From Streptomyces phaeolivaceus (lineage in GTDB: Bacteria > Actinomycetota > Actinomycetes > Streptomycetales > Streptomycetaceae), in assembly GCF_009184865.1 (NCBI RefSeq), contig NZ_CP045096.1, forward strand, positions 8,184,001-8,248,000: DNA of 64,000 nt. The letters are read 5' to 3'. Below the pieces are notes generated by a model, which saw only the letters and a program-made list of their open reading frames with translations, ran no database searches and was not told the DNA's origin. Position numbers and translations under genes: made by a program. This document shows positions 1-64,000 of the stretch, one piece after another (position 1 is the first letter of the stretch; the number at the start of each line of letters is the position of its first letter).

Positions 1-2435
1 ACGGCCGCCGCGAGCAGCCGATGCCACCGGCGCAGCCTCCGCAGGGAACGCGCGGACATACGCTCCCGCCGGGCGGAGGCCCGCAGGAAACGCCATCCGA
101 GTGCGCCCAGGTCGTCGGCGGGCCGGGTGTCGGCGGCGGCCCAGGCCTCGTCCAGCATCCGGCCCGTGTACAGCACCGACTCGTCGCCCCCGGCCTCGTG
201 CCAGGCGTGGGCAGCCTGGAGGATCCGCTGTCGGCGGGTGAGCCAGTCGCGGTCCTGTTCCAGCCAGTCGCGCATCGTCGGCCAGGCGGGCAGCAGCGCC
301 TCATGGATGAGCCGCACGGTCTCCCGGCCCGTCGCCGGATCGGTGTCCAGCGCCAGCAGCCGGGCCGCCCGCAGGTGCTCCAGTACGTGCCGGGTACCCG
401 TGGGGTCGCCGAGTTCACGCAGCAGCCGGTCACGGGTCGTCCTGGTCCGGGTCGGAGGTCTGCCTTCCACCGACTGGACCAGCCGGGTCAGCAGCAGCCG
501 CGCGATACGCCGCTCCTTGGGGCCGAGGCCCTGGAAGGCTCTGTCGGCCTGCGTGGCGACGACCGAGGCGATACCGCCGGAGGACCGGTAGGCGGCACGG
601 GTGAGGAGGCCGCCGCTCCGGTTCTCCCAGGTGACCCGCAGCGCTTGCGCGAGATGCGGCAGGACGCTCGCGTCGTACTCGGCCTGCCCGGACGTTCCGC
701 GGACGGACGTTCCGCGGACGGATGTTCCTTCGGCAGGTCTGTTCCGGCCCGGTGCCGGCGCGGCGGGCATGCCGGGCCCGTGGTCGCTGTCGGGGGACAC
801 GTCCAGGTCGGCGATGATCAGCTCGACGAGCCCCTCCTCCACCGCCAGCCCTTCCGCGTGCGCGGGCCCCAGCACGGCCTCGCGCACCTCGTCGTGGCTG
901 AGCGGGCCGACCGCGATCTGATTGCCGTTCAGGGCTTCGAGCAGGTGGGGGTGGGAGGCCAGGGCACCCAGGAAGTCGGCTCGGGCAGCCAGCAGGACAT
1001 GGGCCGACAGCGAGGCCGGTTCGCCGTCGGCCGGGTCCGTGGCGCGCGCCGCCGCGCACAGCGCCTCGACGAACGCCGAGGACTCGCGCGGATCCTCACA
1101 GAGGGTGAAGGCCTCCTCGAACTGGTCGACGACGATGACGGGCCCGAGAACCCGGTCCTTCGCCCTCGGCACGCGGCCGTCGGCGGCCCCGGGACGCGGA
1201 ACCACCGCCCCGGCGGACTGCGGTGCCGGGATCGCGGGCCGGCCCGGTGGTGTGCTCCGCCGCGCGGCCACCTCGCGCACCCAGGTGGTCATGGTCGCCG
1301 CGCCGCCCCGGTCCAGTTCGGCGCGCAGCGTCGCGCGCGGTCTGCCCAGGTCGGCGGAGAAGGCCTCCGCGAGCGCGTCCAGGGGGCGGTGGGTGGGAGC
1401 CAGCACGATCCGCGGACGGTGCTCACTGCCCGCCACGGTCCGGGCCCGCGCCAGATCCTGGAGGAGCCCGGCGTGGATCAGCGAGGACTTGCCGCAACCC
1501 GAGGGACCCAGCAGCATCACCGGCAGCGGCGGACCGAAGGGCGCGGTCAGACAGACCGCGAGGCGGCTGATGATCCGCTCACGGCCGTGGAACCAGTGGG
1601 CCGTACCGGCGTCGAAGGGAGAGAGACCGGGGTACGGACACACCCCGCTGTCGCGGACATGCCGCTCCCCGGGCGCCGAGTCGTCGGCCGCGGCCTCGGG
1701 ATGGACGTTGCGGCCCAGCACCATCAGTTCGGCTCTGCCACGGGACTGGACGGTCGGTGTCGGGCTCAGCTGCCGTGTCAGATGGGCCGCGACGTCCCCG
1801 AGCGTCAGATCGGTGGGCAGTCCGGCCGCCCCTCGCTCCAGCAACTCGATCAGCCGACCGCTCATCGCCGTATGGCGCTCGCCGACCGGAGCCAGTGCCT
1901 GTTCGTCCGCCGAGGCCGCCGTCAGCAGGTAACTCTGCCGCAGAGGGCCGAAGTTCACGGAGAGGGCGCGGCCCGCGTAGCAGCAGTCCAGTACGACGAC
2001 GACGCCGCGCGGTCGTGGGGTGGCCGAGCCGACGGTCTTCACCAGATGGGCGAAGTCGAGCGAGGAGTAGTGCATGGCCGTACCGAGCGCGCCCGTGCGC
2101 CCGGTGCTCAGCCGGAGCTCGTTGCTCTCACCGACCTCCGAGTGACCGACGTAGTACAGCAGCAGCGAGTCGGGGGCGAGGGCGAGCGCGCTCTCCACGG
2201 CGGCGATGACCTCCTCGGGCCCGGCGGGGTCGACGACTCGACGCACCCGCTCCGGGGCGAGACCGCAGCGCTCGGTGAGCACACGGGCCAGGTCGTCGGC
2301 GGAGCGTTCGGCGGCCTCGACCGGCGGGAACCGTGTGTCGTCGGCGGTGCGCGCCGTCGCCACCAGTACCGCCGCTCCGGCGGTGCCCAGCAGCGGGGGC
2401 CGGGCCGCGGTGCGTTGTCGGGCCGTCTCGGTCAT
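1..2435 (-). CDS. Caspase-like / STAND NTPase fusion, 3' end outside the window
   Basis: The frame is open from an ATG at 2435 to the window edge (811 codons), so the protein is partial. Residues about 20-240 form a caspase (peptidase C14) domain: the His of YYVGHSE (H98) and the Cys pair in VLDCCYAG (C151/C152) match the catalytic dyad. A STAND-type NTPase follows, with Walker A GPSGCGKS near residue 310 and Walker B VIVVDQFEE near 437. Beyond it lies a helical, winged-helix-like region. In this family the NTPase module senses a signal and unleashes the protease; sensor repeats, if any, would lie beyond position 1. The start overlaps the stop of the transglutaminase-like gene as ATGA, so it is the last visible gene of the MoxR operon. 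Domain calls are firm from motifs; the substrate is unknown. Confidence 0.85.
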   Translation of the reverse strand, partial: MTETARQRTAARPPLLGTAGAAVLVATARTADDTRFPPVEAAERSADDLARVLTERCGLAPERVRRVVDPAGPEEVIAAVESALALAPDSLLLYYVGHSEVGESNELRLSTGRTGALGTAMHYSSLDFAHLVKTVGSATPRPRGVVVVLDCCYAGRALSVNFGPLRQSYLLTAASADEQALAPVGERHTAMSGRLIELLERGAAGLPTDLTLGDVAAHLTRQLSPTPTVQSRGRAELMVLGRNVHPEAAADDSAPGERHVRDSGVCPYPGLSPFDAGTAHWFHGRERIISRLAVCLTAPFGPPLPVMLLGPSGCGKSSLIHAGLLQDLARARTVAGSEHRPRIVLAPTHRPLDALAEAFSADLGRPRATLRAELDRGGAATMTTWVREVAARRSTPPGRPAIPAPQSAGAVVPRPGAADGRVPRAKDRVLGPVIVVDQFEEAFTLCEDPRESSAFVEALCAAARATDPADGEPASLSAHVLLAARADFLGALASHPHLLEALNGNQIAVGPLSHDEVREAVLGPAHAEGLAVEEGLVELIIADLDVSPDSDHGPGMPAAPAPGRNRPAEGTSVRGTSVRGTSGQAEYDASVLPHLAQALRVTWENRSGGLLTRAAYRSSGGIASVVATQADRAFQGLGPKERRIARLLLTRLVQSVEGRPPTRTRTTRDRLLRELGDPTGTRHVLEHLRAARLLALDTDPATGRETVRLIHEALLPAWPTMRDWLEQDRDWLTRRQRILQAAHAWHEAGGDESVLYTGRMLDEAWAAADTRPADDLGALGWRFLRASARRERMSARSLRRLRRWHRLLAAA

Positions 2436-4798
2436 GGCGTTCGCGACCTCCGTGAGGTGTCTGCCTCGTCGGCACCCTGGCTCTCCCGTGCCTTCTCCCG
2501 GGACTCCCGCGCCTTCGTCCGTGCGCCGCGCCAGGCCGAGAGCAGCGGCCCCGGCACGACAAGCGGCCACCACGGCGAACCGCCGAGCCCCGAGCGCCGC
2601 CGCAGGCCCTTCGCGAGGCGGTCGCCGAGATCCCAGGCGCGGTCGGCCTCCTCCGCGCCGACACACGGGGTCCGGCCGCTGCCTGACGGTCCGGGCTCGC
2701 CGTACAGAGCCCGTTGCGCGGCCCGTGCCAAGCCGCTCGCGGCGGCCTCGGACCCGGTGCCCGCGGCCTGGGCCAGCAGTCGGCCCACGTCGGTGACGCT
2801 CGCCGACGACGGCACCTCCACCCCGCAGTGGCCCAGCCGACGGACGGCGGAGTCCCAGGCACCGCGGACCCGGTCGGACGGGAGCGCCGCCCTCCGGGCA
2901 GCCCGCTCGCGCAGCACGGGCAGGACGGTCAGCCGCAGCGCCCGCGTGAGAAAGAGCAGCCCGAACAGCGTCAGGGACAGCGGTAGCAACCACGTCGACG
3001 GATCGGACGCGAGCGCGCGCGGAGTCGCACGTCGTGGGGAGGAGGCGCTCTCGGGTGACGGGGAGGGCGCGTGTGCCGCGCTGGGACGAGTCGGGGACGG
3101 TGACGGTGTCGGCCGCTCGGGCGTCGCGGACGGACGGACATCGACCGAGCGCGGCTTGCCCGCCCCGGGGACCGGATCGAACGGCAGCCATCCGACGTTC
3201 TCGAAGTACACCTCTCCCCAGACCCGGGCGTCCCGCCCTGTCACCTCGACGGTTCGGTGCTCGCGAGCGCCGCCGCCCGAGGCGCCCGGCGCGAAGCCGA
3301 CCACGAGACGTGCGGGCAGACCGCTCTGCCGGGCCGCCAGGACGAAGGCGGCACCGAACACCGAGGCCGGACCCTGCCGCTCCGCGAGGAACCGCGCGAC
3401 ACCGCCGTACGTGGTGACACCGGGGGCGTCCGGCACATGGGTGTACCCCTCGCGCAGCCTCGTGGCGATCACGGCGGCACGGGCGTACGGGCCGTCGGAA
3501 CCGGCATCGGTATCGGCGGCGGACGGTCGTGTCAGTTCCCGCAGGGCACCGGGTGCTCCGGGCGGCAGGGCACCGGCGGCAGGGCCGGCCCGTCCCGCCG
3601 TGGCCACACGCAGCCCCGGCCGTTCGACCGGCGGGGGAGTGGTGCGCGGCGCCGAGTCCACGAAGTACGAGGTGCCCCGCCCGGACGGCCGGGTCACGAG
3701 CACCGCTCCGTCCCGGGGACTGATCGCCACCGCCGGACCGGAGACGCGTACGGGCTCCGCCGGCACCGGCAGGAAGCCGCCGTCGAGACCGGAGAGCACG
3801 ACCCGGTGCCGTACCGTCCGCTGGGTCCGCGCACGCGACTCGGCGCCCGCCGGTACGAGACCGCCGGTCGGTGCGAACGTGCCTTCCGGAGCCCAGCGCT
3901 GTCCGTCGAACACCGTGAGCGCGCACAGCCGCCAGCGTTCCGTGGCGGGGCCGCGCGCCGAGAAGAGCGGTGTGCCGGGCGACCGCCGCCAGTGGGCGAG
4001 CTGCGCCAGCGGATCGACCGACGTGGACGTGTGCACGGGCGCCGTCACATGCCGCCGTACGTCGTAGCCCTCGCTCTGCGCGGGCCAGGGCACCGACCAG
4101 GTGACGGCCGTGGCCGCCGTCGCCACCGAGGTCGTCCAGACGCCTGCCGTCAGGGCCCGGCGGGACATCGGTCGCCGCGTCGCCGGAGCGATGGCGTCGC
4201 CGGGGGCGCGGTCCGCGTGCGGCAGGGCCAGCAGCGCGCCCGCCGCCGCGGTGACGACGACCGCCTGCGGCAGAGCGGAGCCCTCGCCGGGCACGCACCA
4301 CGCCACACCGATGATCAGCAGTGACACGGAGGGCAGACAGGCGATGCCGCCGGCCCGCAGCCGCAGCGCCGCCTCCGTTCCCAGCAGGGCGGCGAACCAG
4401 GTCATGAGGAAGGGAAAACACAGGAGCCGGGGGGTGGCGGGCGCGGGCAGGCCGTGTCCGAGCAGACGGATCCAGCCCCGGGGCGCCGCCTCCGCGGCGG
4501 CACCCACGGCGGACCAGGGGGACCATCCGGTCCCGCCGCCGTCCCCGAAGAGCGTCAGGGCGCAGACGAGGAGACCCAGCACCGCGGAGCCGGGCACGGT
4601 GCACTCCACGGGCGGCAGTCTGCGGCGCACCGCACACAGCGCCAGGCACAGGGGCGGTACGAACGCCGCGACGGCGAGGGGGAGCAGCAGCGGCCCGTAC
4701 CCGAAGGCGCGGTGGAACACCAGTCCCGCGCCCCAGGCGGCCATGCCCGCCACCAGGGGCACGACGAGCCTGTCCGGTGCCGATCGCTGTCCTGTCAT
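2432..4798 (-). CDS. Membrane transglutaminase-like protein, probably catalytically inactive
   Basis: 788 residues. The start is the ATG that overlaps the DUF58 stop (ATGA at 4798); the frame stays open further upstream but that stretch is antisense to DUF58. About six N-terminal membrane segments are followed by an extracytoplasmic transglutaminase-like domain, a Pro/Ser-rich linker, another membrane segment (WLLPLSLTLFGLLFL) and a cytoplasmic DUF4129-like tail. In active members the domain reads G-x-C...F and later DAHAW. Here these are GPASVF (Ala at about residue 478) and DARVW (Arg at about 525), so the catalytic Cys and His are both replaced, while the FDP motif remains. The family normally sits beside MoxR and DUF58, as here. 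A binding or scaffold role is an inference. Confidence 0.85.
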   Translation of the reverse strand: MTGQRSAPDRLVVPLVAGMAAWGAGLVFHRAFGYGPLLLPLAVAAFVPPLCLALCAVRRRLPPVECTVPGSAVLGLLVCALTLFGDGGGTGWSPWSAVGAAAEAAPRGWIRLLGHGLPAPATPRLLCFPFLMTWFAALLGTEAALRLRAGGIACLPSVSLLIIGVAWCVPGEGSALPQAVVVTAAAGALLALPHADRAPGDAIAPATRRPMSRRALTAGVWTTSVATAATAVTWSVPWPAQSEGYDVRRHVTAPVHTSTSVDPLAQLAHWRRSPGTPLFSARGPATERWRLCALTVFDGQRWAPEGTFAPTGGLVPAGAESRARTQRTVRHRVVLSGLDGGFLPVPAEPVRVSGPAVAISPRDGAVLVTRPSGRGTSYFVDSAPRTTPPPVERPGLRVATAGRAGPAAGALPPGAPGALRELTRPSAADTDAGSDGPYARAAVIATRLREGYTHVPDAPGVTTYGGVARFLAERQGPASVFGAAFVLAARQSGLPARLVVGFAPGASGGGAREHRTVEVTGRDARVWGEVYFENVGWLPFDPVPGAGKPRSVDVRPSATPERPTPSPSPTRPSAAHAPSPSPESASSPRRATPRALASDPSTWLLPLSLTLFGLLFLTRALRLTVLPVLRERAARRAALPSDRVRGAWDSAVRRLGHCGVEVPSSASVTDVGRLLAQAAGTGSEAAASGLARAAQRALYGEPGPSGSGRTPCVGAEEADRAWDLGDRLAKGLRRRSGLGGSPWWPLVVPGPLLSAWRGARTKARESREKARESQGADEADTSRRSRTP

Positions 4799-5979
4799 CA
4801 GGTCCCTCCCGTCGCGGACGGCCTCATCGCCGCGGACCACAGGGCAAGGGCGTGAACGGCGTCGGTGGCTGTCCGCACCACGGTGCCTCGGGAGACGTGC
4901 GCGGGACCGGGCCCCGGTGGGCCAAGGCGCAGCAGGACCGTGCGTGACCGCGCTCCCCGGAGCGGTGGGGGGAGGACCGGCGCCCCGGACCGGCGGGACC
5001 CGGTGACGACGGTGACCGGGCCCCCTACGGCACCGCGACGCGGGGCCGTCCGCCCCGTCGCGCCGGTTCTGCCCGGACGGGTGTCCGCCTCCGTCACGGC
5101 CTCGACGCGGGACAGCTCGGAGAGGATCCGGACGCCGGTGCCGAACTCGGCCTCGTAGGACGGCGCGTCGCCCGCGACGGTCCAGAGCCGGGCCGTCGCA
5201 CCCTGGCGCACCACGGCCACCAGCAGGGACGCCGTCACGTCGACGGCCTCCTCGAACAGCATGCCGTCCGCGTACGACGAGGCATCCAGGTCCAGCACCA
5301 GCGTGAGTCGGGTCAGGACGGGCTCGGCGGACCGGCGGACCATCAGCTGCCCGCTGCGGGCGCTGCTGAGCCAGTGGATGTGCCGGGGGTCGTCGCCGTG
5401 GTCGTAGGCGCGCAGAGTGAAGAAGTCGGCGTCGAGCGAGGCCCCGGCCCGCTGCCCGTCGCCGGAGTCGACCGGGCCGCGGGCGAGGTTCCGAACCGCC
5501 ACGGGAGTCACGGCGGGGTGCACCTCCACGGTCCTGGCGGCGGCCAGTTCCGTGTCGCGGCGGAACAGGCCCAGCGGATCCTCCTGGCGCAGCACGAGGG
5601 GGCCGATGCGCAGCGGTCCTCGTCGGGTCGTGGGCAGGGCGAGTTCCAGGGGCCGCTCCGCCTGTACGGGCAGCGGCAGGGAAGCGGGTGCCTCGTGCGG
5701 GCACTCGTGCTCCAGCCGGAGGTGCGCGAACCTCGGCAGGTGCGCGCCGGGTCGGGGTCTGATCTCCACCCGCGCCTCCGCGCCCCGGGGCACGCTCGCC
5801 GACGTCGTGTGCAGCGTGGCGCGCGCCCCGGTCGTGGGACGGGTCACCACGAGGGCGGCGGCGAGTCCCAGCGCTCCGGCCGAGGCGGGCACGGCCAGAG
5901 CGGGGGAGGCGAGCACCGAGGACAGGACGCCCAGCGCGACGCTCATGGCCACCAGGAACAGACCCCGGCGAGTGATCAA
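4798..5979 (-). CDS. DUF58 domain protein
   Basis: 393 residues with two N-terminal hydrophobic segments (about residues 7-45) and a C-terminal DUF58 region, a vWA-like fold. The family signature is clear as DDPRHIHWLSSARSG followed by LMVRR. DUF58 proteins are encoded with MoxR ATPases and are thought to be their partners in assembling or remodelling envelope or other complexes. The start is a TTG at 5979 that overlaps the MoxR stop as TTGA; the gene's own stop overlaps the next start as ATGA, so three genes are translationally coupled. No enzyme activity is predicted. Confidence 0.9.
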   Translation of the reverse strand: MITRRGLFLVAMSVALGVLSSVLASPALAVPASAGALGLAAALVVTRPTTGARATLHTTSASVPRGAEARVEIRPRPGAHLPRFAHLRLEHECPHEAPASLPLPVQAERPLELALPTTRRGPLRIGPLVLRQEDPLGLFRRDTELAAARTVEVHPAVTPVAVRNLARGPVDSGDGQRAGASLDADFFTLRAYDHGDDPRHIHWLSSARSGQLMVRRSAEPVLTRLTLVLDLDASSYADGMLFEEAVDVTASLLVAVVRQGATARLWTVAGDAPSYEAEFGTGVRILSELSRVEAVTEADTRPGRTGATGRTAPRRGAVGGPVTVVTGSRRSGAPVLPPPLRGARSRTVLLRLGPPGPGPAHVSRGTVVRTATDAVHALALWSAAMRPSATGGT

Positions 5980-6962
5980 CGCGGCACCTTCAGCCTGCCG
6001 AGCAGTTCGGCCACCAAGTCCTCCGCGTCGGACCGTGTGAAGTCCGCCTCGGACGTGAGCGGCAGCCGGTGCGCGAGTACCGGACCTGCCAGTTCGCGGA
6101 CGTCCTCCGGGGCCACGAAGTGGCGACCGTCGGCCGCCGCCCAGACCCGGGCGGCCCGGAGCAGCGCGAGAGCCGCACGCGGACTGGCACCCAGCCTGAT
6201 CCTCGGATCGGGCGCCCGGGTGGCGGTCACCAGCGCCACGATGTACCGGTGCACCGGATCACTGACCACGATCCTGCGGGCGGCCTCGGTGAGCCTCCTG
6301 ACCTCGTCGACGTTCAGCACCGGACTGGGTTCCGTCCGGGCCATGCCGCCGCCCTCCGCCTTGAGCAGGCCGAACTCGGCCTCCTCGCTCGGGTAGCCCA
6401 GCCGGACACGCATCAGGAACCGGTCGAGCTGGGCTTCCGGGAGGGCGTAGGTGCCGTCGAAGTCCACCGGGTTCTGTGTCGCCACCACCATGAAGGGCCG
6501 GGGCACCGGGTGGGAGTCGCCCCCGACGGTCACCTGCCCCTCCTCCATGACTTCGAGAAGGGCCGACTGCGTCTTGGGCGAGGCCCGGTTGACCTCGTCG
6601 CACAGCACGATGTTGGCGAAGACCGGGCCGGGCAGGAAGCGGAAGTCCCCCTGGCGTGCCGCCTCCAGGCCGGGCGGGAAGGACACCCCGGTGATGTCCG
6701 AGGGGAGGAGGTCGGGGGTGAACTGGATACGGCGGAACTCGCCGCCGATCGACGCGGCGACGGCTCGCCCCAGAGATGTCTTGCCCACGCCCGGCACATC
6801 CTCAAGAAGCAGATGCCCCCCGGCGAACAGGGTGGTGAGGGCCAGTCGGACGGCGTGCGTCTTTCCGGTGATCACCTGCTCGACGTTCTTGAGGAGGCTG
6901 TGGAAGCCCTCGGCGACACGGCCCCCGTCGTCGAAGGCCGTGTACGGCGGGAACTGGGACAT
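5976..6962 (-). CDS. MoxR-family AAA+ ATPase
   Basis: 328 residues, the usual MoxR length. Walker A is EDVPGVGKTSL (residues ~54-64), Walker B is NIVLCDEVNRA, sensor 1 is VVATQNP, and the lid region follows with SPRAAL. MoxR proteins are AAA+ chaperones that act on partners, here presumably the DUF58 protein encoded just downstream. The ATG at 6962 is preceded by GGAAGG about ten bases away. The 106-base spacer separating it from the WD40-like gene contains a strong G-tract, so it may be read from the upstream promoter or have its own. Confidence 0.95.
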   Translation of the reverse strand: MSQFPPYTAFDDGGRVAEGFHSLLKNVEQVITGKTHAVRLALTTLFAGGHLLLEDVPGVGKTSLGRAVAASIGGEFRRIQFTPDLLPSDITGVSFPPGLEAARQGDFRFLPGPVFANIVLCDEVNRASPKTQSALLEVMEEGQVTVGGDSHPVPRPFMVVATQNPVDFDGTYALPEAQLDRFLMRVRLGYPSEEAEFGLLKAEGGGMARTEPSPVLNVDEVRRLTEAARRIVVSDPVHRYIVALVTATRAPDPRIRLGASPRAALALLRAARVWAAADGRHFVAPEDVRELAGPVLAHRLPLTSEADFTRSDAEDLVAELLGRLKVPR

Positions 6963-6983
6963 GGTCGGGAGCCTTCCGCTCAG

Positions 6984-7062
6984 CGGGATGTGGGGGTATG
7001 TGGGGGGATATGGGGGGATGTGGAGGGGCGAAGAGGGCGAGGGGGGTGGGCGGGGAGGTGGT
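6984..7062 (+). repeat. G-run tract, possible G-quadruplex
   Basis: The plus strand has at least nine runs of three to six G within about 80 bases, partly built from an imperfect 12-14 base repeat around TATGTGGGGGGATATG. It lies between the WD40-like stop (7069) and the MoxR start (6962). The plus strand is the template here, so the mRNA would be C-rich. Confidence 0.7.
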
Positions 7063-7068
7063 CGATCG

Positions 7069-9633
7069 TCAGGGAAAGCGCCACAACTCCGTCTTGTCGT
7101 CGCCGCTCACCGCGAGGAGCCTGCCGGTCGGGTCGAGGTCAAGGCGGTCGCCGGACGAGGAGGGCACCCGGTGGATCAGCCGTGGACGCTCCGGCCGGCT
7201 CATGTCCCACAGCTGTGCGGTCCGGGCACCGGTGACCGGGTCGTTCGCCATGAACGCGAGCCGTCCGCCGTCCTCGCTGAAGACGAAGTCGGAGACATCA
7301 CGTACATCGGTGTTTCTGACGACTGTTCGCGGATCGGCCGGGTTCTCAAGGCTGAGGACGGCCCAGCCGCCGTCGTCGTGCGCCGCGACCAGCAGCGGCC
7401 CCCGCGGTGCGAAGGTCGCCTCCCGCAGTTTCGGAACGAGGCTCTGCTGAGCCGCGGGCCCGGGACCGGACTCCTCGGTTCCGGGGGCGATGCCGGAGAG
7501 GTCGAGAATGGCCGTCTGGGAGCTGAGGGAGACGGCGATCAGGTTTCCGTCGGCACTCAGCGAGGTGTTCCAGACGGGACTCTGCACCTGGATGCCACCG
7601 CCTGCGAACGGGCGTGGCGCGTGGGGCACCGAGACGTCGTCCACGAAGAAGTTGCCGCTCCTGCCCATCAGGTCGGAGAACCCGTAGGCGAGCCGTCGGC
7701 CGTCGGCCGAGAGCTCCAGTCTGTTGCCCGTGCTGTGCGGGGCGACCCAGCGGGTCAGCAGCACGGGAGCGGACGGGTCCTCGACTCCTTGGACGAAGAT
7801 CTCGTACCGGCTGCGGGCGAAGAGGGTCTTTCCGTCCGGTGTGAAGACCAGGTTGGACACGCCTGCCTTGACGGCTTCGGCGGACAACGGGCCGAGGCGA
7901 TGGGCGTCGGCCGGATCGCTGATGTCCCACAGGTCACCGCCGAGGGCGATGACCGAGCCGTCCGGCCGGAACTTGGCCGGACCGGCGGCCGGCAGTGTGG
8001 CCACGCGGGTCGGTGCGCCGTCCGGCCCTTTCGTGTACGAGGGCGCGGCGGAGGGACCGTTGGCGCCGCCCGTGCCGCCGGACGGCCCGTTGCGCGGCTC
8101 GCCCGAGGCGGTGGGCCCGCTGTCGCCGCCTGTTCCGGGAGCGCCGGTGCCGCTCGGTGTGCCGGTACGGGGAGTCCCGCTCGGGCTGCCGGAGGGAGTA
8201 CCGCTCGGCGTACCGCTGGGGGACCCACCGGAGCGGCTGGGACGCGGACTGTCCGGGGGCGCCGATTGTCGGGTGTCGGCGGAGGAGGTGGCGGACGTGG
8301 AGGGTGTGGGGCTGGGCGGGGGCGGGTCCGTGGTGGCGGTGGGTGAGGGGGAGGAGGACGTGGACGGCTCGCCGTCGGGTCCGCCGTGCGTGCCCCGGGG
8401 CGGCTGGTTCGTCTCGTACTTCCGGAACGGCTGCGCCTTGCCGCGGCGGACCGCGACACCCTCCGGGCCCCGGGGATCGTGGATCCAGACGACGCCCGCC
8501 CGCTCGACGAGACGCAGGTGGGCGGAGGCCCGGGTGGTGACGCGGATCGACCCGCGCAGCCGACCCGTACGCATGTCGGCGACCAGAACCCGCCCGCTGC
8601 GCCCCTTCGGCAGGTGCACCAGATCGCCCGCCTCCACGAAGGCCCGGCCGAGCTCGGCGTCCGCGCGCACCCCTGTGCTGACGACGGCGATCCCCGCTCC
8701 GGTACGCGGATCGAGGGAGACGAGCTTTCCGGACCGCAGGAGCAGGACGAGATGGGCGGCCGACGCCGAGGCCGCACCCACCCCCGTCACGGGGTCGCGG
8801 CCGGACACCGACTCGGGCAGGGGCACACGGGTGCGCGCGTGCTCGCCCGTCAGCGCGACGAAGTGGCCGCTGTCGGCGTTGACGGCGTACATCGCGCCGC
8901 CCACCGAGGTGAGCCACACCTGGTCGCCGGGTTCCCCGACGGCCGTCCGGCGGACCCGCTCACGGCCGCGCCCGCTCCGTACGGCGGCCACGGTCCCGTC
9001 CGAGGGCAGTGCCACCCACAGGGTGCCGTCGCTGTCCTCGGCGGACTGCCCCAGGCGACCGCCGAGCCGGGTCCGCCGCTCCCAGGCCGGAGGGGAGCCG
9101 GGTGTCACCTCGACGAGTTCGCCGCGCTCCGGGGCGACGCAGTACACGCGGGACCCGATCACGGTGTGGGCACAGGTGTCGCTCGGGGCGAACGGTCCCT
9201 CCACACGCAGGCTGACGGGGTCCACCAACGAGTACGAGGAGTCGCCGCCGAGGCGGCCGGAGGAGTCCGTGACGACCAGGGAGCGGGGGTCGGCCGCCGT
9301 GTCGCCGGAGGCGTCCGGCGGCACGGCCCGCCGCCCGGGACCCGTCACCTCGGCGACGGTCATCCGGTCATGGCCGCGCAACGCGGGTACGGGCAGCTGG
9401 AACTGGGGTGACACGGCGACGCCGTTCATCTGGGTCAGCAGGCCGGGGCCGCTGCTGGGGAGCCAGACCGAGCCGTCCTCCAGCTCCGGCCGGAGCCGGT
9501 CGTCAGGGCTGCCGAAGGCCATCATCGAGGCGAACGCCGTGAGCGCGGCCAGCGCCAGGACGAGAGGCGTGCGGCGCCGAGGCGCTCCGTCCACCGCACG
9601 CGGGTGGGGAGACCGATACCACTCGACACTCAT
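7069..9633 (-). CDS. Membrane-anchored WD40/beta-propeller protein with a Pro/Ser/Thr linker
   Basis: 854 residues from the ATG at 9633 (MSVEWYRSPHP); an in-frame start 24 codons upstream at 9705 is possible. There is one membrane segment (residues ~22-41), then propeller-like repeats, then a low-complexity linker of about 100 residues with GTPSG units (DNA 8080-8390). A C-terminal WD40-like propeller carries repeated D-G-K/N and LSADG-type motifs. The topology puts most of the protein outside the membrane. It precedes moxR in the same orientation. Large extracytoplasmic repeat proteins often head actinobacterial MoxR-DUF58-transglutaminase operons, so it is probably part of the same complex. 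No catalytic motif was seen. Confidence 0.8.
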   Translation of the reverse strand: MSVEWYRSPHPRAVDGAPRRRTPLVLALAALTAFASMMAFGSPDDRLRPELEDGSVWLPSSGPGLLTQMNGVAVSPQFQLPVPALRGHDRMTVAEVTGPGRRAVPPDASGDTAADPRSLVVTDSSGRLGGDSSYSLVDPVSLRVEGPFAPSDTCAHTVIGSRVYCVAPERGELVEVTPGSPPAWERRTRLGGRLGQSAEDSDGTLWVALPSDGTVAAVRSGRGRERVRRTAVGEPGDQVWLTSVGGAMYAVNADSGHFVALTGEHARTRVPLPESVSGRDPVTGVGAASASAAHLVLLLRSGKLVSLDPRTGAGIAVVSTGVRADAELGRAFVEAGDLVHLPKGRSGRVLVADMRTGRLRGSIRVTTRASAHLRLVERAGVVWIHDPRGPEGVAVRRGKAQPFRKYETNQPPRGTHGGPDGEPSTSSSPSPTATTDPPPPSPTPSTSATSSADTRQSAPPDSPRPSRSGGSPSGTPSGTPSGSPSGTPRTGTPSGTGAPGTGGDSGPTASGEPRNGPSGGTGGANGPSAAPSYTKGPDGAPTRVATLPAAGPAKFRPDGSVIALGGDLWDISDPADAHRLGPLSAEAVKAGVSNLVFTPDGKTLFARSRYEIFVQGVEDPSAPVLLTRWVAPHSTGNRLELSADGRRLAYGFSDLMGRSGNFFVDDVSVPHAPRPFAGGGIQVQSPVWNTSLSADGNLIAVSLSSQTAILDLSGIAPGTEESGPGPAAQQSLVPKLREATFAPRGPLLVAAHDDGGWAVLSLENPADPRTVVRNTDVRDVSDFVFSEDGGRLAFMANDPVTGARTAQLWDMSRPERPRLIHRVPSSSGDRLDLDPTGRLLAVSGDDKTELWRFP

Positions 9634-9841
9634 CGGCTCTCGCGCGCTCCGCTTTCCCGTTTTCCCGGTAGGTCCGTCCCCGCGCCGTGGTCGTGCGGCG
9701 ACCATCGGCGGGATGCACAGTCAAACCTCCGGCACGCAGAAAGCGCCCGTGTTCGTACGAAATTCAGCCCTATGGGTTATCTGTCGTACGTGTGTTCCTG
9801 GAGTGTTGGGTGGGTCCCCGCGCCCCTGACCGGACCCACAC
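9634..9841. promoter_or_regulatory. Spacer between LCP and WD40-like genes: terminator, palindrome and probable promoter
   Basis: An inverted repeat GTGGGTCC (9810-9817) / GGACCCAC (9832-9839) lies directly after the LCP stop and probably ends that minus-strand transcript. A perfect palindrome, TTCGTACGAA (9752-9761), lies about 120 bases upstream of the WD40-like start in an AT-richer patch, and could be an operator for the WD40-MoxR-caspase unit. No convincing -35/-10 pair was assigned. Confidence 0.5.
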
Positions 9842-10939
9842 CTACGAGGCGCCGCCCGTCGCCGGGGACTTCTTCGCCGAGTCCGGGATCTCCTTGTCGG
9901 CGCGCAGGGCCTTCCAGAGCGTCGTCGCCTGGGGTTCGGCGGCGACGACCCGGTTGGGGTCGGTCTTGTCGTAGGCGACCGGGAGCATGATCGTTTCCAT
10001 GGTGGCCGGGTCGACGCCGTTCATGCTGCGGGCGAAGTCGGAGAGCGCGGTGAGGGAGTCGAGGTCGGAGTCGGTGGTGAGGGACTCGGTGAGGCTGTCC
10101 GCGATCCTGTAGGCCTTGGTGGGGCTGCCCAGCAGGTCCTGCTTCTTGATCTCGCCCAGCAGGGCGATCATGAACTGCTGCTGGAGGCCGATACGGCCGA
10201 GATCGCTGCCGTCGCCGACGCCGTGCCGGGTGCGGACGAAGGCCAGGGACTGGGTGCCGTCGAGCCGGTGGGTGCCCGCCTCCAGGTCGAGGCCGCTGGA
10301 CTTGTCGTGGATGGCCTCGTCGACGGTGACCGTCACGCCGCCTATCGCGTCCACGAGCCCCTTGAACCCGGCGAAGTCGATCTCCATGAAGTGGTCCATG
10401 CGGATGCCGGACATCTGCTCCACGGTCTTCACCACACAGGCCGGACCGGCCAGCGAGTAGACCGAGTTGAACATCACACGCTTCGCGGAGGCGAGCGTGG
10501 AGCCGTCTGACTTGACGCACTCGGGCCGGGTCACCAGGGTGTCGCGGGGGATGCTGATCGCGACGGCCTCGCTGCGGCCCTCGGGTATGTGCATCACCAG
10601 CGCGGTGTCGGAGCGGGCGCCCGAGACATCGCCCGTGCCGAGGTCGGCGTTCTTCCCGGAGCGTGAGTCGGAGCCGAGGACCAGGATGTTCTGACCGGAG
10701 GTGGGCAGCTTCTCCGGGCGGTCGTCGCCGATCGCCTTGTCGAGGTCGACGCCGTCGATGTTGCCGTCGAGGTCGCTGTAGAGCCAGTAGCCGGTGCCGC
10801 CGGCCGCCAGGACGAGGACGACCAGACCGAGCGCGATCCAGCGCCACACCCGGCGCCCGCGCTGCCGCCCGGCCCGGCGACTCGACGGCGCACGCCTGGA
10901 TCTCGGGCTCTGGTCCGGCTCCGTCAGGGCGTGCGTCAT
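9842..10939 (-). CDS. LytR-CpsA-Psr (LCP) family protein
   Basis: 365 residues from the ATG at 10939, chosen because a GAGG ribosome site precedes it; an upstream in-frame start at 11029 lacks one. A basic cytoplasmic tail is followed by one membrane helix (VWRWIALGLVVLVLAAGG) and an extracytoplasmic LCP domain with LVLGSDSRSG, a DTALVMHIP segment and ISIPRDTLV, which bind the polyprenyl pyrophosphate head group. LCP enzymes transfer lipid-linked glycopolymers to peptidoglycan. It is divergent from a Stealth/glycosyltransferase operon, which suggests it attaches that operon's product to the wall; this link is an inference. Confidence 0.93.
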   Translation of the reverse strand: MTHALTEPDQSPRSRRAPSSRRAGRQRGRRVWRWIALGLVVLVLAAGGTGYWLYSDLDGNIDGVDLDKAIGDDRPEKLPTSGQNILVLGSDSRSGKNADLGTGDVSGARSDTALVMHIPEGRSEAVAISIPRDTLVTRPECVKSDGSTLASAKRVMFNSVYSLAGPACVVKTVEQMSGIRMDHFMEIDFAGFKGLVDAIGGVTVTVDEAIHDKSSGLDLEAGTHRLDGTQSLAFVRTRHGVGDGSDLGRIGLQQQFMIALLGEIKKQDLLGSPTKAYRIADSLTESLTTDSDLDSLTALSDFARSMNGVDPATMETIMLPVAYDKTDPNRVVAAEPQATTLWKALRADKEIPDSAKKSPATGGAS

Positions 10940-11318
10940 GGCGCCTCGGTGTCCTCTCGTGGTGTGGCTTGATGCGATCGATGCCGACCCTGGCGACACA
11001 GGAGGCACAGACATACGAATGTTCGACAAAATGCGACGAGTCCGAACTATAAACCGACCGTCAGGGCGGGTCGGGTGGCACCCTGTTCACCCTTCGGTTA
11101 CCGAGAGTTCGGTCACGATGTCGTTTGCTGTGTGTTTTCTGTCATTTTTTGCCTGCTGTTGACAGTTGGCTGATTTGGTCGTGATGATGTGCCAGACCTG
11201 TGCAAGGTTCAAGTTTTTATATGAATGAATCCGACAGTGTCGTCGGTGTGTAAGTGGTCACGTTTCGCCCCGGGGGGTGCGAAGCCGGGTGGCCAACGGG
11301 GGTTGAGGGGCAGTAGGC
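10940..11318. promoter_or_regulatory. Divergent AT-rich promoter region, LCP / Stealth operon
   Basis: This 379-base gap is clearly AT-richer than the rest of the window, with runs such as GTTTTCTGTCATTTTTTG. A possible plus-strand promoter is TTGACA (11159-11164) with GATGAT 18 bases downstream. A second AT patch, TTTTTATATGAATG, lies near 11214-11227. The LCP side contains TATAAA-like sequence near 11047-11053. No gene with a ribosome site was seen in the gap. Confidence 0.5.
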
Positions 11319-12953
11319 GTGACAACCGTTTCCGAGCCCGGCGTCCAACGGACACCGGGTGATTCCAGCCATGCCCGGCGGATCCCCTCCGCCTCTCCGC
11401 CGCAGAGTTCCGGCCACCCGCCCAACCCCGCGGTGGCCGCCGAGCGCGGTGATGTCTACGTCGAGCCGGGCCTGACCCCGCTGGCGGCCCGCGAGGCCAA
11501 CCGCGGCGCCCTCACCTCCCTGCTCGACGCGGCCGGTGTCCCGTACTTCGCCGTGCGCGGCACCTCGGACCACGGCACCGTCGTCGCCGTCGCCGAGCAG
11601 GACCGCGAGCGGGTGCTCGGCGCGGTCTTCCGGGGCCTCGGCCAGTACCCCGGCCATCTGAGCGTGATCGACCCCGACGCGCCCCGGCCCGCCCGCCCCG
11701 TCTCCTCGCGCGACCCGAAGGCCTGGCGCGGGGTCTCCACGGCCCGGATCGTCCAGGTCGGCTGGTACCGCACCGACCCCGGCCGGCATCTGCTGCTCGG
11801 CCACGAGTACGGCTGCGCCGTCGAGTTCTGGCAGCCGCACGGCGACCACCTCGTCGCGCCCCGCGCCAACCGCGCCACCTGGGCCGTCGCCGCGCGGGGC
11901 GTGAACGTGTACGGCGCCGCCCGGCTGTTCAGCCGCTTCGTGTCGGACTGGACCCCGCCGCACCTCGCGCCCGCGCTCGCCACCCGCCCGGAGTTCCTGG
12001 TCGACTGCGCGGACGACATCGGCTTCCCCGTCGACGCCGTCTACACCTGGGTCGACGGGAACGACCCCGCGTGGCAGCGGCGCAAGGCGCTGGCCAAGGG
12101 CGAGGCGTACCACGCCGAGTCGGCGAGCGACGCGCGCTTCATCAGCCGCGACGAACTGCGCTACTCGGTCCGGTCGCTGCATCTGTTCGCACCCTGGATC
12201 CGCAATATCCACATCGTCACCGACGACCAGGTCCCGGCCTGGCTGCGCGAGGACCTGCCCGGTCTGCGGATCACGAGCCACCGCGAGATCTTCCGCGACC
12301 CGGCGGACCTGCCGACGTTCAACTCGCACTCGATCGAGAGCCAGCTGCACCACATCGAGGGCCTCGCCGAGCACTTCCTGTACTTCAACGACGACATGTT
12401 CATGGGCCGCCCGGTCGCCCCGCACGCCTTCTTCACCCCGTCCGGCACCGCCCGCTACTTCCCCTCCCGCAACCGCATCCCGCAGGGCCCGGTCACCGAG
12501 ACCGACACCCCGGTCGACGCGGCCTGCAAGAACAACCGTGCGCTCCTGAAGGAACGTTTCGGCAAGGTGATCACCCAGCCGATGGAGCACATCCCGTACG
12601 CGCTGCGCCGCTCGGCGATGGAGGAGGCCGAGCGGGACTTCCCGGAGGCCTGGGCGCGTACCTCGGCCAGCCGGTTCCGCGCGATGACGGACCTCTCCCC
12701 GACCTCGTCGTTCGCGCTCTACTACGCGGCGCTCACCGGGCGGGCCCAGCCCGGTTCGATGCCCTTCACCTATCTGCAGCTGGCCGTCCCCGACCTCGCG
12801 GACCGGCTGGGCCGGCTGCTCGACGGCCGGAACCAGGACAGCTTCTGTCTCAACGACGCGTTCTCCACGCCCGAGGACATCGAGGCCCAGCAGGAACTCC
12901 TCGACGGATTCCTCGACGCGTACTTCCCCACCCCGAGCCCGTACGAGCGGTGA
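11319..12953 (+). CDS. Stealth-family sugar-phosphate transferase, copy 1
   Basis: 544 residues from a GTG at 11319 with GAGGGG about ten bases upstream. The Stealth conserved regions are intact: CR1 VDAVYTWVDGND, CR2 RDELRYSVRSL with PWIRNIHIVTDD, CR3 FNSHSIESQLHHI with LYFNDDMFMGRPV, and CR4 near FCLNDAFSTPEDI. Stealth proteins transfer hexose-1-phosphate units to build capsule-like glycopolymers with phosphodiester links. The N-terminal 220 residues form an extra domain shared by all three copies here (AAREANRGAL, then FAVRG). It is the first gene of the glycopolymer operon. Confidence 0.93.
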   Translation: MTTVSEPGVQRTPGDSSHARRIPSASPPQSSGHPPNPAVAAERGDVYVEPGLTPLAAREANRGALTSLLDAAGVPYFAVRGTSDHGTVVAVAEQDRERVLGAVFRGLGQYPGHLSVIDPDAPRPARPVSSRDPKAWRGVSTARIVQVGWYRTDPGRHLLLGHEYGCAVEFWQPHGDHLVAPRANRATWAVAARGVNVYGAARLFSRFVSDWTPPHLAPALATRPEFLVDCADDIGFPVDAVYTWVDGNDPAWQRRKALAKGEAYHAESASDARFISRDELRYSVRSLHLFAPWIRNIHIVTDDQVPAWLREDLPGLRITSHREIFRDPADLPTFNSHSIESQLHHIEGLAEHFLYFNDDMFMGRPVAPHAFFTPSGTARYFPSRNRIPQGPVTETDTPVDAACKNNRALLKERFGKVITQPMEHIPYALRRSAMEEAERDFPEAWARTSASRFRAMTDLSPTSSFALYYAALTGRAQPGSMPFTYLQLAVPDLADRLGRLLDGRNQDSFCLNDAFSTPEDIEAQQELLDGFLDAYFPTPSPYER

Positions 12954-13008
12954 ACGGCGCCCGACGGGGTCCGCTCGACCGACGAGCGGACCTCCGACCC
13001 GATGCATG

Positions 13009-13098
13009 GCCCCTACAAGTGACGAAGCCCCTACAAGTGACGAAGCCCCTGCAAGTGACGAAGTCCCCAGAAGCGACGAAGCCCCCGCGAGCGATGGA
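13009..13098 (+). repeat. Five tandem 18-bp repeats between Stealth copies 1 and 2
   Basis: The unit GCCCCTACAAGTGACGAA occurs twice exactly (13009-13026, 13027-13044), then with one change (13045-13062), then as two more diverged units ending at 13098. The array lies after the stop of copy 1 and ends 14 bases before the GTG of copy 2. The 18-base period would be six codons, but no frame here joins either gene. Confidence 0.85.
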
Positions 13099-13112
13099 AC
13101 GGAGTTCATGAC

Positions 13113-14906
13113 GTGTCCGACCAGACGTCGTTGAGCTCCGCCGCCCACGTCTATCAGCGCCTCGTCCCGCAGCCGGTCCGTACCGTCGCCGCGACCACCG
13201 TCCCCGGACGCGTCCGACGCAAGGCCAAGCGGTCGCTGGCCCGTGCCCTCGGCCGCCGCGAGGCCCGGCTGCACCAGCGTGCCCTGCGGCGGGTCCGCAA
13301 GGCGGAGTTCGGGCACTCCGAGCGCCGCACCCAGGCGTACGACGGCCGGATCGGGCATGTGCACAGCGGACTGACCGTCGACCTCGCCCGCCGCCTCGAC
13401 CACAACCTGGTCACCCACGCCCTCGACGCCGCCGACATCCCCTGGTTCGCGGTGCCCGCCCTCGACGACCGGCGGATCTGTCTGGCCGTGGAGCAGCGGG
13501 ACAAGGGCGCGGTCCGCCGGGCACTACGCGCGTTGCTGGAGGAACACACCGGGTACGTGGTGTCCGTCTCGCCCGCGAACAGCGAGAGCCAGGACATCCC
13601 GGGCAGCCATGTGAAGGCGTGGAAGCACTTCGGCAAGGCCCGGGTGATCCGGCTCACCTGGCTGCGCACCGACCCCACCGAGAACCTGTGGGTCGGCGAG
13701 GACCAGGGCGTCGAGATCGAGTTCTGGACCGTCAACACCGATCTGCCGCGGGAACGGGTCGTCGGCCCGCGCCCCAACCGGGTCCAGCGGGCCGTGCCCA
13801 GCGACGCCCTCGGCATCGAGATCGGCCTCGACCGGCTCTCCGGCTATCTCGACATCGACGGCGCCATGGAGCCGACGATCACCCTGGAGAACTTCGACAT
13901 CGCCCGCCTGGAGGAGATCACCTTCCCCGTCGACGCGGTCCTGCTCCACCAGCACGCCACCCCCTGGGGCGAGGAACTGCTGCGCGCCGCCCTGCGCTCG
14001 CTGCACCAGTACGCGCCCTGGACCGACGTCGTCCACGTGGTCGCGCAGGCCCCCGTCCCCGACTGGCTGCGGGCCGACGAACGCCTCAGCATCGTGCCCG
14101 CCCGGCCGGGCGCCGAGTGGCGGCTGCACCAACTGCCCGACATCGCCGACCACTTCCTGCTGCTGCGGCCCGGCGCGCTGCTCGGCCGCCCCGTGCGGGC
14201 CTTCGACTACTTCACCCCGCACGGTGTGACCCGCCCCCGCCGCGGCCCCTGGACCGCGCAGGAGTCCTTCGCGCCCTGGACCCGCTCCGCGTACGCGGCG
14301 ACCGGCCGGGTCACCGCGCACGGCTATGCCGAGGGCCCGCAGCCGTACAGCTGCGAGACCCTGTCCCGGCTCGCGGAGTCGGGCGCCGCCGCGCTCCTGC
14401 CGCTGCCCGACGTCCAGACGGCCCCGGCGGCCACCGGCACCCACCCCATGGACGGGCTGATCCACCACTTCGGCGCCGTCGCCGGACTCGCCGACCCCTC
14501 CGGCGAGGCGACCGTCACCCTGCACACCGCCCTCCCCGGCCTCACCCACCACCTGGAGCGGCTGCTCGTCCGCAGGGACAGCCAACAGCTCCAACTCACC
14601 GGCCTGGGCGCGCCACAGGCCCTGGGGCCTGCGGCGGAAGTGGCGCCTGCCGGGCGACGCCTGGCACGCACTCTCGACGCACCGGGCGAAAGCCCAAGTA
14701 CATCCAGTACGAGGCCTTCCGCCCGGCACGCCGAGAGCACGCACCAGACGCCGCCCGGCCCGCCCTCCGGGCGGACGACGCCGCTTCCGCCGCAGGCCCC
14801 GGCCCAGGGCGGCACCGAGGCCGTCCTGCGTTTCCTGCGCCGCTACTACCCCGTGCCCAGCGTCTTCGAGCACGGGGACTCCGAGGGGTCGGACAACCAG
14901 TCGTGA
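13113..14906 (+). CDS. Stealth-like protein, copy 2, degenerate active site and inserted palindrome
   Basis: 597 residues from a GTG at 13113. The N-terminal domain and overall layout match copies 1 and 3, but the catalytic signatures are gone. CR1 VYTWVDGND is replaced by VLLHQHATPWG, the CR2 RDELRYS box is missing although the LRSLHQYAPW core remains, and CR3 LYFNDDMF is LLLRPGALLGRPV. CR4 is not recognisable. The C-terminus still ends in the family-like FLRRYYPVPSVFE. Residues ~503-566 come from a large palindromic insert (14618-14810) that keeps the frame open. A pseudoenzyme that assists copies 1 and 3 is a reasonable guess. Confidence 0.85.
   Translation: MSDQTSLSSAAHVYQRLVPQPVRTVAATTVPGRVRRKAKRSLARALGRREARLHQRALRRVRKAEFGHSERRTQAYDGRIGHVHSGLTVDLARRLDHNLVTHALDAADIPWFAVPALDDRRICLAVEQRDKGAVRRALRALLEEHTGYVVSVSPANSESQDIPGSHVKAWKHFGKARVIRLTWLRTDPTENLWVGEDQGVEIEFWTVNTDLPRERVVGPRPNRVQRAVPSDALGIEIGLDRLSGYLDIDGAMEPTITLENFDIARLEEITFPVDAVLLHQHATPWGEELLRAALRSLHQYAPWTDVVHVVAQAPVPDWLRADERLSIVPARPGAEWRLHQLPDIADHFLLLRPGALLGRPVRAFDYFTPHGVTRPRRGPWTAQESFAPWTRSAYAATGRVTAHGYAEGPQPYSCETLSRLAESGAAALLPLPDVQTAPAATGTHPMDGLIHHFGAVAGLADPSGEATVTLHTALPGLTHHLERLLVRRDSQQLQLTGLGAPQALGPAAEVAPAGRRLARTLDAPGESPSTSSTRPSARHAESTHQTPPGPPSGRTTPLPPQAPAQGGTEAVLRFLRRYYPVPSVFEHGDSEGSDNQS
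14618..14810. repeat. ~190-bp imperfect palindrome inside a coding region
   Basis: Two arms of roughly 80-100 bases meet near 14701-14706. The outer arms contain a perfect 17-bp match, GGGGCCTGCGGCGGAAG (14624-14640) against its complement at 14784-14800. The inner arms (14671-14695 against 14713-14737) match at about 20 of 25 positions. The right arm has its own small hairpin, CCCGCC/GGGCGG, near 14759-14773. The insert sits in the C-terminal part of Stealth copy 2, where copies 1 and 3 have no counterpart. Confidence 0.85.
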
Positions 14907-16666
14907 GCATGGGCAATCCCGAGGCGTCCGCCCTGGTCGGGGCGTACCGCACGCTCGTCCCGACCGGGCTGCGCCGCCGTATCGCGCGCCGCGTCCCGCC
15001 GCGGCTGCGCATGGCGCTCAAGCAGCTGCTGCGCCACCTCCAGTCGGTCACCCTGGGCTCCCGGCTGCTCCGCGCGGCCCGCGCCCGCCGCCGCTGGCCG
15101 CATCTGTTCCGCGCGGAGGAACGGCTCGCCGCGCTGGCCGGACCCGGGGCGCAGATCGCCCTCGTACGCCCCACGGTGTCGCCGCTCGGGCTGCGCGAGG
15201 CCAACCTCGAACTGGTGGTGAGCCTGCTGGAGGAGGCGGGCGTCGACTACTTCGCGATCCGCGGCAACTCCGACTTCCGTTCCTGCCTCGCGGTCGCCGA
15301 GACCGACCGGGACCGGGTGCGCGCGGCCCTCGACCGCTGCGCCGCGAGCGCACCGGTGTACGTCACGGCCTGCCGGGGCGAGACCGCCACCGGCCGTACC
15401 GCGCTGTGCGGCTCCAAGCCCGGCCGGCGGATCGCGGGGGAGGCCCGGGTGCTGCGCGTCGGCATGCTGTGGAGCGACCCGGCGGGCTCCCTGGTGCTCG
15501 GCCCGGAACACGGCTGCGACATCGAGTTCTGGCGGTCCGAGGACGGCCGCCTGGTCGCCCCGCGCCCCAACCGGGTCACCGAGGACGTCTCGCCCGCCGA
15601 GCCCCGGGTCACCGTCCCCGTCAGCCGGCTCACCGGCTTCGCCGCCCTGCACACCCGCCGCACCCGCGCGGTCCGCACCATCGCGCCCTGCGCCGACGCC
15701 CTCCCCGAGGACGTCCGCTTCCCCGTCGACGTCGTCTACACCTGGGTCGACGGCGACGACCCGGCCTGGCAGCGCCGCCGCGCCGACTTCGGGCACACCG
15801 GCTACCACACCGAGTCCGCGAACGCCGCCCGCTACATCAGCCGCGACGAACTGCGCTACTCGCTGCGCGCCCTGGAGCAGAACGCCCCCTGGGTCCGTCA
15901 CGTCTACGTCGTCACCGACCGGCAGCGCCCGGCCTGGCTCCTCGACCGCCACCCCCGCGTCACGGTCGTCGACCACTCCGAGATCTTCGCCGACCCGAGC
16001 GCCCTGCCCACCTTCAACTCCCATGCCATCGAGAGCCGGCTGCACCACATCCCCGGTCTCGCCGAGCACTTCCTCTACTTCAACGACGACATGTTCCTGG
16101 GCCGCCCCGTCACCCCGGGGGACTTCTTCCTCTCCAACGGCATGACCCGTACGTTCTTCTCGCCCTCCCAGGTCCCGAGGTGGGAGCGCACCCAGGGCGA
16201 CCGCCCGGTCGACGCGGCCGGCAAGAACAACCGCCGGCTGCTGCTGGACAACTTCGGCTCCGTCATCGTGCAGAAGGTCCGGCACGCCCCGTACGCCCTG
16301 CGCCGCAGTGTGCTGCACGAGATCGAGCGGGAGTTCGCGGACGCCCACCGGGCCACCTCGCACAGCCGGTTCCGCAGCGCGGACGACATCTCCATCCCGT
16401 CGTCGCTGTACCACTACTACGCGTACTTCACCGGCCGGGCCGTGCCCTCCGACATCAGCTTCGCCTATCTCGACCTGGCCCGCCCCGAGATCCAGCGGCG
16501 CCTGGGCATCCTGCTGGCCCGCCGCGACCGGCAGGCGTTCTGCATCAACGACACCCTCTCCGACGGCCACGACATCGACCGGCAGACGGCGATGCTCGGC
16601 CGGTTCCTCGATTCCTACTACCCCGTGCCGAGTCCCTTCGAGCGGAAGGAGCGTGAGGTCCGGTGA
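14903..16666 (+). CDS. Stealth-family sugar-phosphate transferase, copy 3
   Basis: 587 residues from a GTG at 14903 that overlaps the copy 2 stop (GTGA); an ATG at 14909 is the alternative. All Stealth regions are intact: VDVVYTWVDGDD, RDELRYSLRAL with PWVRHVYVVTD, FNSHAIESRLHHI with LYFNDDMFLGRPV, and a C-terminal CINDTLSDGHDI. It is closest to copy 1 in the catalytic domain. Like copy 2 it starts with a basic, arginine-rich stretch of about 70 residues. It is translationally coupled to the glycosyltransferase that follows. Confidence 0.93.
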   Translation: MSMGNPEASALVGAYRTLVPTGLRRRIARRVPPRLRMALKQLLRHLQSVTLGSRLLRAARARRRWPHLFRAEERLAALAGPGAQIALVRPTVSPLGLREANLELVVSLLEEAGVDYFAIRGNSDFRSCLAVAETDRDRVRAALDRCAASAPVYVTACRGETATGRTALCGSKPGRRIAGEARVLRVGMLWSDPAGSLVLGPEHGCDIEFWRSEDGRLVAPRPNRVTEDVSPAEPRVTVPVSRLTGFAALHTRRTRAVRTIAPCADALPEDVRFPVDVVYTWVDGDDPAWQRRRADFGHTGYHTESANAARYISRDELRYSLRALEQNAPWVRHVYVVTDRQRPAWLLDRHPRVTVVDHSEIFADPSALPTFNSHAIESRLHHIPGLAEHFLYFNDDMFLGRPVTPGDFFLSNGMTRTFFSPSQVPRWERTQGDRPVDAAGKNNRRLLLDNFGSVIVQKVRHAPYALRRSVLHEIEREFADAHRATSHSRFRSADDISIPSSLYHYYAYFTGRAVPSDISFAYLDLARPEIQRRLGILLARRDRQAFCINDTLSDGHDIDRQTAMLGRFLDSYYPVPSPFERKEREVR

Positions 16667-18759
16667 AGATCTCCTTCCTGATCAACAACATCTACGGCAT
16701 CGGGGGCACCAACCGCACGGTCATCAACCTCGCCGAGGCGCTCGCCGTCCACCACGAGGTCGAGATCGTCTCGGTGTTCCGCCGCACGACCGCCACCAAG
16801 TTCGAGATCTCCCCGAGGATCACCGTCCGCGCGCTGGTCGACCTGCGGCCCGGATCCGGCGACCGGGGCGCGGCGGGCAGCGACGAGCCCAGTGAAGTGG
16901 TGCCGCGCCAGGAGGAGTTCTTCGCGCAGTACAGCGGATTCACCGACCAGCGCATCATCCGCGAGTTGAAGAAGACGGACGCCGATGTCGTGGTCGGCAC
17001 CCGCCCCAGCCTCAATCTCTTCGTCGCCGCCCACACCCGCGACGGCGCCCTGCGGGTGGCCCAGGAACACATGACCCACCTGGCCATCCCGCCCGCCGTG
17101 CGCGCCGAGATGGCCCGCGTCTACCCCCGGCTCGACGGCATCACCACGGTCACCGAGGCCGACGCCCGCTCCTTCATGGAGCACACCCCGATCCCCGGCC
17201 TCACCGTCGTCGGCATCCCCAACAGCGTGCCCCGGCCCGCCGTCCCGCCCTCCGACTGCACGCACAAGGTCGTCGTCAGCGCCGGCCGGATGCACCACAT
17301 CAAGCGGTACGACCTTCTCGTCCGCGCCTTCGGGATGCTCGCCGAGGAGTTCCCCGACTGGCAGCTGCGCATCTACGGCGACGGCGGTGAGGCCGGGAAG
17401 CTCCGCGCCCTGGTAACCGAACTCGGCCTCGCGGGACGGGCGTTGCTCATGGGCGGCTTCTCACCCATCGAGTCGGAGTGGGCCAAGGGCTCCATCGCCG
17501 CCGTGACGTCGAGCGCCGAGTCCTTCGGTATGACCCTGGTCGAGGCCATGCGCTGCGGCCTGCCCGTGGTCTCCACCGACTGTCCCGTGGGCCCCCGGGA
17601 GATCCTGGCCGACGGCGAGGACGGCCTCCTCGTGACCAACGGCGACGTGGACGCCGTCGCCTGGGGGCTGCGGCGCCTGATGGCCGACGAGAACCTGCGC
17701 CGCGACATGGGCGCCGCCGCGCAGCGCAACTCCGCCCGCTACGACCCCGCCGCCGTCGCCGCCCGCTATGTCGAGCTGTTCGAGGACGCGGCCCGCCGCC
17801 GCGCCGCCCGGACGAAGGGGTACCGGGCGCCCGCCGGACCCCGGAAGAAGGCCGAGGCCCTGGCCGTCGTACCCCCGACCTCCCTCGCCGCGGCCACCGT
17901 GGACGTCACGGCGGACGACGCGGGCTGGCTGCGCTTCGCCACCGACGGCCCCGCCGAGGGCCGCCACCGCTGGCAGTTCGTGCTCCGCCACAAGCCCTCC
18001 GACGGCGACCGGCTGCCCGACCTGCCGCTGCGCACCGTACGCAAACCGCTCGACAACGGCGGCACCCGCTACACCGCCGCCATCACCCCCTCCGCCCTCG
18101 ACCACCTCGGCGACGGACGCTGGCAGGTGACCATGCGCGCCCCGAAGACGGGCGCCGTCCACATGAAGGCCGGCCTGCGCGACACCCGCGCCCTCATCGA
18201 CGCCCGCGACCGCCTGGTGGCCAGGCCCCCGACCGGCCCGGTCGGCTGGAACCTCCCGTACGCACAGCCCAACGGCCGCCTGATGCTGCGCAGTGTGCTC
18301 CGCCAGGACCACGCCGAATGCGTGGGCGTGGAGGTGACCGACACCGGTATCGCGGTGGAGGGCGTGCTCTGCGGGAAGCGTCTGCTGAAGCCCGGCGCGC
18401 TCTTCGTGGTCAGCCGCCGGGGCCGGCACTCCACCAACTTCACGGTGCCCGTGCAACTGCTGGGGAGCCGGCGGTTCCGCGCCGAGGCACCCGTGCGGCG
18501 CGTGGTCGACCACCGCCTCGAACGCTGGGAGGACTGGGACTGGTGGCTCCAGCCCGACCCCGCCGACCGGAGCAAGCTCCGTGTCTGCCACCTCCTGGAG
18601 GACTTCCCCGACGTCAAGGGCGCCTTCGCCTACCCGCCGGTGCCCCTCGTCGGCGACGAGCCCTCCGCGTACGCCGTGATCCACCCCGCGCGCCCCGTGT
18701 GGGTACGGCCGTACTGCTCGGCCTCGGGCGCCATGGCCATGAACGTCGTAGACCGCTAG
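16663..18759 (+). CDS. GT4-family glycosyltransferase with a ~280-residue C-terminal domain
   Basis: 698 residues, starting at a GTG in a GTGA overlap with Stealth copy 3. The N-terminal half is a GT-B fold: FLINNIYGIGGTNRTVINLAEAL at the start and the nucleotide-sugar motif SSAESFGMTLVEAM (E-x7-E) near residue 290. The part after about residue 400 is not a recognisable catalytic domain; its repeated beta-rich segments suggest a binding module. The enzyme probably adds sugars to the same polymer that the Stealth proteins link by phosphodiester bonds. The donor and acceptor cannot be read from sequence. Confidence 0.9.
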   Translation: MKISFLINNIYGIGGTNRTVINLAEALAVHHEVEIVSVFRRTTATKFEISPRITVRALVDLRPGSGDRGAAGSDEPSEVVPRQEEFFAQYSGFTDQRIIRELKKTDADVVVGTRPSLNLFVAAHTRDGALRVAQEHMTHLAIPPAVRAEMARVYPRLDGITTVTEADARSFMEHTPIPGLTVVGIPNSVPRPAVPPSDCTHKVVVSAGRMHHIKRYDLLVRAFGMLAEEFPDWQLRIYGDGGEAGKLRALVTELGLAGRALLMGGFSPIESEWAKGSIAAVTSSAESFGMTLVEAMRCGLPVVSTDCPVGPREILADGEDGLLVTNGDVDAVAWGLRRLMADENLRRDMGAAAQRNSARYDPAAVAARYVELFEDAARRRAARTKGYRAPAGPRKKAEALAVVPPTSLAAATVDVTADDAGWLRFATDGPAEGRHRWQFVLRHKPSDGDRLPDLPLRTVRKPLDNGGTRYTAAITPSALDHLGDGRWQVTMRAPKTGAVHMKAGLRDTRALIDARDRLVARPPTGPVGWNLPYAQPNGRLMLRSVLRQDHAECVGVEVTDTGIAVEGVLCGKRLLKPGALFVVSRRGRHSTNFTVPVQLLGSRRFRAEAPVRRVVDHRLERWEDWDWWLQPDPADRSKLRVCHLLEDFPDVKGAFAYPPVPLVGDEPSAYAVIHPARPVWVRPYCSASGAMAMNVVDR

Positions 18760-18781
18760 ACCGTCAGGACGGACGAGAGAG

Positions 18782-20179
18782 ATGAACCGGACGATATTCG
18801 TGCTCGGGGACTCCGTGCCCGCGCCTCGCACCGACGAGGAGGCGCCCATGGCGGGCTGGGGCCAGAAGATCGAGGAGCTGCTGCTCGGCCCGATCGAGGT
18901 CGCCAACTACGCCCGCTCCGCCATGACCAGCCGTAAGTACTTCACCGAGCGCTTCCCGGCGATGCTCAACCGGATGAAGCGCGGAGACATCGTCCTCATC
19001 GGCTTCGGCTGCGTGGACCACATGATCCACAACGGGACGCGGTACGTCCCGGTCCCCGAGTACAAGGAACTGCTCCGCCTCTTCGTCACCCATGTGCACC
19101 AGGAGGGCGGGGTGCCCGTCCTCGTCACCCCCACGGCCCGGTACGCCTTCTCCGCCACCGGCGAGGTCCTCGACACCCTGGGCGGGCACCCCCGCGCCAT
19201 GGCCGAGGTCGCCGCTGAACTGGGCGCCCCGCTGGTCGACCTGACGAGCCGCACCATGGAACTGTGGGCCGAGATCGGCCCGATGCGGCTGCGCCAGTAC
19301 TTCTGCTGGGTCGACGCCGGCGACCACCCCGGGCACCCCGACGGCAGTATCGACTCCACCCATCTCAACCACACCGGCGCCTTCGAGGTCGCCCGGATCG
19401 TCGTCGCCGGCCTGTGCAACCTGGGCGTCCTCGACAAGTCCGAGGTGAACGTCCAGGCCCTCATGGAACCGCCGACCATGCCCCCGGTCTCCGGCGAGTT
19501 CACCATCCAGTCCCCGGAGTCCGCGCTGCACTACGCGCCACGCGGCGGCGAGGCACCGGTCATCAGCAGGCCCGCCCTGGGCGGACTCTCCGGCCCCATG
19601 GTCAAGTTCACCGGAGTCGCCGCGCCCGGCACGGACTACCTGCTCTTCTTCGAGGACGGCCAGTACCTCGGCGGTACGGGCGTCGGCAGCACCGGCCAGT
19701 GGCTCTGGCGCCGCTCGGTCAACTGGTCCGGCGGCGAGCACGTCGTCCAGTGCGTCGGCCTGCGCGGCGACGGCTGCACCCCGGTCCTGGAACACCGCTT
19801 CACCGTGCGCACCGAGGTCCCGGCCCCGCTGGTCACGGCACCCGCCGAGGGCGCCTTCGCCGGGCCCCGGCCGCGCTTCGCGGGCAAGGCGGAACAGGGC
19901 GTCACCAAGGTGGTCCTGCTGGAACACGGCGTCCTCATCGGCGCGACCGGCGTCAACGACAGCGGCGAGTGGTCCTTCACCCACGCCCACGCCTGGCGCC
20001 CCGGCCCCCACACCGTCGAGGTCGTCGCTCTCTTCGGCGCCACCGAATCCCCGGCCACCGCACGGACGTTCAAGGTCGTCGGCATCCCCGAGAACAGCCC
20101 CGTCCGGATGTCCGGGGCCTCCCGGCACGACTGCGCCGACACGGTCTGCGAGCACCGGCCGTTCACGGGGGACTGGTGA
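18782..20179 (+). CDS. SGNH/GDSL hydrolase with C-terminal Ig-like repeats
   Basis: 465 residues from an ATG with GAGAGAG upstream. The block-I nucleophile is in FVLGDSVP, and the Asp/His pair is in DSTHLNHTGA, the pattern of rhamnogalacturonan-acetylesterase-type SGNH enzymes. The C-terminal ~200 residues form two beta-sandwich-like repeats; LLFFEDGQYLGGTGV and VLLEHGVLIGATGV show their similarity. No signal peptide is seen, so it may act in the cytoplasm or leave by an unknown route. Its place at the end of the glycopolymer operon suggests that it removes acyl groups from the polymer or an intermediate. Confidence 0.82.
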   Translation: MNRTIFVLGDSVPAPRTDEEAPMAGWGQKIEELLLGPIEVANYARSAMTSRKYFTERFPAMLNRMKRGDIVLIGFGCVDHMIHNGTRYVPVPEYKELLRLFVTHVHQEGGVPVLVTPTARYAFSATGEVLDTLGGHPRAMAEVAAELGAPLVDLTSRTMELWAEIGPMRLRQYFCWVDAGDHPGHPDGSIDSTHLNHTGAFEVARIVVAGLCNLGVLDKSEVNVQALMEPPTMPPVSGEFTIQSPESALHYAPRGGEAPVISRPALGGLSGPMVKFTGVAAPGTDYLLFFEDGQYLGGTGVGSTGQWLWRRSVNWSGGEHVVQCVGLRGDGCTPVLEHRFTVRTEVPAPLVTAPAEGAFAGPRPRFAGKAEQGVTKVVLLEHGVLIGATGVNDSGEWSFTHAHAWRPGPHTVEVVALFGATESPATARTFKVVGIPENSPVRMSGASRHDCADTVCEHRPFTGDW

Positions 20180-20200
20180 CGGTGACTCCGACGGCATGAC

Positions 20201-20234
20201 AGGAGGGCCCCCGCCCGAAAGCGGAGGCCCTCCT
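20201..20234. terminator. Bidirectional terminator, glycopolymer operon / fadB
   Basis: AGGAGGGCC (20201-20209) pairs with GGCCCTCCT (20226-20234), and inner CCGC/GCGG pairs extend the stem. It lies between the convergent SGNH gene and fadB. Confidence 0.85.
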
Positions 20235-20250
20235 CGTGTCCGTACGACCG

Positions 20251-22386
20251 TTACGCGGGGACCGAAGCCACCCCGGCCGCCAGGAACTTCTTGCCGTTGA
20301 CGCGCTCGCTGACGCCCTCACGGTCCAGGTACGGCGTGATGCCGCCCAGGTGGAAGGGCCAGCCCGCGCCGGTGATCAGGCAGAGGTCGATGTCCTGCGC
20401 CTCGGCGACGACACCCTCGTCGAGCATGAGCCCGATCTCCTGGGCGACGGCGTCGAGGACGCGGGCCCGGACCCGCTCCTCGGACAGGGCGACATCGCCC
20501 TGCTTGAGGAGCGCGGCGACCTCGGGGTCCAGCTCCGGCTTGAACCCGTTTTCTGCGGAGTAGACGTAGAAGCCGCGCTTGCCGGCCTTGACGACGGCGG
20601 CGAGGTTCGGGGAGACCGTGAAGCGGTCCGGGAACGCCCGGTTGAGGGTCTCGGAGACATGCAGACCGATGGCCGGGCCGACCAGCTCAAGGAGGACCAG
20701 CGGCGACATCGGCAGCCCCAGCGGCTCGACCGCCTTCTCGGCGACCTCGACCGAGGTGCCCTCGTCGATGACGTTCTGGATCTCGCCCATGAAGCGGGTC
20801 AGGATGCGGTTCACGACGAACGCCGGGGCGTCCTTGACCAGAACCGCCGTCTTCTTCAGCTTCTTGGCGACGGCGAAGGCCGTGGCCAGCGAGGCGTCGT
20901 CGGTCGTCTCGCCCCGGACGATCTCCAGGAGCGGCAGGATCGCGACCGGGTTGAAGAAGTGGAAGCCGACGACCCGCTCGGGGTTCTTCAGCTTCGACGC
21001 CATCTCGGTCACCGACAGCGAGGAGGTGTTGGTGGCGAGGATCGCGTGCGCCGGGGCGACCGCCTCGACCTCCGCGAACACCTGCTGCTTGACACCGATC
21101 TCCTCGAACACGGCCTCGATGATGAAGTCCGCGTCCGCGAAGCCCTCGGCCTTGTCCAGCACACCGGTGACCAGCGCCTTGAGGCGGTTGGCCTTGTCCT
21201 GGTTGATCCGGCCCTTGAGCAGCAGCTTGTCGATCTCGGCGTGGACATAGCCCACACCCTTGTCGACGCGCTCCTGGTCGATGTCGGTCAGCACGACCGG
21301 CACCTCCAGGCGGCGCAGGAAGAGCAGCGCGAGCTGGGAGGCCATCAGACCGGCGCCGACGACACCGACCTTGGTGACCGGGCGGGCCAGGTTCTTGTCC
21401 GGGGCACCGGCCGGGCGCTTGCCGCGCTTCTGCACCAGGTTGAACGCGTAGATACCGGCGCGCAGCTCGCCACCCATGATCAGGTCGGCGAGGGCGACGT
21501 CCTCGGCGTCGAAGCCCTGCTGGAGGTCACCGTTCTTGGCGGCCTCGATGATGTCCAGCGCGCGGTACGCGGCCGGGGCCGCCCCGTGCACCTTGGAGTC
21601 CGCGATGAACCGGCCCTTGGCGACGGCCTGGTCCCAGCCCTCACCGCGGTCGATCACGGGACGCTCGACCGTGACGTCACCCTTGAGGACGTTCGCCGTC
21701 CAGATCAGCGACTGCTCCAGGAAGTCGACGCCCTCGAAGATCGCGTCCGCGATGCCGAGGTCGAAGACCTGCTGCCCCTTGAGCTGCTTGTTCTGGTTGA
21801 GGCTGTTCTCGATGATCACCGAGACGGCCTTCTCGGCACCGATCAGGTTCGGCAGCAGCGCGCAGCCGCCCCAGCCCGGGACCAGCCCGAGGAAGACCTC
21901 GGGGAGCGAGAACGCCGGGATGGCCTTGGAGACGGTCCGGTAGGCGCAGTGCAGACCGACCTCGACGCCACCGCCCATCGCCGCGCCGTTGTAGTACGCG
22001 AAGGTCGGGACGGCGAGCGCGGACAGCCGCTTGAGGACCTCGTGGCCGCCCTTGCCGATGGCGAGCGCGTCGTCGTGGTTCTTCAGCAGCTCGACGCCCT
22101 TGAGGTCGGCGCCGACGGCGAAGATGAACGGCTTGCCGGTGACACCCGCACCGACGATCTCGCCGGCCGCGGCCTCCTTCTCGACCTGGTCGATGGCGGT
22201 GTTCAGGTTCGCCAGCGACGCCGGGCCGAAGGTGGTCGGCTTGGTGTGGTCGAAGCCGTTGTCCAGCGTGATGAGCGCGAAGCGCCCGGCGCCGAACGGC
22301 AGGTCGAGGTGGCGTACGTGCGCGGACGTCACGACCTCGTCGGGGAACAGCTCGGCCGCGCCCTTGAGGAGTTCGGTGGTGCTCAC
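20251..22386 (-). CDS. fadB: Fatty-acid oxidation alpha subunit (enoyl-CoA hydratase / 3-hydroxyacyl-CoA dehydrogenase)
   Basis: 711 residues from a GTG at 22386 that overlaps the thiolase stop (GTGA). The N-terminal crotonase domain has the oxyanion-hole segment NGAAMGGGVEVGLHC. An NAD-binding domain starts at KVGVVGAGLMASQLALL (about residue 335) and the dehydrogenase signature HFFNPVAILPLLEIV follows. It performs hydration and NAD-dependent oxidation in beta-oxidation. With fadA just upstream it forms the usual two-gene unit. Confidence 0.95.
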   Translation of the reverse strand: MSTTELLKGAAELFPDEVVTSAHVRHLDLPFGAGRFALITLDNGFDHTKPTTFGPASLANLNTAIDQVEKEAAAGEIVGAGVTGKPFIFAVGADLKGVELLKNHDDALAIGKGGHEVLKRLSALAVPTFAYYNGAAMGGGVEVGLHCAYRTVSKAIPAFSLPEVFLGLVPGWGGCALLPNLIGAEKAVSVIIENSLNQNKQLKGQQVFDLGIADAIFEGVDFLEQSLIWTANVLKGDVTVERPVIDRGEGWDQAVAKGRFIADSKVHGAAPAAYRALDIIEAAKNGDLQQGFDAEDVALADLIMGGELRAGIYAFNLVQKRGKRPAGAPDKNLARPVTKVGVVGAGLMASQLALLFLRRLEVPVVLTDIDQERVDKGVGYVHAEIDKLLLKGRINQDKANRLKALVTGVLDKAEGFADADFIIEAVFEEIGVKQQVFAEVEAVAPAHAILATNTSSLSVTEMASKLKNPERVVGFHFFNPVAILPLLEIVRGETTDDASLATAFAVAKKLKKTAVLVKDAPAFVVNRILTRFMGEIQNVIDEGTSVEVAEKAVEPLGLPMSPLVLLELVGPAIGLHVSETLNRAFPDRFTVSPNLAAVVKAGKRGFYVYSAENGFKPELDPEVAALLKQGDVALSEERVRARVLDAVAQEIGLMLDEGVVAEAQDIDLCLITGAGWPFHLGGITPYLDREGVSERVNGKKFLAAGVASVPA

Positions 22387-23609
22387 TTGTCGCCTCCGGC
22401 GTCCTTGTGGTGCGGGTTCTCCCAGATGACCGTGGCGCCCATGCCGAAGCCGACGCACATGGTGGTGAGGCCGTACCGGACCTCCGGCTGCTCCTCGAAC
22501 TGGCGGGCGAGCTGCGTCATCAGACGCACACCCGACGAGGCCAGCGGGTGACCGAAGGCGATGGCGCCGCCGTACTGGTTGACGCGCGCGTCGTCGTCCG
22601 CGATGCCGTAGTGCTCCAGGAAGGCCAGCACCTGCACGGCGAAGGCCTCGTTGATCTCGAACAGACCGATGTCGTCGATGGACAGGCCCGCCTGGGCGAG
22701 CGCCTTCTCCGTCGCCGGGATCGGGCCGTAGCCCATGACCTCCGGCTCGACACCCGCGAAGGAGTACGAGACGAGGCGCATCTTGACCGGGAGGTTGTTC
22801 TCGCGGGCGAAGTCCTCGGACGCGATGAGGGAGGCGGTCGCGCCGTCGTTCAGCCCGGCCGCGTTACCGGCGGTGACCCGCCCGTGGACGCGGAACGGGG
22901 TCTTCAGGCCCGTGAGGTTCTCGATGGTCGTCCCCGGCCGCATCGGCTCGTCCGACGTCACCAGGCCCCAGCCGGTCTCACCGGCCTCCGCGTTGGTGCG
23001 GCGGACCGAGATCGGCACCAGGTCGGCCTGGATCTTGCCGTTGGCGTACGCCTTGGCGGCCTTCTCCTGCGAGCGCACGGCGTACTCGTCGGCGCGCTGC
23101 TTGGTGATCGTCGGGTACCGGTCGTGCAGGTTCTCGGCGGTCATGCCCATGAACAGGGCGGACTCGTCGACCAGCTTCTCGCTGACGAACCGCGGGTTCG
23201 GGTCCACGCCCTCGCCCATCGGGTGGCGGCCCATGTGCTCGACACCACCGGCGATGGCCACGTCGTACGCGCCGAACGCGACGGAACCGGCGACCGAGGT
23301 GACGGCGGTCAGCGCGCCGGCGCACATCCGGTCGATGGAGTAACCGGGCACCGACTGCGGCAGCCCGGCGAGGATGCCCGCCGTACGGCCGATGGTCAGA
23401 CCCTGGTCACCGATCTGCGTGGTCGCGGCGATGGCGACCTCGTCGATCTTCGCGGGCTCCAGCCCCGGGTTGCGGCGCAGCAGCTCCCGGATCGCCTTCA
23501 CGACGAGGTCGTCGGCACGGGTCTCGTGGTAGATGCCCTTCGGGCCCGCCTTGCCGAACGGGGTGCGGACGCCGTCGACGAAGACGACTTCCTTGACGGT
23601 ACGAGGCAC
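22383..23609 (-). CDS. fadA: Acetyl-CoA acyltransferase (thiolase)
   Basis: 408 residues from a GTG at 23609 with GGAGGAG about ten bases upstream; the longer frame to 23702 has no such site. Catalytic residues are visible: Cys in SIDRMCAGALTAV, His in GGAIAFGHPLASSG, Cys in TTMCVGFGMGA. It cleaves 3-ketoacyl-CoA, giving acetyl-CoA. It is the first gene of the fadAB operon, and a palindromic operator lies 50-65 bases upstream. Confidence 0.95.
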   Translation of the reverse strand: MPRTVKEVVFVDGVRTPFGKAGPKGIYHETRADDLVVKAIRELLRRNPGLEPAKIDEVAIAATTQIGDQGLTIGRTAGILAGLPQSVPGYSIDRMCAGALTAVTSVAGSVAFGAYDVAIAGGVEHMGRHPMGEGVDPNPRFVSEKLVDESALFMGMTAENLHDRYPTITKQRADEYAVRSQEKAAKAYANGKIQADLVPISVRRTNAEAGETGWGLVTSDEPMRPGTTIENLTGLKTPFRVHGRVTAGNAAGLNDGATASLIASEDFARENNLPVKMRLVSYSFAGVEPEVMGYGPIPATEKALAQAGLSIDDIGLFEINEAFAVQVLAFLEHYGIADDDARVNQYGGAIAFGHPLASSGVRLMTQLARQFEEQPEVRYGLTTMCVGFGMGATVIWENPHHKDAGGDK

Positions 23610-23659
23610 GATGGCTCTCCTCCAGAGGTGCGGGACGGCACTGCTGCGATACGCAACCG

Positions 23660-23675
23660 CTGAGCGGGCGCTCAG
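23660..23675. promoter_or_regulatory. Perfect palindromic operator before fadA
   Basis: CTGAGCG-GG-CGCTCAG is a perfect 7+7 inverted repeat 51 bases upstream of the fadA start. The form resembles TetR-family operators found before actinobacterial acyl-CoA metabolism genes; the regulator itself is not in the window. Confidence 0.6.
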
Positions 23676-23779
23676 CCCCATGCTACTTGCGAGTAACCGC
23701 ACTGCCCACCCCTGGGCGGGGGAGCGGTGAAGGTCACATCGGCTTCAGATGTTACCGCCGGTTACCCGAAGCCACCGCA

Positions 23780-23819
23780 GGGGCGCGGGGAACTGCGCGA
23801 CCAGCCGAAACGAACCCGC
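23780..23819 (+). repeat. Streptomyces intergenic repeat, short form (copy a)
   Basis: It begins GGGGCGCGGGGAACTGCGCG, then CCAGCC and a CGAACCCGC end. It lies just after the LacI gene's stop, in the spacer before fadA. It shares its ends with the copies near 30.6, 36.5 and 62.3 kb. Confidence 0.8.
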
Positions 23820-23834
23820 GGTCCCGTATGGCGC

Positions 23835-24857
23835 TCAAGGGGCAGTCGCAGTGGACCCTCTCGGAACCAGCAAGGGCGTAGCCGCCGGATGAGAACCCCC
23901 ACCCCCACCGATCACCTCGAACAACGTCCGCGCCACATCCGCCCCGAACCCATGCACGTCATGACTCATCGCGGAAAGCGTCGGCCGCGTCAGCCGACAC
24001 AGCTGCGAATCGTCCCAGGCCAGCAACGACACATCCTCCGGCACCCGCACCCCCATCTCCGCCGCCACCGACAACCCCGCCACCGCCATGATGTCGTTGT
24101 CGTACACGATCGCGGTCGGCCGATCGTCCTCCGGCGCGGTCAACAGCGACCGCGTCGCCCGCGCCCCCGCCTCCCCCGAGAAGTCGGTCGCCACCTGCCA
24201 GACCCGGACCAGCTTCAGCGAACCGGCCGCCCTCTCGAACGCCTCCGTACGAAGGGCCGAGTGCCCCAACGACGCCGCGCCCCCCACCCGCGCGATCCGC
24301 CGATGCCCCAGCGCCACCAGATACCGCACCGCCTCCGTCACGGCGGTCGTGTCGTCCGTCCACACGGAGGTGAGCCCCCCGGTCAGCGACGGATGTCCGA
24401 CGGCCACCACCGGCATGCCCAGCCGCCCCACCGCCGCCACTCTCGGATCATCCGCGCGGAAATCGACGAGGATCGACCCGCTGACCTGCCGCCCCCGCCA
24501 CCACGCGTCCTGCAGCCCCACCTCCTCCTCCAGATTCCGCACCAGCCGCAGCAGCAGCGAACAGGACCGCTCGGTGAGCACGCCCTCCACCCCGGAGATG
24601 AACTCCATGTAGAACGGCTCGCGCCCCAGCAGCTTCGCCGGCCGGCAGATGGCCAGCCCCACGACGTCCACCCGCTGACTCGACAGCGACCGCGCCGCCA
24701 GATTCGGCGCCCACCCCAACTCCCGTGCCGCCGCGAAGATCCGGTCCCTTGTGGCGTCGGACAGCCCCGGCTTCCGGTTGAACGCGAGCGACACCGCCCC
24801 CTTGGACACCCCCGCCCGCGCGGCGACGTCCTTGATGGTCACGCGGGGGGTCGTCAT
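23835..24857 (-). CDS. LacI-family transcriptional regulator
   Basis: 340 residues from an ATG at 24857 that overlaps the beta-mannosidase stop (ATGA). The N-terminal helix-turn-helix is typical (TIKDVAARAGVSKGAVSLAFN), followed by the hinge and a periplasmic-binding-protein-like sugar domain with VWTDDTTAVTEAVRYLVALGHRRIARV. It probably represses its own operon and the divergent transporter in the absence of a mannoside. Being second in the operon and translationally coupled, its level should follow the enzyme's, which implies autoregulation. Confidence 0.93.
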   Translation of the reverse strand: MTTPRVTIKDVAARAGVSKGAVSLAFNRKPGLSDATRDRIFAAARELGWAPNLAARSLSSQRVDVVGLAICRPAKLLGREPFYMEFISGVEGVLTERSCSLLLRLVRNLEEEVGLQDAWWRGRQVSGSILVDFRADDPRVAAVGRLGMPVVAVGHPSLTGGLTSVWTDDTTAVTEAVRYLVALGHRRIARVGGAASLGHSALRTEAFERAAGSLKLVRVWQVATDFSGEAGARATRSLLTAPEDDRPTAIVYDNDIMAVAGLSVAAEMGVRVPEDVSLLAWDDSQLCRLTRPTLSAMSHDVHGFGADVARTLFEVIGGGGGSHPAATPLLVPRGSTATAP

Positions 24858-27307
24858 CGGCCGGGCTCCAGGCAGTACAGCGCCGACCGGGCGGCATCCG
24901 GGTCGGGCGTCCCCCACCCGCTGACACCGATGGTCACCCGCTCCCCGGGAAGCAGCGTGACGAGCCCCCGGTCCGCCCGCGCCTCCGGGTCCAGCCGGTC
25001 CGCCTGGAGGAGCAGATCCCGTACGAGGGTGTGGGCCGTCACCGTGACCGCGCCCGGAGCGACGGTCACGTCGAACTCCGGCCGGGGATAAGGGATTTCA
25101 CGGTCAGGACTCGGAAAGTACAGGGCCCGCGGCCCACCCGCACCCGCACCCGCACCCGCACCCGCCCTCACGCTCGCGTCCGTGTCCGGGTCCGCGTCCG
25201 GGTCCGCGTCCGCGACGAGGAACTCCTTGGGCCCGCCCGGCTCCAGCTCCCTCGGCACGTCCACCCGTGCCACCGCCCGTCCCGCGACGGCGAACTCCAC
25301 CCCCGTCTCCCCGATCACCGCCCCGTCGACGGACATCCGCCGCAGCCGCACGACCCCCGCCCACTCGTCGGCCGCCTGATTCACCACCGCCAACACCGGC
25401 CCCGCCCCCCGCACTTGCAGCGTCAGCAACCGGTCCGCGTACAGCCGCCGCAGCTCGTGATAGAGCGGCTTCTCTCTCCCGTCCCCGTCGATCGCGGCCC
25501 AAGAGGTCACCGGCCAGCAGTCGTTGAGCTGCCACACGATCGTGCCCGCGCACACCGGCCAGTGCGACCGCCAGTGCTCGATCCCGGCGGCGATCGCGCG
25601 CGCCTGGTTGACCTGCGTCAGATAGTGCCAGCGGGCGAAGTCCCCTTCCGGCAGGGCGAAATGCCGCGCGAGCCCCCGCTCCAGCTTCCCGTTCCCGTCC
25701 GCCGCCTTCTGGCGATGCAGCATGCCGGGCGAGTCGGCGGCGAGTTCCTCACCCGGCAGCGCCCGCCGCAGGGTCGCGTACGCGGGCGGCGCCTGCCATC
25801 CGAACTCGGCCACGAAACGTGGCACGTTCGTCCGGTACTCCGCGTAGTCCTCACGGTTCCACACCTCCCAGGAGTGGTGCGTACCGTGCGCGGGATCGTT
25901 CGGATGCCGCTCCCACGACCCCGACCAGGGGCTGCCCGCCGTGTACGGCCTTGTCGGGTCCAACTCCGCGACCACACGCGGCAGCAGCCCCAGGTAGTAC
26001 CCCTCGCCCCACGACTCCCCGGCAAGCCGCTCCTCCCAGCCCCAGTCCCGGAACCCCCACAGGTTCTCGTTGTTGCCGTTCCACAGCACCAGCGAGGGAT
26101 GCGGCATCAGCCGTACGACGTTCTCCCGGGCCTCGGCCTCCACCTCGCCCCGCAGCGGCTGTTCCTCCGGATAGGCCGCGCACGCGAACGGGAAGTCCTG
26201 CCAGACCAGCAGCCCCGACTCGTCGCAGAGGTCGTAGAAGTCCTCGCTCTCGTAGATCCCGCCGCCCCAGATCCGTACGAGGTCGACACCGGCCCCGGCC
26301 GCCTGGCGCAGCCGCTCCCGGTAGCGCTCGCGGGTGACGCGGGAGGGGAACACGTCGTCCGGGATCCAGTTCACCCCGCGCGCGAACAGCCGCTCGCCGT
26401 TGACGACGAGGGTGAACCCGGTTCCGTGCTCATCGGTGCTCCGGTCCAGCTCCACGGTCCGGAACCCGACCCGCCGCCGCCACACATCGAGCGCGGACCC
26501 CTCGCCGTGCAACGTCAACTCGACCTCGTACAAGGGCTGTTCGCCATATCCGCGCGGCCACCACAACTCCACGCCCGGCACCTCCAGCCGGATGACCCCG
26601 CCGGTCCCCTCGACCTCGGCGACCGCGCTGACGCCGCCCACCCGGGCCTCCAGCCGCAACCCCGCCTCGACGGCCGCCCGTTCCACGTCGACGAGCAGTT
26701 CCACGCGCCCGGTCGTGCCCTCCACCGTGACCAGTGGCCGTACCCGCGCGATCCGGGCCGTGGACCATCTCTCCAGCCGAACGGGCCGCCAGATCCCGGC
26801 GGTCACGAGTGTCGGCCCCCAGTCCCAGCCGAACGAGCAGGCCATCTTCCTGATGAACTGAAAGGGTTCGGGATAGGCGTTCGGCCGGTCGCCGAGCCGC
26901 TGACGCACCGCCTCCGCCTCGGCGTACGCGGAGGCGAACCGCACGGAGAGCCGCCCGCTCGTCCCGGTGATGTCGAAGCGGTACGAGCGGTGCATGTTCC
27001 GCACGGAGCCGAGGACCCGGCCGTCGAGCCGAATCTCGGCGGCGGTGTCCAGCCCGTCGAAGACCAGATCGACCTGATCATGCCCACCGCCGGCAGAGAC
27101 GCCGGTCGTACCCGGCAGCTCCACCTCGTACGTCCACTCGCGGCGCCCGACCCACGCCACCTCGGTCTCGTTCCGCCCGATAAAGGGGTCCGGGATCAGC
27201 CCCGCGGCCAGCAGATCGGTGTGTACGCACCCGGGCACCTCGGCGGGAAGGGAATCTCCCTCATGTCGCAGGATCCAGCCCTCGGTGAGTGGTGTGGCCT
27301 CCAGCAT
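24854..27307 (-). CDS. GH2 beta-mannosidase
   Basis: 817 residues; AGGAG lies ten bases before the ATG at 27307. The glycoside hydrolase 2 layout is complete: an N-terminal sugar-binding domain, Ig-like domain and TIM barrel. The acid/base Glu is in WNGNNEN (about E414) and the nucleophile in VAEFGWQ (about E501). NWIPDDVFPSR and the WELNDCWP-like WQLNDCWP segment are typical of beta-mannosidases. No signal peptide is seen, so it should act on imported manno-oligosaccharides. An unusual insert of DADPD and GAGAG repeats (about residues 700-725) comes from simple-sequence DNA at 25131-25215. Confidence 0.93.
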   Translation of the reverse strand: MLEATPLTEGWILRHEGDSLPAEVPGCVHTDLLAAGLIPDPFIGRNETEVAWVGRREWTYEVELPGTTGVSAGGGHDQVDLVFDGLDTAAEIRLDGRVLGSVRNMHRSYRFDITGTSGRLSVRFASAYAEAEAVRQRLGDRPNAYPEPFQFIRKMACSFGWDWGPTLVTAGIWRPVRLERWSTARIARVRPLVTVEGTTGRVELLVDVERAAVEAGLRLEARVGGVSAVAEVEGTGGVIRLEVPGVELWWPRGYGEQPLYEVELTLHGEGSALDVWRRRVGFRTVELDRSTDEHGTGFTLVVNGERLFARGVNWIPDDVFPSRVTRERYRERLRQAAGAGVDLVRIWGGGIYESEDFYDLCDESGLLVWQDFPFACAAYPEEQPLRGEVEAEARENVVRLMPHPSLVLWNGNNENLWGFRDWGWEERLAGESWGEGYYLGLLPRVVAELDPTRPYTAGSPWSGSWERHPNDPAHGTHHSWEVWNREDYAEYRTNVPRFVAEFGWQAPPAYATLRRALPGEELAADSPGMLHRQKAADGNGKLERGLARHFALPEGDFARWHYLTQVNQARAIAAGIEHWRSHWPVCAGTIVWQLNDCWPVTSWAAIDGDGREKPLYHELRRLYADRLLTLQVRGAGPVLAVVNQAADEWAGVVRLRRMSVDGAVIGETGVEFAVAGRAVARVDVPRELEPGGPKEFLVADADPDADPDTDASVRAGAGAGAGAGGPRALYFPSPDREIPYPRPEFDVTVAPGAVTVTAHTLVRDLLLQADRLDPEARADRGLVTLLPGERVTIGVSGWGTPDPDAARSALYCLEPGR

Positions 27308-27492
27308 GTGCGCACTCCTAAACCGGTCCAGTCCATTTCATCGACACTCTCGCGAAATCTTTCGACAGCCTTGGCGAAATAGCGACTTTACCGGTTCAGT
27401 AACTGCCTGCCAGAGTGCCGAACCAGCCATCTGTCTCTCCCTCCTCCCCCCATCCCACCCGTGCTCGTCCGTCCCGAACGGAGCTGGTGCAC
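27308..27492. promoter_or_regulatory. Divergent control region with twin ACCGGT operators
   Basis: Two 14-base sites share CT-N2-ACCGGT-N-CAG: CTAAACCGGTCCAG (27318-27331) and CTTTACCGGTTCAG (27386-27399). They are 68 bases apart, one next to the beta-mannosidase start and one nearer the transporter. A CGAAA-TC-TTTCG palindrome sits between them (about 27353-27364). A central CG is typical of LacI operators, so these are probable targets of the LacI protein encoded nearby. Confidence 0.65.
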
Positions 27493-28818
27493 ATGAACCA
27501 CCGGAAGACGCTCAAGACGCTCACCGGAACGGCGCTGGCGGCCGTACTCCTCGCCTCCGGCTGCACCGGCGGCGGAGGCAGTTCGAAAGGCGCCGACGCC
27601 GAGGCGGCCGACGACCCGTCACAGGTCTCCGGAACCATCACGGTGCTCACCCACCGGACGGACATCGTGCAGGACGGCACGATGAAGAAATACGCCGAGG
27701 ATTTCAACAGGACCTATCCGAAGGTGAAGGTCGAATTCGACGCGATCACCGACTACGAGGCCGAAGTGAAGATCCGTATGAACACGGAGAACTACGGCGA
27801 CGTCCTCATGATCCCGGCCGTCATCCAGAAGAACGACTACCCCAAGTTCTTCGCCTCGCTGGGCACCCAGAAGGAACTGAGCGAGAAGTACCGCTTCACC
27901 GGATTCACCGCCGTCGACGGCAAGGTCTACGGCCAGAGCCCGATGGGCGCGACCCCCGGTTTCCTCTACAACAAACGGATCTGGGCCGAGGCCGGCGTCA
28001 CCGACTGGCCCACCACCCCGGCGGAGTTCCTCACCGCGCTGAAGGCCATCAAGGCCAAGACCGACGCCGTCCCGTACTACACCAACTTCGCCGCCCAGTG
28101 GCCGCTGACCCAGTGGACGTACGTCAACGGCTCGGTCAGCTGCGACACCGAGGCCACCACCGCGCTCGCCGAGGGCAACCCCTGGGGCGCTGACGGTGAA
28201 CTGCGTGTGGGCGACCGGCTGTTGTACGACATCGTCGACCAGGGCCTGATCGAGAAGGACCCGGCGACCACGAACTGGGAGAACTCCAAACCCCAGTTGG
28301 CCAAGGGCGAGATCGCGACGGCGTGGCTGGGCAGCTGGGCGATCATCCAGTTCCGGCAGGCGGCCGAGAAGGCCGGCGCCGACCCCGACGACATCGGATT
28401 CATGCCGTTCCCCGCCCGAGTCGACGGCAAGGCCTGCGCGACCGCCAACCCCGACTACAACCAGGCCGTCAGCATCCACTCCGAGCACAAGGCGGCGGCC
28501 CGCGCCTGGGTCGACTGGTTCACCGAGAAGTCGGGCTACGCGGCGGACAACCTGTCCATCTCGACGCTGAAGGACGCCCCGCTGCCCGAGGTGCTCAAGC
28601 CGTACGAGGAGCAGGGCGTCGAACTCATCGAGCTGGACGACACCGCCGGCGGCACGGTCAAGAACATCGACAGCGCCTCCGAGGTCGGCATCTTCGGCCC
28701 CGCCTACCGTCAGGAACTGGTCGACATCGCCCGGGGCGCCAAGGACGGCGACATCGACGACTTCCTCGACGACCTGGGCAAGCGCTGGACCGAGGCAGAG
28801 AAGACCGTGGGGTCCTGA
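27493..28818 (+). CDS. Sugar ABC transporter solute-binding lipoprotein
   Basis: 441 residues from the ATG at 27493 (GGAG ten bases upstream). The N-terminus is a lipoprotein signal (KTLTGTALAAVLLASGC) with the lipidated Cys at about residue 24. The rest has the family-1 binding-protein fold. It should capture an oligosaccharide, probably a mannoside given the divergent beta-mannosidase and its LacI regulator. Two permease genes follow with 1- and 4-base overlaps. Confidence 0.93.
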   Translation: MNHRKTLKTLTGTALAAVLLASGCTGGGGSSKGADAEAADDPSQVSGTITVLTHRTDIVQDGTMKKYAEDFNRTYPKVKVEFDAITDYEAEVKIRMNTENYGDVLMIPAVIQKNDYPKFFASLGTQKELSEKYRFTGFTAVDGKVYGQSPMGATPGFLYNKRIWAEAGVTDWPTTPAEFLTALKAIKAKTDAVPYYTNFAAQWPLTQWTYVNGSVSCDTEATTALAEGNPWGADGELRVGDRLLYDIVDQGLIEKDPATTNWENSKPQLAKGEIATAWLGSWAIIQFRQAAEKAGADPDDIGFMPFPARVDGKACATANPDYNQAVSIHSEHKAAARAWVDWFTEKSGYAADNLSISTLKDAPLPEVLKPYEEQGVELIELDDTAGGTVKNIDSASEVGIFGPAYRQELVDIARGAKDGDIDDFLDDLGKRWTEAEKTVGS

Positions 28819-29693
28819 TGCGCCGGGCGCGCCTGTGGCGCACGCTCACCCCCTGGCTCTTCCTGGCCGCCCCGCTGACGCTGCTGATCGTGTTCACCTA
28901 CGCGCCGGTCGCCAACATGCTGGCGTACAGCTTCACCGACTGGGACGGCGTCAGCCCCGAACTGACCTACACCGGTCCCGACAACTACGTCGAGATCTTC
29001 ACCCGCCCCGAGCTGTTCCAGGTCTTCTTCGTCAGCGGCTACTACCTGGCCGCCTCGGCCGTACAGATCGGGCTCGCCCTCTACTTCGCGACGATCCTCA
29101 GCTTCAACGTCCGCTTCCGGAACCTCTTCAAGGGCATCCTGTTCTTCCCGTACCTGATCAACGGCGTCGCGATCGGTTTCGTCTTCCTGTACTTCTTCCA
29201 GGACGGCGGCACCCTCGACTCGGTCCTCGCCCTCTTCGGCCACGAGTCCGACCGCACCTGGCTGGGCTCGCCGACCTCCGCCAACATCTCCCTCGCGAGC
29301 GTCTCCGTCTGGCGCTACACGGGCCTGAACTTCGTGCTCTTCCTCGGCGCGATCCAGTCGATCCCGGGGGAGTTGTACGAGGCCGCCGAACTCGACGGCG
29401 CGAACCGCTGGCACCAGTTCCGGTTCATCATCGCGCCCGGCATCCGCCCGGTGCTGAGCCTGAGCGTGATCCTCTCGATCTCCGGTTCCCTCTCGGTCTT
29501 CGAGATCCCGTACATCATGACCGGCGGCGCCACCGGCACCGAGACCTTCGTGATCCAGACCGTCAAGCTCGCCTTCCAGTTCAACAAGACGGGCCTCGCG
29601 TCGGCCGCCGCGGTCGTCCTGCTGCTGATCATCCTGGCGGTGACATGGCTGCAACGCCGACTGGTCCCCGACGACAGGGTGGACCTCGTATGA
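28818..29693 (+). CDS. Sugar ABC transporter permease 1
   Basis: 291 residues. The start ATG shares one base with the binding-protein stop (TGATG). It has six predicted membrane segments and the cytoplasmic EAA loop LYEAAELDGANRWHQFRFI, which contacts the ATPase. It is the MalF/UgpA-like subunit of the mannoside transporter. No ATPase is encoded nearby, so a shared MsiK-type ATPase probably drives it. Confidence 0.94.
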   Translation: MRRARLWRTLTPWLFLAAPLTLLIVFTYAPVANMLAYSFTDWDGVSPELTYTGPDNYVEIFTRPELFQVFFVSGYYLAASAVQIGLALYFATILSFNVRFRNLFKGILFFPYLINGVAIGFVFLYFFQDGGTLDSVLALFGHESDRTWLGSPTSANISLASVSVWRYTGLNFVLFLGAIQSIPGELYEAAELDGANRWHQFRFIIAPGIRPVLSLSVILSISGSLSVFEIPYIMTGGATGTETFVIQTVKLAFQFNKTGLASAAAVVLLLIILAVTWLQRRLVPDDRVDLV

Positions 29694-30556
29694 CGACACC
29701 GGCGACCACGACGACCGCGACTCCCGTGCTGCGGAGGCGAGTCGCCCGCACGCTCACGTACCTGTCCTTGGTCGGCGCGTCGGCCGTGGTTCTGCTGCCC
29801 CTCCTCGTGGTCGTCCTGACCTCGCTCAAGACCGAGCGGCAGATGGCCGACGACAGCGGCGCCCTCACGCTCCCCGACAGCTTCCTGAACCTCGGGAACT
29901 ACGCCACGGCCTTCCGCGACGGCGAGATGCTCACCGCCTTCGGCAACACGGCCTTCATCCTCTTCTTCGCCATCACCGGAACGGTCCTCATCGGCTCGAT
30001 GGCGGCCTACGCGATCGACCGTTTCGCGTTCCGTTTCCGGAAACCGGTCGTCGCCCTCTTCCTGGTCGCCACCCTCGTCCCCGGCGTCACCACCCAGGTC
30101 GCGACCTTCCAGATCGTCGACAGCCTCGGCATGTTCGACACCCTCTGGGCCCCGATCGCTCTCTACATGGGCACCGATATCGTCTCGATCTACATCTTCC
30201 TGCAGTTCATGCGCTCGATCCCGGTCTCCCTGGACGAGTCCGCCCGCCTGGACGGCGCCAACGCCTTCACGATCTACCGAAAGGTCATCTTCCCGCTCCT
30301 GAAACCCGCGATCGCCACGGTCGTCATCGTCAAGGGGATCACCGTCTACAACGACTTCTACATCCCCTTCCTCTACCTGCCCTCCGACGACCGAGGCGTC
30401 ATCTCGACCTCCCTCTTCCGCTTCAAGGGCCCCTTCGGCGCCCACTGGGAAACGATCTCGGCAGGAGCGATCCTGGTCGTCCTCCCGACCCTGATCGCCT
30501 TCCTGCTCCTCCAGAGATTCATCTACAACGGCTTCACGAGGGGAGCGACGAAGTAG
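29690..30556 (+). CDS. Sugar ABC transporter permease 2
   Basis: 288 residues, with an ATGA overlap with permease 1. MalG/UgpE-like, with six membrane segments and the EAA loop LDESARLDGANAFTIYRKVI. It is the last gene of the transporter operon; an intergenic repeat lies between it and the convergent rnd gene. Confidence 0.94.
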   Translation: MTTPATTTTATPVLRRRVARTLTYLSLVGASAVVLLPLLVVVLTSLKTERQMADDSGALTLPDSFLNLGNYATAFRDGEMLTAFGNTAFILFFAITGTVLIGSMAAYAIDRFAFRFRKPVVALFLVATLVPGVTTQVATFQIVDSLGMFDTLWAPIALYMGTDIVSIYIFLQFMRSIPVSLDESARLDGANAFTIYRKVIFPLLKPAIATVVIVKGITVYNDFYIPFLYLPSDDRGVISTSLFRFKGPFGAHWETISAGAILVVLPTLIAFLLLQRFIYNGFTRGATK

Positions 30557-30594
30557 GGGGGTCCGGAACAACTGCCGGGCACCACAGGCCTTTT

Positions 30595-30680
30595 GGGGCG
30601 CGGGGCTGTTTCAATATGCGGCTCCGCCGCGTGGGCGCGACCAGCCACGACGAACCCGCACCCGCCAACGCACAGAACCC
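30595..30680 (+). repeat. Streptomyces intergenic repeat, long form (copy b)
   Basis: It runs GGGGCGCGGGGCTG, an A/T patch (TTTCAATATG), a GCGGC-TCC-GCCGC hairpin, GCGCGACCAGCCACGACG, and ends at CACAGAACCC. It is nearly identical to the reverse complement of copy c. It lies between the convergent permease 2 and rnd genes and may act as a terminator for both. Confidence 0.88.
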
Positions 30681-30689
30681 CTACGACGA

Positions 30690-31991
30690 CTAGGCACCCT
30701 TCACCTTCGCCACCGCCCCCATCGCCCCCACCAACACCGGCGTCACCAACTCCACCTGCCAAGCCCGAGCCCCATACCCCGCCAACGCCGCAGAGATCGA
30801 CTCGGCGTCAGCCGTGACCGGCGGCTCCCAGCACAACCGCCGCACCGTATCGGGGGTGATCAGGTTCTCCTGAGGCATCGCGAGCTGCTCGGCCAGCGCG
30901 GACACCCCCGCCCGCGCCGCCGACAACCGCGCCGCCGCGGCCGGATCCTTGTCGGCCCACGCCTTCGGCGGCGGCGGCCCCGTCACCGGCTGCCCATGCG
31001 CCGGCAGCGCCGAGTCCGGCAGGGCCCTGGCCCGGTCCACCGCCGCCTGCCACTGCTCCAGCTGCCGCCGCCCCATCCGATGCCCGAACCCGTTCAGCGC
31101 GGCCAGCGCGTGCGCGTTGACCGGCAGCGCCAAGGACGCCTCCACGATCGCCGCGTCGCTCAGCACCTTGCCCGGCGACACGTCCCGCCGCTGGGCGATT
31201 CGGTCCCGGGCCTCCCACATCTCCCGTACGACGGCCATCTGCCGACGGCGCCGCACCTTGTGCATCCCGGACGTACGCCGCCACGGGTCCTTGCGCGGTT
31301 CGGCGGGCGGCGCGGTCGCGATCGCGTCGAACTCCTGCCGCGCCCACTCCAGCTTCCCCTGCCGGTCCAGCTCCTTCTCCAGGGCGTCCCGCAGGTCCAC
31401 GAGGAGCTCCACGTCGAGCGCCGCGTACCGCAGCCAGGGCTCGGGCAGCGGGCGGGTGGACCAGTCGACCGCGGAGTGGCCCTTCTCCAGGACGTAGCCG
31501 AGGACGCCCTCCACCATCGCGCCGAGGCCGACCCGGGGGAATCCGGCGAGGCGCCCGGCCAGTTCGGTGTCGAAGATCCGTGTCGGCACCATGTCTATCT
31601 CGCGCAGACAGGGCAGATCCTGGGTGGCCGCGTGGAGGACCCACTCGACGCCGGAGAGCGCCTCACCGAGGCCGGAGAGGTCGGGGCAGGCGACGGGGTC
31701 GATGAGCGCGGTGCCCGCGCCCTCGCGGCGCAGCTGCACCAGATAGGCGCGCTGACCGTAGCGGTAACCGGACGCGCGTTCGGCGTCCACGGCGACGGGG
31801 CCGGAGCCGGCGGCGAACGCGGCGATCACCTCGGCGAGCGAGGACTCGTCGGCGATCACGGCCGGAATGCCGTCCCGTGGCTCCAGCAAAGGGATCGGCG
31901 CCCCCGCTTCAGAAGATCCGCCGTCGTCCGGAGGGGCGCCTCCGGTGGTTCGCAGGGTCCTGTCTGCTGCGGTCTCTTGGGCGTCGGTCAC
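30690..31991 (-). CDS. rnd: Ribonuclease D-like 3'-5' exonuclease with HRDC domain
   Basis: 433 residues from a GTG at 31991. The N-terminal DEDDy exonuclease core has VAVDAERASG (D-x-E), the second Asp in ATQDLPCL, and YAALDVELL with Tyr and the last Asp. A C-terminal HRDC-like helical domain follows from about residue 225. It trims structured RNA 3' ends, such as tRNA precursors. A 38-bp near-palindrome lies 25-62 bases upstream of the start. No strong ribosome site is visible. Confidence 0.92.
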   Translation of the reverse strand: MTDAQETAADRTLRTTGGAPPDDGGSSEAGAPIPLLEPRDGIPAVIADESSLAEVIAAFAAGSGPVAVDAERASGYRYGQRAYLVQLRREGAGTALIDPVACPDLSGLGEALSGVEWVLHAATQDLPCLREIDMVPTRIFDTELAGRLAGFPRVGLGAMVEGVLGYVLEKGHSAVDWSTRPLPEPWLRYAALDVELLVDLRDALEKELDRQGKLEWARQEFDAIATAPPAEPRKDPWRRTSGMHKVRRRRQMAVVREMWEARDRIAQRRDVSPGKVLSDAAIVEASLALPVNAHALAALNGFGHRMGRRQLEQWQAAVDRARALPDSALPAHGQPVTGPPPPKAWADKDPAAAARLSAARAGVSALAEQLAMPQENLITPDTVRRLCWEPPVTADAESISAALAGYGARAWQVELVTPVLVGAMGAVAKVKGA

Positions 31992-32015
31992 CTGTCAAGG
32001 GTATCCGTGTATGGA

Positions 32016-32053
32016 CATGGCCCGCCGACGGAACGTTCCGGCGACGGGCCATG
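32016..32053. promoter_or_regulatory. 38-bp near-perfect palindrome upstream of rnd
   Basis: CATGGCCCG at one end pairs with CGGGCCATG at the other, and the centre CGGAACGTTCCG is a perfect palindrome; only two of the 19 symmetric pairs mismatch. It has no loop, which suits a protein-binding operator better than a terminator. Confidence 0.7.
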
Positions 32054-32111
32054 CAGGGGCGTAAACCAGTCATGTGTCACACGTGTCAGTGAATGTTCCC
32101 GGCGAAACGGG

Positions 32112-32145
32112 AGGGGCCGGATATCAGCGAACGATCCCGGCCCCT
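32112..32145 (-). terminator. Terminator of the response regulator gene
   Basis: AGGGGCCGG (32112-32120) pairs with CCGGCCCCT (32137-32145) across a 16-base loop, beginning about 22 bases after the response regulator stop. Confidence 0.65.
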
Positions 32146-32167
32146 TCCTGTCGTGGTGCCCTCGGTG

Positions 32168-32827
32168 TCAGTGGATGATCCCGGTGCGCAGGGCCACCGC
32201 CACCATTCCGGCGCGGTCGCCGGTGCCGAGCTTGCGCGCGATTCGGGCCAAGTGGCTCTTGACCGTGAGCGCGGACAGGCCCATGGAGACGCCGATCGCC
32301 TTGTTCGACTGCCCCTCCGCCACCAGGCGCAGCACCTCGACCTCGCGGCCCGACAGCTCCCGGTAGCCGCCCGGGTGGCTCGGGGCTCCCGGGGGGCGGC
32401 GGTGCATACGGGCGGCGGAGCCGATGGGGGCGGCACCCGGACGGGTGGGCAGTCCGATGTTGGTACGGGTGCCGGTGACGACGTATCCCTTCACACCGCC
32501 CGCGAGGGCGTTGCGTACGGCGCCGATGTCGTCGGCGGCGGAGAGGGCGAGGCCGTTGGGCCACCCCGCCGCGCGGGTCTCGGAGAGGAGGGTCAGGCCG
32601 GAACCGTCCGGCAGGTGAACGTCCGCGACACAGATGTCACGGGGGTTGCCGACGCGGGGACGGGCCTCGGCGATGGACGAGGCCTCGATGACATCGCGGA
32701 CCCCGAGGGCCCACAGGTGCCGGGTGACGGTGGACCGGACCCGGGGGTCGGCCACCACCACCATCGCGGTCGGCTTGTTCGGACGGTAGGCGACCAGGCT
32801 TGCGGGCTGCTCGAGGAGAACGGACAC
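32168..32827 (-). CDS. Orphan NarL/LuxR-type response regulator
   Basis: 219 residues from an ATG at 32827. The receiver domain keeps the phosphorylatable Asp (VADVHLPDGSG) and the Lys in VKGYV, but the acidic pair near the N-terminus is reduced to VVVADPRV. A ~35-residue Gly/Pro/Arg linker leads to a LuxR helix-turn-helix (LSGREVEVLRLVAEGQSNKAI). No sensor kinase gene is adjacent. The gene is monocistronic, with a terminator after it and a long structured leader before it. The target genes cannot be read from sequence. Confidence 0.9.
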   Translation of the reverse strand: MSVLLEQPASLVAYRPNKPTAMVVVADPRVRSTVTRHLWALGVRDVIEASSIAEARPRVGNPRDICVADVHLPDGSGLTLLSETRAAGWPNGLALSAADDIGAVRNALAGGVKGYVVTGTRTNIGLPTRPGAAPIGSAARMHRRPPGAPSHPGGYRELSGREVEVLRLVAEGQSNKAIGVSMGLSALTVKSHLARIARKLGTGDRAGMVAVALRTGIIH

Positions 32828-33112
32828 CAGGCCTCCTGGGTGCGGGACGGGGGCGGGTTCGCCGAGCTCGTGGGGTCGAAGCCGGGACGAACCGTGCTTT
32901 CAAGGTCACAGAGGTCTTCGGCACCAAACCTCTGCTCCTTTAGAGAATGATCACGATTTAGTGAGTAACAATCCGTGCAATTCGGACACGTCTTCGATCA
33001 TTCGAAGATCGAACGGTGTCGCTTCACGTCGATACGAGGCCGAAAGTGGCCGTATCGACAAAGTGATGGTTTCGGCCGGTGTGATGGTCGGTGCGGTCGC
33101 CCGCACGCGAAA
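32828..33112. promoter_or_regulatory. Long AT-richer leader/promoter of the response regulator
   Basis: This 285-base non-coding stretch has several inverted repeats: AGAGGT/ACCTCT near 32907-32930, CGATC/GATCG around 32995-33011, and TCGATACG(A)GGCC (33029-33041) against GGCCGTATCGA (33048-33058). The AT-rich part around 32940-32975 is the likely promoter. The regulator's transcript could carry a folded leader. No gene was seen. Confidence 0.5.
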
Positions 33113-33140
33113 AGGGCCGTGCTCCGAGGAGCACGGCCCT
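33113..33140 (-). terminator. Intrinsic terminator of the DUF3000 gene
   Basis: AGGGCCGTGCTCC (33113-33125) and GGAGCACGGCCCT (33128-33140) form a perfect 13-bp stem, followed on the minus strand by TTTTCG. It lies 19 bases after the DUF3000 stop. Confidence 0.9.
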
Positions 33141-33158
33141 GAGGGTCGGGTCGAGAGG

Positions 33159-33830
33159 TCAGCGGGACTGCGGCCCCCGCCGCTGCGGCAGCGTCACCAC
33201 CGCCGCGTCCCCCGGGTCGACCGCCGGGGGCAGCCCGGCGATCTGGGCGAGCAGGTCGCACCACGAGGCGAGGTGGGAGGCGGTGTCCGGGATGCCGCCG
33301 AGGACCTCGCGCGGCGTCCACGAGGCCCGGATCTCGATCTGCGAGGCGGCCGGCCGCGTCGCCAGCCCCCCGAAGTAGTGCGAGCTGGCCCGCGTCACCG
33401 TCCCGCTCGGCTCGCCGTACGACAGCCCACGGGACTGCAGCGCCCCGGTCAGCCACGACCAGCAGACCTCCGGCAGCAGCGGATCGGCCGCCATCTCGGG
33501 CTCCAGCTCCGCCCGGACCAGCGTCACCAGCCGGAACGTGCCCTGCCAGGCGTCGTGCCCGGCCGGGTCGTGCAACAGGACGAGACGGCCGTCGGCCAGA
33601 TCCTCGTCGCCCTCGACGACGGCCGCCTCCAGGGCGTACGCGTAGGGGGCGAGGCGCTGGGGCGGCCTGGTGGACTCGATCTCGATCTCCGGCCGCAGCC
33701 GTGTGGACCGCAGCGCTTCGACGGCGGAGCGGAACGGCAACGGTGCCGCGTCCATCCCATCGCGCTCCCCCTCTTTCGCGTCGTCCATCCCGCCAGCGCC
33801 GTCCGACAGTCGTCCCTGAGCCGCAGCCAT
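33159..33830 (-). CDS. DUF3000 family protein
   Basis: 223 residues from an ATG at 33830; shorter starts at MDDAKEG or MDAAPLP are possible, since conservation probably begins near PLPFRSAVEALR. It is an actinobacterial family of unknown function. The sequence shows no membrane segment, signal or catalytic motif. It is divergent from hemE, a pairing I recall from other Streptomyces, so the two may share a control region (33831-34016). No function is proposed. Confidence 0.85.
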   Translation of the reverse strand: MAAAQGRLSDGAGGMDDAKEGERDGMDAAPLPFRSAVEALRSTRLRPEIEIESTRPPQRLAPYAYALEAAVVEGDEDLADGRLVLLHDPAGHDAWQGTFRLVTLVRAELEPEMAADPLLPEVCWSWLTGALQSRGLSYGEPSGTVTRASSHYFGGLATRPAASQIEIRASWTPREVLGGIPDTASHLASWCDLLAQIAGLPPAVDPGDAAVVTLPQRRGPQSR

Positions 33831-34016
33831 GCCGGAACATTAAGGGGAACCGGGCCTCGGCGCAGGGCAAGACACCCGTGCGCTGGGTCACTGTCGCATC
33901 GCGCTCAGCGAACGGAGGCCGCCACGACGGCCGATGGCGGTGGCCGGAACTGCGGGGGTCCCGGTTGTCCACGGCCCCGGCCCTCACCGTCAAGCGGGCG
34001 TGCGAGACTTTGCCTC

Positions 34017-35096
34017 GTGAGTGCCAACGCCAGCCCCTCGGGCCACCAGCCGACCGCCACCCGCGACACCGTCAAGAACTCGGCCTTTCTGAAGGCGTGC
34101 AGGCGTGAGCCCGTGCCGCACACACCGGTCTGGTTCATGCGGCAGGCCGGGCGCTCGCTCCCCGAGTACCTCAAGGTGCGCGAGGGCATCGGCATGCTGG
34201 ACTCCTGCATGCGGCCCGAGCTGGTCACGGAGATCACCCTCCAGCCGGTCCGCCGGCACCACGTGGACGCGGCGATCTACTTCAGCGACATCGTCGTCCC
34301 GCTCAAGGCCATCGGTATCGACCTCGACATCAAGCCCGGTGTCGGACCCGTCGTCGAGAAGCCGATCCGCACCCGCGCCGACCTCGCCCAGCTCCGCGAC
34401 CTCACCCCCGAGGACGTCTCCTACGTCACCGAGGCGATCAAGCTGCTCACCGCCGAGCTGGGGGAGACCCCTCTCATCGGCTTCGCCGGCGCCCCCTTCA
34501 CCCTCGCCAGCTATCTCGTCGAGGGCGGCCCGTCCCGCACGTACGAGAACGCCAAGGCGATGATGTACGGCGACCCCGAGCTCTGGGCCGACCTGCTCGA
34601 CCGTCTCGCCGGGATCACCTCCGCCTTCCTCAAGGTCCAGATCGAGGCCGGCGCCTCCGCCGTCCAGCTCTTCGACTCCTGGGCCGGCGCCCTCGCCCCC
34701 GCCGACTACCGCCGCTCGGTGCTCCCCGCCTCCGCGGAGGTCTTCCGCGCCGTCGAGTCCTACGGCGTCCCGCGCATCCACTTCGGCGTCGGCACCGGTG
34801 AGTTGCTCGGCCTGATGGGCGAGGTCGGCGCGGATGTCGTCGGCGTCGACTGGCGCGTCCCGCTCGACGAGGCCGCCCGCCGCGTCGGCCCCGGCAAGGC
34901 GCTCCAGGGCAACCTCGACCCGACCGTCCTGTTCGCCGGCACCGAGGCCGTCGAGACCAAGACCCGCGAGGTCCTCGACTCGGCCACCGGCCTGGAGGGC
35001 CACATCTTCAACCTCGGCCACGGCGTCATGCCCAGCACCGACCCGGACGCCCTGACCCGGCTCGTGGAGTACGTGCACACGCAGACCGCGCGGTAG
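34017..35096 (+). CDS. hemE: Uroporphyrinogen decarboxylase
   Basis: 359 residues from a GTG at 34017 (VSANASPSG); the frame continues upstream but that stretch overlaps the divergent gene's region. The family signature PVWFMRQAGRSLPEY is complete, and GFAGAPFTLASYLVEGG and the C-terminal FNLGHGVMPSTDPDAL are conserved. It converts uroporphyrinogen III to coproporphyrinogen III in the cytoplasm, feeding the hemY-hemQ branch encoded 5 kb away. It converges with the rhomboid gene with only 11 bases between stops. Confidence 0.97.
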   Translation: MSANASPSGHQPTATRDTVKNSAFLKACRREPVPHTPVWFMRQAGRSLPEYLKVREGIGMLDSCMRPELVTEITLQPVRRHHVDAAIYFSDIVVPLKAIGIDLDIKPGVGPVVEKPIRTRADLAQLRDLTPEDVSYVTEAIKLLTAELGETPLIGFAGAPFTLASYLVEGGPSRTYENAKAMMYGDPELWADLLDRLAGITSAFLKVQIEAGASAVQLFDSWAGALAPADYRRSVLPASAEVFRAVESYGVPRIHFGVGTGELLGLMGEVGADVVGVDWRVPLDEAARRVGPGKALQGNLDPTVLFAGTEAVETKTREVLDSATGLEGHIFNLGHGVMPSTDPDALTRLVEYVHTQTAR

Positions 35097-35107
35097 CCGC
35101 TCCCGGG

Positions 35108-35920
35108 TCACCAGCCGGGCCGCGCCCGTCTGCCGAAGAGCAGGCCGCGCGGCTCGGGCGGGGGCGGGGTGCCGGGGCGCAGGGGCCAGGCGAGGAGCAT
35201 CCCGGCGACGAAGCCGACGAGATGCGCCGCGTACGCCACCGAGCCGATGTCGTCGGAGACGCCCTCGCCGGAGGAGTAGACGGCCTGGAGCACGAACCAG
35301 GAGCCCAGCACCAGCCAGGCGGGCAGTCTCAGCGGCAGGAAGACCAGGAACGGGACGAGCACCCAGACCCGGGCCTTCGGATAGAGCACGAGATACGCGC
35401 CGAGGACCCCGGCGATCGCCCCGGACGCGCCGATCAGGGGGGCGCCGGAGTCGGCGTTGAGGAACGCGTAGCCGTACGAGGCCGCGTAGCCGCAGGCGAC
35501 GTAGAAGAGCGCGAACCGTAGGTGGCCGAGCCGGTCCTCGATGTTGTTGCCGAAGATCAGCAGGAACAGCATGTTGCCCAGCAGGTGCAGCCAGCCGCCG
35601 TGCAGGAACAGCGCGGTGAGGACGGACAGCGCGGGCGACTTGTCGTAGCCCGGCGGGCCCAGCGCGCAGCCGCCGGAGCGGGCGAGTTCACCGGTGGGCA
35701 CCAGCTGCGGCAGCTGATGCCGGATCAACTCCTGCGGTACCGCCGCGTACCGCTCCAGGAACGCCTGGGTGTGGCACAGCCGGGCCAGTTCACTGTCACC
35801 CGGCACGGAACCGGCGAGACCCGGCATGAAGACGAAGACGAAGACGCTCGCGGCGATGAGCGCGTATGTCACATAGGGCGTGCGGCCCACGGGGTTCACG
35901 TCATGGACGGGGATGACCAC
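35108..35920 (-). CDS. Rhomboid-family intramembrane serine protease
   Basis: 270 residues from a GTG at 35920 (MVIPVHDVNPVGR); the longer frame to 36112 has no ribosome site and overlaps the next gene's leader. About six membrane segments are seen. The catalytic Ser is in the GASGAIAG motif and the His in AAHLVGFVAGML; HGGWLHLLGNMLFL is the typical rhomboid loop. It cleaves membrane proteins within the bilayer; substrates in actinomycetes are mostly unknown. Confidence 0.92.
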   Translation of the reverse strand: MVIPVHDVNPVGRTPYVTYALIAASVFVFVFMPGLAGSVPGDSELARLCHTQAFLERYAAVPQELIRHQLPQLVPTGELARSGGCALGPPGYDKSPALSVLTALFLHGGWLHLLGNMLFLLIFGNNIEDRLGHLRFALFYVACGYAASYGYAFLNADSGAPLIGASGAIAGVLGAYLVLYPKARVWVLVPFLVFLPLRLPAWLVLGSWFVLQAVYSSGEGVSDDIGSVAYAAHLVGFVAGMLLAWPLRPGTPPPPEPRGLLFGRRARPGW

Positions 35921-36077
35921 ACCGGACTTGTGCCCTGGATACGGGGCCGGAATCGGATGCGCCGGGGTCGGTGCGCCCCCGGCGCGCGGGCCGGTGAACG
36001 TGCGGGGCGGGTGGTGCGTATGACTTCTCAACCGCGGATCTGCGTGCGGATCTACGTATCTACGTGAGGAACAGGCG

Positions 36078-36425
36078 ATGAACGACCGAGTTGCCCCGGC
36101 GATGCACGCCACCCCTGATGGTGAGGCCGAGATCTCGCTGGTGGTGCGGCTGCCCTGGGAAGACGTGGCCGCGCTCGGCCAGGAGGCCGGGCGGCTGGCG
36201 GCGCGGATGCAGCGGCCGGTGACCCTGGACGAGGCGGTCAGCCATCGGCTGCGGTCCGCCCGGCCGGCGGCGGCGCACGCGAAGCCGGCCGCGGCGCCGA
36301 CGGCGCCGCCCGCGGTGACCTCCGCGATGACGTCGGCGGCGTCGGTGTCCTCGTTGCCTTCGCGGCCTCCGGCGGATCAGGCTCGGCAGGCGATCGATCG
36401 GATCACCGGTACGTCAGCGGTGTAG
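36078..36425 (+). CDS. Small hypothetical protein, Ala/Pro-rich tail
   Basis: 115 residues from an ATG preceded by GAGGAACAGG. The first 60 residues look folded (EISLVVRLPWEDVAALGQEAGRLAARM, then VTLDEAVSHRL), and the rest is Ala/Ser/Pro-rich. No domain was recognised. It diverges from the rhomboid gene and converges with the FAD reductase across an intergenic repeat. A good ribosome site and strong third-base GC support it as a real gene. Confidence 0.7.
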   Translation: MNDRVAPAMHATPDGEAEISLVVRLPWEDVAALGQEAGRLAARMQRPVTLDEAVSHRLRSARPAAAHAKPAAAPTAPPAVTSAMTSAASVSSLPSRPPADQARQAIDRITGTSAV

Positions 36426-36441
36426 CGGGGCGCGCCGTTGG

Positions 36442-36534
36442 GGGTTCTGTGCGTTGCCGGGTGCGGGTGCGGGTGCGTCGTGGCTGGTCGCGCCCACGCG
36501 GCGGAGCCGCATAGCGAAACAGCCCCGCGCCCCT
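36442..36534 (-). repeat. Streptomyces intergenic repeat, long form (copy c)
   Basis: It is the reverse-complement orientation of copy b: GGGTTCTGTGCG, GTGCGGGTGC repeated, CGTCGTGGCTGGTCGCGCC, the GCGGC-GGA-GCCGC hairpin, ATAGCGAAACAGC, then CCCGCGCCCC. It sits between convergent genes. It matches copy b at nearly every position apart from a small tandem change. Confidence 0.88.
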
Positions 36535-36574
36535 TGAAGGCCTGGGGCGCGGCCCCTGTGGCCAGGCGCCCCCA

Positions 36575-37978
36575 TCAGGCAGTGCCCCTTCTCACCGCCG
36601 TCGTCGCCTTTCTCGCCGCTACCAGGATCGGGTCCCAGACCGGGGAGAAGGGTGGGGCGTAGCCGAGGTCGAGGGCGGTCATCTGTTCCACCGTCATGCC
36701 CGCGGTGAGGGCCACGGCGGCGATGTCGACGCGTTTGCCCGCGCCCTCGCGGCCGACGATCTGGACGCCGAGGAGGCGGCCGGTGCGGCGTTCGGCGAGC
36801 ATCTTGACCGTCATCAGGGCGGCGCCGGGGTAGTAACCGGCGCGGCTGGTGGACTCGATGGTGACGGTGACGTACTGGAGGCCCGCGCGGTCGGCGTCCT
36901 TCTCGCGCAGGCCGGTGCGCGCGATCTCCAGATCGCAGACCTTGCTGACGGCGGTGCCGACGACACCCGGGAACGTGGCGTAGCCGCCGCCGACGCCCGC
37001 GCCGATGATCTGGCCGTGCTTGTTGGCGTGGGTGCCGAGCGGGATGTGGCGGTGGAGGCCCGAGACCAGGTCGAGGACCTCGACGCAGTCGCCGCCGGCC
37101 CAGATGTTCTCGTGGCCCCGGACCCGCATGGAGAGGTCGGTCAGCAGACCGCCGTGGTCGCCGAGGGGCAGGCCCGCCGCCCGTGCGAGCGCCGTCTCCG
37201 GGCGTACGCCGATGCCCAGGACCACCACGTCCGCCGGGTACTCGGCCTCCTCCGTGACCACCGCGCGGACCCGGCCGTCGGCGCCCACGCGCAGGGCGGT
37301 GACCTCGGCGTCGTCGACCATGGTGATGCCCAGGCCCTCCATGGCCTTGTGCACCAGGCGGCCCATGTCCGGGTCCAGCGTGGACATGGGCTCCTTGCCG
37401 CGGTTGACGACCGTGACCTCGTACCCCCGGTTGATGAGCGCCTCGGCCATCTCCACCCCGATGTAGCCCGCGCCGACGACCACCGCGCGCCGCCCCTCGG
37501 TGGCCGCCAGGGTGTCCAGGAGGGCCTGGCCGTCGTCCAGGGTCTGTACGCCGTGCACGCCGGGGGCGTCCATGCCGGGCAGGTCGGGGCGGATCGGGCG
37601 GGCGCCGGTCGCGAGGACGAGCTTGTCGTACGCCGTCCAGGACTCGGCGCCGGAATCGAGGTCCCGCGCGCGGACGCGGGAGCCCCCGACGTCGATCTCC
37701 ACGACCTCGGTCCGCATCCGCAGGTCGATGTCGCGGGCCCGGTGCTCCTCGGGCGAGCGGGCGATGAGCCGGTCCCGCTCGGGGACGTCGCCGCCCACCC
37801 AGTACGGGATGCCGCACGCGGAGTACGAGGTGAAGTGCCCGCGTTCGAACGCCACGATCTCCAACTCGTCGGGCCCCCGCATCCGGCGGGCCTGCGACGC
37901 GGCGGACATCCCCGCCGCGTCGCCCCCGACGACCACCAGGCGTTCCCTCGAACGTTCTTCAGCGCGGCTCATGTTCAT
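36575..37978 (-). CDS. FAD-dependent pyridine nucleotide-disulfide reductase, CoA-disulfide reductase / NADH oxidase type
   Basis: 467 residues. There is an N-terminal FAD motif (VVVGGDAAGMSAASQAR), the single redox Cys in SYSACGIPYWVGG (about C53), an NAD motif (VVVGAGYIGVEMAEAL), and the second FAD contact IWAGGDCVE. The one-cysteine active site fits CoA-disulfide reductases and NADH oxidases rather than two-Cys disulfide reductases. It should use NAD(P)H to reduce a disulfide or oxygen in the cytoplasm. Starts at 37978 and 37972 are both possible. Confidence 0.9.
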   Translation of the reverse strand: MNMSRAEERSRERLVVVGGDAAGMSAASQARRMRGPDELEIVAFERGHFTSYSACGIPYWVGGDVPERDRLIARSPEEHRARDIDLRMRTEVVEIDVGGSRVRARDLDSGAESWTAYDKLVLATGARPIRPDLPGMDAPGVHGVQTLDDGQALLDTLAATEGRRAVVVGAGYIGVEMAEALINRGYEVTVVNRGKEPMSTLDPDMGRLVHKAMEGLGITMVDDAEVTALRVGADGRVRAVVTEEAEYPADVVVLGIGVRPETALARAAGLPLGDHGGLLTDLSMRVRGHENIWAGGDCVEVLDLVSGLHRHIPLGTHANKHGQIIGAGVGGGYATFPGVVGTAVSKVCDLEIARTGLREKDADRAGLQYVTVTIESTSRAGYYPGAALMTVKMLAERRTGRLLGVQIVGREGAGKRVDIAAVALTAGMTVEQMTALDLGYAPPFSPVWDPILVAARKATTAVRRGTA

Positions 37979-38016
37979 GGGAACACGCTACGGCGGTCCC
38001 GAATCTCAGGCCCGGC

Positions 38017-39003
38017 TCACTCCTGTTCCTCGCGGTCCGGGGCGGCGGTCGGCAGCGCACCGGAGGTGCCGGCCGGGGCCGCCGCCGGGGCGGGGCGGCG
38101 GGCGCGGGTGACGCGGAACCAGACGAACAGGAAGAGGGCCGTGGCGACGGCGAAGGGAAGGACCGCGGCGAGGGCCATGCCCAGCCAGACGAACACGGCG
38201 ACGAACGCGTTCCAGCCGCCCGCCAGCGCGTCCATGAAGCCGGGCTCGTCGTCCTTCTTCTCGGCCTTCTTCACCGCGGTCTCGGACAGCGACAGCGTGA
38301 TGGTGGCGAGGCTCGTACGGTCCTTCAGCGACTTCCGCTGGGCGAGCAGCGCCTCCAGGTCGGCCTGACGGGTGCTCAACTCGCCCTCCAGGGTGACCAC
38401 GTCGCCGAGCTTGGTCGCCCGGTTCATCAACTCGCGGATACGGGCCACGCTCGCCTGCTGCGTCTTGATGCGGCTCTCCACGTCGACGACCTGGTCGGTG
38501 ACGTCCTCCGCCTTCGTCCTGCGCTCGATCAGCTTCCCGGTGCCCTCCAGTTCGGTGAGGACCTCGTCGTACTTCTCGGTGGGCACGCGCAGGACGACCC
38601 GGGTGCGTTCGCGGTCCTTGCCGTCGCGGGTCGTGGACTCGTCGCCGACGAACCCGCCCACGTTCTCGACGGCGGTGCGTGCCTCGTCCAGGGCCTTCGG
38701 CACGTCCTTGACCCGCACGGTCAGGGTGGCGGTGCGGATGATGTGGCCGACTGTGAGGTTCGGCGAGGCGTCGTCGGCCTTGCCGTCGCTCGAGCCGCCG
38801 CCGGCAGCGCTGTCGCTGTCGAGGGCCCCCTCCTGGGCCGCCTGTTCGTCGACCCTGCTCTGCGACTTCGAGCCATCGCTCAGACTCGCGGCGTCGTCAC
38901 CTCTGCTGCTGCTGCAGCCGGTGAGCGCCAGGGCGGTGGCCAGGAACAAGGCGGCCAGGGCCCCTGCGGGCCGCCGAGAGCGTCGTACATGTGTGGTGGC
39001 CAT
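38017..39003 (-). CDS. DUF4349 lipoprotein with a C-terminal membrane helix
   Basis: 328 residues from an ATG at 39003, chosen because a G-rich ribosome site precedes it and it places a clean lipoprotein signal at the start (AALFLATALALTGC). The middle is a DUF4349 domain (RTATLTVRVKDVPKALDEA, then a coiled coil around IKTQQASVARIRELMNRA). A membrane segment, FVWLGMALAAVLPFAVATALF, and a short basic tail end it. It should be anchored at the outer face of the membrane. Function is unknown. Confidence 0.88.
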   Translation of the reverse strand: MATTHVRRSRRPAGALAALFLATALALTGCSSSRGDDAASLSDGSKSQSRVDEQAAQEGALDSDSAAGGGSSDGKADDASPNLTVGHIIRTATLTVRVKDVPKALDEARTAVENVGGFVGDESTTRDGKDRERTRVVLRVPTEKYDEVLTELEGTGKLIERRTKAEDVTDQVVDVESRIKTQQASVARIRELMNRATKLGDVVTLEGELSTRQADLEALLAQRKSLKDRTSLATITLSLSETAVKKAEKKDDEPGFMDALAGGWNAFVAVFVWLGMALAAVLPFAVATALFLFVWFRVTRARRPAPAAAPAGTSGALPTAAPDREEQE

Positions 39004-39213
39004 TGCGGCGTACCCCCCGAGGGTCGTGGCAGGTCTGTCCGCCTGCCTTGCTGACGCTCCTTCGACGCCTGAGGGCACCGGAACGTTGGAGGGAACCGGT
39101 CCCGAAGCGGTCACGGTCGGGACTCGACGGGGCCACGCCTCCTCCCCGCGCCGACGCCGGGCCGAGGCCGGGCCGACGGCATCACTGTCAGTGACATCTG
39201 AGAGGGTGGAGGC

Positions 39214-40680
39214 ATGAGCGGATCACGTACGGACGTCGGGCGCGACGCCGGGCATGTCGTCGTCATCGGGGCCGGGATCGCGGGGCTGGCCGCCGCGCAC
39301 GGGCTGCTGGACCGGGGCGCGAGAGTGACCGTCCTGGAGGCCTCGGACCGGGTCGGCGGCAAGCTGCTGCCCGGCGAGATCGCGGGCGCCCGCGTCGACC
39401 TCGGCGCCGAGTCGATGCTGGCCCGCCGCCCCGAGGCGGTCGCCCTCGCCCGCGAGGTGGGCCTCGCCGACCGGCTGCAGCCGCCCGCCACCGCCACCGC
39501 CTCCCTGTGGACCCGGGGCGCCCTGCGGCCCATGCCCAAGGGCCATGTCATGGGCGTCCCCGGCACCGCGTCCGCGCTCGCCGGGGTCCTCTCCGACGAG
39601 GGCCTCGCCCGTATCGAGCGGGACGCCGACCTGCCGCGCACCGAGGTCGGCGACGACGTGGCGGTGGGGGAGTACGTGGCGGCCCGCCTCGGCCGCGAGG
39701 TCGTCGACCGGCTGGTGGAACCCCTGCTCGGCGGTGTCTACGCCGGTGACGCGTACCGCATCTCGATGCGCTCGGCCGTCCCGCAGCTCTACCAGGCCGC
39801 CCTGACCCACACCTCCCTCACCGAGGCCGTCCGGGGCATCCAGGAGCGCGCCGCCGCCGCCCAGCAGACCGGCCCGGTGTTCATGGGCATCGAGGGCGGC
39901 ATCGGCCAACTGCCGCTCGCGGTCGCCGAGTCGGTGCGGGCGCGCGGCGCCGAGATCCGCACCCGGACACCCGTCACGGAGCTGCGCCGCGAGGCCGGGG
40001 GCGGCTGGCGGGTGGTCACCGGGGACCGTGTCCTGCACGCGGACGCCGTCGTCGTGGCCGTCCCCGCCCCGGTCGCCGCAGGCCTCCTGCGCGCCGAGTC
40101 CCCCGAGGCCGCCGCCGAACTGTCCGCCGTCGAGTACGCGTCGATGGCCCTGGTCACCCTCGCCTACCGCCGCGCCGACCTCGCCCTCCCCGAGGGCAGC
40201 GGCTTCCTGGTGCCGCCGGTCGACGGCCGCACCATCAAGGCCTCCACCTTCTCCTCCCGGAAATGGGGCTGGATCGCGGAGGAGAACCCGGACCTGCTGG
40301 TCCTGCGCACCTCGGTCGGCCGGTACGGCGAGACGGCGATCCTGGAGCACGACGACACCCACCTCGTGGACGTGTCGCGCATCGACCTGCGGGAGGCCAC
40401 CGGCCTGACCGCCACCCCTCTCGAAACCCGCGTCAGCCGCTGGGACGGCGGCCTCCCGCAGTACCCGGTCGGCCACCACGCGCGCGTGGCCCGCGTCCGC
40501 GAACACGTCGGCAAGCTGCCCGGCCTCGCGGTCTGCGGAGCGGCGTACGACGGCGTCGGCATCCCGGCCTGTATCGCGAGCGCCGCCGCCGCCGTCGACC
40601 GGATCCACGGCGACCCGCGCGCGGTGCGCGATCTCACCGCCCACCCGGTGCGGAGCCCGCACGGCGGAGCGGGAGAATAG
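39214..40680 (+). CDS. hemY: Coproporphyrinogen III oxidase, oxygen-dependent HemY/HemG type
   Basis: 488 residues; GGAGG precedes the ATG. The N-terminal FAD motif [17 protein letters not shown] and the Gly-rich [10 protein letters not shown] follow the protoporphyrinogen-oxidase family. In Gram-positive bacteria this enzyme oxidises coproporphyrinogen to coproporphyrin; hemQ five bases downstream supports that branch over the classical protoporphyrin route. The C-terminal [15 protein letters not shown] closes the FAD site. Confidence 0.95.
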
Positions 40681-40685
40681 GCACC

Positions 40686-41417
40686 ATGAGCGACGTCGCC
40701 CCCACCCCCGAGTCCGGCCGCATCCCGAACAAGGGCAAGCTGGCCAAGGACCTCAACGAGGTCATCCGCTACACGCTGTGGTCCGTCTTCAAGCTGAAGG
40801 ACGTGCTCCCGGAGGACCGCTCCGGCTTCGCCGACGAGGTCCAGGAGCTGTTCGACCAGCTCGCCGCGAAGGACGTGACCGTGCGCGGCACGTACGACGT
40901 GTCGGGCCTGCGCGCCGACGCCGACCTCATGATCTGGTGGCACGCCGAGACCGCCGACCAGCTCCAGGAGGCGTACAACCTCTTCCGCCGCACGCGGCTC
41001 GGCCGCGCGCTGGAGCCGGTGTGGTCGAACATGGCGTTGCACCGGCCCGCCGAGTTCAACCGCTCGCACATCCCGGCGTTCCTCGCCGACGAGACGCCCC
41101 GCGACTACGTCAGCGTCTACCCCTTCGTACGGTCGTACGACTGGTATCTCCTCCCCGACGAGGACCGCCGCCGGATGCTCGCCGACCACGGCAAGATGGC
41201 CCGGGGCTACCCGGACGTCCGCGCCAACACGGTCGCCTCGTTCTCGCTGGGCGACTACGAGTGGCTCCTCGCCTTCGAGGCCGACGAGCTGTACCGCATC
41301 GTCGACCTCATGCGCCACCTGCGCGCCTCGGAGGCCCGGATGCACGTCCGCGAGGAGGTCCCGTTCTACACGGGCCGCCGCAAGTCGGTGGCGGACCTGG
41401 TGGCGGGCCTCGCCTAG
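40686..41417 (+). CDS. hemQ: Coproheme decarboxylase
   Basis: 243 residues from an ATG five bases after the hemY stop. It is a chlorite-dismutase-like ferredoxin fold; [13 protein letters not shown] holds the tyrosines of the active-site strand and [10 protein letters not shown] the proximal His region. It performs the last step of the coproporphyrin pathway, two oxidative decarboxylations to heme b. The distal Arg of true chlorite dismutases is not apparent. A terminator begins ten bases after the stop. Confidence 0.95.
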
Positions 41418-41422
41418 CTCGG

Positions 41423-42976
41423 CTACCCGCGCCCCTTGCTTCCGAGGGGCGCGGTGTTCGGCTCGGGCCGGGCCGCGCACGCGGCCCTTCGCTCCGGCAG
41501 CCGCCCCTCCAACAGGTAGGCCTCCAGGTACCCGTTGACGCACCGGTTGGTCCCACCCGAGACGCCGTGGTTCCCCGCGTCCCGTTCGGTGACCAGCACC
41601 GAACCCCACAGCCGCCGGTGCAGCTCGATCGCCCCGTCGTAGGGCGTGGCCGCGTCCCGCTCGGCGGCGAGGATCAGTGTGGGCGGCAGCTCACCGGGAC
41701 CGGTCCGGACGTCGAGCGGTCGCTGACGCGGCCCGTCCCAGTAGGCGCACGGCAGGTTCGTCCACACGTTGTCCCAGGTCTCGAAGGGCGCGGTGCGCGC
41801 GAGCCGGGTGTTGTCGCGGTCCCAGGTCCGCCAACGCGTGGGCCAGGGGCCGTCGTTGCACTCGACGGCCGTGTAGACGGCCTTGGTGTTCTCCTGCTCG
41901 ACGGCCGCCTCCGGGTACGGCCCGGCGATCTGCACGAGCGGCTCGGGGTCGCCCTTCAGATAGGCGGAGAGCGCGAGGGCCCGCTGCGGCCAGTGGTCGT
42001 CGTAGTACGCGGCCTGGAGGAACGCGCCCCGCAGCTGCCCCGGGCCCACCTTTCCGTCGGCGGGCTTCAGGGTCAGCCGGGCCGCCGCCCGTTCGTAGCT
42101 CCGCAGCACCTTCTCCGGGGTGTCGCCCAGCCCGTACACCTTGTGGTGCCGGGCGATCCAGGCCCGGAAGTCCGCCCAGCGGCCCTCGAACGCGGCCGAC
42201 TGGTCGAGGTTGTTGCGGTACCAGATCTGCTCCGGGTCCGGGTTCACCGCCGAGTCGAAGACCATCCGGCGGACGTGCGAGGGGAACAGCGCCGCGTACA
42301 GCGCGCCGAAGTACGTGCCGTAGGACGCGCCCATGAACGTCAGCCGCGGTTCGCCGAGCGCGGCCCGCAGGACGTCCAGATCACGGGCGTTGTTGAGGGA
42401 GTGGTAGTGCCGCAGCGCGCTCCCGCCGCGCTGCGCGCACCCCCGCGCGTACGCCTTGGCGCGGGCGATCCGCTCCTTCTTGTACGCCTCCGAAGGGTGC
42501 GTGGGTGCCGTCGAGGGCCCCCGGTGGAGCTTCTCGGGGTCCTCGCAGGACAGCGGTGCCGAGCGCCCGACGCCGCGCGGGGCGTACCCGACGAGGTCGT
42601 ACGCGGCGCCGATCCGCTTCCACTCCGGGAGGTGGCCGATGAGCGGATAGAACATGCCGGAGGCCCCGGGGCCGCCCGGATTGAACACGAGCGCCCCCTG
42701 CCGGGCGACCTTCCTCCCCTGGGCGTCCTTCCCCTTGGCCCTGATCCGGCTGACGGTCAGGGTGATCCTCCTGCCGTCGGGCCGCGCGTGGTCCAGCGGC
42801 ACCTCGACGGTCCCGCACCGCACCTCGTCCGGCAGGCCCTCCACCGCCGGGCACTTCCCGAACCGGATGCCCTCGACGGCGGTGGGAGCGGCCGGGGCGG
42901 CGGGGGCGGCGGGGGCGGCGGCGAGGCCGCTCAGCAACAGTGCCCCGACAGCCCCGTAAAGAACGGCAGTTCGCAT
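41423..42976 (-). CDS. Secreted alpha/beta hydrolase, TAP-like (tripeptidyl aminopeptidase)
   Basis: 517 residues with a Sec signal (AVLYGAVGALLLSGLAAAP). The catalytic Ser is in the nucleophile elbow MGASYGTYFG, the Asp in AERDAATPYDGA and the His in GNHGVSGG. NPGGPGASG is the oxyanion loop typical of proline-type peptidases, and a TAP-like C-terminal domain is present. Streptomyces secretes several such enzymes that remove tripeptides or cleave small esters. Monocistronic, convergent with hemQ. Confidence 0.92.
   Translation of the reverse strand: MRTAVLYGAVGALLLSGLAAAPAAPAAPAAPTAVEGIRFGKCPAVEGLPDEVRCGTVEVPLDHARPDGRRITLTVSRIRAKGKDAQGRKVARQGALVFNPGGPGASGMFYPLIGHLPEWKRIGAAYDLVGYAPRGVGRSAPLSCEDPEKLHRGPSTAPTHPSEAYKKERIARAKAYARGCAQRGGSALRHYHSLNNARDLDVLRAALGEPRLTFMGASYGTYFGALYAALFPSHVRRMVFDSAVNPDPEQIWYRNNLDQSAAFEGRWADFRAWIARHHKVYGLGDTPEKVLRSYERAAARLTLKPADGKVGPGQLRGAFLQAAYYDDHWPQRALALSAYLKGDPEPLVQIAGPYPEAAVEQENTKAVYTAVECNDGPWPTRWRTWDRDNTRLARTAPFETWDNVWTNLPCAYWDGPRQRPLDVRTGPGELPPTLILAAERDAATPYDGAIELHRRLWGSVLVTERDAGNHGVSGGTNRCVNGYLEAYLLEGRLPERRAACAARPEPNTAPLGSKGRG
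41427..41454. terminator. Terminator of hemQ, inside the end of the convergent gene
   Basis: CCGCGCCCCT (41427-41436) pairs with AGGGGCGCGG (41445-41454) across an 8-base loop. The stem also encodes the last residues (GSKGRG) of the convergent hydrolase, so it doubles as coding sequence. Confidence 0.85.
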
Positions 42977-43086
42977 GGCAGTCCCTCAGTCCCTCCGAAG
43001 CCCGACAGCGACAAAAGGATGGTTCGTGCGATAAGGGGCAAAAGTAAAGCACCGGCCGCCCGTGTGTTCCGCTGTCGCGCGTTCCG

Positions 43087-43854
43087 CTACCGCTGCTCGA
43101 ACGCCGCCCGCAGCTCGGGGGACTCCATCGCCCCCACGCCCCAGACGGCCACGGAGACGAGGTCCGCCACCTCGCCGCCGCCCCGGCCCACCACGGCTCC
43201 CAGCACCCGCATGCCCTCCGGCGACGCCCACCGGGTGCCCGGCGGTCCCTCGATCCGGGCGATGACGAGACAGCTGAGGGTCAGCACCAGCGGCAGCGCG
43301 AACCACAGCGCGATCAGCAGCCGCTGCTCCTCGAACCCCTGCGAGGGCAGCAGCAGCGCCAGCGCCCCCAGCCCGCACACGCCGAGCGCGGCGCCCCGTA
43401 CCTGCGTGACCGCGTCGGCCACGCCCGTCCGCGCGGCCTCCGGTACGGCCAGCCCCGCCGCGACGAGCCGGTCGGAGAGGTGCCGTACGGATTCCGCCGC
43501 CGCGGCGGACCGTCGTACGGGCGCTATCCGGGACTGTCCACCGGGGCCTATCGCGCCGATGACGGACCGTTCCATCTCGTCCCGCCCGTCCGGGTCCACG
43601 ACGGTCGCCCAGCCGGTGTGGGCGAGCAGGAGCCTGCGCTGCCGGGCCATGGAGACGAGGGTGAGGTCGGCGACGCGCGCCGGGCCGCCGGACAGGAACG
43701 CCGCCTCGTACAGCGTGAGCCGGTGGCAGCGGTGGGCGTGGTCCGCGTGGACGGCGGTGTCGGCCGCCGCCGCGCGCAGCGAGGTCAGGCACAGTCGGGC
43801 ACAGGACACGCCGGCGGCGGCCCAGGCCAGGAGGAGGAAGAGGACCCAGAGCAT
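43087..43854 (-). CDS. TIGR04222-type membrane protein
   Basis: 255 residues with membrane segments at the N-terminus (MLWVLFLLLAWAAAG) and two near residues 155-200. The middle has the YEAAFLSGGPARVADLTLVSM segment that I associate with the TIGR04222 family, known only as a conserved actinobacterial domain. Members are often found near DUF692 enzymes, and one lies 1.2 kb away here with a DUF4142 gene in between. No function is proposed. Confidence 0.75.
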   Translation of the reverse strand: MLWVLFLLLAWAAAGVSCARLCLTSLRAAAADTAVHADHAHRCHRLTLYEAAFLSGGPARVADLTLVSMARQRRLLLAHTGWATVVDPDGRDEMERSVIGAIGPGGQSRIAPVRRSAAAAESVRHLSDRLVAAGLAVPEAARTGVADAVTQVRGAALGVCGLGALALLLPSQGFEEQRLLIALWFALPLVLTLSCLVIARIEGPPGTRWASPEGMRVLGAVVGRGGGEVADLVSVAVWGVGAMESPELRAAFEQR

Positions 43855-43987
43855 GGCGTGTTTCTATGCGCCTGCCGGGGCCGGTGGCGGCCGATGTCCG
43901 TAATCCGGAGGGAAGCTGCCCGGTCTCGCCCGTTTGCCCACTGTTGCGGGCCGCAATTGCCAGGCCCCGGGAGCGAGGGGACAGTGG

Positions 43988-44797
43988 CTAACCGCCGTCC
44001 TCCGCCGGTCCGTTGGCCGCCGGTGGCAGGGTGTAGCGCTCCGACGGCTCGGCCCGTGGCGGGGTCTCGGTGGCCGGGAGCGGGGTCGGGGTCACCGGGA
44101 TCGGGGGGCCGGGGTCGTTCAACGGGACGGGTGGGGCCGGGGAGTTGGTGAGGGGCGGGGCGCTCGCGGAGACGGTGTCGCGGGCGATCGCGTCGTAGTC
44201 GACGAGCCCGGTGGCCTCCAGGACCTTGATGTGGTCCAGGACGGTGGTGTTGGCGTCGTCGGCGAGATCGCGGACCAGCGAGTTGCGGGTGGTCGCGCGG
44301 ACCTGGGCGACGACGGAGAAGACCTTGCCGTGCGCCAGGCGCAGGATGTTGGCGAACTCGCGGTCGTACTCCTGGCCCTGGGCCGCCGTCAGCGTGTTCA
44401 GCCACGCCTTCTGCTGGTCGTTCGGCTGGTTGGGCAGGGGCAGGCCGAGGCGCGCGGCGACATCGCGGACCCGGGCGTCGAGGAAGGTGTGCCCCTCGAT
44501 GAGATGTTCACCGGCGACCCGTACGGCCTCGGTGGTGCCCTTGGTCTCGGCCTGCTGTCCGGCGGGCAGTTCCCACAGCCCCGCCAGCCTGACCTTGGTG
44601 ATGAAGTCCCGGTCCAGGGCCGACAGCGCGCCGTACCGCGTCGTCACGGTGGTCGCGTTGAGCACGCTCGCCCCGGTGCCGGAGCGGTCCGCGTACGACC
44701 AGACCGGGAAGACCAGCGCGATGAGCGTCGCCGTCAGTCCGGCGACGATGAGTCCTGTGCCACTGAAGAATCCCCCTCTGGCCCTGGTGGTTCGCAT
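43988..44797 (-). CDS. DUF4142 membrane-anchored protein, copy 1
   Basis: 269 residues from the ATG at 44797, which AGGAGG precedes; an ATG seven codons upstream is less well placed. One N-terminal membrane segment (GTGLIVAGLTATLIALVFPVW) is followed by an extracytoplasmic four-helix DUF4142 domain (WELPAGQQA, GHTFLDARVRDVA) and a Pro-rich tail of about 50 residues. DUF4142 is ferritin-like in predicted fold, but no metal site could be assigned. Paralogous to the proteins at 46647-47453 and 47582-48190, which flank the DUF692 enzyme on the other side. Confidence 0.85.
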   Translation of the reverse strand: MRTTRARGGFFSGTGLIVAGLTATLIALVFPVWSYADRSGTGASVLNATTVTTRYGALSALDRDFITKVRLAGLWELPAGQQAETKGTTEAVRVAGEHLIEGHTFLDARVRDVAARLGLPLPNQPNDQQKAWLNTLTAAQGQEYDREFANILRLAHGKVFSVVAQVRATTRNSLVRDLADDANTTVLDHIKVLEATGLVDYDAIARDTVSASAPPLTNSPAPPVPLNDPGPPIPVTPTPLPATETPPRAEPSERYTLPPAANGPAEDGG

Positions 44798-44987
44798 GGT
44801 GCCTCCTGCTCGCGGCACCGCACGCTAATGCGCTACGGGTGCTGATCGGCCTACCGACTGGCATGTTACTGCCCGGTCTACGTCAACTGCCGTATGCGGA
44901 GGAACGGTTGAGGAGGGGACAAAGCACGCCGGACGGGGGACGTGGAGTGGTGGATGAATCATGTGTAAACGTGGCAGAAACGACGGC

Positions 44988-45012
44988 AAACCCGTGTGGG
45001 GGGCACGGGTTT
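44988..45012 (-). terminator. Terminator of the DUF692 gene
   Basis: AAACCCGTG (44988-44996) and CACGGGTTT (45004-45012) make a perfect 9-bp stem with a 7-base loop, 36 bases after the DUF692 stop. Confidence 0.75.
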
Positions 45013-45047
45013 GTTAATCGCGGCACATCTGGGCGTGAACCCCCGGC

Positions 45048-46466
45048 TCAACGGCGTAGCAGCACCCTGCGGGTCGCTCGGGCCAGTCGGGCCGTCGGGC
45101 GCTGCGAGAGCGGCGCGGGTCCCGAGCGCTCCAGCCACCACCGGCGCACCGCGCGGAGCGTGTCCGCGTCGTCCGGGCGGCCGGTGAGCAGCACGTGCTC
45201 GGCGAAGGAGAGCGCGTCCCGCCGGTAGCCGTCGGTCATCGGGTGACCCTGCGCGTACGCCACGAACGTCGGCCGGTACGACGATCCGAGGATCTCCGGC
45301 AGCTCCGGTGCGACCTTCCCGACGACGTCCGCCCGCTTGGCCGCCAGCGCCCGCGCCTGTACGCCGAGCCGCACCCGGTCGAAGCCCTCGGGCACCGGTG
45401 TCCCCGCGACCAGCGCGGACAGCAGGGCCGCCTGCGCGAGCGCGAGCCGCTGCCGGGCGACGGGCTCGGCCACCTCGGCCGTCCCGGCGGCCTCGGACTC
45501 CTCTGCCTCCTCGGCCCGCGGCTCGGCGGTGGGCGCCGTCGCTCCCGTGCCGCGCGCCTCGGCCTTCTCCAGGACCTCCCGGATCGCCGTCAGCTCCCCC
45601 TCCAGCTCACCCGGCTCGGGGAAGTCGTCGTCGCGCTCCAGCAGGACGCCCGGCGGGGTCACCCGGGAGGCCAGGTCGGCGAGGACGTCCAGGACCTGCC
45701 GGGGGACGGGGTGGGCGTGGCTGTCGTGCCAGACCCCGTCCCGCTCGAAGCCGCCCGCGACATGGACGTACGCGATGGCCTCGACCGGCAGCTCGTCGAG
45801 CGCCTTCGCGGGGTCCTCGCCCCGGTTGACGTGGTTGGTGTGCAGGTTCGCCACGTCGATGAGGAGCCGGACACCGGTGCGGTCCACGAGGTCGTAGAGG
45901 AACTGCCCCTCGGTCATCTCCTCGCCCGGCCAGTTGATCAGGGCGGCGATGTTCTCCAGCGCGAGCGGCACGGGCAGCGCGTCCTGGGCGATACGGACGT
46001 TCTCGCACAGCACGTCCAGGGCGTCCCGGGTGCGCGGCACCGGCAGCAGGTGCCCGGCCTCCAGCAGCGGCGACGCGGTGAGCGCGCCCCCGGCCCGGAC
46101 GAACGCGATGTGCTCGGTGACCAGGGGGGCGCCCAGGGCCTCCGCGCGCTCCGCGAGGGAGCGCAGGCGCTGCTCGTCGGGGCGGTCGGCGCCGCCGAGA
46201 CCGAGGGAGACCCCGTGCGGGACCACCGTGACACCGCGCTCCCGCAGCCGCAGCAACGATGCGTCGATGTGCCCGGGACAGACGTTCTCGGCGACGACCT
46301 CGACCCAGTCGACACCGCCCGCCGCCCCGGCCATGCGCTCGACGGCGTCGGCGATCTCCGGCCGCCAGCCGATGCCCGTCCCCAACGTCACCGACGTCCC
46401 CGCTGTCCTCGGCGTCCCCGCTGTCCCCGCTGTCCCCGCTGTCCTCACCTGTGCGATCTGCTCCAT
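45048..46466 (-). CDS. DUF692 (MNIO-family) enzyme with a C-terminal extension
   Basis: 472 residues from an ATG with GAGGAGGGG upstream. Residues ~25-290 form a DUF692 TIM barrel with the candidate iron ligands of this family visible in [38 protein letters not shown] and [12 protein letters not shown] enzymes use two or three irons to modify Cys-containing RiPP peptides or metallophores. After an acidic linker (~residues 300-340) comes a helical ~130-residue domain ([35 protein letters not shown]) with no known role. No peptide precursor gene is evident nearby. An N-terminal AGTAGTAGT stretch comes from simple repeats. Confidence 0.88.
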
Positions 46467-46561
46467 CGTCCCGTCCCCTCCTCGGTCACGTCGGCCACGG
46501 TCTCACCAGGACCCTGTGTGTCTCCTTACGGCGGACGTGTGTTCCGGCGTGACGGAGTCAT

Positions 46562-46643
46562 GGCCCCGGCTGCCGGGGCCGAACCCCGTGGAGGTGACCT
46601 TCAGAGCAACATTTGAGCTTTCCGTCCGGGCCCGCGAGCCCGG
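46562..46643 (-). terminator. Two hairpins between DUF4142 copy 2 and DUF692
   Basis: CCGGGC/GCCCGG (46626-46643) begins four bases after the copy 2 stop. A second, perfect 8-bp hairpin, GGCCCCGG-CTG-CCGGGGCC (46562-46580), follows. Together they probably separate copy 2 from DUF692, whose start is at 46466. Confidence 0.6.
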
Positions 46644-46646
46644 CCG

Positions 46647-47453
46647 CTACTGGACCTGCGCCGTGCCCTGGTCCTTGTTGATCTCCTCCGGGTCCGGACG
46701 GCCGGTGGGGACCGGACGGGTCTCGAAGGGCGACGGGGTCGACTTCACGTCCGGGTTGGTGGACGGCACGGCGGGCGGCGCGGCCGGCGGCACCTGACCC
46801 GGGACGGGCGCCGGCGGGCCGGTCGGGCTGGCGGTACCGCTGACCGAGTTGTCGGCGATCGTCGCGAAGTCGACCTCGCCGGTCTTCTCCAGGATCGTGA
46901 TGTGGTCCAGCACGGTCTGGTTGGCGTCGGAGGCCAGCTGACGGATCAGCGTGTTGCGGGTGGAGTTCCGCACCGAGGCGATCGCCGGGAAGATCTTGCC
47001 GTGCGCGGCCCGCAGCAGGTTCGCCCAGGTCTTGTTGTACTCGGCCTCGGTCTTCGAGGCGGTCATCTGGTCCAGCCAGCCCTGCTGCTCGGCCGTCGGC
47101 TGGTTGGGCAGCTCGACGCCCAGCTTCGCCGCGATGACCCGCGACCGCTTGTCGAGGTCGGTGTGGCCCACGATCAGGTGGTCGGCGGCCTCTCTGACGG
47201 ACGCGCTGCCGCTGCGCTCCAGCGCCTGCTGCCCGGCGGGCAGCTCCCACAGTCCCGCCAGCCGCACACGGATGAGCAGGTCGCGGTCGCCGGGGGTGAG
47301 CGGCCCCCACTGCGTGGTCACCGTGTCACCGGTGAGCGCCGCCGCTGCCGTGGCGTTGCGGTTGGGGTACGAGTAGAAGATCGGGTAGGCGACCGCGGTG
47401 AGTGTGCCGGCGATCGCCAGGGCGACGAGGACAGAGCCCTTCGAGCGTCGCAA
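46647..47453 (-). CDS. DUF4142 membrane-anchored protein, copy 2
   Basis: 268 residues from a TTG at 47453, chosen because GGGAGG lies six bases upstream and copy 3 begins the same way; upstream frame continues without a ribosome site. One membrane segment (VLVALAIAGTLTAVAYPIFY) leads to the DUF4142 four-helix domain (LWELPAGQQALERSG, HLIVGHTDLDKRSRVIAAKLGVELP) and a ~60-residue Pro/Thr-rich tail. About two thirds of the domain is identical to copy 3. A palindrome shared with copy 3 sits 20 bases before the start. Confidence 0.85.
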   Translation of the reverse strand: MRRSKGSVLVALAIAGTLTAVAYPIFYSYPNRNATAAAALTGDTVTTQWGPLTPGDRDLLIRVRLAGLWELPAGQQALERSGSASVREAADHLIVGHTDLDKRSRVIAAKLGVELPNQPTAEQQGWLDQMTASKTEAEYNKTWANLLRAAHGKIFPAIASVRNSTRNTLIRQLASDANQTVLDHITILEKTGEVDFATIADNSVSGTASPTGPPAPVPGQVPPAAPPAVPSTNPDVKSTPSPFETRPVPTGRPDPEEINKDQGTAQVQ

Positions 47454-47472
47454 ATGAGCCTCCCGGAGGAAA

Positions 47473-47487
47473 CCAACTGAGCGTTGG
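47473..47487. promoter_or_regulatory. Conserved CCAAC-N5-GTTGG palindrome, copy 2
   Basis: CCAACTGAGCGTTGG, 20 bases upstream of the TTG start. The same element, at the same distance, precedes DUF4142 copy 3. Confidence 0.6.
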
Positions 47488-47581
47488 GGACGGAACTTTG
47501 CTGGAGTGCGGGTGGTGACCGCTGGGTGTGACCGGCGCCGGGCGCCGCTCGGGACCGGAGCCGCGCCGAGGCCGGACCGCG

Positions 47582-48190
47582 TCAGATCGTGCCGTTGGCG
47601 ATCGCGTCGAAGTCGACCTGTCCGGTCTTCTCCAGCACCGTGATGTGGTCGAGCACGGTCTGGTTGGTGTCCGAGGCCAGCTGGCGCACCAGGGTGTTCT
47701 CGGTCATGTTCCGTACCTGCCCGATGGCCGGGAAGATCTTCCCGTGCGCGGAGCGCAGCAGGTTGGCCCACACCCGGTCGAACTGCTCGTCCGTCGCGTT
47801 GTCCATCTGCGCGAGGAAGCCCTGCTGCTGTTCGTTCGGCACGTTCGGCAGCTCGACACCCATCTGGGACGCCACGGCCCGCACCCGCTCGTCGAGGTCC
47901 TTGTGGCCCACGATCAGGTGGTCGGCGGCCTCCCTGACCTCCGGGCTCTTCGACCGCGCCATCGCCTTCTCGGCGGCGGGCAGTTCCCAGAGTCCGGCCA
48001 GCCGGACACGGATGATGAGGTCCCGGTCGGAGGCGGTCAGCGGCCCCCACTGGGTGTTCACCGTGCTGGCGGCCATGTTCGCCTGGGCGGTGCCCGAACG
48101 ATCGGCGTAGGACCACATCGGGAACGCCAGTGCGCCGACGGTGACGACGAGAGCCAGGCTGGCGTAGACCGAGCCGTTGAGACGAGGCAA
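47582..48190 (-). CDS. DUF4142 membrane-anchored protein, copy 3
   Basis: 202 residues from a TTG at 48190. GGGAGGA lies eight bases upstream, whereas the in-frame ATG at 48214 has no ribosome site. One membrane segment (VYASLALVVTVGALAFPMWSY) leads to the DUF4142 domain (WELPAAEKAMARS, HLIVGHKDLDERVRAVASQMGVELP). It lacks the Pro-rich tail of copies 1 and 2. Cotranscription with copy 2 is possible, but each has its own conserved palindrome. Confidence 0.85.
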   Translation of the reverse strand: MPRLNGSVYASLALVVTVGALAFPMWSYADRSGTAQANMAASTVNTQWGPLTASDRDLIIRVRLAGLWELPAAEKAMARSKSPEVREAADHLIVGHKDLDERVRAVASQMGVELPNVPNEQQQGFLAQMDNATDEQFDRVWANLLRSAHGKIFPAIGQVRNMTENTLVRQLASDTNQTVLDHITVLEKTGQVDFDAIANGTI

Positions 48191-48210
48191 AGTGATCCTC
48201 CCGGATGATG

Positions 48211-48225
48211 CCAACTGGTCGTTGG
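48211..48225. promoter_or_regulatory. Conserved CCAAC-N5-GTTGG palindrome, copy 3
   Basis: CCAACTGGTCGTTGG, 21 bases upstream of the TTG start, matching the element before copy 2. Confidence 0.6.
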
Positions 48226-48333
48226 GGCAGTTACTTGGCCAGTACCGGGAAGTACGCGCGGGGCGGCGGAGTTGTTCAACAGGCTTTGAGCGAGCTGAGA
48301 ACTACGAGATCAGGGGTGCCCGCGGGCCCGCTG

Positions 48334-49089
48334 TCAGCCGAACAGGGGCCGGTGGTCGGCGATCACCGTGCTGGAGCCCGGGGCGATCTCCGTGAAGCCC
48401 GCGTCGCGGACGACGGGGAGACCGGCCGTGGTGAGAGTGCGCCAGTGGGCGGGGGCGGCGGTGCGGACGGCGAGCGGGAAACCCGCGTCCCGCCAGGCCG
48501 CGCGGGCCGTGTCGTCGAGATCCCACCAGGCGAGCTGGGCGCCGTGACCGGCCTGGGCCATCGCCTTGCCGGCCGACATGGCGACCTCGGGGTTCAGCCA
48601 GAGCACCGGGGCGGCCGGGTCGGGACCGGCCGGCGGCTCCGGGTCGTCGAGGTCCGTGCCGGAGACCTGGAGCCGGGCCAGATCCTTGGGCCAGCCGTCG
48701 AGGGGGACCGGCGGGAAGACCCGCACCTCGGCCGACTTGCCCGCCACGGTGATCCCGGGCAGCGCCTCGGCCCGCCGCCACTCCGCACCACGCGCCCGCC
48801 GCACCACCTTGCGGATCCGGGCGTCCTGCCAGCTCCGCATCGCCTCGGCCCACTCTCCCCCACCGCCCAGCGACCGGGCGTCGCTCAGCATCACCAGTAC
48901 GGCGCGCGCCGCTGTCTCCAGCGCGTCCGTACGCGCCGGGGGAGCGGCCCGCTCGATCCGCGCGACCAGCGGCAGCACGTACTGCGGCGCCTCGTCGCGC
49001 GCGGTCCGCTCGTCCCGGAACGGGCTGTCCTGGGCCTGCGTGGGCCCAGACGCGGGAGTGGGGTCGGGGGCCGGGTCGTTCGTGGTCAC
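48334..49089 (-). CDS. PTH2-like (peptidyl-tRNA hydrolase 2 family) protein
   Basis: 251 residues from a GTG at 49089 (VTTNDPAPDP); the ATG at 49161 is possible but overlaps the divergent gene's leader. The C-terminal half has the PTH2 signature MSAGKAMAQAGHGAQLAWW and later AVRTAAPAHW. The N-terminal half is a helical region not seen in archaeal or eukaryotic PTH2. Activity on peptidyl-tRNA has not been shown for this actinobacterial form as far as I know. It is divergent from an ABC transporter. Confidence 0.75.
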   Translation of the reverse strand: MTTNDPAPDPTPASGPTQAQDSPFRDERTARDEAPQYVLPLVARIERAAPPARTDALETAARAVLVMLSDARSLGGGGEWAEAMRSWQDARIRKVVRRARGAEWRRAEALPGITVAGKSAEVRVFPPVPLDGWPKDLARLQVSGTDLDDPEPPAGPDPAAPVLWLNPEVAMSAGKAMAQAGHGAQLAWWDLDDTARAAWRDAGFPLAVRTAAPAHWRTLTTAGLPVVRDAGFTEIAPGSSTVIADHRPLFG

Positions 49090-49159
49090 GCGCCCAGTCT
49101 GCCAGGCGGAAGACGCGTTTCCCGGACACGTACTCGTCCGTCTGTACGAGGATGGGGGC

Positions 49160-50080
49160 ATGGAACGTGAGTTACTGCTGAGGCTGGAGGGTGTCGGCCG
49201 CCGCTACGGCTTCCGTGGCGACTGGGTGCTGCGGGACGTGGACCTGGAGATCGCCCCCTCCACGCTGACCCGGGTGGAGGGCGCCAACGGAACCGGCAAG
49301 TCGATGCTGCTCCGCGTCCTCGCCGGGCTCGACGCGCCCACCGAGGGCCGGGCCACGGGCCGCCCGCGCACGGCGTACGTCCCCGAACGCTTCCCCGCCG
49401 CGCTGCCGTTCACCGCCGCCGAGTACCTCACCCACCTCGGCGCCGTCCACGGTCTGGACCGCCCGGCCGCCGCCCGCGCCGCCGCCGAGTGGCTGGAGCG
49501 CTTCGGGGCCGCCGAGTACGCCCGTACGCCCATGGGGGAGCTGTCCAAGGGCAGCAGCCAGAAGGTCGCCGTCGCGCAAGCCCTGCTCGCCGCACCGGAG
49601 TTGCTCGTCCTCGACGAGGCGTGGACCGGCCTGGACGCCGACGCGCGCGAGGAGTTGGAGCGCGCGGTGGTGGAGCGGACGGCGGCGGGGGCGGCCGTGG
49701 TGTTCGTGGACCACGACCCCCGGCGGTTGGCGGGGGCACCGGACGCGACGTACGCGGTGGTCGGGGGAGCGCTCGAACTCCGGCCGGGAAAGGGGGACTT
49801 CCCGGTCTCCGTCGTGGTCGAGGTGCGCGCGCCGTCGGGTGCGGATGTGCCGGAGGACGTAAGGAAGTCGGCGACGCTGATGCAGGAAATGGCGTCCGGC
49901 ACGCACCGGTTCACCGTCCCGCAGGGCGAATCCGACGAGCTGCTCAGGGCGTTGCTGACCGCCCGGCCGCCGTGGCACGTGGTGAGCGTGACCCCGGCAC
50001 CGGCGGCGCTCCCCGCCCCCGCCCCCGATCCCGATCCCGAACCTGCGCCTGCGCCTGCCCCCGAACTGGAAAGCTCCTGA
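49160..50080 (+). CDS. ABC transporter ATP-binding protein
   Basis: 306 residues from an ATG with GAGG upstream. Walker A is EGANGTGKSMLL, the signature loop is LSKGSSQKVAVAQALL, Walker B is LLVLDEAWTGLD, and the H-loop is VFVDHDP. The C-terminal ~100 residues are a non-conserved extension ending in a Pro/Ala/Asp repeat (PAPDPDPEPAPAPAPE). With the permease that overlaps its stop by one base it forms a minimal exporter of unknown cargo. Confidence 0.92.
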   Translation: MERELLLRLEGVGRRYGFRGDWVLRDVDLEIAPSTLTRVEGANGTGKSMLLRVLAGLDAPTEGRATGRPRTAYVPERFPAALPFTAAEYLTHLGAVHGLDRPAAARAAAEWLERFGAAEYARTPMGELSKGSSQKVAVAQALLAAPELLVLDEAWTGLDADAREELERAVVERTAAGAAVVFVDHDPRRLAGAPDATYAVVGGALELRPGKGDFPVSVVVEVRAPSGADVPEDVRKSATLMQEMASGTHRFTVPQGESDELLRALLTARPPWHVVSVTPAPAALPAPAPDPDPEPAPAPAPELESS

Positions 50081-50751
50081 TGACCGCCCTCCTCCGTTAC
50101 CAGGCAGCTCTTCTCGTCCGCTCCCAGCGCTGGCTGCCGCCCGTCATCCTGTACGCGGCGTTCCTCGGCATCGGTGTGCAGAAGGGGCAGCCGGTGCTCG
50201 ACTCGCTCGGGTACACGGCCGCCGCGCTGCTGCCCGTGTCCGCGTGGCTGATGCGGATCTGTGTCACCAACGAACCGCCTGCGGCCCGCAGTTGTACGGG
50301 TGCGGCGGCCGGTCCCGGCCGGGCGCATCTGGCCTGTGTCCTGGTCGCCTTCTCGGCGGCGGCGCTGCTCGGTACGGCGGCCACGGTCCTCGTCACGATC
50401 ATCAGCGCGCCCACGAGCACGGACCACCAGACCCGGGTCGAGTCGCTCCCGGCGGGCGGCGCCGGCCTGCTGGCCGCGCTCGTCTGCGCCCTCCTCGGCA
50501 CGGCCGTCGGCGCGCTCACGAACCGGCCGCTGCTGCGGTCGCGGGGCCGGGCCGTCCCCGCGCTCCTGCTGGGCGCGCTGCTGGCCCTGGTGGTGGCGGG
50601 CTCCCCGGCACGGGCGGCGGTCACGGCCCTGGTCGACGGCTCGCGGCACGCGACGATCCCGGTGCCCGTCCTGCCCCTGCTCGCGGCAGGGGTCCTCGCG
50701 GCGGCGGCCACCGCGGTGGCCTGCGCCCTGACCACCCGCCGCGCGGCCTGA
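50080..50751 (+). CDS. ABC transporter membrane protein
   Basis: 223 residues; its ATG shares one base with the ATPase stop. About six hydrophobic segments, no EAA loop, and no soluble domain, as in ABC-2-type exporters. Its sequence gives no hint of the substrate. It converges with the zinc-ribbon gene with a 5-base gap. Confidence 0.8.
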   Translation: MTALLRYQAALLVRSQRWLPPVILYAAFLGIGVQKGQPVLDSLGYTAAALLPVSAWLMRICVTNEPPAARSCTGAAAGPGRAHLACVLVAFSAAALLGTAATVLVTIISAPTSTDHQTRVESLPAGGAGLLAALVCALLGTAVGALTNRPLLRSRGRAVPALLLGALLALVVAGSPARAAVTALVDGSRHATIPVPVLPLLAAGVLAAAATAVACALTTRRAA

Positions 50752-50756
50752 GCGGT

Positions 50757-50960
50757 TCAGCCGGAGCAGGCGGTCCGCTCGGCCTCCCGCCACTCGCACA
50801 CCGGACACAGGGTGATCCCCTTGTGGGACTCCGGGTACTCGGTGGGCTTCCGGCACAGCACGCACTCGGCGAAGCGCGGGCCGTCGTCCGTGACAGGGGT
50901 GGCCGGGGCGGCCGTCTGTTCGGTGCCGCAGTAGTCGCTCATGTCGCTCGTGTCGCTCAT
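50757..50960 (-). CDS. Small zinc-ribbon protein
   Basis: 67 residues from an ATG at 50960. Two CxxC knuckles (CVLCRKP and LCPVCEW), 18-19 residues apart, form a probable zinc ribbon. A start at MSDYCG is possible. Function unknown; such small proteins often bind nucleic acid or a protein partner. Confidence 0.75.
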   Translation of the reverse strand: MSDTSDMSDYCGTEQTAAPATPVTDDGPRFAECVLCRKPTEYPESHKGITLCPVCEWREAERTACSG

Positions 50961-51000
50961 ATGTCCAGCGTAGAGCGACGCGGGCAGGGCCTGCCGGGGC

Positions 51001-51873
51001 TCAGGGCGTCGTCGCCGTCGCGGCCCCGACCAGGTCCGACACCTTCACGAAGCGGTACCCGCGCGCCCGGAGCACCGGCACGATCTTCCGTACGGCCTTC
51101 TCCGTGACCGGGGCGGCACTCCGGGTGCAGTGCATGACCACGACCGACCCCGGCCGCACCCCGTCCAGCACCTCCCGCACCACGTCCTCGGCGTCCGTCG
51201 CGAACGCGTCCCCGCTCACCACGTCCCACTGCACGGCCGTCACACCGGACGCGCTGAGATTCCGCAGCGCGCGGCTGTCGTAGCAGCCGCCGGGGAACCG
51301 GAAGTACGGCATCGGGTCCCGGACGCCCGCCTCGTGGAACACGCGGTACGCCCGCTCCAGGTCCGCGCGCATACCCTCCGGGGCCATCGTGGGCAGGCCG
51401 TGACAGTTCGCCGTGAAGGCGTGATGGCTGTACGAGTGGTTCGCGACCTCGAACAGGGGGTCCCGCCCGATGGACCGCGCCTGGATCGGATACTCCTCGA
51501 CCCACCGCCCCGTCATGAACACCGTGGCCGGAACCTTCAGCTGCCGCAGCGCGGCGATCAGCTCCGGGTTGTCGAACCGTTCACCGGCGGCGGCCCGCGC
51601 CCCCTGCTCCGCGGTCATGTCCGCGTCGAAGGTGAGCGCCACGGTCGGGGGTTCCTTGTGGCCAAGGCTCCGCGGCCCGTGCTCGAACACGGGGGTCAGC
51701 CCGGCCGGGCCCGGCGCGAGCGTGGGCGGCCGGGACGACGACACGACGGAGGGGCTCGCGCTGGCGTTGACGAGACGCGTCGAGGCCTGCGGGCCGCCAC
51801 AGGCGGTGAGGGCGGCGAGCGCGGCACCGAGCGCGGCACCGAGCGCGGTGATTCTTCGTACAGGTCTGATCAC
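51001..51873 (-). CDS. Polysaccharide deacetylase (NodB-type) lipoprotein
   Basis: 290 residues from a GTG at 51873; a start at 51930 would overlap the DUF397 stop. The N-terminus is a lipoprotein signal (ALGAALAALTACGG). NodB motifs are clear: VALTFDADMT (motif 1, with one metal-binding Asp), NHSYSHHAF (motif 2), FRFPGGCYD (motif 3) and WDVVSGDAF (motif 4). It removes acetyl groups from a wall polymer or chitin-like substrate outside the membrane, using a metal. The exact substrate is not visible. Confidence 0.88.
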   Translation of the reverse strand: MIRPVRRITALGAALGAALAALTACGGPQASTRLVNASASPSVVSSSRPPTLAPGPAGLTPVFEHGPRSLGHKEPPTVALTFDADMTAEQGARAAAGERFDNPELIAALRQLKVPATVFMTGRWVEEYPIQARSIGRDPLFEVANHSYSHHAFTANCHGLPTMAPEGMRADLERAYRVFHEAGVRDPMPYFRFPGGCYDSRALRNLSASGVTAVQWDVVSGDAFATDAEDVVREVLDGVRPGSVVVMHCTRSAAPVTEKAVRKIVPVLRARGYRFVKVSDLVGAATATTP

Positions 51874-51904
51874 CGCATGAACGTACGGCGACGGGGTCGA
51901 CGGA

Positions 51905-52165
51905 TTACGGAGCGTCCGGCCCGAAGTCACCCGCCTGGGCGATGAAGGGGGCCCAGGCGGCCGGGGAGAGCGTCAGCTCGGGGCTGGCGGGGAGCTTGGA
52001 GTCACGGACGTGGATGGTGGAGGGGCAGGCGGCGACTTCTACGCAGTCGTCGCCCTCGGTGCCGCTGTACGTCGACTTCCGCCAGGCGAGCGCGATCTCG
52101 ACGCAGCTGTCGCCCTGAGTGCCGCTGTAGCTGCTCTTGAACCAGGCGAGTTCGGACCTGCTCAT
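51905..52165 (-). CDS. DUF397 protein with a duplicated motif
   Basis: 86 residues. ATG at 52165 overlaps the regulator's stop by one base. The DUF397 signature occurs twice: AWFKSSYSGTQGDSCVEIA and AWRKSTYSGTEGDDCVEVA, then the usual VRDSKLP and W-x-P-F end. Most family members have one copy. DUF397 proteins pair with WhiJ-type regulators in Streptomyces and probably bind them, as a possible antagonist. Confidence 0.9.
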   Translation of the reverse strand: MSRSELAWFKSSYSGTQGDSCVEIALAWRKSTYSGTEGDDCVEVAACPSTIHVRDSKLPASPELTLSPAAWAPFIAQAGDFGPDAP

Positions 52166-52983
52166 TACGCTCCTCGCAATCGCTCCAACAGGTCCTCGGA
52201 GTCAGCCGGGCTGAGGGCCTGCGAGCGCAGTGTCGCATACCGCTGGTTGAGTAGTCGGGCCTCTTTCCCGTCGGAGATCAGCCGCCCGCTCTGTTGTCCT
52301 TCGGAGTAGGCGAGTCGGCGCCCGTCCGGCAGTTCGACGAGTTGCACAGGGCCGTCGAGGCAGGCGTGATGCCTGCTGCTCAGCGGCATGATCTGAACCA
52401 CGACGTTCCGTAGCCGCATGAGTTCCAGGACATGGTCGAGCATCGCGCGCGTGACGTCCGGTCCGCCCAACTCCCGCCGGATGACGGCCTCCTCGATGAT
52501 GAAGCTGAACGAGGTGTTGGGGCGCTCCCGGAGGACTCGCTGTCGATCCATGCGCGCAGTCACCTGGGCTTCGAGCTGCTCGTCGGCCAGGGGCGGAATG
52601 CTCTCCCCGAACACCGCCCGCACGTACGGCTCCGACTGCAACAACCCCGGCACCAACCGGCACTCGTACGTACTCAGACTGACCGCCTGGCCCTCCAGCC
52701 GCGCCCACTTCCTGAACCACGACGCCAACCCCGGCTGTCGCGACAGGTGCTTCGCCGCCCTCAGCAACGCCCCCGTGTTGCCCAACACCCGGTCCGCGCG
52801 CTCCACGAACACCTCGTCCGCCATGCGCCTGCCCAGCTCGATCGAGGCGACCGTGTGCACACTGAACGCCACCAGCGGCGCGAACTGCTCCCTCGTGTAC
52901 CCGTGATGCTCCCGCAGCGCCTGTACGAACGCCCCGAACGTCTTCAGACTGTCGGACGGGTCCGGTTCCCAGTCCACGCTCAT
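52165..52983 (-). CDS. WhiJ-like XRE-family regulator (DUF5753)
   Basis: 272 residues from an ATG with GGAGG eleven bases upstream. The N-terminal helix-turn-helix spans about residues 15-75 (FGAFVQALREHHGYTREQF, SVHTVASIELG), and the C-terminal ~170 residues are the DUF5753 domain (YECRLVPGLLQSEPYVRAVF, IMPLSSRHHACLDG). WhiJ-type proteins repress development genes together with a DUF397 partner, which is encoded downstream with a one-base overlap. Many such pairs exist in one genome; the target here is unknown. Confidence 0.93.
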   Translation of the reverse strand: MSVDWEPDPSDSLKTFGAFVQALREHHGYTREQFAPLVAFSVHTVASIELGRRMADEVFVERADRVLGNTGALLRAAKHLSRQPGLASWFRKWARLEGQAVSLSTYECRLVPGLLQSEPYVRAVFGESIPPLADEQLEAQVTARMDRQRVLRERPNTSFSFIIEEAVIRRELGGPDVTRAMLDHVLELMRLRNVVVQIMPLSSRHHACLDGPVQLVELPDGRRLAYSEGQQSGRLISDGKEARLLNQRYATLRSQALSPADSEDLLERLRGA

Positions 52984-53068
52984 GCCCGGCCACCTCCAGA
53001 TGAGTCGGATCTCCCCACCATCAACTCACCCAGAGTCACGAACGGTTACGCGTACTGTCCATCGAACA

Positions 53069-53097
53069 CACGTGTACGGCCCAGGGCCGTACACGTG
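53069..53097 (-). terminator. Perfect hairpin after phoX
   Basis: CACGTGTACGGCC (53069-53081) and GGCCGTACACGTG (53085-53097) form a perfect 13-bp stem with a 3-base loop, beginning 14 bases after the PhoX stop. Near 53047-53054 a TACGCGTA palindrome may belong to the promoter of the WhiJ-like gene. Confidence 0.85.
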
Positions 53098-53110
53098 CCG
53101 CGCCGGGGGC

Positions 53111-54511
53111 TCAGGTACGACGCCAGGGCCCCGTCACCGCGAACGTCGTTCCCGGGGTGTAGCAGTTGACGTACATCGTGTCGCCGTCCGGGGAGAAGGT
53201 GACGCCGGCGAACTCGCCCCATTCGGGTGTGTCGGGGGTGCCGCCCGCCGCGGCGGCGGCCGATGTGATCGCCTGGGCGTTGCGGGCCATCGCGTAGACG
53301 TGGCCCCGGCGGGAGACGCCGTAGACGTGTTGGGTGCCGTTGCCGTCCTCGCAGACCATCAGGCCGCCGGAGGGGGCGAGGCAGATGTTGTCGGGGGATT
53401 CGCCGGGGAGTTGGAGGTCGGTGTCGGGGCCGAAGGCGATGACCAGGGTGAGGGTGCGGTGGTCGGGGTCGTAGCGCCAGATCTGGCCGTAGTGGTCGGC
53501 GGCCGAGCCGTCCGCGCTGCGGGCGAAGGAGGAGACGAAGTAGACGCATCGGCCGCCCCAGTAGCAGCCTTCGAGTTTCTGCGCGTGGGTGATGCCGCCG
53601 GGGCCGAAGTCCTGGTGGCGGATGGGGGTTTGGGCGGCGAGGGGGTCGGGGACGTCGATCCACTCGATGCCGTCGAAGCGGGTTCCCGGTTCCTGCACGG
53701 GGGACAGGTCGGGGACGCCCGGGACGCGCATCGCCTGGAGGCGGCCTCCGGCACGCAGTGAACCGAGGCCGCCCTTGGGCCTGTTGGGGAGGAAGCGGTA
53801 GAAGAGGCCGAAGGGCTTCTCGAAGGCGTCCTCCGTCTCGTAGACGACTCCCCGGTTCGGGTCCACCGCGATCGCCTCGTGCTGGAAGCGGCCCATCGCG
53901 GTGAGGGGGACGGCTCCCGAGCGGTGGGGATCGGCGGCGTCGACCTCGAAGATGAAACCGTGGTCCTTGGTGTAGCCGTTGGTGCCGGCCCGGTCCTCGG
54001 TCTCCTCGCAGGTCAGCCAGGTGCCCCAAGGGGTGGGCCCGCCCGCGCAGTTGACGGCGGTCCCGGCGATGGCCACGCGCTCCGAGAGGACCTTGCCCCG
54101 GGCGTCGAGCGTCAGGGACGTACAACCGCCCTTGCCCATCGGGTCGTAGGTCAGTCCCTCGATCGTGGGGACCGGGATACGGGCGTTGTGGCGGTTCTCG
54201 TGGTTGCGGACGAGGTGCACGCGTCCGTGGCGGCCGGGGAACGCGGACATGCCGTCGTGGTTGCTGGGGACCGGGCCCTCGCCCGAGCGGAGGGGGTCGC
54301 CCTCGCGGGAGAGCACCCGATAGCGGAAACCTTTCGGCAGGTCGAGCAGGCCGTTCGGGTCGGGGAGCAGGGGGCCGTAGCCGGCGGAGTGGCCGAGCGG
54401 GCTCTGCGCGGACGACGTGCCCGCGAAGAGTTCGGACAGGGCACCGGTGAACGCGATGCCTGCGACGCCCGCACCCGAGCGGGCGAGGGCCTGACGGCGG
54501 GTCACTGACAC
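53111..54511 (-). CDS. phoX: PhoX-type alkaline phosphatase (DUF839), Tat-exported
   Basis: 466 residues from a GTG at 54511 with AGGAAGG upstream. The N-terminus is a twin-arginine signal (TRRQALARSGAGVAGIAF). The rest is the PhoX beta-propeller: VRNHENR, GPTPWGTWLTCEET and AIAVDPNRGVVYETED. PhoX enzymes are secreted, calcium/iron-dependent phosphatases that release phosphate from organic esters. A PHO box 50 bases upstream indicates control by PhoP under phosphate limitation. Confidence 0.9.
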   Translation of the reverse strand: MSVTRRQALARSGAGVAGIAFTGALSELFAGTSSAQSPLGHSAGYGPLLPDPNGLLDLPKGFRYRVLSREGDPLRSGEGPVPSNHDGMSAFPGRHGRVHLVRNHENRHNARIPVPTIEGLTYDPMGKGGCTSLTLDARGKVLSERVAIAGTAVNCAGGPTPWGTWLTCEETEDRAGTNGYTKDHGFIFEVDAADPHRSGAVPLTAMGRFQHEAIAVDPNRGVVYETEDAFEKPFGLFYRFLPNRPKGGLGSLRAGGRLQAMRVPGVPDLSPVQEPGTRFDGIEWIDVPDPLAAQTPIRHQDFGPGGITHAQKLEGCYWGGRCVYFVSSFARSADGSAADHYGQIWRYDPDHRTLTLVIAFGPDTDLQLPGESPDNICLAPSGGLMVCEDGNGTQHVYGVSRRGHVYAMARNAQAITSAAAAAGGTPDTPEWGEFAGVTFSPDGDTMYVNCYTPGTTFAVTGPWRRT

Positions 54512-54560
54512 GGGAAAACCTTCCTGTTGGCGGACAGGATGTGACCCGCCTGTGTGTATC

Positions 54561-54582
54561 ACGCGGTCAACGCCGCGTGAAC
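54561..54582 (-). promoter_or_regulatory. PHO box (PhoP binding site) upstream of phoX
   Basis: Read on the minus strand, GTTCACGCGGC is followed directly by GTTGACCGCGT, two adjacent 11-base units matching the Streptomyces PHO box pattern. It ends 50 bases before the GTG of phoX. Confidence 0.8.
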
Positions 54583-54620
54583 CACGCGCGTAGAGGGGTG
54601 GGGGAGGAGTCGTGTCGGTG

Positions 54621-55472
54621 TCACTCGGTCGGAGGGGGCGGGGCGGGTGGTGAAACGGGAGGTGGGGGCGGGGATACGGGTGGGGAGGGGGGTGTGGGGT
54701 TCGGTGGGGGGCCTGCCTGGGCTCGTTCCAGGAAGCGGAGGAGTTCCACCGGGAAGGGGAGCACGAGCGTGGAGTTCTTCTCGGCGGCCACCGCCACCAC
54801 CGTCTGCAGCAGGCGGAGTTGGAGGGCGGAGGGGGTGTCGGCCATCTCCTTCGCCGCCTCCGAGAGCTTTCTCGACGCCTGCAGCTCCGCGTCCGCGTTG
54901 ATGATGCGGGCGCGGCGTTCGCGGTCGGCCTCGGCCTGGCGGGCCATGGAGCGCTTCATGGTGTCGGGGAGGGACACGTCCTTGATCTCCACACGGTCGA
55001 TGGTGACGCCCCACTCCACGGCGGGGCTGTCGATCATCAGCTCCAGGCCCTGGTTGAGCTTCTCGCGGTTGGACAGGAGGTCGTCCAGATCGCTCTTGCC
55101 GATGATCGAGCGCAGGGAGGTCTGGGCCATCTGGGAGACGGCGAAGCGGTAGTCCTGGACCTGGATGACCGCGTTCGCCGCGTCCACCACCTTGAAGTAG
55201 ACGACCGCGTCGACACGGACGGTGACGTTGTCGCGGGTGATGCCCTCCTGGGCCGGGACGGGCATCGTCACGATCTGCATGTTGACCTTGTGGATGCGGT
55301 CGATGCCGGGGACGACCATGGTGAAGCCGGGGGTTCTGGGATCACCGCGGAGGCGGCCCAGGCGGAAGACCACGCCTCGTTCGTACTGTTTGACGACTCG
55401 GGCGGCCGCGGCGACGTAGACGGTGGCGGCGGAGGCGAGTGCTGCGGCGGTGATGAGCAGGGACTCCAGCAT
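54621..55472 (-). CDS. SPFH/Band 7 protein (slipin, stomatin-like)
   Basis: 283 residues. One N-terminal membrane segment (ESLLITAAALASAATVYVAAAA) is followed by a Band 7 domain (ERGVVFRLGRLRG, VTVRVDAVVYFKVVDA, LRSIIGKSDLDDLLSNREKLNQ) and a coiled-coil helix (ARQAEADRERRARIINADAE). A Pro-rich tail ends it. Slipins form oligomeric scaffolds in membrane microdomains; often an NfeD partner is adjacent, but none is seen here. Confidence 0.93.
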   Translation of the reverse strand: MLESLLITAAALASAATVYVAAAARVVKQYERGVVFRLGRLRGDPRTPGFTMVVPGIDRIHKVNMQIVTMPVPAQEGITRDNVTVRVDAVVYFKVVDAANAVIQVQDYRFAVSQMAQTSLRSIIGKSDLDDLLSNREKLNQGLELMIDSPAVEWGVTIDRVEIKDVSLPDTMKRSMARQAEADRERRARIINADAELQASRKLSEAAKEMADTPSALQLRLLQTVVAVAAEKNSTLVLPFPVELLRFLERAQAGPPPNPTPPSPPVSPPPPPVSPPAPPPPTE

Positions 55473-55619
55473 GACGACCCCCTTGAGTCGTCCCGTATCC
55501 GTGGGAATTCCACGATATGTCGAGGGTGGGGGCGTAGGCGAATGTCGTCAGGGGGGGATGGTGCCGCCTGCGCCCACCCGTGCGGCTGGGGCGGCACGGG
55601 TGGGCGGGTTCGGTTCGGG

Positions 55620-57149
55620 TCAGGGCCTTGCCGACGTGGCCCTATCTGGTTCCGGGACCGTCATGCGGACCGGTTCCGTGCCTGTCGTGCTGTGGCGGGA
55701 CGCCCAGTTCTCCAGGGCGGTGCGGCAGGCGTGGTCGAGGTGGTGGAGACCGGTGAGGTGGAGCTCTATCGGGCGGTCCTGGGGGAGGGACTCCAGGTTG
55801 TCGAGGATCTTCGGGAGGCGGAGGAAGGTCGCGTTGCCGGACAGGTAGGCCTGTACGGGGCCCGCGCCCTTGTCGATGACCTCCAGCTTGATGTGCGAGG
55901 CCTCCCAGGCGGTCTTGGCCACGGAGAGGGCCAGACCGATCAGCACGCCCTCGAACATGTTCACCGCGACGATCGCCACGGCCGTCGCCACCAGGATCAG
56001 CGCCTCGCCCCGGTGGGTGCGCCACAGCGCGCCGACCTCGCGGAACGGGATCAGCTTCCAGCCCGCGTGGACGAGGATGCCGGCCAGGGCGGGCAGCGGT
56101 ATCAGGGCCAGGGCACCCGGCAGCAGGGCCACGAACAGCAGCAGCCAGACACCGTGCAGGACACGCGAGGCCTTGGTCTTCGCGCCCGCCTGGAGGTTGG
56201 CGGAGCTGCGCACGATCACCGCGGTCATCGGCAGCGCGCCGAGCAGCCCGCACACCGTGTTGCCGGCGCCCTGGGCCATCAGCTCCTTGTCGTACTCGGT
56301 GCGCGGACCGTCGTGCATCCGGTCCACGGCCGCCGCGCTGAACAGGCTCTCGGCGGAGGCGATGAGCGTGAAGGCGAGGATCGTGCCGAGGATCGCCACG
56401 TCCGCGAGCTGGCCGAAGGCGTCCAGGCCGGGCGGCTGGATGACGTCCAGCAGGCCCTTCACCTCGACGTTCGCCACCGGCAGGCGGAGCACGGCGGTGG
56501 CGAGGGTGGCCAGGACCACCGCGGCGAGCGCGCCGGGGACCACTTGCGCCTTCTTCGGCAGCCGCTTCCACAGCACCATCACCGCGACGGTGCCCGCGCC
56601 GATCGCCAGCGAGGCGAGCGCGGCGGTGGAGCCGACGGCGTCGACGAAGGCGCCGGGCAGGCCCGCGATCTTGTCGATGCCGGAGGCGGGGGCCTTCAGT
56701 CCGGCGGCCGAGTAGAGCTGCCCGGCGATGATCACCAGGCCGATGCCGGCGAGCATGCCCTCGACGACGGAGACGGATATCGCGCGGAACCAGCGGCCCA
56801 GCTTCAGCGCGCCCATGGCGAGCTGAAGCAGACCGGCGGCCAGCACGATCACCCCGAGCGCGGGCAGCCCGAACTGGCGTACCGCCTCGAAGACCAGCAC
56901 GGTCAGACCGGCCGCCGGGCCGGAGACCTGGAGACTGCTGCCGGGCATCAGACCGGCGACGAGGCCGCCCACGATGCCGGTGACCAGGCCGAGTTCGGCC
57001 GGTACCCCGGAGGCGACGGCGACACCGACGCACAACGGCAGGGCGACCAGGAACACGACGAGCGAGGCGCCGAAGTCCTGTCGCAGATGGGGGAACTTGG
57101 ATATGAGGGGGGTCTTGGAAGTCATCTCGGGCACCTGACCGCCGCTCAC
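55620..57149 (-). CDS. SulP-family anion transporter with a STAS domain
   Basis: 509 residues. A GTG at 57149 overlaps the carbonic anhydrase stop (GTGA); an ATG at 57125 is the alternative. About ten to twelve membrane segments begin with LRQDFGASLVVFLVALPLCVGVA, and a cytoplasmic STAS domain starts near residue 430 (HIKLEVIDKGAGPVQAYL). Translational coupling to a beta-carbonic anhydrase suggests bicarbonate, not sulfate, as substrate, as in BicA-type SulP proteins. Substrate identity is an inference from context. Confidence 0.93.
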   Translation of the reverse strand: MSGGQVPEMTSKTPLISKFPHLRQDFGASLVVFLVALPLCVGVAVASGVPAELGLVTGIVGGLVAGLMPGSSLQVSGPAAGLTVLVFEAVRQFGLPALGVIVLAAGLLQLAMGALKLGRWFRAISVSVVEGMLAGIGLVIIAGQLYSAAGLKAPASGIDKIAGLPGAFVDAVGSTAALASLAIGAGTVAVMVLWKRLPKKAQVVPGALAAVVLATLATAVLRLPVANVEVKGLLDVIQPPGLDAFGQLADVAILGTILAFTLIASAESLFSAAAVDRMHDGPRTEYDKELMAQGAGNTVCGLLGALPMTAVIVRSSANLQAGAKTKASRVLHGVWLLLFVALLPGALALIPLPALAGILVHAGWKLIPFREVGALWRTHRGEALILVATAVAIVAVNMFEGVLIGLALSVAKTAWEASHIKLEVIDKGAGPVQAYLSGNATFLRLPKILDNLESLPQDRPIELHLTGLHHLDHACRTALENWASRHSTTGTEPVRMTVPEPDRATSARP

Positions 57150-57724
57150 AGGGTCTCGAACTTGTCGGTGTCCGCGCGGTGTTCGCGTACACCACCCGTG
57201 TGGACCTCGTAGTACCAGCCGCGCAGCCGCAGCCGGCCGTCCGCGAGGCGCTTCTCCACACAGGGGTAGGAGCGCAGGCGCAGCAGCTGGCTGAGGACGT
57301 GGTTCTGCACGCCGTCGGCGACGGTCGGGTCCTCCACCGCGCCTTCGGGACGCGGTGTGGCGTGGGTCAGCCAGTCGCGTACGGCCGGTACGGCGTCCAG
57401 GTCGTCGCCGCGCACCAGTGCGCCGACGGCGCCGCAGTGCGAGTGTCCGCAGACCACGATGTCGGTGACGCCGAGGACCTCCACGGCGTACTCGATCGTC
57501 GCCGTCTCACCGGTGGGGCGGTCGGGGGCGTACGGCGGGACGATGTTGCCGGCGGTGCGCAGTTCGAACAGCTCGCCGGGGCGGGCTCCCGTGATCAGGG
57601 CCGGGACGACCCGTGAGTCGGAGCAGGTGATGAACAGGACCTCGGGGGACTGGCCTTCGGCCAGCCTGGCGAACTCCTCAGGGCGCTGTCCGAACGTACG
57701 GGCGTTGTCGATGAGGGGCTGCAT
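57146..57724 (-). CDS. Beta-class carbonic anhydrase
   Basis: 192 residues from an ATG at 57724, which AGGAGGAG precedes; the longer frame to 57931 lacks such a site. The zinc ligands are visible: Cys and Asp in TCSDSRV, His and Cys in CGHSHCGAVGAL. It interconverts CO2 and bicarbonate in the cytoplasm and is coupled to the SulP gene downstream. Its upstream region holds a small candidate ORF, three 11-base repeats and a long palindrome. Confidence 0.93.
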   Translation of the reverse strand: MQPLIDNARTFGQRPEEFARLAEGQSPEVLFITCSDSRVVPALITGARPGELFELRTAGNIVPPYAPDRPTGETATIEYAVEVLGVTDIVVCGHSHCGAVGALVRGDDLDAVPAVRDWLTHATPRPEGAVEDPTVADGVQNHVLSQLLRLRSYPCVEKRLADGRLRLRGWYYEVHTGGVREHRADTDKFETL

Positions 57725-57804
57725 GATGTGGTGACTCCTCCTGGCGCGCCTCTCCGGCGCGTCGGGCTTGCACGACAGATGTGGGGGGACGCGGGTTCCG
57801 CCGC

Positions 57805-58080
57805 TCAGCGGCAGAGGACCCGCGGTACGGCCGGGGTGTGGGCCGTGAGGTATCTCGACGCCCCGGGGTACGGGGCGTCGGGCCGTTGGGGTGCGCTCGT
57901 GGTCGCCGGGTTCTCCCCCAGCGGCGGACACACGCGCGTGTTTCCGGGCTCGGCTTTGGCCATGGCTTGACCAGACGTGTGCGCGAATGCGAAGAGAGCC
58001 GTGGGAGTGAAGAACTGGTGGACGAGTGCGGCGGTGATCCGTGACGAAGCGCCGGTATCGGTGGACTCGCGTCGCAACAT
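57805..58080 (-). CDS. Candidate 91-residue ORF upstream of carbonic anhydrase
   Basis: The frame starts at an ATG at 58080 with a good GAGGAGG site five bases upstream, and ends at 57805, 80 bases before the carbonic anhydrase gene. It reads MLRRESTDTGASSRITAALV at the start and is Pro-rich later. Third-base GC is only moderate, no domain is recognised, and it may be a leader peptide or chance frame. The ribosome site is the main support. Confidence 0.35.
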   Translation of the reverse strand: MLRRESTDTGASSRITAALVHQFFTPTALFAFAHTSGQAMAKAEPGNTRVCPPLGENPATTSAPQRPDAPYPGASRYLTAHTPAVPRVLCR

Positions 58081-58136
58081 GGGCCTCCTCGTTGCCAGTT
58101 CTCGGTGTCTCCCACGCATCGACACCTGCTCGACTT

Positions 58137-58169
58137 GGTCAACTGATGGTCAACCACTGGTCAAGAAAC
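58137..58169 (-). promoter_or_regulatory. Three contiguous 11-base direct repeats
   Basis: On the plus strand the units are GGTCAACTGAT, GGTCAACCACT and GGTCAAGAAAC, in exact 11-base register. Their reverse complements begin GTTGACC-like, close to one PHO box half (GTTCACC). They lie 57-89 bases upstream of the candidate ORF and about 410 bases before carbonic anhydrase. Confidence 0.65.
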
Positions 58170-58171
58170 AC

Positions 58172-58203
58172 GTTAACCCTGCAAAGTTGTTTGCAGGGTT
58201 AAC
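58172..58203. promoter_or_regulatory. 32-bp perfect inverted repeat upstream of the carbonic anhydrase unit
   Basis: GTTAACCCTGCAAA and TTTGCAGGGTTAAC flank GTTG. A third half-site-like TTAACGTTGCAA follows at 58204-58215. It lies 83 bases after the zapE stop, so it could also act as that gene's terminator, but its AT-rich ends and extra half-site favour an operator. Confidence 0.65.
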
Positions 58204-58285
58204 TTAACGTTGCAAGCTGAAGAGAGCCTGAAAAGCGGGGGACGGCTGACCGGAAATGCCCCTTGACCTGGGGCATTCGGGGCTG

Positions 58286-59386
58286 TTAGGCGAGACGGCC
58301 GGCGTCGCGCGCGAGGGCCGTGAGGCGGGAGATGGCGCGGAAGTACTTCTTGCGGTAACCGCCGTTCAGCATCTCCTCGCTGAACAGCCGGTCGAAGGGC
58401 ATGCCCGAGGCGAGCACGGGCACCTCGCGGTCGTACAACCGGTCGGCGAGCACCACCAGCCGCAGCGCCGTCGACTGGTCCGGAACCGGCTGGACGTCGG
58501 TCAGGCAGACCGCCTTCAGGCCGTCCGTGAGGGCGCCGTACCGGCTGGGGTGGACACGCGCGAGGTGCTCCAGGAGATGCGGGAAGTCGTCCAGCGAGGC
58601 GCCCTCGATGGCGTACGCGGCCTTGGTGACCACCTCGTCGGAGTGCGGCGCCGGGGCCTCGGGCAGACCGCGGTGGCGGTAGTCCTCGCCGTCGATGCGC
58701 AGCGAGCGGAAGTGGGCCGACAGGCCCTGGATCTCGCGCAGGAAGTCGACCGACGCGAACCGGCCCTCGCCGAGCTTGCCCGGCAGAGTGTTGGAGGTGG
58801 CGGCCAGGGCCACGCCCGCCTCGACGAGCCTGCCCAGCAGGGTCGACACCAGGACCGTGTCGCCCGGGTCGTCCAGCTCGAACTCGTCGATGCACAGCAG
58901 ACGGTGGCCGGACAGCGTCTGGACCGTCTTCTGGAAGCCGAGGGCCCCGACCAGGTTCGTCAGCTCCACGAAGGTGCCGAAGGCCTTGAGGGAGGGCTCG
59001 GCCGGGGTGGCGTGCCAGAGGGAGGCGAGGAGATGGGTCTTGCCGACGCCGTAACCGCCGTCCAGGTAGACGCCGCGCGGGCCGGCCGGGACCTTGGGGG
59101 CCTTCGCCCTGCCGAACCCGAAGAGGCCGCGCCTGCCGGAGCCGGACGCGTGCGCCCCGCCGAGGCCCGCCGCGAAGCCGCTCAGGGCGCGGACGGCCTC
59201 GGTCTGGCTGGGCTGGTTCGGGTCCGGGATGTACGTGGCGAAGCGCACCGAGTCGAAGCGGGGCGGTGGCACCATCTCGGCGACGAGCCGGTCCGCGGGG
59301 ACATGGGGCTCGCGGGTGCACAGGGACGCGGGAGCCGCTTCGGGTATCGGACCGATTCCGGACACGGTGGCTGAGGACGACGACAC
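58286..59386 (-). CDS. zapE: AFG1-type ATPase, cell division protein ZapE family
   Basis: 366 residues from a GTG at 59386 (VSSSSATVSG); a longer start at 59425 would overlap the divergent gene. Walker A is GGYGVGKTHLLASL, Walker B is LLCIDEFELDD, and sensor-like ATSNTLPGKL follows, with the AFG1 motif FLREIQGL. In E. coli ZapE modulates FtsZ; in actinomycetes the role is not established. It is divergent from the RibD-like gene with 37 bases between starts. Confidence 0.88.
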   Translation of the reverse strand: MSSSSATVSGIGPIPEAAPASLCTREPHVPADRLVAEMVPPPRFDSVRFATYIPDPNQPSQTEAVRALSGFAAGLGGAHASGSGRRGLFGFGRAKAPKVPAGPRGVYLDGGYGVGKTHLLASLWHATPAEPSLKAFGTFVELTNLVGALGFQKTVQTLSGHRLLCIDEFELDDPGDTVLVSTLLGRLVEAGVALAATSNTLPGKLGEGRFASVDFLREIQGLSAHFRSLRIDGEDYRHRGLPEAPAPHSDEVVTKAAYAIEGASLDDFPHLLEHLARVHPSRYGALTDGLKAVCLTDVQPVPDQSTALRLVVLADRLYDREVPVLASGMPFDRLFSEEMLNGGYRKKYFRAISRLTALARDAGRLA

Positions 59387-59423
59387 GGTTACCGAGTCTA
59401 AGGGTCGTGCCACACTGCACGAC

Positions 59424-60290
59424 ATGCGACGCCTGTTCCCTGTGACCGAAGAGACAGCGGCCCGGACACCGGAAGCGACCGGTGATGCGAATGCGACTGG
59501 AGTTCGAACGCCGGGCGCGGGCGGCGGGGCTCGCGCGGGCGGCGGGGCGGATCTCGTCGACCGGGAGTGGGCGCTCGACGAGCTGGCGGCGGCGTACGCC
59601 TATCCCGAACCGGGGCCCGGCGGACGCGAGCCCTGGCTGCGGGCCAACATGGTCTCCACGCTCGACGGCGCCGCCCAGCACGACGGGCGTTCGCGGCCCA
59701 TCTCCAGCGATGCCGACATGCGGATCTTCGGCACCCTGCGGGGACTCGCGGACGTGGTGATCGTCGGCGCGGAAACGGTACGCCAGGAGGGATACCGCCC
59801 GGCACGCGCGCGTGAGGCGTTCGCCGAGGCGCGCCGGACGGCCGGACAGCCGCCCGCGCCCGCCGTCGCCGTGGTCAGCGCGAGTCTGGAGCTCGACTTC
59901 TCGCTGCCGCTGTTCACCTCGCCGCTCACCCCGACGATCCTGCTCACCGGAGCCGCCGCGGCCCCCGACCGGATCGCCGCCGCCGAGAAGGCCGGGGTCC
60001 GGGTGGTGGTCGCCGGGGACGGCATGGGCGTCGACCCCGCGCGGGCCGTACGGGGCCTCGCCGAACTCGGGCTGACCCGGCTGCTCAGCGAGGGCGGACC
60101 CCGGCTGCTGGGGCAGCTGATCGCCGCCGACGTCCTGGACGAACTGTGTCTGACCGTGTCGCCGATGCTCACGGCCGGGGACGCCCAGCGGATCGCCGGG
60201 GGCCCCTCCGTGCCGGTGCCCAGGCGCTTCGCGCTGGCGTCGTTGCTGGAGGAGGCCGGGTTCCTGTTCGGTCGTTACCGTCGTACGTGA
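59424..60290 (+). CDS. RibD C-terminal / pyrimidine reductase-like protein
   Basis: 288 residues from an ATG at 59424. The dihydrofolate-reductase-like fold of RibD reductases is visible: RANMVSTLDGAAQ near residue 73, DVVIVGAETVRQEGYRPAR, and the C-terminal LLSEGGPRLLGQLIAADVLDELCLT. It should use NADPH to reduce a pterin- or pyrimidine-like substrate. It lacks the RibD deaminase domain, so its part in riboflavin synthesis is uncertain. The N-terminal 50 residues are low-complexity. Confidence 0.87.
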   Translation: MRRLFPVTEETAARTPEATGDANATGVRTPGAGGGARAGGGADLVDREWALDELAAAYAYPEPGPGGREPWLRANMVSTLDGAAQHDGRSRPISSDADMRIFGTLRGLADVVIVGAETVRQEGYRPARAREAFAEARRTAGQPPAPAVAVVSASLELDFSLPLFTSPLTPTILLTGAAAAPDRIAAAEKAGVRVVVAGDGMGVDPARAVRGLAELGLTRLLSEGGPRLLGQLIAADVLDELCLTVSPMLTAGDAQRIAGGPSVPVPRRFALASLLEEAGFLFGRYRRT

Positions 60291-60387
60291 AAGCGGGCGG
60301 AATCTACCGTTCCGTTTAGCTTTCGCTGGGCACACTAGAACCCTGAGGAGTGAGGGCCCGCGGGGCCCTCCGAGGAGAAGGGCGCCT

Positions 60388-60867
60388 GTGGTGTCGTTCA
60401 CGAGCGTATTGATGATCGAGAAGGCTCTGACGTCCGCGGACGTGGAGTTCGTCACGACCCTGCACGGCGACGAACGGGCCTCCTTCCATGTGCTGCTCCA
60501 GCCGCGGGGGAATCAGGCCGACCGGCTGCTGCGGGCCATCGACGACCTCGCCCTCGGTGAGCTGGACGAAGCGGCGCGGGAAGGGGAGACGCCGGAGGGG
60601 GAGCTGGCGCTCGACGCGGGGGAGCGGGCGCTGGAGGTGTCGTTGCAGGCGTTGCGGGCGGCGGGGAGTTCGGCGGAGGGGCGGTTGATCGAGGACCATC
60701 CGCTGGACGCGCTGAAGTCGCTGGTGGAGGAGGTCTCGGCCGATGAGGTGCTGGTGCTGACCGATCCGCACTATGTGGAGGAGTTCTTCCATCGGGACTG
60801 GGCTTCACGGGCTCGGCACAAGGTGGGGGTGCCGGTGTTGAAGTTGTTCTCGCACGCGAGGGCTTAG
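60388..60867 (+). CDS. Small conserved protein of unknown function
   Basis: 159 residues from a GTG at 60388 (or 60391), with GAGGAG upstream. The sequence has an alpha/beta look (VSFTSVLMIEKAL, SADEVLVLTDPHYVEEFFHRDWASRARHKVGVPVLKLF). Similar proteins are often labelled as indole-3-glycerol phosphate synthase, but no TrpC motif is present, so I reject that name. Its stop TAG is inside the TTAG target duplication of the adjacent IS element, so the insertion left the protein intact. Confidence 0.75.
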   Translation: MVSFTSVLMIEKALTSADVEFVTTLHGDERASFHVLLQPRGNQADRLLRAIDDLALGELDEAAREGETPEGELALDAGERALEVSLQALRAAGSSAEGRLIEDHPLDALKSLVEEVSADEVLVLTDPHYVEEFFHRDWASRARHKVGVPVLKLFSHARA

Positions 60868-62258
60868 TACTGCAACCGCATCTGCGGGTTGTGGCCTCGG
60901 CGTTTGTAGTGGGAGCGGCGGGCACGGGCCTGGCTGCGTCGTCGGAAGCGTGACCAGTGCAGATGATGGTCGTTGCTGTGGTGGCGGGGCGTGACGATGA
61001 TGTGGCCGATCAGTCGGCGGATCTCCGGGACGCTGAGGGGTATGAGGTCTTGCTCGTCGTCCGCTCCGCCCCTTTTGCGGCTTCTGCGGCGCGGACGGCG
61101 GTCAGGTAGGCGAGGGCGGCCATGGCCAGGGTGATGTGGCGGTACCAGGCCCGGTAGAGCCTCACCTGGTAGTGGTCCAGGCCGCACTCGCCCTTGGCGG
61201 TCTGGAAGCACTCCTCCACCGCCCACCTCGCGGCGGCTACCTTGACCAGGTCTTTCAGCCGGGAGGCCACCGATCCGTAGCAGACGTAGTAGGCGATCTC
61301 GGTGGGGTCGCTGATGCTGCGGCGGGCCAGAACCCAGTGCCCGAAGCCGTTCTCCCAGTACGGGCGGATGGCGACGCGGGCCCAGTCGTAGATCCGTTCG
61401 CCGTGCGCGCCCTGGCCCCCGGAAACCCGCTTCCACGCTTGCCTGGGCAGGGCGGCGACCAACTGGTCCACCCTGGCGTCGCCGCCGTCCGCCGTGGTCA
61501 CGGTGTCGTTGACCTTGGTGGCCAGTACGTGCGCGATCCTGCGTTCCTCCAGCCATACCCGCAGGTGCTTGACCTGCCCGTATGCCTCGTCAGCGGTGAC
61601 CCACGCGAACGGGATGCCTGCGTCGACGGCACGTTGCAGCATCCACTTGCAGTGCTCATTCTTGGTCGCGAAGGGGATCTCGTCGTCGATCCCGGCTGCG
61701 CGGCAGCGCTCACGGTCATCCGTCCAGGAAACGGGGATGTAGAGCTCACGGTCGATCAATGCCCGCCCCCTGGCGGAGGCGTAGGCCAGGAAGGTCCCGA
61801 TCTGGCAGTTCTCCGTGCGGCCGGCGGTACCTGTGTACTGCCGCTGGACTCCGGCGGACTTGGTGCCCTTCTTCAGGAAACCGGTGTCGTCGCAGATCAG
61901 GACCGCGTTCTTGGCTCCGATGGTCTCCACGACGAAGTCGCGCACATCGTCGCGGACCGCGTTCTCGTCCCAGTCGGAGTGGTTGAGCAGGCGCTGGACG
62001 CCGTCCGGGCGGAGCTGCCCGACCTGCTCGGACAGCGTCCACCCGTTCTTCTTCTCCAGCGGCGCGACGAGTCCGTTCAGGTAGTCCAGCGCCCGCTCGC
62101 GGGGCTCCGACCTGCCGAAACGGTGGGCGAACCGGGCATGGAGCCCGGCCACCCCCTCGGACCACGACTCGACCTGCTCAACCGTCAGCGCATCAGCACA
62201 CAGTCATACCAACGAGACCGCCGACCATCCGTCACGCCAGATGCGGTTGCAGTATTAG
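60864..62258. mobile_element. IS701-type insertion sequence with 4-bp target duplication
   Basis: The element is 60868-62254 (1,387 bp). Its 17-base terminal inverted repeats are TACTGCAACCGCATCTG (60868-60884) and its complement (62238-62254). The flanking TTAG (60864-60867 and 62255-62258) is a 4-bp target duplication of the YTAR type, which is the hallmark of IS701. It carries one transposase gene on the minus strand. Intact ends and an exact duplication point to recent movement. Confidence 0.93.
61010..62152 (-). CDS. IS701 transposase, C-terminus in a different frame
   Basis: 380 residues from a GTG at 62152. DDE-type core: ICDDTGFLKKGTKSAGVQRQ (first Asp), WVTADEAYGQ (second Asp), and WAVEECFQTAKGECGLDHYQVR (Glu). 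IS701 N-termini usually extend further; the codons upstream (SWSEGVAG, preceded by LTVEQVE) fit the family but lack a standard start, which is odd. The frame ends at 61010, but the family's basic C-terminus (HWSRFRRRSQARARRSHY) continues to 60864 in the -1 frame from a GCAAAAGGGG run near 61074-61083. Either a programmed -1 shift or a single-base loss explains this. Confidence 0.85.
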   Translation of the reverse strand: MAGLHARFAHRFGRSEPRERALDYLNGLVAPLEKKNGWTLSEQVGQLRPDGVQRLLNHSDWDENAVRDDVRDFVVETIGAKNAVLICDDTGFLKKGTKSAGVQRQYTGTAGRTENCQIGTFLAYASARGRALIDRELYIPVSWTDDRERCRAAGIDDEIPFATKNEHCKWMLQRAVDAGIPFAWVTADEAYGQVKHLRVWLEERRIAHVLATKVNDTVTTADGGDARVDQLVAALPRQAWKRVSGGQGAHGERIYDWARVAIRPYWENGFGHWVLARRSISDPTEIAYYVCYGSVASRLKDLVKVAAARWAVEECFQTAKGECGLDHYQVRLYRAWYRHITLAMAALAYLTAVRAAEAAKGAERTTSKTSYPSASRRSAD

Positions 62259-62274
62259 ACGGAGGGGCGCCGTG

Positions 62275-62336
62275 GGGGTGCTGTGCTTCGCCGGGTGCGG
62301 GTGCGTCGTGGCCGGTCGCGCAGTTCCCCGCGCCCC
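62275..62336 (-). repeat. Streptomyces intergenic repeat, short form (copy d)
   Basis: GTGCTGTGCTTCGCCGGGTG, CGTCGTGGCCGGTCGCG, then CAGTTCCCCGCGCCCC. It lacks the hairpin of the long form. It originally followed the 60388-60867 gene directly; the IS now separates them. The stretch from here to the murC start holds no gene. Confidence 0.8.
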
Positions 62337-62435
62337 TTGAGGGCGCGGCCCCGGGCCGGTGGCTGTAGGGGACCCGTACGGCAGGCAATAGGCTGGGGGC
62401 GTCCAACGGCTTCGTACGTCACCTGGAGAACACGC

Positions 62436-63821
62436 ATGGCACCCGGACTGCCTTCCGCCATGGATCGGCCGCACTTCATCGGGATCGGTGGGGCCGGGAT
62501 GTCGGGGATCGCGAAGATTCTCGCGCAGCGGGGTGCCAAGGTCGCCGGGAGCGATGCCAAGGAGTCGGAGACGGCCGAGGCGTTGCGGGCGCTGGGGGCC
62601 ACGGTGCACATCGGGCACGCGGCGGAGCATCTCGCGGACGACGCGACCTGTGTGGTCGTGTCCTCGGCGATCCGCGCCGACAACCCAGAGCTGGCCCGCG
62701 CCGCCGAGCTGGGGATTCCCGTCGTGCACCGGTCGGACGCGCTCGCCCGGCTGATGGACGGGCTGCGGCCCATCGCGGTGGCCGGTACACACGGCAAGAC
62801 CACGACGACGTCGATGCTGGCCGTGTCGCTGGGCGCGCTGGGGCTGGAGCCGTCGTACGCGATCGGCGGCGACCTCGACGTACCCGGCTCGAACGCGCTG
62901 CACGGCGACGGGGAGATCTTCGTCGCCGAGGCGGACGAGAGCGACCGCAGCTTCCACAAGTACGCGCCCGAGGTGGCGATCGTCCTCAACGTGGAACTCG
63001 ACCACCACGCCAACTACGCCTCCATGGACGAGATCTACGACTCCTTCGAGACGTTCGCCGGGAAGATCGTGCCCGGCGGCACGCTGGTGATCTCGGCCGA
63101 CCACGAGGGCGCACGCGAGCTGACCTCCCGGCTGTCCGGGGTGCGCGTGGTGACGTACGGCGAGCGCGAGGACGCCGAGGTGCGGGTGCTGTCGGTCGTA
63201 CCGCAGGGGCTCAAGAGCGAGGTCACCGTGGTGCTGGACGGGCAGGAACTCGTCTTCACCGTCTCCGTGCCCGGTCGGCACTACGCGCACAACGCCGTCG
63301 CCGCGCTCGCGGCCGGTGTCGCGCTCGGGGTGCCGGCGGCCGAGCTGGCGCCCGCGCTGGCGGCGTACACCGGCGTGAAGCGGCGCCTCCAGCTCAAGGG
63401 CGAGGCGCGGGGCGTACAGGTGATCGACTCCTACGCGCACCACCCGACCGAGATGACCGCCGACCTGGAGGCCATGCGGGCCGCCGCCGGGGACGCGCGG
63501 ATCCTGGTCGTCTTCCAGCCGCACCTGTTCTCCCGCACCCAGGAGCTGGGCACCGAGATGGGGCAGTCCCTGGCCCTCGCGGACGCCTCCGTCGTCCTCG
63601 ACATCTACCCGGCCCGCGAGGACCCGATCCCGGGGGTGACGAGCGAGCTGATCATCGACGCGGCGCGCACCGCGGGCGCCGACGTCACCGCCCTGCGCGA
63701 CAAGGCCGAGGTGCCCGCCGCGATCGCGGGAATGGCGAAGCCCGGTGATCTCGTTCTCACCATGGGCGCGGGTGATGTGACGGACCTGGGCCCGCAGATC
63801 CTGGACCGTCTTTCCCGCTGA
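62436..63821 (+). CDS. murC: UDP-N-acetylmuramate--L-alanine ligase
   Basis: 461 residues from an ATG with GGAG eight bases upstream. It starts HFIGIGGAGMSGIAKIL (UDP-binding loop), has the ATP loop AGTHGKTTTTSML (residues ~110-122), the conserved EADESDRSF, and the Mur ligase C-terminal IDSYAHHPTEM. It adds the first amino acid to UDP-MurNAc in peptidoglycan synthesis. It is essential and lies with msrB, not in the dcw cluster. Confidence 0.97.
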   Translation: MAPGLPSAMDRPHFIGIGGAGMSGIAKILAQRGAKVAGSDAKESETAEALRALGATVHIGHAAEHLADDATCVVVSSAIRADNPELARAAELGIPVVHRSDALARLMDGLRPIAVAGTHGKTTTTSMLAVSLGALGLEPSYAIGGDLDVPGSNALHGDGEIFVAEADESDRSFHKYAPEVAIVLNVELDHHANYASMDEIYDSFETFAGKIVPGGTLVISADHEGARELTSRLSGVRVVTYGEREDAEVRVLSVVPQGLKSEVTVVLDGQELVFTVSVPGRHYAHNAVAALAAGVALGVPAAELAPALAAYTGVKRRLQLKGEARGVQVIDSYAHHPTEMTADLEAMRAAAGDARILVVFQPHLFSRTQELGTEMGQSLALADASVVLDIYPAREDPIPGVTSELIIDAARTAGADVTALRDKAEVPAAIAGMAKPGDLVLTMGAGDVTDLGPQILDRLSR

Positions 63822-63845
63822 GTTGAGTTTGAGGGGCTGAGGCTC

Positions 63846-64000
63846 ATGTCGTACGACGTCGAGAAGCCGGACGAGCAGTGGCGCGCGGAGCTGACACCGG
63901 CCGAGTACGCCGTGCTGCGGCAGGCCGGTACGGAACCCGCGTTCGTCGGTGAGTACACCGACACCAGGACCAAGGGCGTCTACTCCTGTCGCGCCTGCGG
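63846..64000 (+). CDS. msrB: Peptide-methionine (R)-S-oxide reductase, 5' part
   Basis: The gene starts at an ATG with GAGG six bases upstream, 24 bases after the murC stop, and is cut by the window end. The visible residues (DEQWRAELTPAEYAVLRQAG, PAFVGEYTD, YSCRACG) match MsrB, whose CxxC zinc site begins with that C-R-A-C. It repairs oxidised methionine. The catalytic Cys lies beyond the window. Confidence 0.92.
   Translation, partial: MSYDVEKPDEQWRAELTPAEYAVLRQAGTEPAFVGEYTDTRTKGVYSCRAC

What the first reader, a model, noticed from the sequence alone, without database searches (positions are those of the whole stretch)
14618..14810. ~190-bp palindromic element inserted in frame inside a coding sequence
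Two long arms with a perfect 17-bp outer match and strong inner match form a cruciform-sized hairpin, with a secondary hairpin in one arm. It falls where the other Stealth copies have no residues and adds about 64 codons without a stop. The sequence looks like a dispersed mobile palindrome; I believe similar sequence recurs in Streptomyces genomes, but that is memory and unchecked.
Basis: partly seen in the sequence, partly recalled or inferred. Interest (0 to 1): 0.8.

Follow-up and report, generated by a model that had tools for sequence, protein, structure and literature searches.

The report
Mobile palindrome translated inside Streptomyces genes
A 173-base mobile DNA palindrome that is scattered through Streptomyces genomes has landed inside a gene here without breaking its reading frame, adding 59 amino acids, and the same stretch turns up inside dozens of unrelated predicted Streptomyces proteins.

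Summary
The window carries a 173-bp palindrome (14626-14798) between CTGG and CCGG, read as a decayed CTAG-type duplication. It adds 177 nt, 59 codons, without a stop. Eighteen of 18 comparable orthologues lack it.

It is dispersed: 28 places in this genome, related DNA in 132 of 150 genus genomes. Of 158 copies with clear ends, 83 have CTAG on both sides. Elements coding IS5-family transposases share ends with other copies (18 of 18 bases; 15 and 14 of 18 with the window's arms). Best reading: an IS5-type MITE.

CTAG is rare here. In 67 of 158 copies a neighbouring gene's TAG stop is the CTAG next to the element. Nine of 158 lie inside genes, all in one orientation and frame; eight have window-like ends.

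The peptide occurs in 38 proteins. A six-frame control gave 65 hits: 28 in the window's frame, 35 in the other stop-free frames, 2 where CTAG is a stop: a bias, not a rule.

The kind is known (Rickettsia palindromic elements); my ten paper searches listed no report of this Streptomyces family.

The parts
13113..14906 (+). host gene: diverged middle copy of three tandem Stealth genes (597 aa with the insert)
   Evidence: ORF; Stealth_CR2 only, E 7.6e-12; aligned with 18 orthologues
14622..14802 (+). whole insertion including both copies of the 4-bp target; 177 nt net (59 codons)
   Evidence: absent from 18 of 18 orthologues that could be compared
14622..14625 (.). left target copy, CTGG (CTAG-type, decayed: inference)
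   Evidence: commonest family duplication is CTAG
14799..14802 (.). right target copy, CCGG (CTAG-type, decayed: inference)
14626..14798 (+). the 173-bp palindromic element (MITE)
   Evidence: 173 is the commonest length in the family (73 of 158)
14626..14645 (+). left terminal inverted repeat
   Evidence: 19 of 20 bases match the right arm
14779..14798 (-). right terminal inverted repeat
14760..14774 (+). small hairpin CCGCCC-TCC-GGGCGG in the right arm; makes the palindrome asymmetric and gives it an orientation
   Evidence: fold; seen by eye in many of the copies
14654..14754 (+). conserved inner core shared with copies that have quite different ends
   Evidence: matches covering query 45-145

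Best explanation
It is a non-autonomous transposable element: a MITE of the IS5 type that uses the rare 4-bp target CTAG and duplicates it. A transposase made elsewhere put it into a CTAG-like site (here CTGG) near the 3' end of a Stealth-like gene. The 173-bp element plus 4 duplicated bases is 177 nt, and the frame entered (CTG|G) has no stop, so the ribosome can read through and the protein gains a 59-residue insert. That insert has no cysteine or aromatic residue, is rich in P, S, T, A and G, and sits within the C-terminal CR4-like region at a place that varies among orthologues. Shown here: dispersed copies, empty sites, CTAG on both sides of many copies, in-frame continuity, transposase-bearing elements with matching ends, and the same peptide in other predicted proteins. 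Inferred: mobilisation in trans by such a transposase, actual translation, and that the host protein still works.
For: Empty site in 18 of 18 comparable named orthologues, 177 nt net (a 19th, L055, was not compared because its frame ran off the contig). Copies: 28 places in this genome; 25 of 72,556 plasmid records: 22 Streptomyces, 2 Embleya, 1 Kitasatospora. CTAG/CTAG in 83 of 158 copies with clear ends (the end-finding rewarded CTAG) and 54 of 111 with a weaker reward. Transposase-bearing elements: L227 has a perfect 22-bp inverted repeat, CTAG included, and L228 one at 95%; each has an ORF above the curated cut-off of NCBIfam transpos_IS5_3. L227's end equals those of MITE copies L151 and L170 over 18 of 18 bases on both arms. 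In-frame insertion inside genes in 9 of 158 copies. The peptide is in 38 proteins of many families; four are the same insertions that I hold as DNA (P0003 and P0006 = G122, P0005 = G128, P0028 = G103).
Against: The window's two target copies differ (CTGG and CCGG) and neither is CTAG. No transposase-bearing element with exactly the window's ends was found: L227 matches them at 15 and 14 of 18 bases, and this genome has no match to the subfamily end pattern at up to 2 mismatches. Of L227, L233 and L237 only the C-terminal half of the transposase was seen, of L228 only the first two thirds, so an intact mobiliser was not shown. Movement was not observed. Translation rests on gene models only.
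Confidence: 0.9

Rival explanations
1. The segment is native, conserved protein sequence that happens to be palindromic.
For: It is in frame and stop-free.
Against: None of 18 comparable orthologues has it, and the same DNA lies at dozens of unrelated places.
Confidence: 0.01
2. The element is kept as a regulatory RNA or terminator hairpin; its position at gene ends is the function and the coding copies are by-products.
For: In 68 of 158 copies a flanking gene's stop is the tetranucleotide next to the element, in 67 of them TAG. Most of the 28 copies folded form long hairpins (L020 does not; no shuffles were made there).
Against: CTAG sites without an element are also often stops (11 of 42), and 68 of 158 against 11 of 42 is only p = 0.05, so target availability explains most of it. 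No Rfam family reaches its gathering score at the window copy. Inside a gene a terminator would be harmful (inference).
Confidence: 0.15
3. The inserted peptide is useful and is kept by selection on the protein.
For: Five GH13 proteins from different records carry it at one site with a recognisable peptide (P0004, P0012, P0017, P0018, P0035).
Against: Five in-gene 173-bp copies differ from the subfamily consensus by 17 nonsynonymous and 7 synonymous codons; all single changes give 356 nonsynonymous, 155 synonymous and 8 stops, so the ratio looks neutral (few and related copies). Hosts are of many families. The peptide matches no solved chain at E up to 1.
Confidence: 0.07
4. The insertion inactivates the Stealth-like protein and the gene is decaying.
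For: It splits the CR4-like region: Pfam finds Stealth_CR4 in 7 of the 19 proteins aligned but not in the window's, and against the downstream paralogue the gap falls inside its CR4 match.
Against: Frame kept, no stop, downstream segment intact. CR2 is found in all 19, CR1 and CR3 in none, so most of the divergence is shared with orthologues that lack the insert.
Confidence: 0.18

Closest known systems
Rickettsia palindromic elements (RPE) and similar protein-coding palindromes (Wolbachia; 107-bp Correia element; ERIC)
   Same: Short palindromic mobile repeats found in frame inside genes of unrelated function (passages seen in PMC2229807, and PMC10969869; Wolbachia only as a title in the reference list of the first).
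   Different: Streptomyces; 173 bp; CTAG duplication; transposase-bearing elements of the IS5 kind with matching ends; stop codons of flanking genes supplied by the duplication. In the table quoted the duplication of RPEs is marked uncertain. RPE sequences themselves were not compared here.
IS5-family insertion sequences with CTAG duplications (five copies in this genome, L031-L035)
   Same: CTAG on both sides and ends beginning G(G/T)CCTGTCTGG, close to the GGCCTGTC ends of many palindrome copies.
   Different: They encode a transposase of the IS4/5 kind (DUF4096 match) and are 1081 bp in the two copies measured (L031, L034); the palindrome encodes none. Beyond the first ten or so bases their ends differ.
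Bacterial MITEs in general
   Same: Short, terminal inverted repeats, target duplication, many copies, no transposase.
   Different: Arms complementary over nearly the whole length; one conserved core within several different kinds of ends.

Membership tests
MITE of an IS5-type transposon | short, no transposase of its own, terminal inverted repeats | tested here: met
   173 bp, terminal repeats 19 of 20
MITE of an IS5-type transposon | target duplication of the same kind as the autonomous partner | tested here: met
   CTAG/CTAG in 83 of 158 copies; L031, L034, L227 and others also between CTAG. In the window copy itself the two copies are CTGG and CCGG.
MITE of an IS5-type transposon | terminal repeats matching an element that encodes a transposase | tested here: met
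   For the family: L227 equals MITEs L151 and L170 over 18 of 18 bases, both arms; its ORF matches transpos_IS5_3. For the window's own ends only 15 and 14 of 18.
MITE of an IS5-type transposon | many dispersed copies, empty sites in relatives | tested here: met
MITE of an IS5-type transposon | mobilised in trans by that transposase | not testable with these tools
   needs a transposition assay
Rickettsia palindromic element | palindrome inserted in frame in genes of unrelated function | tested here: met
Rickettsia palindromic element | sequence kinship with an RPE family | not tested
   no RPE sequence was fetched; phylum and base composition make kinship unlikely (inference)
Known structured RNA (Rfam 15) | match at gathering score | tested here: not met
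   14400-15000 only: two sub-threshold microRNA matches, 35.8 against 97 bits and 22.4 against 90

The most novel reading that the evidence does not exclude
A gene-sparing transposon by reading-frame design. The element uses a target, CTAG, that high-GC genomes hardly contain except where it ends a gene. Because CTAG is palindromic and duplicated, each flanking gene gets its TAG back. Where CTAG lies inside a gene, the 177-nt step and four stop-free frames turn the element into a harmless linker. The element itself would then have been selected to be translatable, and would have seeded dozens of Streptomyces proteins with new disordered segments.
Probability: 0.25. Interest if true: 0.78.

Novelty: new variant of a known kind. 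Interest (0 to 1): 0.62.

Why it matters
Protein-coding mobile palindromes are best known from Rickettsia. Here a comparable process is found in Streptomyces, a large industrial genus with abundant genomes, in many different host genes, with clear empty sites at the one site tested by orthologues and a plausible transposase family. That makes it testable whether such inserts are translated, tolerated and turned into new protein segments. It is also a practical annotation point: a recurrent peptide (around ARHAESTHQTPPGPPSGRT) in Streptomyces proteins marks a mobile insert, not a domain.

Tried and rejected
Frame exclusivity. From DNA copies all nine in-gene cases were in one orientation and frame, and I first read this as a rule. 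The six-frame protein control (each hit given to its best-scoring frame) showed 28 in that frame, 19, 12 and 4 in the other three stop-free frames, and 2 where CTAG would be a stop (65 hits, host lengths about 200 to 640; only the 7992 candidates sharing most words were scored). With at least 30 residues on both sides 55 remain: 25, 18, 8, 3 and 1. Some hits are unnamed or short proteins that may be false gene models. The rule is a bias.

Peptide character as the cause of the bias: only partly borne out. The commonest frame has no cysteine or aromatic residue and the rarest is the most hydrophobic, but the second commonest (-1) has more order-promoting residues (0.25) than the third (+2, 0.15).

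Selection for openness. All four CTAG-compatible frames of the subfamily consensus are open: 4% of dinucleotide shuffles and 20% of palindrome-keeping shuffles do as well. Over 82 frame-compatible copies outside genes the mean number of open frames is 2.93 against 1.85 in shuffles, but copies are related, and copies of frame-incompatible length are just as open (41 of 67 with four open frames, against 46 of 91). Weak evidence.

Purifying selection on the peptide: not seen. Strong preference for stop codons over other CTAG sites: p = 0.05 only.

Structure: the AlphaFold2 model of the window protein is poor (mean pLDDT 46; insert 507-565 under 50 but so is most of the protein) and was not searched. 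Solved relatives of P0006 were too distant to place its insert. Rfam: nothing at gathering score. Phages: no match in 50,697 records.

Rows dropped: of 183 loci given to the script, 2 had no match (L062, L064), 7 were repeats of the same place, and 16 of the remaining 174 had no clear ends (listed), among them L102, an apparent in-frame insertion with other ends. The subfamily with window-like ends (15 copies) was picked out by eye after seeing in-gene copies, so 8 of 15 against 1 of 143 (7 of 14 without the window) is post hoc. On re-checking, one of the 68 copies with a stop next to the element ends in TGA, not TAG, and the odds of the inactivation rival went from 0.15 to 0.18 because the insert splits the CR4-like region.

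Full report
What is there. The palindrome is real: inverted arms 14624-14652 and 14772-14800 with a perfect outer 17 bp, RNA fold z -9.7. It lies in the ORF 13113-14906, the middle of three tandem Stealth genes; Pfam finds only Stealth_CR2 in it, while both neighbours show CR1 to CR4.

Empty sites. A scan of named genome contigs gave 19 relatives of the gene. In 18 the C-terminal end could be read, and all 18 lack the segment. The nearest, in Streptomyces ipomoeae 91-03, is 90% identical in its best segment and goes straight from ...AALG to RGGTEAV.... In L055 the frame ran off the contig and was not compared. The net difference is 177 nt: a 173-bp element plus a 4-bp target, CTGG on the left and CCGG on the right. 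The insert falls in the CR4-like region: Pfam finds CR4 in 7 of the 19 aligned proteins but not in the window's, CR2 in all 19, CR1 and CR3 in none.

Copies. BLAST in the window's own genome gave 39 matches, some of them the same place on the other strand or pieces of one place; 28 distinct places were read. Related DNA is in 132 of 150 genus genomes and 338 of 392 with a subfamily query; these tallies use E <= 0.001, so the weakest rows may be chance. Among plasmids, 25 of 72,556 records match: 22 Streptomyces, 2 Embleya, 1 Kitasatospora. No phage record matches.

Anatomy of the family. From 174 distinct copies, 158 had clear ends. Lengths cluster at 173 (73 copies), 171 (39) and 172 (10). 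The flanking tetranucleotides are CTAG/CTAG in 83; the end-finding rewarded CTAG, and with a weaker reward the figure is 54 of 111. A core is shared while the ends fall into several classes: GGCCTGTCGTCACATTCCCGTC, GCCGTGTCCGCAAAGTCCCG, GGCCCTTCTGATGGATCTCC, GGGGTGTTTCGAGGGTCCCG, GGCGTGTTGCGAAAGTCCCG and the window-like GGCCTGTGTCGAAAGTGGCG.

The two arms of a copy change together. They differ at 0.85 of 20 positions within a copy, against 7.1 between copies (the end-finding demanded 15 of 20, which lowers the first figure). Where both flanks differ from CTAG they are mostly complementary to each other (CCAG/CTGG 14, CTGG/CCAG 5, CGAG/CTCG 2) and only once plainly repeated (CTCG/CTCG), of 111 copies, whose scoring did not reward complementarity. 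The window copy has three changes present in both arms relative to the subfamily consensus. Copying of one arm from the other, as in quasi-palindrome correction, would explain this (inference; the term is from memory).

Who moves it. This genome holds five copies of a transposase element (1081 bp in the two measured) with a DUF4096 (IS4/5-type) match and CTAG on both sides; in L031 the transposase reads in two frames. A pattern search for the window-like ends matched in 29 of 150 genomes, and in two (G033, G125) as inverted pairs about 1.5 kb apart; the reversed pattern matched twice. L227 has a perfect 22-bp CTAG-bounded inverted repeat and L228 one with 95% identity; L233 and L237 have weaker ones. 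ORFs of all four exceed the cut-off of NCBIfam transpos_IS5_3, though each covers only part of the model: 115-258, 12-168, 113-258 and 115-257 of 258. L227's end equals both arms of MITEs L151 and L170 over 18 bases and the window's at 15 and 14 of 18. So the palindrome is best read as an IS5-type MITE.

Where it lands. CTAG is rare: 42 usable sites in 594 kb of window and flanking DNA, sites near piece ends left out. A codon model trained on 78 ORFs (186 of 193 correct on windows from its own training ORFs) was used to read the flanks. In 68 of 158 copies at least one flanking gene ends exactly at the tetranucleotide beside the element, in 6 on both sides; 73 of the 74 such gene ends are TAG, one TGA. 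The duplication gives such genes their stop back. For CTAG sites without an element the figure is 11 of 42 (p = 0.05), so most of this follows from where CTAG occurs.

Inside genes. Nine of 158 copies continue a coding frame on both sides. All nine are in the same orientation, all read CTN|G or CCA|G at the left target, and all have length+4 divisible by 3, as continuity requires. Against element-free CTAG sites this is not an excess (3 of 42). Eight of the nine are among the 15 copies with window-like ends, 1 among the other 143 (p about 7e-9, chosen after the fact). Hosts, named from the matching annotated protein or by eye from the sequence, include the Stealth-like gene, an alpha/beta hydrolase just after what looks like its signal peptide, a ketopantoate reductase, a GT87-domain membrane enzyme, an O-antigen ligase-like protein and a polyketide synthase.

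Proteins. Searching the window's 63-residue segment against 5.8 billion predicted proteins, limited to hosts of about 330 to 1040 residues, gave 38 hits at E <= 0.01 in many families. Four are insertions I also hold as DNA. In the GH13 protein P0004 the best solved relative, 8yif, aligns up to residue 346 and again from 407 with 19 of its own residues between, so the insert (349-407) has at most a short loop as counterpart. A control query with all six frames gave 65 hits: 28 in the window's frame, 19, 12 and 4 in the other stop-free frames, 2 in the frames where CTAG is a stop. The favoured frame has no cysteine or aromatic residue; the rarest is the most hydrophobic (GRAVY 0.16), though the two in between do not fit that order. 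The simplest account is that any stop-free frame can survive and that disordered, cysteine-free inserts survive best (inference).

What is known. The passages I saw of a 2007 review (12 places of 20) and a 2024 review of prokaryotic MITEs (6 places) describe in-frame palindromes in Rickettsia, ERIC and Correia elements; the second has no occurrence of Streptomyces or Actinobacteria in its main text. Ten full-text searches listed no paper on this Streptomyces family as far as titles and abstract beginnings tell; one search listed 20 of 281. The library holds open-licence papers only, so this is weak evidence of absence. I file it as a new variant of a known kind.

Noticed in passing
L227, L228, L233: IS5-type elements with these ends appear to carry one passenger gene beside the transposase: a PNPOx-like protein, a GNAT acetyltransferase, a P-loop (AAA_33) protein.
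   Followed up: partly
L009, L011, L013, L016, L021, L093; proteins P0012, P0017, P0020, P0021 and others: A second, different small palindrome is nested inside the first; in several proteins it too is in frame (segment like SPTASRAWEVPP).
   Followed up: no
111 copies: Where both flanks differ from CTAG they are complementary to each other far more often than repeated, as if the palindrome were being perfected outward into its flanks.
   Followed up: partly
L035: One IS copy of this genome appears to sit at a CTAG in the centre of another palindrome (inverted match extended to 41 bp).
   Followed up: no
window 13113-14906 and orthologues L040-L058: The middle Stealth paralogue and 18 orthologues form a conserved but diverged group: Pfam finds CR2 in 19 of 19, CR4 in 7, CR1 and CR3 in none.
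   Followed up: partly
G017, G125, G046, G038: Some genomes list five places with identical scores to this core (five was the number scored per genome), suggesting recent spread; the two read from G125 (L107, L108) have another kind of end (GGCAGGCAACGTTCGCCC).
   Followed up: no
P0004, P0012, P0017, P0018, P0035: Five GH13 proteins from different records share the insert at one site with the peptide drifting and in one case shortened, so one insertion seems to have been inherited through several strains.
   Followed up: partly
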